Part shown: piece by piece, positions 1 through 64,000 of the stretch
Layout of the letters: each line of letters starts with the position of its first letter
Numbering within the stretch: position 1 is the stretch's first letter
DNA from: Dermatophagoides farinae
Lineage: Eukaryota > Arthropoda > Arachnida > Sarcoptiformes > Pyroglyphidae
Direction: 5' to 3'
Assembly: GCF_024713945.1 (NCBI RefSeq)
Contig: NC_134682.1
Span: 1,798,001-1,862,000, forward strand
DNA length: 64,000 nt
Position numbers and translations under genes: made by a program
The notes under the pieces: generated by a model
Told to the model about the DNA's origin: nothing
Databases searched by the model: none
What the model saw: the letters and a program-made list of their open reading frames with translations, nothing else

Positions 1-1001
1 ACTTTTAAGATTGACATCACTAAAAGGAACCGTTTTGCTTGGTGAATCAAAACAATGAATCAAACGATTGCCTAGATCTATGGCTTTCTCGAGTAAAATT
101 TTTTCTTTGCAAATATGATACGCTGACGTTAGTCCAGCTAAATGTGTGAAAAGAAAATCAAAAACTATTTCAAGAAAAAAAATCCATACACTACCTAAGG
201 CACGGATAGTTGTTTCAAAACAATTCACATTTTCATTCACTTCGAATGTAAGTTCATGTTTAATCCAGTTTAGAGCTTGTTGAAATTCTATATTGACGAA
301 AAAAAAATGAAAAACTGCATCAAAAAAAAGTAAACAAAAAAACGAACCATTTTCCAGGCCAGCAATCAGCAAAGTATCGAGCGAATCTAAAATGGTCAAA
401 CCGATACCGAACCAATTTTTACCTTTTCTAGTGATCGGTTTCAACATATCTTGGCCCCATGCATATTCATGATAACCTTTCCATGAATGTAATATGGCTT
501 CTTGAATCATTTTTTGTTTCTCATTTTGTTTGAGTGAAGCTTGAAGAAATTCTTCACGGGTTATTGCTTTATCATTACTATTATCGCTTTCATCAAGCAA
601 AATGGGTGGTATTTTTTGTGTCACAATAAATTCTTTGATTGTATTATCATCCAAGTGCGGATTTTGTGGTGGAATTAAATTATGTTCAATGACTTGTGAG
701 GGATGAATACGATCATCATCATTTAACAGTAAATCATTTTCATCACTGGCATTAATTTCAATTAGATTTTTCTTTGATGCAACAAAAAATACATAATAAG
801 AGAATGTGAAAGCAACAAATAGAAAAACTACAATCAAATAGAAACGAAGAAATTTCGGTAATCTATTCCATTTCTGTGATCAAAGAAAAAAAATGGAAAA
901 GAAAATGAATGCTAAAATAATAAAGTTCACGAAATAATGCATACCCTTTTTAATAAAAAAAATGATGATTTAAAATTCGGTGACATCTCATTGAGATCCA
1001 T
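1..1001 (-). CDS. MAN1B1: ER mannosyl-oligosaccharide 1,2-alpha-mannosidase, GH47 (partial, N-terminal half)
   Basis: The coding exons, in minus-strand order, are 1001-945, 873-348, 287-195 and 137-<1. All joins use GT-AG sites and keep frame, giving 271 residues before the window edge. Family role: trims one mannose from Man9GlcNAc2 on glycoproteins in the ER, as part of N-glycan processing and glycoprotein quality control. Seen: a short cytosolic tail, then one hydrophobic segment at about residues 30-51 (RFYLIVVFLFVAFTFSYYVF), which makes it a type II membrane protein. An acidic stem follows, and the GH47 domain starts near residue 140 with HSWKGYHEYAWGQDMLKP, GIGLTILDSLDTLLIAGL, NCFETTIRAL and LTSAYHI. 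These blocks fit ER mannosidase I better than Golgi mannosidase I. The C-terminal catalytic part is outside the window. The start ATG at 1001 is the first in a 19-codon exon. The gene lies 286 bp downstream of PLEKHH on the same strand. Confidence 0.9.
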
Positions 1002-1287
1002 AATATAATTGTGAATGATAAAAAATGCTGATGATCATCATTCTATGATGATATCTTTTGATGATGACATTTTTATAAATTGGATTTTTTCCTTTGATAT
1101 AACAGTTATAATTTTTTTTTTTTTTTGGGATTGACGATGTGATGCTTTGTGATTCTGTGAACACACACAAACACACACACACACAATCATCGAAAAAATC
1201 GTATTCACAAATGACGTTTGATTTTTAATTTTTTTTTAATAATTTAATTTAATTAATTCGTTTTTTTCAATTAGAAAAAAAATTTCA

Positions 1288-4200
1288 TTAATTAATGTGG
1301 CCATAATCATTATCAATGACTTGTTGTTGCTGTTGTTGCTTTTTCATTTCAATATAATCAGATATAAGTGTTGTAATTTGAATAATTTTCTGTTCAGATA
1401 ATTGAAAAAATAATGGATGTCCATGTTTGTTCAACATTTGATTACGGAATGTAACATTATCAGATTTCAATGTTTCCATTGATAATAATTCATTTAGGCA
1501 ATTTTGATCAATAGTTAATGTAAAATAGGATTTAAGATAGCCATAATTGAGAACATTTCTATATGATATCTGTAGAATCGAATGAAACGAATCATGTTCA
1601 AGTAGTTCGATAAAATCTTCACCAATTGCAATCCAAATGGCTGAATGATTACGGAAAAATTTATACAGATACAGACTGGCTAGATCATCGTATTTGAGAC
1701 AATTAAAAATAGTAGACTCAAACAATTGATATCCACACAGATTCCATTTCCGTGTACAATTCAGATAGATTCTCACACAATCCAACAACGATCTATCACA
1801 TAGTTCGATCCAACGTTGCGTCACGATCTCATTGAAACCATTTTTGTTGTGAAATTTTTCGGGCAAAAAACGAATCACTGCCTGTTTCCAAATTTGTTCG
1901 ACATTGTTGTTATAATTTCGATAATTACCATACTCAATTTGAATCATTAACGACATCAATTCAATGGCTAAATCATATGTCACTGGGAAACGATTGTTGA
2001 TGACCTCATTGTTTATTTCATAGATCCATATCAACCGTTCTTTGTCTGTTTCGTTTTTAAAATGTCGTTTCAAACATAGTCGATGTTTGTATGTAAGTTT
2101 AATTATTTTTGTTGGCTCAAATTTGCCCAGATTATATTTACGCATTGTTGATTCCCAATTGGAAATTGCATCGGCAAGTTTTTCAGATGGATCCAAAAGA
2201 TGTTCAACATCTTTTTCAATAGGATCGTCACTATATAATGCAAATCCAGAATAAAGATTATCTCGAATACCGGATTCTAAATTAATTTGTCGAATAAATT
2301 CCGAAACAGTTGTTGAACCATCAAATCCAATAACTTGGTAGGAATTATTGGCAAAATGTACCGGTATTGAATGTGGCATCGAATGTTGATAAGGATTACG
2401 TTGAATGATTGAAAGTACTTCCATTCGTGATGGTATTTTTCGTCGTGGTCCATTCATCAATACTCGTCCTAATGCTCGTTCACAATAAAGAAAATATTTT
2501 CCCAATTCAGTTGATTCGGTTTTAAATCGATTAATATGATGTTTAAGTAGCCAAAGAACTTGATTTTGTGGTAAAAACAATGAAATAGTTGTAGATAGAA
2601 ATTGTAAACATTGTAAAAATAGTGAAGAATCTTTTTGTGATGAAGGTGATTTAGGTACCGGTTCCGGTGGTGATGTGATATCATCACATTTAAATAATGA
2701 ATGAGGTGCGCACCAAAATGTACGTGATTGATTGTTGGAAGAATGAGGAAATGTTAATCGATAATCCATCATAATATTCGGTGAACTTTGTTTGATTAAT
2801 TGATAATAAAGTTCAGCTTGTAATTCTGGATGATCCAGACAAACTTGTAGAGAATTTTGTATCAATGTTATATGATAATCAATTGCGTTCGATTCAATTG
2901 GTACCGTAATGAATAGATGTATGGATCGAAATAGTTTCAATGATTCACGTTTCAATTCTGCATTGTATAATGAAATCAATGGTTCGATAATGTTGTCATC
3001 ATTTGAAAATGTTAACAATGAACTATTCCATATTTCGTGTGAATAAAATTCTTCTTTTGAATTACAATTGGATTCAATATTCAATAATGTAATAAGTAGA
3101 TTTTCGAATGCCGTTTTTGGTACATTATTTTCATCGAATGCTAATTTCAGATGATAATACCATAGACTAAAATCTTGTTTATTCATAAATACAAGATATA
3201 TTGGTTCATTATTATTATCACCTTTTGGATGAATCGATATTGAATAATGAACATTTTTTTTAATATCATCATAGATAAGAACATTATCTTCAGCATCCGG
3301 AACTTGAATCTCTTGTATGTCGCTATCTTTTAGACTAGTATAACCGATTGGAATTTTTTCAAATGGATTATTAAAATAAACAAGATGATGATTATATAAT
3401 GCTGTCCATGATTTGATTGAATGTCCAAATCGTACTTTGATTAGATAATTTTCAATGATTGGCACTTGATTATCTTGTAATTTTAAAATATTGTTTATAG
3501 TCAATGTTTGGCCAATAGCACGAAGCCATTCATTGTATGAATCATTCGTTTCGGCAGCCAAATGAATTGTACGTTGGCCATCTTGATAGGACAAATGAAA
3601 TCGAAGATCTTTTGATCGAATCAATGAACAATTTTGATCCAATACAATTTTGCCTTTTGGCTTTGTCTTTTTCGACTTTTTTGTTGGCGTATTATCTTTA
3701 TCGTTATCGTTATTATTATTATCTAGGCCAGTGTCATTTTTACGTTTAAAATAAAAAAGATTTCCATCTTTCAATATGAACCATCGTTTTTTCCATACTT
3801 TGAATTTTCCGGACAGTTTGAATAGATAGCCTGATTTTTCAAGTTTATTGTCATTCAATGCTGTCGATGATGATACAACGCCAAACAAAGCTTGTTGTGA
3901 TGGTGTTAGATTTGAGGCAATTTTCAATTTTTCAAATGAATCTTCAAGAAAACGATAATGATGATGATGATGATCGACTTCGAATGTTGTTAAGGTTGCT
4001 GCCCGTGATGAATATTTTATTTGATCATTAAAATCGTGGTGATTTTTTCGCAATAGTGAATGTTGCTTCGGTTTCGTTGTTGTTGTTGTTGTTGCCGTCG
4101 ATGATGATGATGATGATGGTGATGATTTCAACAACAATTCATTTGTTGCAGCTGTAACTTTATTAGCCATAGCTGTAATTGTCGCCGTCATTGTTGAATC

Positions 4201-5397
4201 GGTTTCATTTCCACTTGATGTGGTCACATTACTTGCTATCGAATGATGTTGTTGTTGCTGTAGTCTGTTGATGAATGTTGTTGTTGTTGTTGTCGGTAAC
4301 AAAAATGGACGACTTTCATTTTCACTTCCGACATTTCTATTAACCATTGCCTGTGACATTATGTTGCTACTGTTGTTGTAGTCCAATGATGATGATGATG
4401 ATAAAAAATGTGTTTTCGGTTGCTGAAATTGGCTACAATGGTGTTGTTGTCGTTGTTGTTGTTGATTTATGATCGCTTCGCTTGAATCATTTTCATACCA
4501 TTTGTTTTGAATCTGATGATGATCGTTGATATTGTTATAATTATGATTATCATTATTATTGTTTCTTTTTTCAAAATCATTTCTTTTAAAAAATTGTACA
4601 TCATGTTGTACTGGTGTTGACAATGTACTTTGTATGATGCCATTATTGGCTATTTCATAGATACGTGATTCCCAAGATGGTAAACGATGTAATGGTGGTG
4701 TGGGAGGCTTCTTTTGGCCAATAACATCATCATCATCATGGCCATAATTATTATTCGAATTAATTTTGAAATAATTTTGTTTTTTATAATCATCATCATC
4801 ATCATAAATTCGTGGATTATTATTATTTTTATTTGTTGATTTTTTCCATTTATTCATTTTAGTCAATTTTCGATCAAGACTACTGGATTTTGTAGTTGTT
4901 GTCATTGATCGATTGTGGCGAGGATTTTTTGATGATCGATATTTATTCATTTTTTGTTGGTTTTTACGCAGTGGTCTTGTTGTTGTCGTGGATGATAAAA
5001 GAATATCCTCATCCGAACTATCTGACGACGATGACGACGATGATGATGATGATGTCGATGTTGACGTAGATGATGTGGAAAAATTTTGTTTTTTCAAATA
5101 ATATCGATTATTATGTTGTTGGCGTTGTTGTTGTTGTTGTTGTTTATTTGTCATATATCGTCGTCTAGGTGCTTCAGGTGTAAATGATTTTTTCATTACA
5201 TAACGTTCTTTTAATTTCGATAATTCTGCATTCACTTTTTTATTTTCCTTTTTCAATAGTTGATTTTTTTCCTCCAATTCTTCCAAACGTAATGATATCC
5301 ATTCTTTAATTTCGGTCACATTTTTCAATGCCATTTTATCGCCATCCTCACCATTCATATTGTTTATTGATGATGATGTTGATGATAATAAATCCAT
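1288..5397 (-). CDS. PLEKHH: PLEKHH/MAX-1-type PH-PH-MyTH4-FERM protein
   Basis: A single uninterrupted frame of 1369 residues from the ATG at 5397. Seen in order: a predicted coiled coil at about residues 20-60 (EIKEWISLRLEELEEKNQLL); about 430 residues of low-complexity Ser, Asn, Gln, Asp and His runs; a first PH domain at about 516-630 (SGYLFKLSGKFKVWKKRWFI), interrupted by an Asn/Asp/Lys insert; a second PH domain at about 646-760; a MyTH4 domain at about 770-1010 with the DHPELQAELYYQLIKQ motif; and a C-terminal FERM domain from about 1016. This domain order is that of vertebrate PLEKHH1/2 and C. elegans MAX-1, a membrane- and cytoskeleton-linked adaptor involved in axon guidance. The frame is open up to 5628, but the upstream part is CA-repeat-derived (VCVCVCVC), so I place the start at the ATG just before the coiled coil. 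Lack of introns in a 4.1 kb multidomain gene is unusual here. The paralogue (H1 or H2) cannot be assigned. Confidence 0.88.
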   Translation of the reverse strand: MDLLSSTSSSINNMNGEDGDKMALKNVTEIKEWISLRLEELEEKNQLLKKENKKVNAELSKLKERYVMKKSFTPEAPRRRYMTNKQQQQQQRQQHNNRYYLKKQNFSTSSTSTSTSSSSSSSSSSDSSDEDILLSSTTTTRPLRKNQQKMNKYRSSKNPRHNRSMTTTTKSSSLDRKLTKMNKWKKSTNKNNNNPRIYDDDDDYKKQNYFKINSNNNYGHDDDDVIGQKKPPTPPLHRLPSWESRIYEIANNGIIQSTLSTPVQHDVQFFKRNDFEKRNNNNDNHNYNNINDHHQIQNKWYENDSSEAIINQQQQRQQHHCSQFQQPKTHFLSSSSSLDYNNSSNIMSQAMVNRNVGSENESRPFLLPTTTTTTFINRLQQQQHHSIASNVTTSSGNETDSTMTATITAMANKVTAATNELLLKSSPSSSSSSTATTTTTTKPKQHSLLRKNHHDFNDQIKYSSRAATLTTFEVDHHHHHYRFLEDSFEKLKIASNLTPSQQALFGVVSSSTALNDNKLEKSGYLFKLSGKFKVWKKRWFILKDGNLFYFKRKNDTGLDNNNNDNDKDNTPTKKSKKTKPKGKIVLDQNCSLIRSKDLRFHLSYQDGQRTIHLAAETNDSYNEWLRAIGQTLTINNILKLQDNQVPIIENYLIKVRFGHSIKSWTALYNHHLVYFNNPFEKIPIGYTSLKDSDIQEIQVPDAEDNVLIYDDIKKNVHYSISIHPKGDNNNEPIYLVFMNKQDFSLWYYHLKLAFDENNVPKTAFENLLITLLNIESNCNSKEEFYSHEIWNSSLLTFSNDDNIIEPLISLYNAELKRESLKLFRSIHLFITVPIESNAIDYHITLIQNSLQVCLDHPELQAELYYQLIKQSSPNIMMDYRLTFPHSSNNQSRTFWCAPHSLFKCDDITSPPEPVPKSPSSQKDSSLFLQCLQFLSTTISLFLPQNQVLWLLKHHINRFKTESTELGKYFLYCERALGRVLMNGPRRKIPSRMEVLSIIQRNPYQHSMPHSIPVHFANNSYQVIGFDGSTTVSEFIRQINLESGIRDNLYSGFALYSDDPIEKDVEHLLDPSEKLADAISNWESTMRKYNLGKFEPTKIIKLTYKHRLCLKRHFKNETDKERLIWIYEINNEVINNRFPVTYDLAIELMSLMIQIEYGNYRNYNNNVEQIWKQAVIRFLPEKFHNKNGFNEIVTQRWIELCDRSLLDCVRIYLNCTRKWNLCGYQLFESTIFNCLKYDDLASLYLYKFFRNHSAIWIAIGEDFIELLEHDSFHSILQISYRNVLNYGYLKSYFTLTIDQNCLNELLSMETLKSDNVTFRNQMLNKHGHPLFFQLSEQKIIQITTLISDYIEMKKQQQQQQVIDNDYGHIN

Positions 5398-6234
5398 ATT
5401 TTCGTTTTTCAAAAAAAAAAAAATTTCAAAACAATGATGATGATGATGACAAACACAATCGTGAGTCGCGGTGATCCATCCAAATAAACACGCACACAAA
5501 TAAATTCTATACACATTCCCCATTCTTTGTTTATATATAGAGTAAAATGAAATGAATTTCCGATCCCCTTCACGCACACACACACACACACACACGCATA
5601 CACCCGATCCATTATTGGATTCATCCATAAATGATGATTTTAGCCGGGTATTTCCAAAAAAACTTTGTTGACTTTTATTGTTGTTTTTTTATTGTTCTTT
5701 CGTTTTGTTTTGTTTTTGTTTCATTCCAGTATATGTCACAACGACAAAGATACGGAGACGACGACGACAATTTTCAATTTTATAGAAATTAAAAAGAAAA
5801 TAAAATTCAAATGGACACGGACAACGATACAAACAGCAGAGAACAACAAAAAAAAACCAGGTCATTGTTGTTGTTCGCACATAATAGAAATGATCATAAT
5901 AATAATAATGTCTTTTTATCGCACTATAATAATCGTTTCGAAAGTTTTCTTTATTTTTTTTTTATTTGTCACAAAAAGAAAAACAAAATAATAACAAACA
6001 TCCGTTATATTATAATGATGACCTTTGTCCAGTTGTCTTTTCTTTTCTCTTCAGATTTTTTAAACAAAACGAAAAATTCAAACAATTCACGATTAAAGGT
6101 CGATTTATCATTTTTTTCTTCTTTCTTCTGAACTTGATAATCATCATCATCATTATTATTATCATTGTAATGATGAATCTTCATGATGGATACAAAATCT
6201 AGATTTTTTTTTTTGAATAAAAATGAATGGCACC
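5398..6234. other. Intergenic / PLEKHH 5' flank, low complexity
   Basis: No convincing gene. It holds the in-frame upstream extension of the PLEKHH reading frame (probably 5' UTR), a short (CA)n tract near 5575-5596, poly-T and AAC/CAA-rich stretches, and short overlapping reading frames of low-complexity composition. An imperfect inverted repeat at about 6223-6255 (ATGAATGGCACC against GGCGCCATTCAT) spans its right end, next to the tRNA. Confidence 0.5.
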
Positions 6235-6241
6235 AAAAAAA
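6235..6241 (-). terminator. RNA polymerase III T-run terminator of tRNA-Ser
   Basis: On the minus strand a run of seven T lies about 22 nt after the tRNA discriminator base, the usual position and form of a pol III stop signal. An inverted repeat around 6223-6255 surrounds it; whether that contributes to termination is unknown. Confidence 0.6.
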
Positions 6242-6263
6242 TGGCGCCATTCATTACGTATTA

Positions 6264-6387
6264 CGCAGCCAGCAAGATTCGAACTTGCGCTCCCAATGGG
6301 AAATGGATGTCTAACAAATCCAAATGGATTTTTTTTTCTGGATTTTTGGATTCAAGTCCATCGCCTTAACCTCTCGGCCATGACTGC
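6264..6387 (-). tRNA. tRNA-Ser(TGA) with a 42-nt intron
   Basis: The folded exon sequence gives a perfect class II tRNA. The acceptor stem GCAGTCA pairs with TGGCTGC (one T-G wobble), with discriminator G at 6264. The D arm is GCC/GGC with the A-box TGGCCGAGAGG. The anticodon stem ATGGA pairs with TCCAT, the anticodon TGA lies at 6354-6352, and the loop is CTTGAAA. The long variable arm has the stem CCC/GGG. The T stem GCAAG pairs with CTTGC around TTCGAAT, which is the B-box. The intron is 6350-6309, placed one base 3' of the anticodon (between positions 37 and 38), the canonical eukaryotic site. C32 (6356) can pair with G at intron position -3 (6311), as the tRNA splicing endonuclease requires. 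The intron contains a self-complementary AAATCCATTTGGATTT. No CCA is encoded, as expected for a nuclear gene. It decodes UCA serine codons. Confidence 0.93.
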
Positions 6388-7545
6388 TTAAACTGCTAAC
6401 AGAAAGTGCCTGGATGAAAACCTTTAAATCTAGACACTTGTACCCTTTAAATTCCAAAATATGGTCAAATATTCATCCTAAAATCAGTTATGATAACAAA
6501 AATATTGATATACTTCATTTGAAATGGATTCTGTGATTCATCATTCGGCATTGTTTTCAACTCTTATATACACATGACTGCTTATTTTATCAATAATAAT
6601 AAAATGGTAAAAGCAACGGTTATAGTAATGTATGATAATTGGATATTCAATTGATTTTTATCACAATTATATTTTAAAATTTAAATCACGGCGTTTTGCT
6701 TCCGGCCTTCGGTTTGGTACCGCAGGGTAAATTCGGCCAAATAAAAAAAGGCGTAAACCGTACTTATTTTGCTAATCGATAAGTTTGAAATACGATATTT
6801 ATAGATACTGTATTCGTTGGATCTTTTCTTCAAGAACAAAAATCTTCAGATTTTAGGATTTTTGCAGCGGCATAAATATTCATGATCACACACACAGATA
6901 CATAAGACCGAAATGGTGGTAGAAGCAAACCTAATAGTTAATGAAAATGAACTCTCTCTTTCGGAAAAAAATCAGCTGATTGTCATTGAATCGTCAACCG
7001 CTGTTTAATATCGTAAATGGTCCATTTTCTTTATTTTAAATGAAAAAAAAATTTTAAATCACCGAAATAACTTACCAAACGATGAGTAGATTGGCATGGA
7101 AATAAAAAAAGAATTTTTTGAATCAAATTGGCACACATCCAATGTATTTTTCAGATTCGATAAATCCATCCAATCATCATGCATATTTAATATTCTAATC
7201 GAATACTTGAATCTCATTTTTTTTACTTTCTCTCTCTCTCTCTGTTTTTCTGTCTTAGCTTACTAAATTTCGGTTTTACTGAAAATAATTAGGAATGTCC
7301 AGCTCGGCTTTGCCAAGTTCATACAATTTATTGATACTCTTCAGACAATTTTTTTCAGATTCTCCACTCTTCTATCACATTTCATCATTGATATTCTAAT
7401 CGAATACTTGAATCTCACCTTGGATTACTTGGTTTCGCTCTTCAGACAATTTTTTTCTTCTCCATTCTAACATTTCATCATTGAATCTCATTTGTCCACC
7501 ACCAAAATCATCATCATTATCATCATCATCATCATCAAGATCACA
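6388..7545. other. Intergenic between tRNA-Ser and COMMD10, with duplicated segments
   Basis: No gene seen. There is a less AT-rich patch at about 6688-6760. The right half carries a degenerate duplication: a sequence beginning CTCTTCAGACAATTTTTTTC occurs at about 7337-7391 and again at about 7437-7483, and ATTCTAATCGAATACTTG occurs near 7191 and near 7393. The last 200 bp are presumably the COMMD10 promoter and 5' UTR. Confidence 0.5.
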
Positions 7546-8450
7546 ATGGATAATAATGTGTAAGTTGAAAGGTTGCTGCCCTTTTCTTTTCTTTTATATC
7601 ATTTCTTCACTATAGATTTATGGTTTGCGTTTGCTATATGTGTGTGTTACGGATGAAAGATTATTATTTTTTTCTTCTGTTTTTCATATACTTTAGGCTA
7701 AACTTGTTGCTGGCAAAATATTCAGAACACATAAATCAGTTGGATTCAAATACATTCCAAAAGTTGTTCAAGCTGGTATTTGAACATTTTCATCATTGTA
7801 TCACGATCAACATTGGTCGCGGAAATCAACTCGTTAGTGATAATAATCATCATAATCAACAACAACAACAACAACAACTTGCTTTCACTCATTCGGACCT
7901 TACACTTTCTACATTAACTACTGTTGGTGTTAGTGGCGATCATCATCATCATCATCATTATAATAATAATGATGATGATGATAATAATAATAATGATCAA
8001 CTTGGAAAACTTCTTCAAAATTCTACATTAGCCAATATTGATAACATTAATATTATTGCCAAATCATTATTGAATTTATATTATGAATGTGCTCGATCAA
8101 ATGCTAAATCTAGAACGGTGAAAAATATTCTTACTGAAGTCGGTTGGTCTGAAGAAAAGCAAACAATTTTCATTGAACATTGGCATCAAAATGCAACGGA
8201 AATTTTCGATATTCTCAAAACAAAATCATTCAATTCATCGGCTGAATATTTATTGAAAAATGTTGATCGTAAAATCAAAATTCTAACTGACCATTCAAAT
8301 ACATCGAAACCAAAATTACCATTGGGTGAAATTAATTTCGAATTCAATGATAGCCATAATTTAACATTGAATTTTAATCATTCTGAATTGTTAAATTTTT
8401 ATGATCAAATCGAACAAATTCAGAATAAAATCGACAAACTTTATAAATAA
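7546..8450 (+). CDS. COMMD10: COMM domain-containing protein 10
   Basis: Two coding exons: 7546-7559 (14 nt, ATGGATAATAATGT followed by GTAAGT) and 7697-8450, joined in phase 2 to give 255 residues. The C-terminal COMM domain (about residues 185-255) includes LNFNHSELLNFYDQIEQIQNKIDKL, which closely follows the C-terminus of COMMD10 rather than other COMMD proteins. The middle (AKSLLNLYYECARSNAKSRTVKNIL) fits the helical HN domain. About 50 residues of Gln, His and Asp/Asn runs are inserted between the N-terminal helix and the rest, making it longer than the roughly 200-residue vertebrate protein. Family role: subunit of the Commander/CCC complex, which supports endosomal recycling of membrane cargo and affects NF-kB signalling. 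The first exon rests on phase agreement and a consensus donor only. Confidence 0.85.
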
Positions 8451-8897
8451 TTAAAATATTTTTGTTTGTTGTTGTTTTCATTCAATTCAATTTATTGGAT
8501 ATTTTTTTTCTTCTTTTTTTTAATTATTTGATGGCAATGACATTTAAGACATCGCCATCTAGAACCAGTTTTCATTGTGTATGTACCGAACAAAACAAAT
8601 GTGTTAACCTTTGTGAAAAAAAAGGTTCACCGTACACATTTACACATAATCATCGAATGTATTTATCCGGTCTTTTGACCTTTTGATTAACCCGTTTGTT
8701 TTAAATATTCTACTACTCATTTGTTCGTTCGTCTATTCACCTTTTAAATTCTGTTGTTCAACCTGATTGGATTTCAGTGAAAATTTCAATCATTTAAAAA
8801 CCACTATTCATTCACATATTGATCATTTTCATTTATTCATTTGCATCGGAAGCATTTAGAATCACTGTCATCATCAGTTTTTTTTCTTCTCATAAAC
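8451..8897. other. COMMD10 3' UTR / chitinase upstream region
   Basis: AT-rich, no supported gene. A 74-codon frame at 8462-8686 lies directly after the COMMD10 stop and has no recognisable domain. The last part must contain the chitinase promoter, but I see no clear TATA box. Confidence 0.4.
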
Positions 8898-11515
8898 ATG
8901 AAATCTTTTCGGTTATTATCATTGTCATCATTATCATCATCCTGTTTATCATCATCATTATGGTGTCTATTCTTCCTCATAATTTGTCCATCATTGTCAT
9001 TATCCATCAATTCATCTGTTATATATGAAGATGATTATGATGGTGGTGAATCTAAACAAAATGAATTGGAAGTTCCACCACGAGGCAATAGTAAGTAATC
9101 ATTTTGTCATAAATTTAATCACACACACACACAGACACACACATTGTGGCTTCACAAGCATACATCATCATCATTACTTTATTGTTCGAAAATCAAGTGA
9201 AAAAAAAATTTAAATTGAAAAAAATTATTTCATTTTTTTCTCTTAATTCATTTTCAAATGGTCACGAAATACATCTTATGATGATCGATCGAAAATCATC
9301 ATATAATAGCTGATGACAATGGATTAAAATTGATTTGTTATTATGGCAGTTGGGCTGTTTATCGACCGGGAAGAGGAAAATTTCCAGTAGAAGAAATTGA
9401 TCCATTTCTATGCAGGTATCTTATTGAAATAAAAATCATTTATATACACGGATCAAACTATTGATTCTCATTTTTTTTTCTCTCAATCATTAAATTTTCA
9501 TTTTTTTTTTGTTTTGTTTTGTTTTGTTGACAATTCCCACACACACACACACACACAGTCACATCATCTATGGCTTTGCTGGTCTAAGCTATGATAATAA
9601 AATTCGTCCACTTGATCCATATAATGATTTAAAAGAAAATTGGGGCAAAGGTGCCTTTCTTCGATTTACTGGATTGAAGAAAATTAATAAAAAACTTAAA
9701 ACAATGATTGCCATTGGCGGTTGGAATGAAGGATCGGTCAAATATTCGAATATGGCATCGAATCCTGAATCACGAAAAACATTTGTCAATTCAGTTATGG
9801 ATTTTTTGGAACGTTATGATTTTGATGGTCTTGATTTTGATTGGGGTATGATAATGTGAATAAATTTCAAAATAATTTTATAACTAATTTAAATCAATTC
9901 GATTCATTCAGAATATCCTGGATCACGTGGTGGTAAACCTGAAGATAAACGTAATTTTGTCATTCTATTACGTGAACTTAAACAAGCATTCGAACCAAAA
10001 GGTTATATATTGAGTTCAGCTGTTGCAGCTGGAAAACATTTTATGGATCCTGCATATGATGTTCCTCAAATGTCAAAATATTTGGATATTATCAATGTTA
10101 TGTGTTATGATTATCATGGTAGTTGGGAAACACGTACCGGACATCATGCACCATTATATGGTCGACCAAATAATCCGGATGATTTTCAATTAAACGTAAA
10201 TTTCTCCATCAATTATTGGCTTGCCAAAGGTGCACCACGAAACAAAATAGTTCTTGGCATGGGAACCTATGGTAGAGCTTTTACATTGCGAAAAGCCGAA
10301 GATCATGATGTTGGATCAACTGCTCCTCAAAAAGGTCAAGCTGGCCCATACACACGTGAAGGTGGTTCTCTGGGTTATAATGAAATTTGTGAAATGAAAA
10401 TGAAATTAGGTGATCGAATGAAAAGCCAATGGGATCCATATTATATGTCTCCATTTTCATATTGGGATCGTCAATGGGTTGGCTATGATAATATGAAAAG
10501 TATTGAAATCAAAGCTAACTATGCAAAAGCGATGGGTCTAGCTGGTGGTATGATATGGTCAATAGAAACCGATGATTTTGGTGGACATTGTGGTCCAAGA
10601 TATCCGTTATTGAATACAATACGACGAGTGTTCCAAAGTCAAGAACCGCCAAGAATGCCCAAACCAAGTGTTGATCAAGGTCACGATGAATCAACACATC
10701 GACCAAGTTCTACATCACCATTTCCTTCGCCATCAACTAGATCACCGCCTCCTCCAACATCACCAAGACCATCATCACCACGGCCATCATCACCACGACC
10801 ATTTCCACCATCTACAACAACAAGTCGAATGCCAAGTAGTGAAACACCTACAACGACAACAAGATGTATTAGAACTAGTACTACTAGAGCATCCGCATCA
10901 AGTCCAATCATAACGACACCCATGATAACGACAACTACAACAACGACAACCAGCCAAAAACCATGGAAGCCATCATCATCGATGACAACAACATCAACAA
11001 CAGCTCAACCTACAAAAAGGCCTGATGATTCGACAACGGGTTCAACTTGGTGGTCAAGTTCAACACCATGGTGGCCACAGAAACCATCACCAGGTGCATC
11101 GGCCAGTTCAGAAATGTGGTGGTCATCAACATTTCCAACGGTAAATAGAAAAATTAGCATTAGTCCACAAAACAGTATTGAAGAAAAAATAACGACAGTA
11201 AAAAATCCATTCAATTATCCGGCAAAAGATGATGATGATGAATTTATTTGTGGTGAAGAAGGTTTATATAGACAACCAGATGATTGTACAAAATTTATAC
11301 GTTGTGTGGAAACCAAAATTGAAGGACAATTTCAATTATTTTTCTATGAATGTCCAGAAAAGACTGTTTTCAATAATGATTCAAAATTATGTGATTGGGT
11401 TGAAAATGTTCCCGAATGTATGAAATCGGTACCACATTATTATTTTCGTGGCAATGTTTTTACCATTAAAAATACCATACTACCAAAAGGAGCTTTGGAT
11501 CATCCAAAAAAATGA
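8898..11515 (+). CDS. Secreted GH18 chitinase with mucin-like linker and C-terminal chitin-binding domain
   Basis: Exons 8898-9090, 9310-9415, 9559-9845 and 9912-11515 join in consistent phases to give 665 residues. Seen: a hydrophobic signal sequence in the first 36 or so residues; a GH18 domain at about 68-375 with the intact catalytic motif DGLDFDWE (D125, D128, D130, E132), which is split by intron 3 between the W and E codons; other GH18 blocks are AIGGWNEGS, MCYDYHGSWE and MIWSIETDDFGGHC. A Pro/Ser/Thr-rich linker (about 385-560, with PRPSSPRPSSPRP repeats) is probably O-glycosylated. A CBM14-type domain at about 577-635 has six cysteines. Role: endo-hydrolysis of chitin in cuticle, peritrophic matrix or food. 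The layout equals that of mite chitinase allergens of the Der f/Der p 15 type, but I do not claim it is that gene. Intron 2 ends in a (CA)n tract directly before its AG. Confidence 0.93.
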
Positions 11516-11772
11516 AATGTGGTAATGTAATGGTAGATTTTTTTTTCTTCTTTTTGTTTTTACGATTAAATGGATGATAAACCAATTTTTTTACAAAAAA
11601 AATATTTGTGATGGTGATGGAAAAACAAAACAAAACAAAAAAAATTCAGTCGCACAGATCAAATGTACAGTGGCAACAAATGTTTGTAATCAATCAAATT
11701 TTATTTATTTGTAATTAAAAAAATTATTATTTTTTTTCAATCAATCAAACAGCAAAAAAAATGGAGAATATT

Positions 11773-14144
11773 TCAATCTAATAACAAATGATTTTGTTGT
11801 ATAAATGTTGAAATGGTATTTATAGAATCGAGACTAAAAAATTTCGTACCAAGACACATTTCATATTGTATGGATGATAATTTATTATCACAATGTATTG
11901 CATGATAAATGTGTATTAGATCTGGATCAGCTGAACGAAATATGGTTAAATTACTGGCAATAAAACGATCATAAAGATTAACATCTTCCATACCCCAACC
12001 ATTAATGTTTGTATCATAACCACCAACAGAAATTAAATCCTGATTATATACGGAAACAATACCATAACCAAATTGACGCCAATATCCAAATTCTTGATCA
12101 TGAATAGATTCATTTTTTGTTATTAATTTTTTCAATGAATTTTGATATTGGCTGAATACAATTGGATAATAAACTTGTTGCTTGAATATAGTATTACTAC
12201 GAACACGATGTAAAACTTGTTCAGTGAAAAGCATATCAACATCTAAGAAAAATAAAAGTGATGAATTATTGAATAGTAATGAACTTTGTTGTAATGCTGT
12301 TCCACGAGAAAATTTTCCATCAACTTGAAGGATATTTTTTGTGCCTGAAAATTCCTTCATAATGATTTCAATTTCAGACACAGTTTGATTCGAATGATTG
12401 GGAAATAAAACCACTGTTAAAGTTAAACGATCATCTTGTCGATATACTTGAATAAAATTCCGAACAAATCTTTTAAATGTTAATATTCGTCCGGCTAATG
12501 GAACAATTACATTGACAATATCCACAGGTTTATCTTCCAAATGTAACAAACGTGTTGGAGAAAATGTTTGAACAGCGTAAACATGTTTTCGAATAGGAAT
12601 CGTTAATCGTTTACCTTGATATTTTCGATACATCATCAAAAAATCCAGAACAAATTGTGTGCCAATCGATTGCGTGGAACGAACATAACCATAATGTAAA
12701 CTATGATAATCAAATAATGTTCCTTTTTTGAATGAATTATGATTCAATGTATTCATTATTTGTTCAATATTTTGATTAAATGCCTGTACAATATCTTTTT
12801 CAATATTCTTTTTCGGATTCAATGATTTTTCAGTGTATAATTTTTGTGTGAAAAATTTCCATGTAGGATTTGTTAAAGTTTTTGTAAATAAAACTTTCAA
12901 TGATGGATAGAAACCAATGTTTTCTGCTTCGTTGGCCAATCGTTTTATGCTGATCAATGTTTTAAATTTCATCGATAATAAATCTATCCAATCATTTCGA
13001 TTAGTAGTAGCAATAAGTAGAATATTTAAACGTCGAAATAATTTTGTGATTTGAAAATTTAAATTTTGATGATCAATACTTTTAAAATATCGATACAGAT
13101 TTTTCATTGCATTAGGATTTTTAATCGGATGTATGGTCAAAGCATTCAATAGATCTTTGGATGGAATCATATCGTTTAAAATTGATGTCTGTATTGATGA
13201 ATTATGGTGGAAAAGATTTTGCATATCATAACTCCATGTACAAGAAATTCCGGCAAATTGCCGTAAACAACGACCAATTTCAACATCTTCATGTGTTGAA
13301 TAAAGATTTTGTAGACAATATTTAACATTCGAAGCGATTTTAGCCAATGATTTGAATGAAATAATGACACCAGGTCCACCCATACAGAAATTATCATGTG
13401 AATCAAGATTCAGTTGTCCAAATTCTTCTTTATTTCCAACACCAGTTTGACCAATATAAATCGATTCCGAACTATTAAGACTTTCTAGAAAATTTTTTAA
13501 ACGTTCAACATTGACAAAAACATCATCATCGGCACGCATAAAAAATTTATAACGATCACCGAAATAATCGTTCATAAATTTGAACATGAAAAAAGATTTC
13601 TTCTGTGGTGGATAAGAATCATCCACCTGTGGTAAGGCGACAAATGGTAGATTCGAATTGGTCCTGTGTTTTCAAAAAAGGATATTCTATCATTATCATG
13701 TACATTTCAATTCACTATGAATAGAAAAAAAATTTACTTTTGATTTGAGCTTGTAAAAAATAATACATCACCAGGTAGATCACGACCCCATGTATCATAG
13801 ATTGTCTGCGCTCTGGTATCCAAAAATGATTTGGCAGTCATCACACCAATCAATAATAATTTACGTTGATGATTAGTTGATGTCATATTATGAATCGAAT
13901 GAAATGTATGTGCCAAATCATTTTTGGTCGATACATGAATAACATCATTATCATTATCATAAAGCCAAGATGATCGATATGAACAAAGTTGATAGAGAAT
14001 ATCTTTTTTAAAATTTTCATAATTAATCAAACGAAATTGACATGTGATCCATGAACCAATAATGATGCCGATTACAATATGGATGGCCTGTTTCAATGTT
14101 CTAAATGATTTACCATAGTTTTTTTTCATCATCATGATGATCAA
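11773..14144 (-). CDS. CHSY1: Chondroitin sulfate synthase (bifunctional GlcA/GalNAc transferase)
   Basis: Two exons, 14144-13738 and 13663-11773, joined in frame (K-T-N-S-N) to give 765 residues; vertebrate CHSY1 has about 800. Seen: a type II transmembrane anchor at about residues 19-37 (AIHIVIGIIIGSWITCQF); an N-terminal GT31-like domain with VDDSYPPQKKSF, the metal-binding ADDDVFV at about 179-184, FCMGGPGVI and THEDVEIGRC; and a C-terminal GT7/CHGN-type domain with FFLDVDMLF at about 609 and GWGMEDVNLYDRF at about 695. These are the family's diagnostic motifs. Role: in the Golgi it extends chondroitin chains by alternating glucuronic acid and N-acetylgalactosamine transfer. CHSY1 fits better than CHPF because both metal motifs are intact. 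AATAAA on the minus strand near 11701 may be its poly(A) signal. It is convergent with the chitinase, 257 bp apart. Confidence 0.92.
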
Positions 14145-14851
<707 letters not shown>

Positions 14852-17800
14852 TTAGATGAGCGACGATCGATTCGTTGTTGTTGTTGTTGTTGCTATTGAA
14901 TGGGTGTTTTGATTTTGATTGATTGGAATCGATCCTTGCCCTTGTGGCTGCTGCTGTTGTTGTTGTTGAATTGTTCCACCATCATCCGGTATTCGATTAA
15001 TAGTCGGCTTAAATTGTTTATACATTATCTGTGAAAGAGTAAGAAAAATATGAAGTTTTTTACACATCAACATCAACAACAAAAACAAACCTTTTCCTCC
15101 ATATCAGGTACACGGGATAGAAAATCAATAATTTCATTATTATTAATGGAATCTGGTGAACGAAATTTTTTCGTAAATTTATTTATACCCCACAAAAGAA
15201 TCAGATAACGAATGTGTATAAAATAAAGTACTATCGTTGCCATTGACATACAGATAACGGCTAACCATGTTAAATAAGGCACTGTAAAATTTGTGGCACT
15301 ATTGAAACAAAAAACAAAAAAAAATTAAATTTTCAACATTCGATTCAACATTGTTACATCATGATTGACTTACTTTTTACAACGTTCAATATATGATGCA
15401 ATTTGTCCAATAATCAACATGACCAATGTTGATAGATCCTGAACGGTTTGTAATTTTTCTTTAAATGATTTTTTCTCTTCACCTTTTTCATCAAAATCTT
15501 CATCAATTAATTTTGTTTCATCGATATATTCATCATCATTATAATAATCATCATTGTTGTTATTACTATTATTAATACAATTCTGATTATGGCCAACTTT
15601 TCTTGTGGAATAATTATGAAATCGAATACCAATATAATTCATTAATATATACAACAATATGACCAATGGTATCATATAGAATTCAAAATAATAAACTGAT
15701 GCTAAAAATGTGATAAATGCAAATATTGATCGTGTCGGTGATTCCCATTGTATGCATGAATGTAAGAATTGTCCAATTTCAACAAATTCTAAGCATATAT
15801 TTTTCAATCTCATTGCATTACGTATGAATAATGTACGTTTGAATTTTATTTCATTCTGTACATATTTTGTAGGCCTTGGTGTAAATGTTAGAACACTTGC
15901 TTTTAGCTATTTTGTACGAATGATGAATGAGTCGAAAAATGATGTAAAAAGATAAAATTGATAAATGGGATTTTTTTGCATATCAATGCCATGGACATAA
16001 GACATGAGATATGAAAAAAAAGAGAAAAGAAAATTCAATTAGAATAAAAATCAGATTTTTTTTTTGTTTGAATATTCACCTGATTATATGTGATCCAGCA
16101 TTCCAGAAAAATATGGCCTTTAGAACGATGACGTAATTTTTTATCCTTCAATGCATACCAATGTTTTTCACCATTTTTTATTTTCAATAATGGTAACGCT
16201 ACTTTTCCAAGAAATTCTACACGATCTTTATCTTCATCATAGACGGTCACTTCAAGTACATCATGTATGTCTTTAATTTTACTAGTTTTTTTTGTTTTGT
16301 TTTGTTCGTACATGTCAAATTCAGATTTTAAATTTTTCATTAATTTTTTTCCAAATGTTACATCTACTTACAATTTAAACAATTTATTCCAAACAGGAGA
16401 CAATGTTTTATACTCAGTACTTGTACGTAAACGTTCATTTACCAATTCAAGAACACAGAATGGATCAGATTTTCCATTGATATCGGCTGCAGCTAAATTT
16501 TCTGCTCTATGTACTGCGTGTGTGTGTGGGTGTGTGTTGATCAAACATGATGATCCAAAAAAAATGATCCATTTAAAATGATGAAACTTTTCAACGTTTT
16601 TTTATTATTATTCCTGCTCTTACCTTTTACGATCAATGTACCGATATCGAGAAAATTTTCATAAAAATTATTCAGGTCCTAATAATGGTTAATGGATTTT
16701 TTCCGGATAAAAAAAAATAAAGCAAAAAATAAATAAATAAATAAAATTGTTTGTCTTGGATCGATCAATCGATCAATTAGATTCAATTGATAAAATTATA
16801 CCTTTAGCTTGGCAAGTGAAATTAATTGTTTCAATGAATTTGGCTGTTGTTGTTGTTGCTGTTGTTGTATTTGAATCATATCATATGTTTCTTGTTGCTG
16901 TTGTTTAGTTGTTGATGATGACTGTAAACCAGTAATTGTAACGAGCATTTCAATTCTAGCCATCATCATTGTTGTTGATTTATTAAAACTATTATTGTTA
17001 CTAGAATTACATGCTGCCGATGTAATTGACAATGTTGTCATTGAATTACGATTAACCATCATTGGATTAGTATTGAATTCATAAACAAAACGATGTGTAT
17101 GTTCAGGTTCTAATTCACTGAGATCTGTACAAACTTTATCAATAAAATCATTATTCTGTTGATGATGATGTTGTTGTCCTGAATAACCAAGTGTAATTTC
17201 CAATACTTTTGATTGATCAGCATAAAGATGTAGATCAAATTGTTCAGCCCAATATGGTGATCGTACCGATTTAACGGCTGTTTTACTTTTATATTTTTCC
17301 ATTCCCAATTTCATACGTATACAATAATCATGATCTAGATCAATATTATCACCTTTTATCAATACAATCGATACAATTGAATCATATAGCTGTGATTTGA
17401 TTCGTTTATTTGTTTGTCCATCCATTCCGGCTATTGTGGTCCATTTTCCACGTCCATAATAATATTCACGTTCTTCATGTGTTTTTGGATTCAAACGGAT
17501 TGTCAATACTATTTTACCCCATGAGGAATCATAATTTTGCATATTATTATTTGCATTATTATTATTATCATGAAGATAAAGTTCAAAATCTGTTGATCTA
17601 TAGTCAAAAAAAAGTGAGTAAAGAAACTGTTTTTTTTTTGTCTATAATTTTCTATACTTCAACATTACTTACATTCCAGGTTCAAGTTTTGTTAGATCAA
17701 TATTGGCTGTACCAAGATAATCATCCATGAAAAATAAATCATAATCAAATACTTTCAATGTCATTGGTTCACAGATATTATCCACTGGTAAAACAAAATA

Positions 17801-19879
17801 TTCATCCCATATTGGATTCAATGTTTTATATTTTGTTTGACTTTTATATACAACTCTATTTCCAAGCATAAATTTTACATATGGATCACTAGTACCACAT
17901 GAATCTTTTGCTAAAAGATTTTCACCATGTTTAAGATGACAATCAATCTGAAAGAATGGATATTGTAATAATCGATGTATTCGTTGTAAACGCATCATAT
18001 CCTCCTATATGAATATGTGAGAATCTGTTAATCCCAAAAAAATTTGACATTTGTAAAAAGATAAAAATTCAAGAATAAAACTTGCATAATTTTGTGCTTT
18101 TGGCAACAATGTTGATGTTGCTGTTGTTGTTGTTGTTGTTGTATCAACCATTTCTGATAATCGGCCATTTACATTCGTATCCGTTATTGTTGCCGTTGAC
18201 ATTTCATCACTGCTATCATCATTTTTATTTAAATCAATTGTTTTACTGGCTTTTGTTTTCAGGATACGGATTTTAGGCTTAATTTGTTGTTGTTGTTGTT
18301 GTTGCTGATTATCGATTGCCATCATAATCGGTTCATTTTGTTGTTCATCCATAATGGCTATTGGTGCCATTTCGTTATTTTGTATTGATTCAATAGAGTT
18401 GTTGTTGTTGTTGTTGTTGTTGTTGTCGTTATTATTCTCATCTAAACTTGAGCTATTATTTGTTAGTTGTTGATAATTTTGTTTTGTAGATATGAATGAT
18501 TTTTCCGAATGACAAGAATCATCACTTTGTACAACATAATCGGTACCACGAAATTTTTGTTGTTGATTACGTTGCAAACATATACGATGCATATCACGTT
18601 TAATTCGTTTTAGACGACTCATTTTTTTCACATTTTCCATTGTTGGTATTGATTGATTTTTCATTAATGTTGATGATTGTGATGATTCGTTTTTTGTTTG
18701 ATCTTCATAATGATGATCATTACTGATATTATGGCCAATATTATTTTGTTCATCATCTTCAGTTTGTGTATAATAATTATCTATTTCTACACCGGTAGTT
18801 AATTTTTTTGTTTTTGTTGTTGTTGTTGCTGTTGGTTCACTCATCATCTGTTCAATTAAACAATCATCTTTAAGATTCATTGAACTTAAATCCGGTATAG
18901 ATATAGCACGACGATTATCTTGATCAAGAATTAATGATTTTTTTGGCTTCCAAAATGGTGATAATCTCATACTACTTGTTATGCGTGCATTTCTGTGATT
19001 ATTATTATTTTTATTCTTATGATGATGAACATTATTATCCGATTTTAATCGTTTCTGATGATGATGATGATGACGATTACGTCGTAATAATGTTAAATCA
19101 TCTGGATCAAAATCACTTGGTTGTGTATCACAGTCACTAGTCATTGTTGATGGTGTAAAACGTTTGAATGAAAACAATAATTGTTTTAGACTTGATTTTG
19201 AAAATGATCTAGTTGATGATGTATATTTTGAATGGCGATGAAATGGACTTGCCGATGATGATGTACCACCGGATGAACAATTTGATTGATTTGAACCACA
19301 TCGATTTTTATCGATATTATTGTTGGTTGTTGTATCATTCATAATATTTGCATTCAAATGTTTATTCATACGTAGTTGTTTCAAACCATAATTATTATTA
19401 TCATCATCATCATCATCGTCATCACTAGTTTTATCAACAAAAATTTTTTTTGATTTTTTCATCAATTTTCTTGATGACCTTCGACGAATCATTATCGGTG
19501 TCAGTGCTGTTGTTGTTGCTGTTGTCATTGCTGATGCTGTTGCTGTTGTTGTTGTTGTTGCTGTTGTTGTTGTTGTTGTTGTTGCCATTATTGCCGATTC
19601 TGATTCATCATAATTATCAATGGTTTTTGGTTCAACACCAAATAATAATTGATCACAACGATCTATGAAGAAAGAATTATTATGATAAATAAAATATAAT
19701 AATGGTATTGAGATGCAAATCCAAAAAAATGTTGAAAATGGAAATAATGGTATATAAACAATGGCAAACATGCAAAATAATCTTGGTGATAAAAAACGGA
19801 AACGATATTGTTTCCAACGTGGTAATATCACACGATAAAGTGGATGCATTTCATCATAATCATGATGTATTCGGGCCAT
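14852..19879 (-). CDS. MCTP: Multiple C2 and transmembrane domain protein (MCTP)
   Basis: Exons in minus order: 19879-18173 (end tentative), 18004-17673, 17597-16802, 16678-16624, 16513-16372, 16281-16080, 15906-15374, 15298-15091 and 15028-14852; 1383 residues if joined so. Seen: an N-terminal pair of hydrophobic stretches (residues about 24-60), a long disordered Thr/Asn/Asp/Gln region, three C2 domains, and the C-terminal two-part membrane region ([26 protein letters not shown] and [20 protein letters not shown]), followed by the conserved [30 protein letters not shown]2A ([23 protein letters not shown]) and C2C ([18 protein letters not shown]) keep their calcium-binding aspartates. C2B does not (DHDYC, LGYS). 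Family role: ER-anchored calcium sensor affecting neurotransmitter release. The large 5' exon runs into a TAG just before the C2A exon, so a splice is needed; GTAAAT at 18172 is the best phase-0 donor and GTTGAT about 30 bp further on (minus strand) is the alternative. A second possible N-terminus is at 23545-23926. Confidence 0.85.
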
Positions 19880-21960
19880 CTTTTTTTTGTGTGTGTGAAT
19901 GAAAAAAAATGGATGATAATGGCAGAGAAGTGAAAAAAAAAAAATAAATAAAATCTCAAGAATCTCAAGGCCAAATCTTAACACTCATAGCTCATTGTTT
20001 ACGATGTGAAAAAAATGGTCAATAATAATTGTTTTGTCTTTTTTTTTCACAGATTTCAAATAATAATAAATTGTTTAATTTGGTTAATTGATTTTTTTGT
20101 TTTGTTTAATTTGAAAAAAAAATCACTGAATCTATGAATGCATAAAAAAATTCATCCATTCATTGATGATTGTGAATGAGAATAAAACAAAAATTCGAAT
20201 TCGAATGAGCTGTTTTTATATATGTAATAACAACAACACGAAAATATCCTTTGTTTTTTTTTCTGCATTGGCATGTTTGATAATGATAATTGTTGTTGTT
20301 GTTGTTGTTGTTATTGATTGAACACAATCATGATGATGACCAAAAAAAAAAAAAAAAAATGACGAAATTCAAAACGAATTTGATTGATTAACTATCGAAT
20401 CATACACACACATTGGTGAAAAGTGTCATTTTGGTTATAATTCACTTGTTTGGTGGTGGTGGTGGTGGTATTAGTGGGGGAAGTGTATAGGATTTTATTT
20501 TTTATATTGTTACACGAAACAAAGAATGATGATGACAACATCCTTTCATTTGTTTTTAACCAGAAGAAAAAATGACGAAAATAAAAATCAAACAGAAAAA
20601 AAATGCAAATTATGCAAATGTGTGTGTGTGGACATGTAATAAAAATGAAATAGAGGAAAATCATCATCATCATCATCTTTAAATGGCTATTTGCATTGTA
20701 TCTGTATGATGCTATTCAATGGTGAATTGATCATCAAAAAGAATTTGGTTGTATCTCTTATACCTTACATACGAAAAAAAAATTGATCATCAATATCGAT
20801 CGATTGATGAACAATTCATCCATTGATGATCTATCCATAAATATCGATTAGATCAATGTGCCAATAAATATCAATCCATATCACACACACACACACACAA
20901 AAAGATTATATTGTTTCATTATTATTCAATGTCAAGGAAAATAGAAGCTGATGATGAAAATTTTTCATTTTTTTTTTGTTTGTTTGTTTGTTTGTCTTAA
21001 TTTTTCATTTTCATTATCAATCAATCAATCGATATTGATTTGATGGTATTTTCTAATGGAAAATATTTTCTTTCCTTGTCTCTTGTTTTTTCTTTCAAAA
21101 TTTTTTTTTTTTTTTTTTTTTGATGATTAATCTTTTGACCTATTGATTAGAGCTAATTGATTAATTACAACCATTATAGAGACAAGAAGAAAAAAAAATC
21201 TTATGATCCATCATCATCGTCATCGTCATCATCGTCATCATAGTCATCATCATCAGATATAAACACGAGCATAGTGAATGGGTAGAGATAAAATGAAAAA
21301 AAACAGATTTTTTTGGTTATCTCGCCATTTATAAAATCACGATTTGAAATAGATAGATGATCTCTACCATCTCGTCATCTAAAAATGTCCTCAAAACTTT
21401 GAATAAATATTTGCACTCTGATCCATCAATCCAGCAATCTAGCAAACACGAATGAAATGAATATGTGTTAAAATTCATTTGAACACAACAAAATAAAAAA
21501 TATCCAAGTATTTGAGCAATAAAATTCAAAAATAGTGGTGGAAAGAATTTCCAAAAAAATTAAATTTTCACATCTAAACAAATTTTTTTTTTTTGATCAG
21601 CAAATAGAAAAAAAAACTGATTGCAACAACCAAAAAAAATTTTTTTTTTTTCGTTTTTGATAAGGAAATGAAGATTAAATATCCACATAATAATATACCA
21701 TATATATAAATATTCAAACAGCAATCTGATGATATGATAATTTCAATAATGGTGGAAATATCTCAAAATATTGCAAACAACAACAACAACAACAACAACG
21801 GCAATCTAGGAGTGAAAAAAAAAACAAATGAATGAATGAATTCACCAGATTACTTGATGGTAAAAAAAATTTTTTCGGTTTTTCCCTGTTTGGTTTTGTT
21901 TGATTGTCCAAAAAAAAGGTCATCACTTTCATCAGAATCGATTCAATTGAATTGATTTGG
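19880..21960. other. MCTP 5' flank or first intron, left part
   Basis: AT-rich with (GTT)n, (GTG)n, GAT-rich and poly-T tracts and (CA)8 near 20882; no supported gene. It is either the promoter region of the 19879 start or, if the exon at 23545-23926 joins MCTP, part of the first intron. The 66-104-codon frames here (20392-20676, 21329-21529, 21714-22028) are low-complexity and show no family motif. Confidence 0.4.
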
Positions 21961-21964
21961 TTAA

Positions 21965-22814
21965 CCCTAGAAAGGTAACCTACGTAAAATTTATGCTTTT
22001 TGCACTTCAAAATGTTCCAAAAAAACACTCACGATGCTAAGACAGCTGGAACCCCTTTCTATTCCTCAAGAATATATTTCTACACCTTTAGAAATAGAAA
22101 AGATCCAGTTTTCGCCTTTTATCTGTTATCTACAAGCTCAGGCGTAAAAGCTTGTACGTAAAATTTACGTATGGTTGCCTGAATCAGCATAGAAAAATCT
22201 TAGAAAATTTTGCTGAGAGCGATAGTTTCGGAAATTTTTCCCAAAAAACGTCATTTATGAATAAAAATAATTTTAATCTTTTTCTTTTTTTTATCTTTTC
22301 ACTTGTCAAAAACGTTTTTTCTCGCAATATTTTTTGAAATAAACGTCTTTTCTGTTCATTTGTTTATGTTTTTCACTTTATTCAAAATTAAAATGCTTGC
22401 AAAAAGCGTTTAACAACGACCGGATGTAAACGTTGTGGCACCGCCCCCGTGGCGAATATCAGATAAAAATTTGTCAATCATGTTTCGATACACAATCATC
22501 GATTGATTAATCATATTTACAGGATCATTTTTCATTTTTTCTTTACGCTGTGATAATTTCAAAATTGACAATAAAAAAAAATTCAAAATTTACACCATAT
22601 CTTTGATTTGATATTTTTGAACTTTCCATTTTTGAAAAATGATTTTTTTTTCTTTAATATAAAATAGAGGTGTGATTCAATGAATAAACGTTAAAATTTA
22701 ACATAAATAATCAGATGAATAATTTTTTTAGCGGAAATAAGTTATGCATATCAACTACGTAAAATTTACGTAGGTTACCTTTCCCGCAATATCGATAAGG
22801 TTACCTTTCTAGGG
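21965..22814. mobile_element. Non-autonomous piggyBac-like DNA transposon (850 bp)
   Basis: Both ends carry perfect 16-bp inverted repeats, CCCTAGAAAGGTAACC at 21965-21980 and its reverse complement at 22799-22814. Both are flanked by TTAA (21961-21964 and 22815-22818), the target duplication made by piggyBac transposases. The repeat begins CCCTAGAAAG, as in the founding piggyBac. A sub-terminal motif TACGTAAAATTTA follows directly at the left end (21981) and lies further in at the right end (22756-22772, as the palindrome TACGTAAAATTTACGTA, with a second AAAGGTAACC beside it). This matches the unequal spacing of the terminal and internal repeats in the founding element. A third copy of the palindrome is at 22155-22171. 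The longest internal frame is 61 codons, so no transposase is encoded. It lies between MCTP and its probable first exon. Confidence 0.9.
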
Positions 22815-22818
22815 TTAA

Positions 22819-23066
22819 ACATGTGATGTATTTTTTTTTTTTTTTTATTAACAATTTGTGTATGCAATGTATGGTATGTGATTTTCTGAATGTAGTAGAA
22901 TAAATTTATTTTACTGTCTGTCATTTTTCACTAGAATCATGAAAAAAACAAAAAAAATTTACTCTGCACGGTGACGCATATAATACAAACACGTTACATT
23001 ATTATTATTATTTACAAATCATCATCATCATCAATAATGAAAATTGATGGTCAAACAAATGACCGT

Positions 23067-23100
<34 letters not shown>

Positions 23101-23544
23101 TGGGTAAATATTACATTATTAAGAAGTAAAATGAGAAAAAAAAACCCCTCGAGTATAAGTTTTTTTTCATCATTCATCTTGAATCTGACATGCTGTATAC
23201 ATACATACAAATGTATGACGTTCATATGTAATATAATAACAAACACAACGCAATGAAAAAGGTTGGCAAACAAAACGAAACGAAACGAAACGAAAAAAAA
23301 AGATAAATTGAAAAGGAAATTGATAAATGGCCACTAAAATAAAAAAAAGGAAATTTAAATATTTCTAAAATTATCAATTTTCCTTTTGTTGACAATTTTT
23401 TTTTCTGTCTGTGTGCATGTGTGTGTTGCATCGATTGAAATGCACTGAATTTGTTTGGTTTTGTTGATGATGACAAAAATTCGGGATTGCCGTTTTTTTT
23501 TATTGGATTTTGATCAATAAAAAAAAAGAAAGAAATTCACTTAC
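22819..23544. other. Noncoding, between transposon and candidate MCTP exon
   Basis: AT-rich, with a (CA)n tract at about 23070-23098 and poly-A/T runs. Nothing gene-like. It contains the sequence after the strong donor at 23544, so it is probably intronic. Confidence 0.4.
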
Positions 23545-23926
23545 CGGAAATGGATACATTTTTTTTATTACCATTTATAATTGTAATACTTGATGATTGT
23601 CGATTATTATCATCATTATTATCATCATCATCATCATCAAAGTTGAGTTGATTATCGATACCATCATTGGTATTGGTGGTAGTGTTCATCACACGTTTAT
23701 TTTGTTGTTGTTGTTGTTGTTGTTGTTTATTTAATCTGGTTGTTCTTTCAATAATATCACCAACTATTGAAATACGACCAAAAGTTGTTGATGATAATCT
23801 TTGTTTTGATGTTGACGGTGTTGTTGTTGTTGTTGTGATTGGTTGTTTTGATTGATTTTTTGTTTTACGTTTACTATTGCTACTGCTACTGCTACCAACA
23901 CTTCTGATTAAACTTGATGAAAACAT
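23545..23926 (-). CDS. Candidate alternative first coding exon of MCTP
   Basis: From the ATG at 23926 the frame is open for 127 codons and meets a consensus donor (G then GTAAGTG at 23544). The peptide is Ser/Thr-rich and basic (SKRKTKNQSKQP), then FGRISIVGDIIERTTRLN, polyQ and an Asp/Asn run, ending VSISG. It ends in phase 1. The only well-formed phase-1 acceptor I found downstream is inside the MCTP large exon, TTCTTTCTTCATAG ending at 19663. Joining there gives [16 protein letters not shown] and a 1438-residue protein without the N-terminal hydrophobic stretches. The join is inferred from phase and site quality only. Otherwise this is an orphan exon of an unknown minus-strand transcript. 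Confidence 0.5.
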
Positions 23927-26900
23927 TTTCAATTTTGAATCATATGTTCTATATTAATGGATTTTGATTTTGTTGTTGTTGTTGTTGTTGTTGATGATGT
24001 TGATGATTTAATTCGGTATTTTAAATCAAAAAGAAAAAAAAATTGAAAAATACAAAATCCAATACACTATAGTAGTACATCATGGTATTATTTCTGCCAA
24101 CCTGTCAGCCATCACCACCACCACCACGACCACTATCGGTTGACAAATTTTTTGTTTTATTCTACCAAAAAAAAAAAAAAAAAAAAACAACGGAAATGTT
24201 AATTCATCATTTTCTTGAATGTTATCAAAATGTTGTGTGCATTTAAAGTGTTAATGATGATGATGATGATTTTTTTTTGGGTAAATAAAAATGAATGATC
24301 TCTATCTATGTAATAATAATGGAATTATTACACAGTCAATATCCATGTACATATATACAGATGTTTTGTTTGTTTAAACCGGGCGTATATATTATTATTA
24401 TTAATGTACAGAATGAAATTCTGTACATTAATAAACTGTGTGAGACAAAAAAAAAACAAAACATCCAGATGTTTCATTCTATTATGATGGTGGTTAATCC
24501 TTTTTTTCTATCTATCAAACATTCAGGTTTTTTTCCATTAGCCGAATTATCAATTCAAGGTAGTTGTTTTATCATCATCATTTTTTTTTTGGGTGAGAAA
24601 AAATATTTAAAAACTTTTTTTTTGTTTTGTTTGTCTACAATGTCTGAAACGAGTATTTTTTTGTGGGGGTGGACATATAAAAACAACATGTTCTGGAACA
24701 ATATCCAAATCATCGTCATCATCATCATTGCCGAAACGGAAATTTTCCACACTTGTCACCCATTTGGTTTTTTATATAATCTCATTATTATATATGGAAT
24801 AAAAATAAATGATCTAGTTGATGATGGTGATGATGTGATCCAGCAAGAATTTCGGTAATAAAACAAAAAAAAACAAACATAGTAAAAAAAAAATTTGTCA
24901 TGACTTGGCTTAAAAAACAACAATAAACAAATTATTCTTCATTATCGTTATTGTCGTCGTTATTTGTCATGTTATATGTTACAAAATACTTGAATTCTAG
25001 CTAGAATTGTAGCCTAGTTTTTTGTTTGTTATAATGTATTTTATCATCATAAGTTAAATAAATGAGAATTTCATTTAAATGAAATAACAATCTAAATGTG
25101 ATCTAAAATGAGAATTTGTTTGTGATCCAAAATAATAATCACCATTATTATGTTATTATTATGATGATGATGATGATGATGATCAAGGAAAGAAAAATGT
25201 GGAAAAAAAACCAGGTCATTCTGGTTTAATAAATATTTTACACATTTCTCCAGAATCTAATTTCAGTACAAGCTTGTTTGTTTGTTTGTTTGGTTGTTTA
25301 TTTGACAAATTTTGGTTCCTAGTGAATTAATTGAATTGAACAAATAAACCGCATATGCACCGTGTGTGTGTACAATATGATATGGACATTTTCATTGTAT
25401 GGCCCACAAAAAAAATGGCAGATATCAAATTTTTTTTTATATCAACCAGTCAGCCAACTAGCCAAAAAAAAAAACAACCAATATAACCAGGTAACGTGAA
25501 AAATATTAAAAGCGTACCGGTGCATTTACATATGTGTCTAAATCTAAATTTAGATTAAAATTTATTCTCCACAATGATCATAATGACATCCTTTGAAAGC
25601 AAAAAAAAAAACTTTGCACCAATGATTATGGTGAACAGAGAAAAAAAACAATTTTTTTTCCATCGTCATCCACATCATTTGTATTCACAACAGGATTGTC
25701 ATGAATTTTGTTGTTGTCGTTGTTGTTGTTGTTGGTTTTTTTCATTTTTTTTCCACACACACACACGAACAATTTATCTCTATGAATGTTTGTTTGTGTG
25801 TGTGTGTGTGTGTTTCGTTGCAAATGATAATCAAATAAATTGATTCTCCATTTTTCTTTCTGAAGGACATTACACACACACACACACACAATGGTTGAAA
25901 GTGGTCTATTTGGTTTTTTTTTTGGCATTTCATTTCATTATGATTGTCAACCAGTAGATATTTTTGGTTGTGCAATTTCAGTGCAAAAAATTTCTGTTTT
26001 TCAATGGAATCTATTCTCGTTTTTTGTCTGTGTGTGTGTGTGCGTGTGAAATTATTTAACCGGATTCGTTATTGTTTGGCAAAAAAAAAAAATTGGAAAA
26101 TGATTGACAGATTCTGGTGATGTTGGAAAAAACTTTTCAGATATAACTGACTATGATGCTATGATTATGGTTCTGGTGTTTATGATTTCACATGAATTTT
26201 TTTTCATGCAAAATTGGAATCTTTTTTGCATTTCAATTATTTTATTTTATTTTTTTTCTGTTTTCACATATCAAACAACATTTAGCATATATTGACATTG
26301 ACATTGATAAATTTCAATATTTACAAAATCATTCATGTGTTTGACAATTGAAATTGGCAATTCTTAATCATCATCATTGATTGATTGATTTATTTCTTAC
26401 AAATCTTTGAATAGTTGTAAAATTTTCTATTTTCTTCTCAATACAAACACACACACACACACATGCACTTACACATACATACACATTAATTATAAGTCGT
26501 AGGCTGTTGTTGTTGTTGTTTTTTTTGACATCTTAACTATCACTAAATAATAATAATGATTGCTTGTTGCAAGAAATTTCCATTGAAATTCTTGATTAGA
26601 AACAGTGATAAAAAAGCATTAATTATATAATTGCAATAATGACTCACCAGTGATAAAATAAATTATTATATGCGTTGTAAATCTGTTGATGATGATGATG
26701 GTTAAAACTGGTTGATTTTTTTTTTGGCAAATATATTGAATATATGAATCAAGAAACAAAGATGAAAACTTTGATGTGTGTGTGAAAGTTATGAATTTTC
26801 AAACTTTTTTTTTTGAAATTGATCGAAAATATCGAATTTTGTTTTTGATTAATGATTATTGAATCGATTTATTTGAATTGAATGACTGAAATTCTATCCA

Positions 26901-29393
26901 CTATTAGATCCAAGAATCCAATGAAATGAAATAGTTTGCGTGTCTGTCTCTATATGTGTGTGTTACAATATTTGGAACTTATTTTTTTTTTTATATAGCT
27001 AGTGGTTCAATTTTCAAGACGCTTACGTTATCGTTAAAGAACGGCTTGAATATATAATAATATTTTGAATGAGAACAACAACAACAACAAAAAAAAATGG
27101 CGCGCAAGTGTAATAATAATAACCCGATAGATCATGACAACAAAAAAAAAAAAAAAAAAATACTTGAACCAAATCTTTATTTGAAATGATGCTGATAAAG
27201 TGACTGACTGATGATATGGTTTTTATTACAATTTTTTTTTTGGTTCTCATCCAACTCACTAAATCCTAATATCTAGATTCTAGATTCTAGAATCTAATGC
27301 AATTTTGTTTCTTTTTTTTTCTTTCTATGAACTAGAATAAACCAGATTTATGTTTCCCGGTTCATGATATACATTGTCAATTTTGGTTGTTTTTTTTTTT
27401 TGGTCTGCCAGTCAAACACAACATGGATGATGGTCCGGTCGGTCACACATATGAACACATAATGGATGTGTTGATGATGGTAGTGGTTGAATATTTTTTT
27501 TTCGTTTATTGTCAACCATAGAATTGATGATTTATATTCTGGATCAACGAAAAAAAAAAATATTTGAAATACTGGCGCTTGTTTTTTTTTCTCGTTGGTT
27601 GATTGGTTGTTTGAATATACATGAATCATAAAAATTGACTGAATTTTGATGATGATGATGATGATGATTATTCATTCCATTTCCTGGACGTCTTTCATAT
27701 GTCATGGAATTTTTTTTTTTTTTTTTGTTGAGAATGAATGAAAATTTAACGACTCATTATAATGGTTCATTTCGTTTGAGACGGGAAGATTCTTAATTTT
27801 TTTTTCTCTTTTCCAGCCCATTAATCGATATTTTTTTCCAGGTGGTTCTGAGTTTTTTTTCCATATAAATGAATCTCATTTTTTTTCGATGAAAAACAAA
27901 ATATGATTCGGAAATCATCGGAAACAACAATCGATAATGGACAAAATTGAGGAGATCAAATTTTTAAAGTTTGATTTAAAGTTAGATAAAAATCTTGCCA
28001 ATTTAAATAAAAGAAAAACAAAATATTATTCTCTACCTCTCGATGATTGTAACCATGTGTGTTGCCATGTTGTTGTAATGGCTATGTAGTTTTGAAACAA
28101 TTCGCGATGATAAAAATTTTTTTTTAGAAAAAAAATACAAAAAAAAATGGATTTCATTTGAATCTGATCCATTCATATAGGATAGGACATTATTGTTTTT
28201 TTTTCTTATTGTGTTGCTATCCTCGTTGATGTGGATGGATTATATAAACATGCAACATGTCAAAGGCATGATTTTTTTTATATTAATTAAAATAATATTT
28301 AATACGATTTATTAGTTTTTTTTGAAAGATAATAACCATAGCAATTAGTCTAAAGATAGTTATAGTTAATAGTCATGGCTAGGATTCTAAAGTCCTCAAT
28401 CATCAATGTGACGTTTTTGTGTTCTTTATTAAGAAAATTCTCCATAAAAGCGGTATGTAAATTGTAATGAAATTGAATGAATTTAAAATTAATTCAATAA
28501 AAAACAATCTATTTTGATAAACTATATACTAGGATTATCGACCGCCATGATATTTTCAATCAAAACAAAAACAAAAAAAAATCATTCGTACTTGCCATTA
28601 TCATTAAATTTTGTTTGTTAAATCGAATATATATACTGAAGAAAACTAAAAGGATCATGGTGATGATGATGATTGGGAAAAAAATGGATTTATCTGAAAT
28701 ATAAAAAAAAAATAAATAAAACGAGGGTTTTTGTTTCGCTTCAATGATGATTATTATGTTATTACCCATATATTGATATTTTGGTTGTAATTGCACCCAA
28801 ACTTATCAACATTATCATCGAATCCTCGATCGATTTGAATATTGAAATGATGATATGAATGAATGAATGAATGAAAAATGTGTCTTTGAATTTATTTTCT
28901 ATACAAATTTTCCCCAAGACTAGCAATAATAAGATCATCATCATGTTTTTATGCCTGCTTGCTTGTTATTGTTGCTGAACAATCATATCGAACCATTTTT
29001 TTTTCTTGGTTTTTTGTTGATGAAGATTTTAGTGATTGATTGACAAAATATTCACCACTTTATGTGTGTGTGTGTGTGCCTTCGATCACACAAACACATA
29101 TCGCTTGTCAATAATAAGTAATCGAATATATATTGTATCCTTGGTGTTCAATATGGTGGGCAAAAATTAATAGTTACTGTATCGATTACGATTCATTCAT
29201 TCATTCATTCATTCAAATTTATATATTGACTTTGATGCGACATTCAAGAATTTTTTCTTTTATTGCAAATCTCACTAATGCACCGAATATCATTATCATC
29301 ATCATCAAATTTATCGATTTTTCAAATTTTATGGATGTAAAAACAATAAAACAAAACCATCGACAAATAACTAATAATAATAATAAAGATAAT
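23927..29393. other. Intergenic, 5.5 kb, no supported gene
   Basis: Divergent interval between the MCTP-side exon (-) and the Cys-rich membrane protein (+). It holds microsatellite-like (GTT)n, (GAT)n, (CA)n and poly-A/T tracts, a perfect 17-bp-arm inverted repeat (24398-24434), and several low-complexity frames. The longest, at 24295-24858 (187 codons), is rich in Ile/Phe, spans that inverted repeat and has no recognisable domain. Confidence 0.45.
24398..24434. repeat. Perfect inverted repeat, 17-bp arms, 3-nt spacer
   Basis: TTATTAATGTACAGAAT at 24398-24414, spacer GAA, and its exact reverse complement at 24418-24434. It could form a cruciform or RNA hairpin. No matching target-site duplication or second copy was noticed. 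Confidence 0.9.
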
Positions 29394-31085
29394 ATGAATA
29401 TTAATTATCGTTTCGAGACAATCAGATTTCATCATCATCATCATCATCATCATATTTTTCACATCATTTTCATCATCATTATTATTTTTTATTTTTCATT
29501 TTCCAATATATTGGTTATGGCCACTATACCGGAGTATAATCACCATAATCATATTCATTATTCATCATCATCATCATCATCATCAAAATCTTTATTGAAT
29601 ACGACAAATTCCTTAACAACAACAACAACAATAACGCCATCACATCATACAATTAGTCATCATCGACAACAATGTGAAAATTCATCCGATTGTGATTCAA
29701 ATCTTATTTGCCATAATCATACTTGTCTATGTTCATTGGGACAAGTTTATTTTCATTTTAAAAAACATATACCATCCGATTCAAAAGGAATGTGTATCTA
29801 TTATGAACAGGCACTTTCATGTACTAATGATGATGAATGTCAAGATATTGATATAAATGTTGTTTGTGATCATCAATGGGGACGTTGTCGTTGTAGACGT
29901 GGTTTTTTTCTAAATGCTAAAACAAAATATTGTCAAAAGGCAAGAATACCATACATTTTTATCATAATTTATTAACCAAATTTAATTCTCTCTCCATGAT
30001 AGATTAATCATTATGAAATGAATTCAAAACCATACAGACCGATTTTGAAATTATCAAGCAACAACAACAATAAAATGACACAACAATCTACAGTACCTAT
30101 ATTATCACGTCGGCCACAATATTTTCGTTTAGGTACAAGTTGTCAGAAAAAATCCGAAAAATTAGATTGTCCAGCTGAATATAGTTATTGTTTTGAACGT
30201 AAATGTCAATGTTGGCCAGAATTTGAATTCTGGGAAGATCCAGAATTTTCATTATCAAATGCAGAAAATAATAGTGGTGTATCATCATTACAGTTGATAA
30301 CAAAAGAATTATTGAAAATTGCATCCGAACATGTTGATGTGTTAGGTGAAAGTGATTGGAATGATGGAATGAAAATCGGTAAATGTCTTAGAAAAATTTG
30401 TGACACCGATGATGATTGTCGTAGTAATAATAATGGTGCTGTTACTGGTCGAAATTCAAATCTTGTCTGTAATAATACGGTTTGCGAATGTGCATATGGG
30501 TATGCAATACATCGTGATACACATGTATGTGTAAAGTTATTATTACGACGACCAAGTTGTGATTTAACCTGTAAAATAATTGGCAGTCTATTTGCATCGA
30601 TATTTGTATTAACATTAATCTATTGGTGTTTTTATTGTTGTGTGGCAATCGTAAAAAATTTTCATCATCATCATCATCATCATCATCAACATCACCATAA
30701 TCAACATAATCGTCGTCAAACACAAATGGATGAAACGGATATAATTTTAAATCTAATCAATAGACGACAATCATTATCAAATTCGATAGCATCATTTTTA
30801 ACAAAAATGGATAAACCACCAACATATGATGAAGTAATGAGTGATGATGATTGTGTTAATACATCACAATCATCATCATCAGCATCATCATCGATACAAA
30901 GACCACAGTATATTGAAATGAAAGAAATATTACCAAGATATTGTTCATTATGGAAACTTGAATCAAATTTAAATAATCCATCATCACAACAACAACAACA
31001 ACAACAACAGAATAATGAAGAATATGAGATTATTAATTGTCAAAATCCTAATGATAATGATGATGATGATAATGATGGACAATGA
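29394..31085 (+). CDS. Cys-rich single-pass membrane protein with PPxY motif
   Basis: Exons 29394-29939 and 30003-31085 join in phase 0 to give 542 residues. The intron is 63 bp and starts with GC (CAAAAG then GCAAGA), ending in ATAG. Seen: a His run and a hydrophobic signal-like segment at about residues 30-50; an extracellular part with three Cys-rich EB/EGF-like modules (CENSSDCDSNLICHNHTCLC, then CTNDDECQDIDINVVC...GRCRCRRGF, and CDTDDDCRS...CECAYGY); one transmembrane helix (IIGSLFASIFVLTLIYWCFYCCVAIV); and a cytosolic tail with a His run, PPTYDEV (a PPxY motif that could bind WW domains), polyQ and an acidic end. Spaced C-x-C pairs resemble EB modules of arthropod and nematode surface proteins. 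I do not recognise the orthologue. The start is uncertain: an in-frame ATG at 29331 and the open frame back to 29133 also fit. Confidence 0.72.
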
Positions 31086-34025
31086 TGATGATCAACATCA
31101 TTTTTTATAAAATTTTTACATTGTGTTTACAAAGTATTTTTTTCTTCATTTTTATCTCTGTTGTTTCATAACTGTTTTTACTTTTACACATACAAAAAAA
31201 AACATATAATCAGGTATATAATAAATCGAAAAAATGTTTTGGTTTTTCATTTTCACTTTTTCACTGTACAATCAGATTCAATGTGAACGTTTTATTCATT
31301 TTATATAAATTGAAAATTGAAAATTTCAAAACAAAAATCAATGATGCCCATCCATCCATCCATCCATCCATCCATCATGATGATGATCTCGACCATCAAA
31401 AAAAAAAAAAAAAAAAAAAAATTCAAAACGGAAGCATACAAATCACATGCACTGAAAGTCTCACGAATATTATCATCATTTTTTTTAGCCGACTGTAATC
31501 AAATTTCGTCGTTTTTTTTCAAACAATTTCAGCTAATTTCCATTTTCTTATTATTATTGATCGATAATCATGATGCTCAAATGAAAAAATTTGACTAGAC
31601 GATGATGATGATGATGAAAAATTCATTTTCACTTAATCATCATAATCATTATTATTGATGCCAGGAAAAAAAGAATTCATTCGAAGAAAATGAAGAAAAT
31701 GTTATCATCATCTTCATTACATTCATAGATAAAAACCGGAAAGAAAAAAAAACTAAAAACATGAAAATTTGGATCAATTTTTTTTCTTGTATTTTTGTTC
31801 CAAAAAGAAAAATATTTATTCCCATGAAACAATTGGCGATTAAAAACATTGTTTGCATGTGTGTGTGTGTGTTGAACGATTTTTAACCGTTATTATTGTT
31901 GTGTGTTATTGTTGTAGATAAATCGATCGATTCAATCGATCTATTCGAGAACATTGATGATGATGATGATGATGATTGGTTGGTTGAAAAACGGTAGTTT
32001 TTTTTTGTTTTGTTTTTTTTTACTTTTGTTTTCATAAAGGTAAAAGGAGTGGATGGACCCGAAATGAGGAAATGAATGAACTAGCAATGATGATGATGAT
32101 GATAATATCGTTTGAATTCAAGTTGTTGTTGTTGTTATTGCTGCTGTTGTTTTATGTTGCCCATTATCGTTGCCGTTTTATCGTTCATAATTTTTTTTGT
32201 TTTGTATTTTGCATTTTTTTTTTTTATAATTTCAAAATTTTCTCCCCCTCTTAAATTAGTGCATCCAAGCATTTTTTTTTTGTTTGTTTCACATTTATTT
32301 CCCCATCTGATTCTTTTTTTTTTTGTTTTGTTTTGGTTTTTGTCTGCTTGAAATTGGATTTAAAACTTCAAGTTTTTGGCTCATTGTTTTATTCGAACGG
32401 AATTGACAATGAGGTGGAAAAAAAACACTAATGATCAATACATGTTTGATTCGATTTACCGCATATTAATGATTGAATGTTTAACCACGAACACATTGTT
32501 TCTGTATGATATAATGTTAAATATTAGTTTGTGTGGCAAAAATATTATCATCATCATCAGTCGTCATATATCATATATATAATATATGATTTAGATGCAG
32601 TGGTTTTTTGTTTGTTAATCGTTAATGATTTTGATCGAATTTTTTTCTTTTTCTTATTATCTACATCATCATCATCATCATCATCATCATCACCATCATC
32701 GTTTTTATTATTATTATTATTGAATGGCTGATTAGTAAAAAACAACGAAAACGTTTAAGTGTTTTCTTTCTTTCTATATTATTGTAATCGATCCATAAGA
32801 GAGCGGAATACGGCTTTGAAAGTGATTGATGGACAATCTGTAACAACAACAGAAACAGCAACAGCAGCAATAAATAATAAATACAAATAACAAATCTTTT
32901 TCAAACCTTTTAATGATGATTAAATCGGTTCGTTATTTTTTTTTATTTTTTTATTTTTTTGTTCATTCCATCCGGATCGGACAGTCATGAGTGAAGAAGA
33001 AAAAATACATTGATGGCCACTGCCATCATTGCTTCTTCATTATCATCATTTTGGAAGATTGAAAACAAAAAAATTTGAAATGAAAATCTAGCATTATCAT
33101 CATCAAATGATGATGGCTTGTTTTGTTTCATTTTCATTTTGGATGATGAACAAAAAAAAGTAGGTGTGTGTGTGTCCATGTATTCTAGATTGATGATGAA
33201 TGGTTGACCGATGGTTTTCAGAGCCAAAAAAAAAATTTTTTTTTTCCGTTTGTTTCATTTGTTTGTTACCATTCACTATTGTTATTGTGATAGTAGTATA
33301 ATTGTTTGTTTGTTTGTAAATCTGATCTATATCACCGAAACACACACACACATATACATTGTTTTATTTCACAATTCAATATTGAATTATTATTATGAAA
33401 TAATTTTTTTTACAAGAAAAAAAAACACCGGAAGTGATTAGGATTCTCCAGGTGGAAACAAGTGAATAAACATTCACAATGATGATGGATCATTTGTAAA
33501 TAGTGAGTTTGGAAATTAAATTTCTATAAATTTCCATTTTCTCACTCTCTCTCTTTAGTTCTTTATTCGAATCAATCATTAATTATCATAATTATCACAT
33601 GATTTATGAACAAAATCTAAAAGAAAAAAAAAGAAAAATATTTTTGTACTAAAATAAAAAACAAATATATACACACCTGGTTGAACTAATCTGGTAATAA
33701 TGCTATATTAATACAGACAAATATGTCGTCCATCAATGAATGATACCCGGGAAATTAAGTTACAAATAACCAAAAAAAACAAATATAGAGGCATCATATA
33801 AAATAATTTGTTCATCATCAACATCATCATCATCATCATCATCATCAATTATTGGATAATGATAAGTGCATAGTAGTTTGTTTTTAGATTTTAGCCAGCA
33901 TTTTCAGTATTTTGATTTACAGGTGGCTAATTTATTATATAACCATGATGTGGTTAGTATATATAGCTGCAACATTTATATTTTTCTTTTTTCATTCAAC
34001 AAAATATCGATTCTATCGATAGGAT

Positions 34026-34201
<176 letters not shown>

Positions 34202-34600
34202 GATGAAAAATTAATTAATTCGTTCATCACTTTTATCAATGATAATGATAAAGATGTTTAATTAGAAAGAAATTAAGAAATTAAATTTTGTCAATATTGT
34301 GTTCGATTGATTTTCGTTGTTGTTTTTTTTTCTCATTCAACGATATAATGGATAATTGTCCAATAATAAGACGAAAAAAAAAAATTTCTAATCAGAAAAT
34401 CTTTTTTATTTATTTCAAATCCAGATTAACAAAATCAAAAAAAAAAATGGTCATGATTATCACATAAGTCGTTGTTTTTCATTCATTCATTTGTTGTTGT
34501 TGATAGAATTAATCAGATGTGAAAGAGTTGATCACGATAATCTCATCTACATAATGAAAAAAAAAATAAATAAAAACAAGTGAACAAACAAGTGACCCAC

Positions 34601-34663
34601 AAGTCAGTTTTGATGTGTGAGCACTCATTTTCAAAATTAAAAGTCAGTTTTGATGTGTGAGCA
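34601..34663. repeat. Short direct repeat, 23 bp at 40-bp spacing
   Basis: The same 23 bases, beginning AAGTCAGTTTTGATGTG, occur at 34601-34623 and 34641-34663, separated by 17 bp. A small local tandem duplication; no function seen. Confidence 0.9.
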
Positions 34664-37600
34664 TTGCTTTGGAGGGGGATGATCTTTGAGAATTATTTGT
34701 TTTCCGGTCTGTAATATGATTATCATGTTGTTGAGAAGAGAACATTTTTCACAAATTAGAATATTATATATGAAAATAGTCGTGATTTTTTTTACATTTT
34801 CAAACCAATTTAAAATTGATCTGATTTATTAGATTGGATTAAAAATAAAAACAAACAAACAACAAACAAAAAACAACAACAACAACACATCAAATCACGA
34901 TGGATTACGTTGTGTTTTTTGTTTTGTTCATCTACATAAATTATCGATTTAAATATCAAATTATCACTGGAAAAAATTTTTTTTATCCAGCCCATTCTGA
35001 AGAATCTCGTCATCATCATCATCATCAATCCAGATTGGAGTAAATTGTTGACCCAAAAAAAAAGAAATTTGGAACATTTAAATTTTTTTTTTTTTGAATA
35101 AATAGTCAACTTCAACAACAATGAAATTTTTTTTTTCATTATAAAATCCATGAAAAAATGATGATGATGATCATCATCATCATCATCATAAAAAGATCCA
35201 TTATCACCATTCAATCGATCAATCAATCAATCAATCTGTTAAAAAAAAAGAACAAAGAACAAAAAAAACAACACATAATATCCATATGAATATCTGTGAA
35301 ATTTTTTTTTTCACACAAAAAAAAACACACACACACACACACTAAACGTTTGTCATTGTCAATGTCACATATGATCATCATCATCATCATTATCATTTTA
35401 TCTGTCATAATCTGTAGAGATCATATCATCATCATCATCATCATCATCTTGATGATCTCACAGTGAATGGCTATTTTCTTCTTCATTCGTTTGTATTGTC
35501 CGAATATAATGATGATAATAATAATAATAATAAAAAATCACAATGGGCTTTTGTTGTTGTTGTTGTTGTTTTGTGAGATTTGAATAATAAAAAACAAAAA
35601 CAAAAAAAAAATTTAAATGACCGCTTCAATAGGTCAATCATCAACATTATCATAGTCGAATAATTTTTTTTTGCTTTACTTGCTGTATTTTTTTTTTCTT
35701 CTTCAAATCAATTGTCATCAATCAATCTATAAATCAAATTTTGAAGATGATTTTCGCCTGTTGACAATAGACTTGATTTTTTTTGATTTTTGATTTTTTA
35801 ACTTTTTTTTTTTTGGTTCCTGGTTTCGTTCCATTGTTCATGATCATTATCAATCAATCGTCATTGACCATTGTTTTTTTTTTTATTTTGATTGATTGAT
35901 TCAAATTGTCTAAGTGTCTAATTGTATCAGATATATATATGAATGATGATGCTGTTTGAAACATTTGAGTTTGTGTTTTTTTTTTGCTTTTTTTGCTTCA
36001 AATTCAATTATATTATCATTTATCATTGATCCATGAAGTTTATCTTGTTTTTTTTGGAATGAATTTGGATCATTTGATGTTCAGTGGTTATAATCATCAT
36101 AAATGTGTGTGTGTGTGTGTGTGTGGCTTAATTAGATTATTAATTAAAAAAATTGTTGATTGATTAGATATATAGATAAATGTGTGGTCATGTTTTTATT
36201 TCAAAATCCAAATGCAAAGGGTTTACGATCCAATGGATTGATGAAGAAGAATATGACTGGCTGTCATTCGGAAACGATGAACTGATAATGTTTATTTCAT
36301 TTGCACATGAAATATTAATGTTTTTTATGGCAGGGTCAATTATCATTCATATTGAAGGTCAATGATAATTTTATGTTGTAATGGAAAATTTTTCTCTCAC
36401 ACATCTCTATGGAAAATCCAAAAAAAACGAAACGAACGAAAAAAAATTCCATCACTAATGACTGGTGGTCATGACAATAAATCCAAAAAAAATTTTTTTT
36501 TTCGAATGAAAAAAACAATGAAATTTTTTTTTGTTTTGTTTTGTTTGAAAATCAAAATTTTTATCCGATGACAATGATGATGATCATCATCATTCATAAT
36601 TGATTGGACAGCCATAGTAAAGCGAAAAAAATTTTTTTTTTTTTTTGATCCTGGGATTGTCGTTTTTGTTCCACATTTGAAAAGTTTTTGACCACATACA
36701 GTGCAGTGGCCCAGCCATTATGGATTTTGTCACACCCGTATACACAAAACATAATGATTGATCATGATCATAACGGTATTTTTTCAAAAAATAAAAAAAA
36801 AAAAATGATGGCCTCTATATAGTTTTAACCCTTAATACACGAAATAGTAATGGTTTAAGGTAAGTAGTAAGTATATTTCCAGTGAAAAATAAAAAACAAA
36901 AGTGCAATGGATTAAAACTTTCGATGTCCAAGCCCCAGTCAGGTAGCACATATGAGATTGTGAAGAACAAAAGTTGATGAAACAACAAAATGATAACAAT
37001 TTTATCATTGAATAATAAAAGTGAATGAAGATCTATTTTCTATAAAACAAGAACAAACCATGTGTGTGTGTATGTGTGTGTAAGTGAGCATGGTCTTTGA
37101 AATGAGTAATTTTTTTTTTGCATCATCGTTTATTTGCGGAAGTAATTTTGATCATCCATTTTTCAATGTGTATATGGCTGCCGTTTTGGATCGTTTTCTT
37201 TTGTTTTTGTTTTTATTTATTTATTTCACAACCTCTGTTCACATTTGATTCAATTCAATTCATTTTTAGTCTAGTGTTTTTTTTGTTTTGTTTTGTTTTT
37301 GTTTTTCGGTTAGTTTCGACTAACTTGTGTGTGTGTGTGTGTGAGTGTTTTGTTTAGTTTTTCATTCAATAAAATCAAGGGAGAGAGAGAGAGAAATTAA
37401 AGAAAAAAAAATAAAATTAATTTTCAATGAAATTTTGGACCGGTTTTTTCTTTCTTGTTGTTGATTGTACAGAAAATCTTCCCGCACCGATTATTAATGG
37501 TGTCCGGTAATGTGTGTGTGTGTGTGTGTGTGTGTGTATTTGCCACAAATTGATTTGCAATCAATGCAATTGATTGATAATGATAATGATGATGATATCA

Positions 37601-39004
37601 TTTATTATTTTTTTTTTTTTTTGAATTCAAAACAAAATGCAAACAATTTCCCGATCATCCTCTATATATATATTACCAATTCATCATTTATATATGTATA
37701 ATAAAGTTTCACATTATTTTATAAATTGAGATACATTTCCATTATTATTATTGTTATAATATAACAATATCAATGTTGAGAAGATGAAAAGAAGATGTTT
37801 ACTTCCTTTTGATTTAATTTGCATTATTATTATTATTATTATTATGTAATCGATCGATCGATCAATCAATTTTGTTGGTCAATCGATCCAATTGATGATC
37901 ACATTACATGTGATTTGATTAAACACACACAATAAGATGGCAATTAAATTATGACAGAAAAAAAATCCAAAAAAACAAAAATTTTTTTTCCACAAAATGA
38001 CAATTTTGTTTGACATTTTAGTTACATTGTTACTGAGTTTAGAGTTTCTGTCTACATCTGTCTGTCTTGTTGTATTGGATAAACTGATTTTTTTTTATTA
38101 TTATTTCGTTGTTGTTGATAATGACACGAATTTATTTTTTTTTCTCTGTACAAAAAAACCTTATTATATAATGTATATATGGCCCAAAAATATCAAGATT
38201 TAGGATTTTTTTTGATCTAAATCTAAATTGGTGGTGATGGTGGTGGCCAATTTCCCTTGAATTTTACGTCCTTTTGAACTTTTTTTTCCCTTTTATTTCA
38301 TTCATTTTTTTTTCTGAAACAAACAAAATTATAGAGTACATTTTTGTTGTTGTTTTTTTTTTATTTGTCAAGACAAGCAAATTATGACACATTTGAAATG
38401 CATCCAACCTGTTGATTTTTGTCTTTTTGTTTTCGTTTTTTTTTTTTGAATCTTAATTTTTTTCACCGAAAAAAACCACACAATCAAAACATCATTTTTA
38501 AAGTCAATTTCAACATTGTGATGAGAATCACTGTTCGGTTAATTTACAGTTTAAAATTTAAATATTTTTTTTTTTGCATAAAAAATTGATGATAATATTC
38601 AACATGTGAATGTAAATCATCATTTTTCGGTTAATCATCTAATTATGTGCACATTAAATGTTCAAAAAAAAAGTTTTTGATGTATGGATCACCATTACAT
38701 CGTTGTTGTTGTTGTTGCTTCGCAGTTGTATCCATATGATTCAATTACAAAGATATATTATCCATTGTGAATATAAAACACAAAACAAAAAAAAAATTGA
38801 CATCAATATGAACAGCACATTTAACCGGTAGTGAATATTGTGTTGTTGTTGTTGTTGTTAGTGGCCGTAAATTTTTTTGTTGTTGTTGTTGTTGTACCAA
38901 GATTAGAGATCATTGTTAGAAGATGTTCATTTTTTTTTTTGATAATAATGATGATGATTAGTTCTTAGTAGATACATTGTATTGCATCCTTGATCGTGCT
39001 TAGT

Positions 39005-39039
<35 letters not shown>

Positions 39040-42000
39040 AATAATAATAATAATGATGATGATGATGACCGATACACGTGCAAACACGTGTCTTTAGCAC
39101 TTTTGTTGTTCTTCTTTTTTTTCTCCCCATTATGTTAAAGAAAAACCATTTAATAAATGGTCAAATGTTGTAGTTTTGTTTGTTACAATGTTCAACTTGA
39201 AACAATAAGAATCCACCGCCTCCGCCCCCCCAAAAAAAGCTTGACAGTTTGATGATATTTTCAACAAAAGAAAAAAAAATCAAATGACTTATTGAATTCT
39301 TGAATAAATCTAATCATAGACGAAAAAAAAAACAATTCATCCATTCATTAATATCAATCCAGATTCGATTGATTACGGAAGTTTATCATGTCTGTCTGTC
39401 TGTTGTTTCTAATGATGTAATACAATAAATATTTAGCTCATCATAATCATAAGTTTTCCAGCTCATTGATTTGCAAACAAAAACAGCACACAAATGCAAC
39501 ACAATGCTATTTCCGATTTGAATTAATAATCTAGAGAGAAATTGCACTTACAATAATCAAAAACACGATCGTAAAGATAATCATCAATCGATTGGTTTAA
39601 TCATTGATTGAATGATTTAATTATAATAATAATAATACTTGGATTGTCAAAGTTTTATGCTTTCATGCAGATTTCCTAAATCGTCATATTGTTGACAAAC
39701 AAACAAACAAACAAAAAATTATTGATCAGGATCGATTAATAATTTTTTTGTTTCTTCTTAGTTGGTTGTTAATTGTTAAAGTAGAAACCCTGAAACGAAA
39801 TTTTTCCATTATTATTGTCAATCAATTAAATTGGATCAAATCGAACCTTATTCAGGGCTTGAAAAAAAAGTCAGATTAAAAATCCAAAAAAAACACAGTG
39901 ATGATAATAGCGTTTCTTACAGCCATCATTTTTTTTTCGTTTCCTTAATCAAGTTGTCACATAATTATCATCATAAACAGACAGATGAATACAATTTATT
40001 CGCCGAAAAAAAAATCAAAATCGATTATCGTCAATTCAATTTAATGATTGTCCATTAGTCCACACAAGTGTTTCCATTTTCATCATCGAAATCATTTTGG
40101 TTGTGTTGGATTTTGTTTTCAATTTTCTTTTTCTTTTTTTTTCCCCATCAATCAAATCTATCGAACGTGTGAATACAATTTGAATTTAATAGATAAAAAT
40201 AATCAACAAAAAAAAGCAATAATTTCCAATCACACCAGTTTCAATCGAATTCAAATTGATTTATTGCCTCAAGGTCTTTAATGATGATGATGATGATGAT
40301 GACGATGGGACCAGGCTCTAAATTGTTGTTGATAATGGATCAAAAGGATTGAATTGTTACAATCATCATTAAATTTAATCAATGATGATACTATTTAAAT
40401 AATATGGATCGATTTTATTTATATTTGATATAAGGAAGATAGATTTGATTCGAAAAATTAAATAGAAACAATCTGGGCTATTTTCACACAACTGGTTTGA
40501 CTCAATGGTAATATTTTTGCTTTGTTTTGTTTTTGCTTCTGGACTTTAAACAAAAAAACAACAAATCAATAAAGAAAATCAGAAGCACCCAATAATGATA
40601 ATAATAAAAAAATTTATACAACATTTTTTCGGGTAAGGTAATCATGATATACCGGAAGCTTCTGGAAATTTTCGTTTTCAATGATTAATTTCTTTTTGTT
40701 TTCATCATATTGATGAATGATAATAATACTAAAAACATTTCCGGAATATTTATTATCAGTAAGTTGTTGTTGGTGACCCAAAGCCAAGTTCATCATCATC
40801 TTCATCGATGTTATGATGATGTAATAATTGAATGATTATCGATCGAAAAAAAAGTGGACGATGAAAAAAAAACTGTGGCCAATTCGTGATGAATGTGTGT
40901 GTGTGTGTGTGTGTGTGTGCAGCAACAACAATCCATTTCAATTGATTTTTTTTATATGGGATGGTCAGATCATGTTTTTTTTCGTTCATTTCAATGTAGG
41001 ATGTGATACATTGGACATTCACTTTTTCGTTCCAAATGCTACTGTTTTTTTTTTATTTTGCCGATTGATCGAATCAAAATCCAGATTTTTTCAATATTGA
41101 AGCCATTGATTTTTTTTTTTTTTTTTTTTTTTGGTTTTTTTTTGGGTGTAGCAATTTCAGATGATTTGTTTGTCCGCACAAGACAGAAAACTTGTTTGCA
41201 ATTAATTTTCATTTTCATTTTCATTTTTTTTTTTATTTCACCGATATTAATCTTTCCATTTTTTTTACCATTTGGATTTTCTTGATTTCTTACAAATCAA
41301 TTTGATCAATAACGGATGTTGATAATCTGATTATATATATAAAAAAGTGAGGAAAAATTTGTGCGCTTAGGTGATGAAAAAAAAATCGAAGAAGAAATTT
41401 TAAATCACGAATAAACTTGCGAATATAATAAGCTGATCCATTGGCCATATTCATTGTTTATTGATTCGATTTTTGTTTTCTGTTGATCAAATGTTGACAC
41501 ATTTGATGTATTGGATGAACAACAAACAACGATAATCGTGATATAGAAAAAAAAATCTTTGATGCCATCAGATTTTGGTCAAAATATCAACATTATGTCT
41601 CCATGTTTTCGTCATTAATAAGATTTTATGATAATGATGATGATGATGATGAAAATCAAGTAAACAAAAAAAAACAAGCCATGGTACAGCATTTTTAATC
41701 AAATCAATTTTCAATTTATTGATTGTTTCATCATTATCATAATGGCAACGATGAACTTTGAATGTATGAACTGAGAGAGCGAAAAAAAAATTAATTTTAA
41801 TGATGATGATTTTTATTTCACGAAAAAAAAATCCTAGGCTGAGCGATGGATTTGATTGTGGTTTTTTTTTGGCTGGTCACAGAGTTGACACCAGTAGTTT
41901 GTCATTTTTGCATTAATCCATGATCCAGGTCTTGTTTTGTTTTGTTTTTTTTTTTTTCGTTAATTGAAAATTTAGAAATGAAATGATTTTTTTTTGTTTG

Positions 42001-42503
42001 TTTGTCCAGTCCAGTCTTATCTTGAAATTTTGAAGAAAAAGATAAAAAAAAATTGCAAAGATGACAGGTTAATACTGTAATAATGTGACCTTAACCTGAA
42101 ATAGGATTTTTTTCAATCAGACGACAAACTTTGAAATCAAAGTTTTTTTTTACTGAAGAAGAAGAAGAGAAAATGACTGATTGTCTGATTTGATGATTAA
42201 TTTGAAAATTTTTTTTTCGGGATTTTCTTCAGATCTTGATGATGATGATGATGATGGTGGTAAATTTGTACCCAGAAATGATGTTGTTCCAAGAAAATGA
42301 ATTTATCCAAAAATAGCCGCCGCCAGATTATTGCTTCCTGATTCGATTTCTGAATTTTTTTTTTTTGGTTTCATTTAATTAGTGAATTTATTATTAATTT
42401 CAACAACAATTTAAATTTGTCAATTTAAAATTTTAAACGTTCAATCTCGAATCGAATGAATTGTTTTATTTGATGTTCGAAATTTTTTTAGTGAGCAAAA
42501 AAA

Positions 42504-43733
42504 ATGAAACCAAAACAACGACCTCGTAGTAAAAGACATTCATCATCATCATCATCATCGTCGTCATCGTCATCATCATCATCATCGACAACAACAACAA
42601 TAATGTCGCCTAGAAAAGTGCAATTACAAGAACCAAATTTTGATTATCTATATGAATATTATAAAAAATATAATAAAAATACTAGACAAGCAGTAGCCAT
42701 TAATAATAATAATTATAATAATTATAATGATAAAAATAATAATCCAAAATCACCAGCAACAAAACAATCAGAATCAGAATCATTGATTGGAAAATATATT
42801 GGAAATTCTAATTATATGGTTGTAAAATATCTTGGCGGTGGTTCATTTGGTAATCTTTATTTGGGACAACATAGAGAACAACGTTCAACGGTTGCCATTA
42901 AAATTGAAAAAGGTGATTGTGATAAGCCACAATTGTTTCTGGAATATCGTTTCTATAAAAAATTATCAAACATAATTCGTGGTGTACCGAAAATCTATAC
43001 ATTTGGCCCAATCGATGATGGCCGTTGGAATGCATTAGTGATGGAATTGTTGGGTCCAAGTTTAGAGAAAATGTTTGAAAATTGTGGTGGCCGTTTTTCG
43101 TTACGTACAGTTATACAATTGACCATACAGATGATACATTTATTTCGTAATATACATGAATCCGGTATATTATATCGTGATACGAAACCGGCAAATTTTT
43201 TACTTGGACAACCAAATTCAGGAAAATGGTGGCTAGTACATGTTGTTGATCTTGGTTTCTGCAAAGAATGGCGTCGTGAAGATGGATCACATATTATTTA
43301 TCAAGAGAATAAACCATTTACCGGTACTGTACGTTATATGAGTATTAATAATAATTTTGGCCGTGAACAATCACGTCGTGATGATCTTGAAGCATTGGTC
43401 TATATGTTAATATATTTTTATAAAGGACGATTACCATGGCAAGGTATTGTTGCAAATTCAATTATTGAACGTTATCGTTTAATTGCACAATGTAAAATGA
43501 ATACACCAATAACAACATTATGTTCGGATATGCCAGAAGAATTTACATTATTATTACAATCAATACGTTCATTACATTTTGAAGAAAGACCAAGTTATAG
43601 TGGATTATTGACACCATTTTTCCAATTATTAGCACGTGATTTTGCATTAGAAATGAATGATCGTGTTTATGATTGGACAATGTCACAGGAAATTAAATCA
43701 CCAATTTTACGTTTTATGCAACAAAAACAACAA

Positions 43734-43764
<31 letters not shown>

Positions 43765-44219
43765 AACAACAACGACAACAATCACCATATGATAATATAG
43801 AACAATCAGTATCATATTCGACAACAAAAACAACAACAGCAACAACAATGAAAAATATACGTAGAAAATCAATAAAAACAATGAAAACAATGTCACCAAG
43901 TAATAGAATGAAATTGGTAAATACAAAATTTAGTAATAATAATGATAATGATGATGATAATAATGTTGTTGGTGGTTGTATTGATAATGATCAAAATCTA
44001 ATCGATAAACAATCATTCATATCATCATCATCACCACCAACATTACCACAACCATTATCATTGAATCCAAATGAATATACGGCAATCATACGTAATAATA
44101 ATAATAATAATGATGATAATAATAATAATAATCAGATGGATCAAACAACAACGGAAAAATCATCATCATCATCATCAAATTCATCATCGGCTATACATAG
44201 AAAATTCTACGATTCATAA
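42504..44219 (+). CDS. Casein kinase 1 family protein kinase, CK1-gamma-like, intronless
   Basis: A single open frame of 571 residues. A Ser-rich basic N-terminus precedes the kinase domain at about residues 94-390: glycine loop GGGSFG at 111, catalytic lysine in VAIKIEKG (K133), LEYRFYKKL, MELLGPSLE, catalytic loop YRDTKPANFL (D226), metal-binding D249-L-G in place of DFG, and the CK1 signature TGTVRYMSINNNFGREQSRRDDLEAL. LPWQG follows. YRD and the EQSRRDDLE block are typical of CK1, and the FYK/LLGPSLE wording is nearest the gamma group. K133, D226 and D249 are all present, so activity is expected, but E-to-A in KPEN and F-to-L in DFG mark it as divergent. The C-terminus is low complexity: polyQ (about 410-430), Asn/Asp runs and a Ser-rich end. 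No Cys-rich lipidation tail is seen. Absence of introns suggests a retrocopy or lineage-specific paralogue. Confidence 0.88.
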
Positions 44220-45469
44220 TCATAAAACAAACAACACACCCCTTCCTTACACAGCAGTTGCACACCTTACACACACACACACACACAGACCAAACTTTTT
44301 TTTAAAAAATAAAATTTTTGAAATAATTATGATAAATGAATGAGTGGGGAATAATAAAGGTTCGGGGTGAATAATTATCACCATTTAAAACCGGATGTGT
44401 GGACAACATATACAAATTTTAATCATTAAAAAAATGTTCCTGGATCACCCATCCCATCATCATCATCATCATCATCATAATATTATGGTCAAATAGATTT
44501 CTTTCTGTATCGTTTGGCTATTTTTAGGGTTTTTAGAGAAAATAAAAAAAATGATTCGATATCCGATGATTTTTTTTTATATATTTCGATTTTCAAGCCA
44601 CTAGCCCGGCGACTTTGTAAAATGACCACCATATGAGCCAATCAGCCATAATCATGAAATGAATTATCCAAAATTAGAAATGAAATTTTTTTTTCTGAAA
44701 ATTACAGAAAAAAAACACACAAAAATTTCGTTTAATGATGATGATTATGGTGTGGAGAAGAAGAAAAAAAAGTTCATTTCAATCCAGATTAAATCCAATG
44801 GTGTTTTTTTTTGGATTGGATCATCATCATCATCATCATCTTGAAGCAATTTGAAAGCGTTTAAATTTAGTAGGTAGCCAGAAACAAAAATGAAGCAATA
44901 GCAATGGAAATAATTTACACCATTTTTTGGTGATGATGATGATGATCGACCAAAACCGAAAATCGAATGCGGAAAATAGTTTACCACCAAACAAGATCGT
45001 TCAGTTCATTATTATCTATAATTATATGTATCAGATTCGAAACGATTTTTTTTCTTTCTTTCTTTCTTTCTTTCGCAAAAAATTTCAAACATTTTTGTCA
45101 CTAAAATTCAGATTTTGTCTCGTGACACACACACACAGTTAGACTCAGAATTATATTTCTACATCAGTTTCATTCATAGACGATGTGATCGTCATAATAA
45201 TAATAATTCGATTTATTATTTCGATTCAATAAATCGAATCAAATCAATTAAATTAATTATTTGTTGAAAAAAACACACAATTCAATACCATTTAAAATGG
45301 AAAATATTCTATCGTTTGCAATTCATTCGAATTCGGTTGTTTGTTTATTCTGTTTTTTGTGATATATATTCCTATTATATTGTGACTGTTCAATTTTATA
45401 TTTCTTTCGCATTTGTTTTTTTTTTGCTGTGACTGTTCTCCCGAAAACTTATTGTATTTGCCACACACA
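44220..45469. other. Intergenic between CK1-like kinase and small membrane protein
   Basis: AT-rich with a (CA)n tract near 44270-44286, (ATC)n runs and poly-A/T. No supported gene. Includes the kinase 3' flank and the 5' flank of the next gene. Confidence 0.4.
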
Positions 45470-46021
45470 ATGATACTGGAATCTGCCGAAGATATGACCA
45501 ATAGTACGGAAAATGAAATGATGAACAATTCAAGTACAATATCATCGTTTACATTTGAAAATGAAATATCGGAAACTTTCACCGATGGTGGTGGCAGTGG
45601 CGGTGGCGGTGGTATTGATGGTGGTGTTGATGCTGGTGCTGGCCAGAACGATGGTTCATCAATCGATTTTAGAATGATTAGTGCTATCATTACTATTGTT
45701 GCACTGTTAATCATTGGTGGTTGGGCATTAAAATCTCGTTTTTCAAAAAAACGAAAATCTCCCGGTTCATCAAAACCACCAGCTTCTGGATTAGATAATC
45801 AAAAAACTGGTAAATTTATATCCAAAACAGAAAATGTACAATCATCATCAACTGCATCAGCAACAAGATCGATTACACCAACAGTAGTAACAACTGGTGG
45901 TAGTAGTGATGGTGGTGGTGGTGGTGGTAGTACTGCAGTAACGGTTACACCTAAACAGGAAGGATTTACTGCAGCCGTTGGTGAAGGTATTACTGTTACG
46001 GTAAAACAGATAACGAATTAG
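45470..46021 (+). CDS. Small single-pass membrane protein, unknown function
   Basis: 183 residues from the ATG at 45470; the frame is open back to 45413, but those codons are T-rich and UTR-like. Seen: an acidic N-terminal part with two N-glycosylation sequons (NST, NSS); a Gly-rich stretch (GGGSGGGGGIDGG); one transmembrane helix (MISAIITIVALLIIGGWAL); a strongly basic stop-transfer sequence (KSRFSKKRKS); then a Ser/Thr/Pro/Gly-rich tail ending in alternating V/T residues. The pattern predicts type I or III topology with the N-terminus outside and the tail in the cytosol. I do not recognise a family. The gene appears intronless. Composition is less low-complexity than other short frames here, which is why I keep it. 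Confidence 0.55.
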   Translation: MILESAEDMTNSTENEMMNNSSTISSFTFENEISETFTDGGGSGGGGGIDGGVDAGAGQNDGSSIDFRMISAIITIVALLIIGGWALKSRFSKKRKSPGSSKPPASGLDNQKTGKFISKTENVQSSSTASATRSITPTVVTTGGSSDGGGGGGSTAVTVTPKQEGFTAAVGEGITVTVKQITN

Positions 46022-46395
46022 TCTTATATATGGGGGATGGCATTCAACAACAGACATCATCAAAGACACCTACACACACACACACACATGCACATACACA
46101 CCCATTATACAAAAAAGCGTATTTTTCTTTACCATTTTCCCTTGGATGTCGCCGTGGCCATTGCCCCAAAAATGATGATTACATTAAAAAATTTTTTTCC
46201 TCCATTTTTCATTGTTATTAATTTATTTTCTCATGTGTTTTTTTTCAGTATTTCCGGGCAAAGAGAGAGAGAGCGATATAGATTAGAAATGTGAAAAAAA
46301 TTGATAATAATCAGTTTTTTATCAATCAATTATCATCAAATCTTATCTCGATATATTGACTATTGGATTTGAAAATTATCAATCAATAAATGTGT

Positions 46396-46440
<45 letters not shown>

Positions 46441-46812
46441 TCCTTGTTGTTTCAAAAGTCATATATCCGAAACAAAAAAAAATTGTCTTGATCCAGTTTT
46501 TTTTTATTTATTATCCTGTTCTTGTTATTTGTTGATTGTTGAATTTGAATTTGAATAATAATGGTCAAATAGTCAAAATTATTCGGATTATAGATATATG
46601 AAATGAAATGATGGTAGTAAATATGTTAATCCAATGAAAATGGTGCGAATCATAACAATAAGATTATGATGATGATTACTACACAAACACAGATTTTTTT
46701 TGATTACATTTCAATCAAACACTGTGTTATCATTATATGATTCATACATTTTCATATATCGATTATTATTCAATATGAATCCGGATGCAAATTTGAATGA
46801 AAATAATCAGTT

Positions 46813-46844
<32 letters not shown>

Positions 46845-49552
46845 ACAACAACAATGCAAAAATAACATGATTATTCTCATTGCAATAAAAAAAAAAAAAA
46901 ATACCGGTAGATAGATTTGTTATTACACAAACACGTGATTGACATTAACATGATCATCATCATTGGTAATCCCGGTTATTAGATAATAATAATGTTATAT
47001 CTATGTATATTGTGTAATAACTTAATTTAGAATGTCGAAAAAAACAACAACAACAACAACGACATCAACATTTGAATTTGATGGTTTTCCGGTTTTGAAT
47101 CAATGATTTTTTGTCGTTTTTTTTTATTTCTGCAACATAACAAATAATAATAATAATATATGTTGATCGCGATAATCCAGTATAAATATTGAATCGAATC
47201 GATTTGTTGCGGTATTGAAATTGCCCCGAAGAAAAGGAAAAAAAAATGCAAAAAAAAAATGCCACAGTTTTTTTTGCATCCCTTTTTTCATTTTGTTATG
47301 TTGTCCGAGCTTTTTTGTAATGGATCCATCAATCAAAACAACAAAAAAAAACATTCAAATGGAACATTCAAACATTTTAGTTTGTCGACAACAATACAAT
47401 GAATCAATTTTCTCATTATCATCATCATCATCATCATAGTGATTATGGTGTAATTAATAATCCACAAAAACCAACAACAACAACAACAACAACAAGAATT
47501 TAAATCATCGAGTTCATCAGTAGGATATCATGTTTCATTTGACACATGAAATATGCATACAAATCATTACACACACACAAACGGTCATCATTGCTGCTGC
47601 TGCTGTTCATTTGCAAGTGCCTGGACGTGATTCATAATTAATTTTTTTGTTTTCCATCATTTATTATTCATAATATAAAATGATGATGATGACAAGAACT
47701 AATCGTTTTGGATTCTTTCTTGAAAGTTATACGATAAACTGTCTGTACTGTCTGTGTGTGTGTAATAAATGTTTTGACATGAATTAAATGTCAAAAGTGT
47801 CACAAATGTGTGTGTGTGTGTGTGATATACAGCGTGTTGAATTATCTTTCAAGATGATGATGATGATGATCATGGATTAAGAAGAAGCAAAAAAAAAAAT
47901 TAAATTTTCGAGGTCAATTTGTAAAAAAAAAGAAAAAAAAAATTTCTTGAATATTTTTTTTTTCATTTTGACATTAAAATTGAATTGTCCCCATCTGTAT
48001 TTTTTTTTTTTTATTTCAACATTTTTGCCTTGAACATCATTTCATGATAATAGATAACTGTATGATGTGTTAATGAAAATTGTTGTAGAAAAAAAATAAT
48101 GGTTTTTTCTTCACTGTTTCTCACTGTTATTAACTTTTTTGTTTTGATTTCTACGAACGAAAAAAAAAGTGTCATTTAAAAGCGGGCAAAAAAAACTGTC
48201 ATAGAAATATGAAACAAAAGTCAAAAAAAAATATTCGTGTCAATTCAGTTCATTTATTTGGGTGATATATTATCATATATTGGCTATATAGATCAATATC
48301 ATCATCATGGATTCCAAGAAAAAAAAACGAATGGATGGATGAATGAATGAATGAATGAAAAATAAATAAATAAATAAATCTAATCCATTAGCATAAATCA
48401 GCATAAGATATGTAACAATGTTATTTCGATTAATTCGATTCCAATAGGAAAATAAAGAAAAAAAAGCACACACACACACAAAATTACAATGAAGAGAAAG
48501 AAAAAAAAACAATGGATCAGATTAGATTAGATTCAATCGATTCAATATTGATGGATGGCCTGTTATTATTGTTGCTGTTGTTGTTGTTTTGTATGTAATA
48601 ATTTTTTTTTTTTTTTTTTTTTTGATGAAAAGAGGCGCCAAAGGATGTTTACAAGAAAAAAAAATCAAATGAAAATTTGAAACGATTCATAGCCTTAAGT
48701 GTTTGTAATCAACGTGTGGTAGGCAGTGATCAACAAATGAGCCATGTCAATGATGATGATGATGATGATGATAATTATCGTGCCAAAGATATCCGTATGT
48801 ATACATGATCACGATGTGTTTTAATCCAACAACGGAAAGAAATGTTTCCCTCTCTCTATATAGAGAAAAAAACCGTTGGCTATATCAGTATCGGTAATAA
48901 GAAAAAAAAAATTTTTTTTTTCTTCCATATTTTAATTATTATTGACCGATCGATGTGAGATCCAAAAATCTATCCATTCAATTTTGAGCTAGCCTCCTCT
49001 TCCGCTTTATGTATGATGATCATATCAGATTGAATATGGATTGTACAATTTTTTTTTTTGCTAATGAAACTTGATGAACTCACTAGTGGATGGTGTGGTT
49101 TTGTCGCCTAAATCTTGACTGTTCTCTCAAATCGGGATATTTTTTTTTCTTTTCCTTTTTTGTTTTGTTTTGTTTTTGTTTTTGTATCTCTTTCTCTATG
49201 ATGATGGCTGCAGCACGCGTTTTTTTTGTTGATGATATGAACTCTGTTCAACTTATTTCTAGTTTGGTTTTTTCTATTCATTCATTCATTCATCTATTTT
49301 TCGGATCATTTTGGAACCATTATGGAACGGTTTTTTTTCCTCTGTATAAGCAAAGAGTCAATGGCTGTAACTGATGGAGAGATATTTATTTGTGTGTGTC
49401 TAAATTGCTCTCTTTTTTTTCCCTTCCAATATTCATTATTTGATTCATTATTTATCATTCTTATTTTTGTGCACTCTTTGGATCATGTTTTCCATGCTAG
49501 TGACAAACAATCTTCACAATTGATGATGATCAACATCATCAAGGATCTCTGG
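46022..49552. other. Intergenic, 3.5 kb, no supported gene
   Basis: Simple repeats dominate: a (GT)20 tract at 46399-46438, (CAA)n near 46812-46854, GAT runs, and poly-A/T of up to 23 bp near 48601. Short frames at 49090-49374 and 49322-49585 are Phe/Ser-rich, with no motif. Confidence 0.45.
46399..46438. repeat. (GT)20 microsatellite
   Basis: Uninterrupted GT tract of about 40 bp in intergenic sequence. Confidence 0.95.
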
Positions 49553-49563
49553 TATATAAAAGG
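49553..49563 (+). promoter_or_regulatory. Candidate TATA box of the glycine-rich protein gene
   Basis: TATATAAAAGG, a near-ideal TATA element in a slightly less AT-rich context, 411 bp upstream of the ATG at 49964. If used, the transcript would begin near 49585, with a roughly 380-nt leader that may itself contain an intron. In such AT-rich DNA chance matches are common; the flanking GG and downstream GAGC favour it. Confidence 0.4.
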
Positions 49564-49963
49564 AGCTAGCTACGATCCAGATTGAATCAAACCATCAAAT
49601 CATCATAGCCATCGTTGTATAAATAGTTTTCATTCAATAAATACATAAAAAAGGTAGTGTAAAGTTTGTTATTTTTTTTTTTTTTTTTTGGTTCATCTTG
49701 AAGTGTCTATCATCGTTATCATCATCATCATCAGTAAAAATCAATGATCAGAAATCAGTGTTTCATGTTCTGTTCATGTAGATTTTTTTTCTGAGATTTT
49801 CATCTTTGATTTTTTTTTTTTTTTTGTCAAAAACTTACTAATCGTGTATTTTGTTATTCTATTCTATTTCTCAACTATTCAAATCCGTGTCAACAACATA
49901 ATTCATTTAGATTTGGTGATTTGTCGTGGTCACCATTCGAATATTTATTCGTAAATAATCATA
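49564..49963. other. Probable 5' leader of the glycine-rich protein gene
   Basis: 400 bp between the candidate TATA box and the start codon, with poly-T runs near 49671-49690 and 49810-49825. No other gene seen. Confidence 0.4.
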
Positions 49964-50970
49964 ATGCTCAAGGTTAGTGGTCATATATCAACATTAAAAA
50001 AAAACATTTACCATTGACCTCGAGATTCTTAATAGTGATTTAAATCTTTTTTTTCCTATCAATACAGTTTTTCATTTTGTCCACAGCCGTTGTGCTGTGT
50101 GGTGCTAGTTATGGTGGCGGTGGCGGTGGTGGTGGATATGGTGGTGGCGGTGGTGGTGGATATGGTGGCGGCGGTGGTGGTGGTTATGGTGGCGGCGGCG
50201 GTGGTGGTTATGGTGGCGGCGGCGGTGGTGGAGGTTATGGATCCATCGAAGCTGCTATCTATTCCAATCATAAAGTAGATGTTCTTCCAGTGCCAAGCAA
50301 AAAAAGTTATGCTGCGCCCACATATATCGATGTTCCTGGTGGTGCTCTACCTGTTTACATAAACTTTCAATCACAATCATCACCTGTATATGTGAAACAA
50401 CAACATTACGGAATGAGTGGATCATACCAGAAATCGTATTCATATGATGAGCCACATAAATTGGTACATGAAGTTACTAAACCAATTGTCCAAGAAGTCA
50501 GAGAAGTCATTAAACCATACCGTAAAGTTGTTCAAACCATCAAACCAGTACATGAAGAAGTACTCACTTTGGTGCACAAAGGAACCGGATATGGCGATAG
50601 TTATGGAGGCGGTGGAGGAGGTGGCTCTTATGGCGGCGGTGGTGGTGGTGGTGGTAAGTTTTTTACAAAATAATCTTTTTTAAAATTTGAAATTGAAAAA
50701 TAATCTATTTTCAAACAGGTTACGGAGGTGGTGGTGGAGGCGGTAAGTTTTTTGCAAAATGATTTTTTTTTTTAAATTAAAATTTAAAATTAAACAATAA
50801 TCTCTCTTCAAACAGGTTACGGTGGTGGCGGCGGCGGCGGATATGGTGGTGGTGGCGGCGGCGGTGGTGGATATGGTGGTGGTGGTGGCGGCGGCGGCAA
50901 AGGTGGTTACCCAAAACCATACAAAGGTGCCACGTCGATGGCTGGTGGCGGCTACGGTGGTGGCTATTAA
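49964..50970 (+). CDS. Secreted glycine-rich cuticle-type protein
   Basis: Exons 49964-49972 (9 nt: ATG CTC AAG), 50068-50653, 50719-50742 (24 nt) and 50816-50970 join in frame to give 257 residues. The join across intron 1 creates the signal peptide MLKFFILSTAVVLCGAS, strong support for the 9-nt first exon. The mature protein starts with YGGGGGGG repeats. A conserved-looking non-repetitive core follows (VDVLPVPSKKSYAAPTYIDV, PGGALPVYINFQSQSSPVYV, then repeated KPIVQEVREVIKPYRKVVQ), and then more YGGGGGGG repeats ending GGYGGGY. Such Gly/Tyr repeats flanking a hydrophobic core are typical of arthropod cuticle and extracellular structural proteins. Introns 2 and 3 are near-copies, and exon 3 encodes one repeat unit. 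The codon choice is GC-rich against an AT-rich background because of glycine. A role in cuticle is inferred from composition. Confidence 0.85.
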
Positions 50971-53900
50971 AACAAACTGACATCACGATAAACAAAACAA
51001 AAACAAAACCAAACAAAAAATATCGGTAATCATTTTTTTATGGTAAAACCAGAATGGAAAGCAAAATGTTCGCTGAATTTTAATCCAAAGATTGACAAAA
51101 CAAACTTTATATATCTCAAAAATCAAACCAAACATCTCAATTCACGCATACCAAACATACACAGACACACGAACCAAAATATTTCATCAAAATGTCGATC
51201 ATATTGATGCGCGTTTGGAGAATGAATTTTTTTTTCTACAAATTTTTTTTTCATTCATTCATTCATTCATTCTGTTTTATATCAACACTAAACGACTAAA
51301 CGTGGTATGTGTGTCAAACAAAAGAAAAAAAAACCAACCGAAATATGTGTTTTCAACAACAACAAAAAACAAAAAACAAAAAACAAAACAAAACCAGACG
51401 AAAAAAAATGACTATTACGCATCGCTAAATATCATCAACATCAACATCATTCAAATAACAACATCCATCCATTTCCGTTTTTTTTTCTTCCTAATCAACT
51501 TTTTTTTTCGTCTTCATTTTTTTTTCTTCACCCCTTTCACTTGATTTCTTTTTCTTGTGTTTATTATTTCATTTTCATATATATTATATAATTATTGTTC
51601 CAATTCCATTGATATTATTTGTTGTTATTATTATTATTATTATCATTATCATAATTGTGTTTATTAAATAATTATTTCATCCTCATCACAATATATCATT
51701 GATTGATTGATTGATTAATTTATTGATTGTATTTCCAATATATAAAAAAATGATTATCGATAATACAAGGTTCATAGTTGAGAAGAAAAAAAATGGAAAC
51801 ATGGCATTTTTTGTTGTTGTTGTCGTCGTTTTTGTTTGGTTGGTCTAATTGTTATTAGCTAATGACGTCCGTATATTTTGTTTCCGTTATTGTTTACTAT
51901 TGACTATTCAAATGGCTCTTCTTCGTTTGTTTTTTTTAGTCCGATGATTTGTTCATGTTACCACATAAACAAACATTGTTTGTGGTTACAAAACACACAC
52001 ACGCACGCACACAGTAATGATTTTTTTTTCTGCATAAAAAAAACATTCAAAAGGATGATGTGATTTTGTTTGTGTACACCTGTGATGATGATGATGTGCA
52101 TATATATACTTTTTAGGTGATGATAGTGGTGGTTTTGGTTTTTGGTTTTGCAAAAAAAAAATTCATTTGTTCAGAAAAAAAAATACAATAAAGAATTGAG
52201 AAACAGGATATTAAAAATTATAATTCCAACCATTAAAAAAATTACCGGTCTTTCATTTTTCTCCCTTCGTGAAACATGAGTTGTTGTTGTTTTTTTTTTG
52301 TATGTTTAAATATGGAAAAAAAGGGTTAATTAGTGATGGTTCATTTTAACTACTTCCCATATGTTTACTTATTACTTTTAATTTTTCCACTGCATACACA
52401 CAAACACACACACACACACACACACAGTCCAGTGTTGTTGAACAACATTGCAAGTGGAACAACAACAACAACAACAACAACAAAAATCATCATCAAAGCC
52501 TAATTAGAATGAAGGGAGAAACAAAAAAAAAGTTCGATTATAATCAAATTCATTATAATGGTGACTGCTGTTGCTGGGTTGAAAACAAAACAAAATAAAA
52601 AAATATGAAACAGTAATACATACGCACACACACAGGGAGCGAAATGGGCAAAAACCATTTTTTTTGTTCCTGGAACAACACACACACACACATTCACATT
52701 GAAAGTGTTGTGTGTTTTTATGGGAATGGTAATAATAATAATTTTTTGTCCAACATTAAATGACCATCTTTTCGTCTATACAACAACCACAACCATAACA
52801 ACAACAACAAGATAGTTGACCCGTTGCCATTATATTAACATTCAATTAATGAAAACTAAAAAAAAAAATCACATCATCATTGCCATTAAAAATATGTGTA
52901 TCAAAATGAAAAATTTTGAAATACAAACAGTAAAAAAAAACTTGAATGAACATTTTTTGTTTCGATTATTAAAATCGATGATGATGACCTTTTTCAGATA
53001 AAAAAAAACACATCCTGTATCGATATTGATGTGTTGTTGTTGTTGTTGTTGTTGTAGCTGTGATTTCAAATTGAAAATTTTTTCTTTTTTAATTAAATTA
53101 ATTTAGATCCAAGTGATGATAATTTCTTAAATTTTTATTATTATTATTTAATGTTCATTTTCAAAATGAAAATTTTCATTTTTTTTCTTTGTTCGCTCCA
53201 CATTTGTTTTGTTGTTGTTGTTGTTGTTGTGAGAATGCAACAAGTTATTAAGTGTGTGTGTGAGTGTGTGATGTACGACAAGGAATAATTATAGTGAATG
53301 ATGATAATAAAAACGAATCAAGTGGGCAATGATTATAACAGATTTATAATTATTGAAAAAGGGTATTGAATGGTGGGTGTGTTTCATGTGAAGTTCTTGA
53401 TGTGTGTGTGTGTGTTGTGTTTTATTTTATTTTGTTTTGTTTTCATTTCAATTTCTCACTTTTAATGATAAAAACTATATTTTTTCAATGAATTTTGTTT
53501 TCAAATAAAATTTTAAATGTGGGAAACTTGTGATGACAAATCAAAGATCATTGTTTTTTAATATATAAGTAGATATTATTAATATAAATAAATATAAATA
53601 AATGCAATGGATAGGAAACCAATGAAAAAATATAAGCTATGAAGCTGTCAACGGGGAGACAAAATTTTTATTTGTTGATAAATAAATATATACAATAATA
53701 ATAAGCTGCTTTTTTTCACGAAGAGAGAAAGAGACATAGCCGATTTGATTGACTTGATGATGTTAATAATAATAATAAGTGGTAATAATAGTATAGTTGC
53801 CGGAAATTATGATGGTTGATGATAGAGTGGTAGTGTGGTAAAGAAGAATAAATGAATGAATGAATGAACCAGAATTGAAAGTATCATTATGTATTATCAT

Positions 53901-54219
53901 CTACATATATATGGGAAATAATATTCGACTATAAGGGAATTTGGAATTTTTTTTCATTGAAATTGTCACAGTCCAGATTGAATTATTTTTTTTTTTGAAG
54001 TTTGATTAACAGTAATATAATAACAATTATAATATTAACGAAAAATATCAACGAAAGTGGTGATTTTGTTGTTGTTGTTGTTGTTATTAGTGGTGGTGGT
54101 GGTGTTGGTGTTGGTGTTAGTTGGATAGACGGAGAAAAAAAAATGACAAGGGATTTGAGGTAGATGATCATTGGTGATTGAAAATATTTTGTTTGTTTTT
54201 TTTCAATAAATAATTTAGT
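50971..54219. other. Convergent intergenic interval, no supported gene
   Basis: Lies between the glycine-rich gene (+) and the FBXL16 3' end (-). It contains (CA)n near 52400-52426, (CAA)n/(GTT)n tracts, poly-A/T runs and (GGT)n near 54090-54120. A 150-codon frame at 51092-51544 is Lys/Asn/Phe-rich, with no motif. Confidence 0.45.
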
Positions 54220-57200
54220 TTATGTAATAATTGTACATGATTCCGGCAGGCTTTCGGCTAAATATTTCAATAAATCTTTTGTTGCTGCTGGACAATTTGT
54301 CAATTCAATCTCTTCCAATTGTCGCATACGTGTTATGAATGACATTCCCGTTATGGTCACATGTGAGCAACCTTTTCGTTTCCAATTTATTCATTTTTTT
54401 CCATCATCATCAGAAAGGAACATAGAGAAAAAGAAAGAAAAATATATAGAAAGGAAGAAAAAAAAATGGTTATAAATAGATGAAATAAATTTCGATTCAA
54501 GATATGATTATCATCATCAACATTGAACAAACCACACAATACCTGCAATAGACAATGTACGTAATGATCGTAATGATGTTAATGCTTGTAGACCAAAATC
54601 ACGAATCTGTGGACACCAACGAACGGATAAATGTGTTAAATTGGCCATTGTGGCTAGATAACCGAGACCAATATCGGTTACATGAAGACATCTGATAAAT
54701 GGAGCAAAAAAAAAAATAAATAAAAAATAAAACAAAAGAAATGTACACACGTAATCGTTAGTCATTTAGTTTCGTTTGGTGGTGATTTTGGTAGTGGAAA
54801 TAAAAACAACTACTAAAAAAAAAAAATCAACAACAACCAACAGAAAAAAAACACATTGAACTGAACTGAATGAGAACAAAAAAAAATCTTTAAAAAAAGC
54901 AATCAGGAAGATTATCATCATCATCATCATCAACGTCATAGTCGAGGAGAAAAAAAAACATCACCAAAAAATAAAGCTATCGCCGCCTAATCACCGTGAT
55001 TATCATCATCATCATCATCATCATCGTAAACACGAGTAATCATCAAAGTCTATGTTTGGGTCTAATCAATCCTTTTTTTTTTGATTAATTCATAAATGAT
55101 GGAAAAAAATCATCACAAACTGTCTGTTTTTTCACTTTTTTTTCGTCATTTATTTATTATTGGAACAACAACAACAACAACAACAACAAAAACACCGAAA
55201 AAAGATATCCCGAATTGAAAGGATTGAATTTTTTTTTTGTTGTTGAATTGATCATCATTATCATCACAATTGTAAACATCCTGTTTCCTTGTTACAATTG
55301 TTTGATGATGATGATGGTACCTAATAAGGTTGTTATGTTGGTCTGATTTTCTGTTGTTGTTGTTGTCGGTGGAAGACTTTTATGAATAATAATTTTTTTT
55401 AGATTCGAATCAATTTATTATTATTATTATTATGGTTATGATGTGGTTGATGATAGATATATAATACATTCACATGTCTACGGTTTGGTCCATAAAATTT
55501 CGATTTGTCCCTAATGATGATCATGATGATCATGATGGCTAAACATCATATTTGATGGGTTTGGTCATCATCATCGCATCATTATTATAATACAATTTAT
55601 CATAATCAATTGTCAAAAAATATTGATTTTCTACATTTTTTTAGTGTTGAAATATAGGAAAAAAAACTTTGCATGTGGAAAAAAACCGTAAATGAACGGA
55701 AGAAATGAAAAAAAAAATTATTTATGCAAATTGATACAGGCCACAAATGAAGCCAAGCCAAGCTGCTATCCACTCATTATCATGGATTGAATGACGGAAA
55801 ATAAACAGTCGGACAAAGTTGTCAATCGAACACGAGAAAATGATTACGGCTATATAATAATGTTATATATATGAATATTTAAACACTATTCGAGGTTAAT
55901 TGATTTCATTCATCGGCAACAATAACAACAACAACAACAACAAAAACATATCAAAATTATTCACAAATTTTCACAAAACGATTAATGTAAATACATATAA
56001 ATATCAAAACATTAGCCCCTTTGTGAAAAATAATGGACCGATCCAATTTTTTTTAAATATCCACAATATATATGAAATAATGGATCAGGTCACCAAAGAT
56101 GTTTAGATATATACTTATTCTCTGGCTTATAAATTGTTCACATGGTTTAACATTCACACACACAGGGTTTAATCGCGTTTGAGATAAAATCGAAAGCTCG
56201 AAAAAAAAACAAATTGCCTTTAGGCAAATCGGAAATCAAATAAAATTAATTAATTCATTCAGTTCAGTTCAGTTCATTCATCCAAAATCCAATTCAATTT
56301 GTGATGAAAACTTTGATGATAAAAAAGACATGCCGTTTAATCTGGTTTCTCTTTTCTATTCACTTCAAAGACAAAACAAAACAAAAAAATTAATCTCATT
56401 GATTACACATTAGATATTAAACAGGAAATTCAATCAGGATTATGGAAAACTTGGGCAACAAGTAAAATAAAAAAAAAAGAAAAGAAATACTGCTATATAT
56501 TTCATCATCATAAAGCTACAATTAACAGTGACCAATTCGTCTATGTATTTTAGAATTAATTGTCCGGCCCTTTTAACTTGTTTGAATTTTTCATCATCAT
56601 CATCAACAACAATGATATCAGATGAACAAAAATCAAAAAAAAGGGATATGAATGATTAATTTTATTAATTATCGATTATCAAATTTTTGATTATCAACCA
56701 ATGGAAATTATCGAGCATCAACATCACAGACATAATACAATTTTTGTTCCTGGATTTTGAAACCAGGACAGTTTATGAAATAATGATAATAAAGACAGAC
56801 TTAACAGACACTCACACACACACATACACACACACACGAACACAATCATCAACGAAAAACATGTCCTTTAGGAAAAATAAAATAATCCTTTCGAAAAGAA
56901 AATATTCAGTGCATATATGATATGATTCCACTAGTGAACAACAAAACAGTTATGAATTATCTAATATATCATTGAAATAAGAATTTTCTACTAGCAAAAG
57001 AAAATTTTTCTCATATCAAGACATTATTAGTTCATTCATTCATTCATTTAGGCTATTTTTTTCATTTTTGTTTCAATAGGATTAATATGATGAAGAAACT
57101 TTTTGGAGAAACAAAAATGAAATGAAAACAAAAATCCTACCACCCTATCTATTAAACACTTGAATAGAATTCTTTCCAAATGGATCAATTTTGTCTCATA

Positions 57201-60200
57201 AGTAAAGGAAAAATCTTAACAACATATGAATTATGCAAGAGTTTTCCAACAAAGAAAAAAAAACACAAATTTAATTGTTTGGGTGGCAAAAGAAAAAAAA
57301 AAGAAAACCGTGTTTCATTCATCCATAAAAGAAATTCCATCGAATTCATCCGAATTCATGTTCCACACCCAAAAATGATTAATAATTTGTGCTTCGATCA
57401 TTTTGTTTGCCCAATGATTTTTGAATCAAACACACCGATCAATCATTGTTTGTGTGTGTGTAATGATGATTCCCAAAAAAAATTTTCATGATGGCGAACA
57501 AACATACCTATCCAATACTAATGTTTGTAATGTATCGGCTAGATCACAGGCAATAAATTCCAATGCAGCATCACTTATTCTTGGACACCAACTAAGATCC
57601 AATTGTGTTAGATTTCGTAATTGTTCGGCAACAACTTCAATTGCATCATCGGTTACCTAGAAATATATATATATTTATCTCGATCATTAATTTGAATAAA
57701 TAAACCAAAAACAAATAAAAACATACTTTAGAACAACCAGATAATGATAATGATGTTAGATTTGGCAATGAATGGGCAACATTAGCAACACCTTGATTAG
57801 TTATCTCCCAACAATGTTGTAATGTTAATACACGTAATGATTGTCTCATTAATGATGTACTAAAATATGCCATTGCAATATCGGTTACATGATAAGCCTA
57901 TAACAAAATAGAAAAAAAAATTTATCAAAAAAAAATCAATTCAAACAAATTACATTTGTACAAAATTCAAACCTGAAATTGAAATGTTTGTAATGATGTC
58001 AATAATTGACATAATATTGTAACCGTATCATCCGAAATATTAATACAATCCTGTATTGTTAATAGACGTAGATTCGGTACAAGACCAGACCAAAGACCCG
58101 AATTGCTTAGCTCATTGCATCCTGAAACCAATCAGATAAAAAAAATCAATAAGATACACGGTTTTTTTTATAAAATATCGATTACAAACCAATCAATTCG
58201 AATGAATTTAATGTTTTGGCAAATGTTGTCAATAAAATTTCCAGACCATTATCGGTAATGGTACCATTACGTATGATAATATGGTTCAAATTTATCGATT
58301 GTTTTTCATTTGTATTCGATGATGATGATGATAATGATGATGATGTAGATAAAGATGAATTCAATGGATTCAAATTTAGATTATTATTATTATCTTCATT
58401 TGGATGATGAAAATTTTTATAAAAATTAACCAATTCGACTAGATCATTATCACTTGGATTTTGTAGACAAATTGTTTGAAATTGTCGTAATTTTATTGAA
58501 TAATAAAGCCGTTTACGTTGAGGATTAATCATTTTCGTTGTTGTTGTTGTTGTTGTTGCTACTGTTGTTTTCGTAATTATCATAGAATTATTATCATCAT
58601 CATCATCATTGGATTTCGCATCCACCATTTCTGATTGAGAATTATTATTACCATTTTGATCATCAGCATTAATCAATGATGAATAATTCAATAATAAAAA
58701 TGCATCCGATTTGTTGATGGTGGTGGATTTTTTTCCATTATCATTCATTTTTGTCATTGAATTAACATCAGCAAAACCATTGGTCGTATTTGTTGGACAT
58801 TTAAATAATTTGGCACTTTGTTCCACATCATCATCATCATTATTATTATTATTCAGCTGTTCTTGTTGTGATTTTTCCATTTGTCTTAATTCACCATAAT
58901 GAATGGTAAATATTAAATCTTGCCAATAATGGCTATCCATATATAGGATGTGACACCAGGTTTTACATACCTAAAACAAATATATAATAGATTTAAAAAC
59001 GAAAAAAAAAAATTAGAAATTGAAATCAATTTATAATTTGGTCCTGAAGAATTTGCAAAAACAAACAAAAAGACACACCAAAAAGGCAATAACCAACCAG
59101 AATCTAATGCAAATATTTACTGAAAATTAAGATTTAATGCCATAATCATCATCATCATCATCATAGATAGATAGAAAGATAGAGGAAATAAAAATCTAGA
59201 ATTAAGAAGATGATTAATCGAATCAAGAATAAAATGAAAACAAAAACTGTCTGCACCAACAAACAAATAATGATCAAAATAGAGTAAAAAAAAACGTCAA
59301 TATGATGGATTGAAATAAAAAAGGCAAACACAAATGATAATAATTCAGTGAAACGAAAAGAATATCAATAAGAGAGAAAAAAAAAGTGTTTCATCAATCG
59401 TAAAATTTCATATATTAGAATCAACAACATTACCATTATATTATATCTGATAATGATGATCATTAATTCAGGATGATGATGATGATGATGAAAATCAAAT
59501 CTTTTCAGATGATGAGCAAAATGATTCACAGTCAAAAAAAAATACATGATAAAATACCTCCCCATTTTGCTAACTTTTTGTTATATTCCAATATTGAATG
59601 AATGAATTCATTATCGATTTGATTATCAATGATTTTGTTTTTCTTTTCACTGATTGATTTTGTTATTTATTTATTTATTTATATTTCAAAGCAAACAAGC
59701 GAATACGATATTTTTTTTACAAATGTTTTCTACATGTTTTTAAATCAAAATAGATCAACACAGTTGTCAACTATCTTCTGATTCTATTGTTGTCAAAGTT
59801 TGTTGCTGTGTTTTAGTCTCCGGTTACCATTTTGTCATTTTGTGCAAAAACAACAACAACAACAACAAGAAAACAAAACAACAACAAAAAATAGAAATTC
59901 TGATCCAGAAAAAAATGAAATTGAAATCACATAACACAAGTTCCCAAGTGAATGAATGACTTGAAAAACACACGAGATAACACTGGGAGAAAAAACACTC
60001 AGTGTTTTTTTTTTGTTAATAACCGAAACACATCAACAACAACTCAAATGACCAAATGATTATTCCCATGTTCTGTATTTTTGTTTTTTGTATGCCAAAA
60101 AAAAAAATTGTGAAGGCGTTGACAAACAACAAGATGCATCAACTTTAACTTTTCATTTTTTTTTACCCCATTTAATTTCATATATTGGACAAAACAATGG

Positions 60201-63200
60201 ATCAGAATTACATCAACAGCATGAAATGACAAACAACAACAAAATCTATACAGCAGCAGAATGGACAATCAGAATGTTGAGTTTTTTTTCCATCATCGTC
60301 ATTTTGCTGTCATTTCTTTATGGATTATATAATGTTGTGAAAATACAAAAAAAAGTCAACTTTTTTTTCTGAAGACTAGTGGACTAGTGTTCATTTTTTC
60401 TGCAGTAATAAAAACATCAATCAATCAGTCATTAGTTGTTTGTTGCAGATATAAAATGATATAATCCAAATGAAATATTCATCGTTGAACAAATTTGGAA
60501 TTCTATACCATTTTATCGTACTGTTTTTTTTTGAAATTAAATTCCAATTAATCGAATTATTATTGATTTTCTATTGTCCAGGCAACTTGTTGTTGTTGTT
60601 GTGTGAATTTTTCTCATTGGGTTTTTATTTTGTTTCTTGGACAATAAAAGTATGTTGCTTAGAGGATGATGATGATGATGATGACCATTATATTCAATTG
60701 AATTTCGTAGCCTAGATATTTATGTTATTCAATAGATCTCAACCAATTACACAACTGAAAACAACAACAACAACAAAAAATTGTATGCTCAGCAAAATCG
60801 AATAAAATTATGACCAAAACAAAAAAAAATCGATAGATAAAAAACCTATAGAGAAAACAACAACAACAACAAAAATAGTTGCAAACGAACTAGAGAAAAA
60901 AAAAGAGAAAACCTAATTTACATACGATCAAAAATGGAAAAACAATAAATTCTATATAGAATATTCTAGATAGATTCTATAAGGGTAAATAAAATTGAAA
61001 AACAATTATTGTTATGCATCATCATCATTGTTTTTGTTGTTGTTGTTGCTGCTGTTGCTGCACGAATTTGTTGTTATTGTTATAAAAAACAAATTCGTGC
61101 AATGAATATAATCGATTCTTGCAAGACAAAACAACAACAACAACAACAATGGCACATTAAACTTGAAGAATTTCTTTCAATGTCATTCTATAACAACTAT
61201 ATTATAGAATGATGATGCTTGAAACAATGGAATTTTTTTTATCTCTGTTATTGTTTTTCTTGTGTTTGGCCATTGTTTGTGTTTGTTTGTATGTGTGTGT
61301 GTGTGTGTGTGTGTGTTCAGGAACAAAATGACTTGATTATCATAGATTGACTACTGAGCCAAACAAATAAACAAACAAAAAAACTGAGCAAAAAAAAATT
61401 TTTTTTTGTTTTGTTTTGTTTTATTTTGTTCCAGAAATAATCAGAATTTTTTTTCTCTACCTAATTCGCTTTAATACAAGTTGCCCAGAAACAGTTCGAG
61501 TGACTGTAGTCAAAAAAAAAATTCAAGAATCTATCCGAAATTAATATAATGTTATATTGTCGTGGTATTGCATTCACATTCTTGTGATTAAATCCAACGT
61601 AAAAAAAATCAAAAAAAAAAAAGAAAGATTATAAGACTGTGTATGTGTGTCATCGATGATATAAGTGATATATTAAGCTTTTCAAAAAAAAAAACTGTAT
61701 CAGCAACAGAATTTCATTTTGTCGCAAAAAAAATAGAAATAGAAAAACAAAAAATAAAAACGCAACAAACATCAATATCAAATGTCGTGCATCTCCAAAT
61801 TCAATAATCGATAATCGATTCTAAACCATCAATGAAATCAATCATAAATCAATCTAATAATGTATGTAATACAGAAAAAAAAACTAAAAAAAAAGACTAT
61901 TGAATTATCTGCCGACTGACTGAAAGACTACGTGATAAAAACCAGAACGGATATTCTATAAAATGTCAACGAATAGAAAACATGGATCATATTAATGTTA
62001 ATCAAATTTTTTGTTTTGTTTCTTGTTTGATTCCGATCATTGAAATATAACAACAACAACAACAAAACAAAACAACGCTGATGATTTTCAATAGTAAATT
62101 GTTCGATTTGGTTAAACCCCGATTTCAAACAAACATTCAAGGACACTGACACTATATATTACATTCGGTCACAATTTGTATAGAGGAATTATATTGATGA
62201 TGATGATGTTCCAACAAAAGATTCATTAGAAATTCTTTTTATGTTTCATCATTATTCTTTGATGATGATGATATTACATGTGAATAATAAATATTATCTG
62301 CCAAAGAAAATGGATCAACAACAAAAGAAGAGATTCGAGAAACATCAATTCTTTAAAAAAAACTTCTTTTTTTTATCGTCGTCATCATCATTGTTGGTGG
62401 GTGCATAATGTTTTTCAATCCCATTGTGTGGCAAAGAATATCTATAGAATCTAACAAGAATCGAAAGAGTAGCTCATTTATCAAAATCGGAATCGACTTC
62501 ATGAATAACACAATACTTCTATTTCGGAAAAAAAATCTACTTTGAACACACAAAAATAAGTTTGGGCTTTTTTTCACATTGTGTGAAAACCACAATTGCA
62601 TGAGCATTAAATAATTTCGATTTTTCTTTTCTATCCAAAAAAAGAGACGTACCTGTGATAAACGACAAAATTCGGCTATCGAATTGTTTGAGGATGATAA
62701 CGATAAATGATGATAATATTTTGGAAAAAAATGTTTACGTAAAAATTCTACATTTAAAAATAATTCCGATAATGTGGCCGGTTTTCGTAGATTTAATAGG
62801 TAATTTTTCAATCGTGCTCTTTGTGTTTTTGGCGGTGCTTTCGGTGGTGGTCCATTACGTGATGGACGTCTTTGCTGTTGATGTTGTGAAGGAATGTTAG
62901 CCGATGATGATGATGCGGTAGACGTCGTTGATTTAATGGCCATCGATGTACCGGATGTCATTAATGTTTGTTGCTGTTGCTGTTGTTGTTGAGATAACGT
63001 CATCATAGCAGTATCGGTGAATACCTGACTACTATTATTATTACCCGCCGACTGTTGTGAAGATTTACTGCCTAAATGAGAAAGTAAAAAAAAATTGTGA
63101 AATTTACAGAATAAATTTTTATTAGTCAAACTAAAATCATTTACTTTTCAATGGCGATAATAATATTTTTTCACTATTATTTTTAAATACACGAAAAGCA

Positions 63201-64000
63201 CCACCAATAGCTGAACGTGCACCAAATGTGGCTGATGATGATGATGATGATGATGTTGTTTTTTGCTGTTCATATGAATTTGAAGGCTCTATAATACATC
63301 CACCACTATCGGTTGCCGATGATAATGTTGATGATGATGATCCGGAACCGGAATTCAATGTTTGTGTTGTTCCCATTTGTTGTTGTCGTTGTTGTGAATT
63401 ATTAATATTAATGGCAGCATTTTGTTGTTGTTTTTGTTGCTGTTGTTCTTTCAATGTTGTTGAGGATTGTTTAGCCGTTGTTCGACTAACGGATGTTGTT
63501 GATGATGATGTATTCGATGTTCCTGTGGATGTTGATGATGGTGACGATGATGATGATACTGAAAGACCATTAAAACAACGTGACAATTCAGCTGCTGCAC
63601 GTTTAGAAAAACTTGATACTTCTGCCGACATACTACCTATAGTTGATAATGTTGATAAACAACGGCTACAACTACCACCACTATTATATTGGCTACGTCT
63701 AATGGCACGAAATGCGGCCAACAAACAAGCCGTTGCCGAAGTTGGCTGTGCTTTACTAGATGATGATGATGATGTGGATGGTGATGATGTGGATGGTGAT
63801 GATGTGGATGGTAATGGTGATGATGATGATAATATTGTTGTTGGATTTATTCTATGTGGACACCGTTTTTTTTCAATCAAATCTTTATCCTTGTACGATG
63901 ATAATAATGTTGTTTTAGTTGTGGGAATCTTTTTGGCAAAATTTTGTACGTTTTTTTCTGGTTCAATAATTTCTTGAATAAAAATTTCAGATTCAATTGT
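54220..64000 (-). CDS. FBXL16: F-box/LRR-repeat protein 16 (5' end beyond window)
   Basis: Exons in minus order: >64000-63145, 63071-62653, 58970-58190, 58121-57973, 57897-57727, 57656-57508, 54691-54543 and 54371-54220. All joins are in phase; at least 941 residues, against about 480 in vertebrates. The F-box is split by an intron: [12 protein letters not shown]...IAEFCRLSQ in one exon and [21 protein letters not shown] in the next. Leucine-rich repeats follow with the FBXL16-type blocks [95 protein letters not shown] and [20 protein letters not shown]. Extra sequence comprises a Ser/Gln/Thr-rich N-terminal extension of over 400 residues and a roughly 200-residue Asn/Asp/Thr insert after the F-box. 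Family: substrate-recognition-type F-box protein; vertebrate FBXL16 is reported to bind PP2A and to be atypical as an SCF subunit. Two large introns (2.8 and 3.7 kb) contrast with the short ones elsewhere. Confidence 0.93.
54692..57507. other. FBXL16 large intron (2.8 kb)
   Basis: AT-rich with (CAA)n, (ATC)n and (CA)n tracts. No gene seen on either strand; frames at 55900-56106, 56687-56920 and 57180-57491 are low-complexity. Confidence 0.6.
58971..62652. other. FBXL16 large intron (3.7 kb)
   Basis: Separates the two halves of the F-box. It holds (CAA)n tracts (59849-59866, 60860-60871 and others), a (GT)n tract near 61289-61317 and poly-A/T runs. No nested gene seen. Confidence 0.6.

Follow-up and report, generated by a model that had tools for sequence, protein, structure and literature searches.

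A probable young family of non-autonomous piggyBac-type elements with founding-type asymmetric ends in the dust mite Dermatophagoides farinae

Introduction

How did an element that carries the end layout of the founding piggyBac, and no transposase of its own, come to move in the genome of a dust mite? The question is raised by positions 21961-22818 of the window, a 64,000-nucleotide stretch of Dermatophagoides farinae DNA (contig NC_134682.1, positions 1,798,001 to 1,862,000), where a complete element has 850 bp between its two TTAA copies and measures 858 bp with both of them included. Piggybac-type non-autonomous families are a known kind of element; the exactness with which an arachnid element keeps the founding asymmetry is unusual. 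A literature search, with most subscription journals outside it, found no dust-mite piggyBac element or family among the titles and abstract openings listed, and the word piggyBac is absent from the available text of the D. farinae genome papers PMC11074847 (main text) and PMC5805368. The available sections of these papers report that dust mites control transposons by siRNAs without piRNAs (PMC5805368), and that DNA transposons account for only 55,004 bp in a repeat survey of the D. farinae assembly that corresponds to the one analysed here (PMC11074847, Table 2).

The element is very probably one copy of a small, young, non-autonomous family of the piggyBac superfamily in D. farinae that is moved in trans. 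A piggyBac-type transposase, supplied in trans, would recognise an asymmetric pair of ends, comprising about 35 bp on the left (the terminal inverted repeat, or TIR, and the adjacent palindrome) and about 60 bp on the right (TIR, 15-bp insert, repeated TIR motif and palindrome), and would then cut the element at TTAA and paste it into a new TTAA. The palindrome would presumably be read by the C-terminal domain of the transposase. Several points detailed below stand against this explanation: no transposase with matching ends was seen in the assembly, the element is longer than MITEs usually are, the test of end conservation counts related copies as independent, and a clean empty paralogue was found for only one of 14 insertion sites.

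Structure of the element and its ends

TTAA target duplications at 21961-21964 and 22815-22818 enclose a left TIR, CCCTAGAAAGGTAACC, at 21965-21980 on the plus strand, and a right TIR at 22799-22814 that matches it in sequence, its minus strand also reading CCCTAGAAAGGTAACC. The two are perfect over 16 bp, up to the start of the left palindrome, and the 17th base is identical too, so that the 16-bp repeats and flanking TTAA claimed by a sequence-only reading of this DNA are confirmed at exact coordinates. The tip arms returned by a repeat search of the window are 24 nt long and 96% complementary. By the definition quoted in the available part of PMC2872659, piggyBac-superfamily TIRs measure 12-19 bp and carry a CC[C/T]T terminal motif, and CCCTAGAAAGGTAACC has this length and motif; TTAA is present on both sides of 14 copies of the element, and as a single copy at the empty site of one of them. 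These features, together with the lack of an internal transposase, uphold the assignment of the element as piggyBac-type and non-autonomous.

The asymmetry lies in the internal repeats. The left, CRD-type repeat, TACGTAAAATTTATGCT (21981-21997, plus strand), is a degenerate member of the palindrome family TACGTAAAATTTACGTA and lies 3 bp inward of the 13-bp TIR, the same distance as in piggyBac, whereas its right counterpart, the palindrome TACGTAAAATTTACGTA itself (22756-22772, minus strand; 19 bp, CTACGTAAAATTTACGTAG, with its flanks), sits 29 bp inside. Relative to the left end, the right end has gained a 15-bp insert and a repeated GAAAGGTAACC; the repeated TIR-internal motif (AGGTTACCTTTC = GAAAGGTAACCT; 22772-22783, minus strand) corresponds in position to the duplicated sequence in piggyBac RE63, a right end that the available sections of PMC7351741 describe as having a repeated TIR segment. 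All 16 aligned copies have a left spacer of 3 bp, and the 15 that keep a right end, which copy L029 has lost, have a right spacer of 29 bp. In the founding piggyBac the spacers are 3 bp on the left and 31 bp on the right and the insert is 17 bp, according to the available sections of PMC7351741 and PMC2533014. The likeness extends to the bases themselves, which agree at 23/28 positions with the published left end of piggyBac and at 19/27 with its published right end. The claim of asymmetric ends like those of the founding piggyBac, with the internal repeat placed unequally, stood up to comparison, and the insert and repeated TIR segment of the right end agree with it as well.

Within the window these ends are distinctive. 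When TTAA sites were scored on each strand against the published piggyBac left end (n=923 tests), the two element ends reached 23/28 and 19/28, and the runner-up 15. With 3 mismatches or fewer tolerated, the 17-mer TTAACCCTAGAAAGGTA has two matches in the window where 0.07 would be expected, and 0 of 100 shuffles reach two; the palindrome, allowing up to 2 mismatches, gives four strand-wise matches (two places) against 0.03 expected. The repeat search found three copies of the TACGTAAAATTTA-type repeat in the element. Single-strand DNA folding of the element gave a z of -4.5 (20 shuffles), as expected because the element has inverted ends, and an Rfam search of window positions 21000-24000 returned 0 matches.

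The mite element therefore shares with piggyBac (IFP2) of Trichoplusia ni, as the latter is described in the available sections of PMC7351741 and PMC2533014, the TTAA target, CCCTAGAAAG ends, a 3-bp left spacer, a long right spacer, a palindromic internal repeat and a repeated TIR motif at the right end. It differs in its lack of a transposase, in a right spacer of 29 rather than 31 bp and an insert of 15 rather than 17 bp, in having a further palindrome, placed 174 bp inward of the left one, and in its dust mite host. To judge from this layout, a transposase that reads the founding-piggyBac arrangement would be what moves the element. Exact scans for a degenerate moth/mite left end in collections of viral contigs and genome contigs found 0 matches.

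Copies in the genome

The copy search covered the element's own genome, as one D. farinae assembly (62.4 Mb, 22 contigs), where the element matches 49 pieces. This genome encodes Der f 2, an exon on C1 agreeing with PDB 1ahk at 119 of 121 aligned residues. Twelve of the pieces, the window's included, are full-length copies of 857-859 bp that are 97.8-100% identical to the window copy, and a further two kept their ends intact but lost internal sequence by deletion, which leaves them 787 and 762 bp long. Each of these 14 carries the complete 17-base end, TTAA included, on both sides, which is the count of TTAA-flanked copies that the sequence-only reading had proposed to make. A further copy, L032 (L032:1303-2494, C9:552302-553493), is about 5% diverged, has a mutated outer TTAA and contains a pair of unrelated insertions (176 and 178 bp), which by eye have the look of small solo LTRs. 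Fragments or diverged relatives make up the remaining matching pieces.

Among the 15 closest copies, with L032 left out, pairwise substitutions range from 0 to 3.3%. Of the 858 positions 59 vary among these copies (14 copies being compared at the right end), and none of the 106 end positions does; the hypergeometric P of 3e-4 for this invariance is nominal, as it ignores the relatedness of the copies and treats them as independent, and the test excludes L032, a 5%-diverged copy with differences at 1/39 and 4/67 positions of its ends.

Two features of the interior to which the sequence-only reading had drawn attention are present where it placed them. The third copy of the palindrome TACGTAAAATTTACGTA, at 22155-22171, lies near element position 195 in 14 of 16 aligned copies, at position 121 in L030, where 73 bp close to it are deleted, and is disrupted by deletion in L031. 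A need for this third palindrome is without support, since both L030 and L031 keep perfect ends and an intact TTAA. The GC-rich patch, at 22415-22455, has no transposase-like coding content and no sign of function, its conservation being not above that of the rest of the element (4/41 positions variable, versus 59/858 overall, in 15 copies). In L031 (L031:501-1262, C1:3858205-3858966) nine small deletions, 96 bp in total, all fall in the left 500 bp and touch both the third palindrome and the GC patch; its substitutions amount to about 1.3%, and both its ends are intact.

Origin of the interior

The statement that no transposase lies inside the element also held. In a protein comparison of 395 open reading frames (ORFs, at least 25 residues) from the element and six related stretches with this genome's two transposase lineages, no transposase-like ORF inside the element rose above background. 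The top match inside the window element has an E-value of 0.012 over 10 residues, and the top match overall, in L032, reaches 4e-4 over 35 residues with an ORF that lies mostly within L032's second insertion. The E-values of this comparison are not conservative and its database is tiny; the lowest values are 7e-4 for reversed ORFs and 0.001 for ORFs of host genes, and because these controls score comparably, the matches of the element and L032 are taken as background. With no coding capacity, many copies and a homogeneous length (12 of 16 aligned copies at 857-859 bp), the family resembles a MITE in all but size, MITEs being usually <500 bp (available sections of PMC2872659); at 858 bp it is therefore called a non-autonomous element and not a MITE in the strict sense.

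One reading of such an interior is that it consists of unrelated filler captured between two piggyBac ends, rather than what an autonomous piggyBac retained after internal deletion. This is a serious contender, if somewhat short of an even chance. It agrees with the finding that ORF pieces of the element resemble this genome's transposases no better than reversed ORFs do, and with the occurrence of the same left end joined to different interiors in L023, L040 and L042, which are other copies or relatives; on the other side, it would take an autonomous element to trace where the interior came from. These differing interiors, together with the diverged fragments L037, L038 and L041, indicate that the end type is older in the lineage than the recent burst. 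By these sequence comparisons the evidence speaks against a single very recent arrival of the end type, whose age it leaves undated.

Several stretches were considered as transposase leads and set aside. A central acidic ORF of 60 codons in L024 was rejected as a piggyBac transposase N-terminus, being mostly a host-gene piece and other filler: over 166 bp it corresponds to an acidic host gene on C8 (150/166 identical), with an 89% match also at C7:3516022-3516180. The filler itself, of about 240 bp, lies at L024:5570-5808 (C7, minus strand), with 166 bp of it 90% identical to the acidic host gene at C8:49765-49923, and reads as the capture of a gene fragment inside a non-autonomous piggyBac copy. 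Because the ORF is a captured host-gene piece, it argues neither for nor against a captured origin of the 858-bp interior. A 37-bp piece at C4:6107780-6107816 (L089), identical to element positions 393-429 and bounded at both edges by CATG as judged by eye, was rejected as a transposase start, its surroundings appearing by eye to be CD36-type gene-like; it is perhaps templated filler DNA. L033 was likewise rejected, as it breaks off into unrelated sequence.

Search for an autonomous partner

From the perfect ends, the sequence-only reading had predicted an autonomous relative, either present in this genome now or in existence until recently. A profile search of the genome with PF13843 (DDE_Tnp_1_7) found 14 pieces (loci L009-L022), including remnants of 45 to 60 model positions. 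One lineage has clear ends and a second, consisting of L011 and its relatives, is broken and has candidate ends that read CCCATT, both being CCCATT types; the remaining pieces are remnants with unreadable ends. Several of the other pieces match either the L009/L010 or the L011 lineage, and L014 and L021 match neither query. The motif TTAACCCTAGAAAG, allowing up to 2 mismatches, occurs at none of the 14 transposase-like loci within 1.5 kb on each side, and the expectation of a DDE_Tnp_1_7 gene bounded by the same TIR thus failed over these flanks.

Starting from the ends gave the same answer. The genome holds 56 end-like sites with up to 2 mismatches, which form 18 convergent pairs within 20 kb, and none of these pairs spans a whole transposase gene, because the longest is 1192 bp. 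A stretch of 2287 bp between left-type ends at C3:6492933-6495219, taken from the 3-mismatch sites listed, was rejected as an autonomous partner on finding no PF13843 match and no transposase-like ORF; its listed ORFs are at most 107 aa, several of them low-complexity repeats, and one 87-aa ORF looks zinc-finger-like by eye. The partner is therefore either absent from the assembly or bounded by ends too diverged to be found. Of the earlier expectation, then, the part that placed an autonomous relative with these ends in the same genome found no support in the assembly, and the part that allowed for one having existed recently is retained. Recent activity without a visible transposase is an unusual feature, and a puzzle, for a family with near-identical copies.

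Could a resident transposase with different ends have done the work? The candidate is L010 (L010:255-3156, C5:3035871-3038772), the only piggyBac transposase found whose frame stays open through the entire PF13843 domain and on through the C-terminal tail, with a 558-codon open frame as listed (listed start GTG, first ATG two codons on) and a DDE_Tnp_1_7 match of 317.8 bits. A second copy, L009 (C2:4362913 onward), is scrambled at its 3' side and differs from L010 by 4 mismatches and 34 gap columns over 2555 aligned bp, the few mismatches placing L010's movement in a similar time frame. L010 also shares TTAA, a CCC start and near-identical copies with the 858-bp element. Cross-mobilisation by L010 is nonetheless improbable. 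The TIRs of the two, CCCATTCACGACC in L010 and CCCTAGAAAGGTA in the 858-bp element, share only CCC after TTAA, barring chance matches; the TACGTAAAATTTACGTA palindrome is missing from the L010 locus, where different ones occur; and the L010 protein is nearer to piggyBat, with which it scores 248 bits, than to the T. ni protein, with which it scores 151.5 bits.

L010, which differs from the 858-bp element in its transposase frame, its TIR and its palindromes, does resemble it in having subterminal palindromes that are placed unequally: a perfect 16-bp palindrome lies 60 bp in from the left end, and imperfect relatives of it lie further in, at about 146 and 205 bp, from the right end, where a scan found no perfect palindromes. 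For the earlier description of the asymmetry as ancestral, this placement might offer at most a weak hint. The ends of the L010 element are TTAACCCATTCACGACC. Its 18-base end has 17 exact copies in the genome, and since only those at C5:3035871 and C5:3038755 are close and facing, most relatives of this end look one-ended.

If, as seems probable, the 858-bp family is instead moved in trans by a transposase of the founding-piggyBac type, that transposase would be absent from, lost from or polymorphic in the sequenced stock. A fuller history can be sketched tentatively, as possible and somewhat doubtful: a founding-type piggyBac may long have been present in the dust-mite lineage and left several non-autonomous subfamilies, one of which was amplified very recently, with the transposase itself absent from the sequenced stock and therefore either polymorphic among mites in nature or provided by an outside source.

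Recent mobility

Three pairs of copies are free of substitutions: L004/L005, identical strings over 858 bp; L007/L026, with 0/858 substitutions and one 1-bp indel; and L008/L029, with 0/740. No flank similarity was found within any of the three pairs, so these copies were made by transposition, and recently.

Empty sites were sought in the own genome for 14 copies, by joining 100 bp from each side with one TTAA. The copy L008 (L008:1501-2359, C9:1974614-1975472) has a clean empty paralogue at C3:2010764-2010964, 91% identical over all 204 query bases, with a single TTAA, an ungapped junction and a 3-bp gap some 25 bp off. The flanks of L008 keep an open frame across the junction that matches Choline_kinase (PF01633) at 33 bits (E 4e-8), and further downstream another open stretch matches it at 88 bits (E 8e-25); L008 therefore interrupts a choline/ethanolamine-kinase-like coding stretch, and the paralogue of this frame at C3:2010764 is uninterrupted. 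This paralogous empty site shows insertion, not excision. A flank match of L003 (C9:2014108-2014242) was not counted as a second empty site, its alignment being gapped at the junction, and for the other 12 insertion sites the matches listed for the own genome include no paralogue that spans the junction.

Near-identical pairs in unrelated flanks and the empty paralogue of L008 thus establish that the family jumped, and recently. The sequence-only reading, which had taken the element to be recently mobile and named the absence of other copies and of empty sites as grounds against itself, is sustained by 14 TTAA-flanked copies, three substitution-free pairs and one clean empty paralogue in the element's own genome. 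Spread by segmental duplication, or copies that are assembly artefacts, might have accounted for pairs without substitutions and for the position of L024 in a rearranged locus, but this is already contradicted by the unrelated flanks of those pairs, by 14 end-complete copies at TTAA with differing flanks and by the empty site of L008, and its likelihood is close to nil.

Related systems and implications

A close parallel for a transposase-free family of this kind is provided by the CMITE families of Acropora corals, which, in the available sections of PMC2872659, are likewise non-autonomous, TTAA-flanked and bounded by piggyBac-like TIRs, and whose mobility is evidenced by an allele pair with and without the insertion, comparable to the empty site described here. 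The corals differ in that piggyBac-like transposons have been isolated from them, one CMITE family seemingly being derived from one, whereas in the mite none with matching ends was found.

The mite family is a natural setting in which to test piggyBac's need for asymmetric ends, as an arachnid element here retains the left spacer of 3 bp, a long spacer on the right and the repeated motif, and the ends that are invariant among the closest copies (15 for the left end, 14 for the right) bear on the same question. If the longer history sketched above is true, the left-right asymmetry that piggyBac needs in cells would be conserved between moth and chelicerate elements. The element is also a sign that DNA transposons have been active recently in dust mites, its insertions could serve as strain markers, and the practical lead is a transposase, as yet unseen, that can work on piggyBac-like ends. 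A lone right end occurs elsewhere in the genome, as a 59-bp piece that is little beyond one right end with TTAA/TTGA-like flanking bases; two instances, L039:2650-2708 and L039:8814-8872 (C4:3722649 and C4:3728813), are inverted and about 6 kb apart, and a third lies at C2:5241653-5241711.
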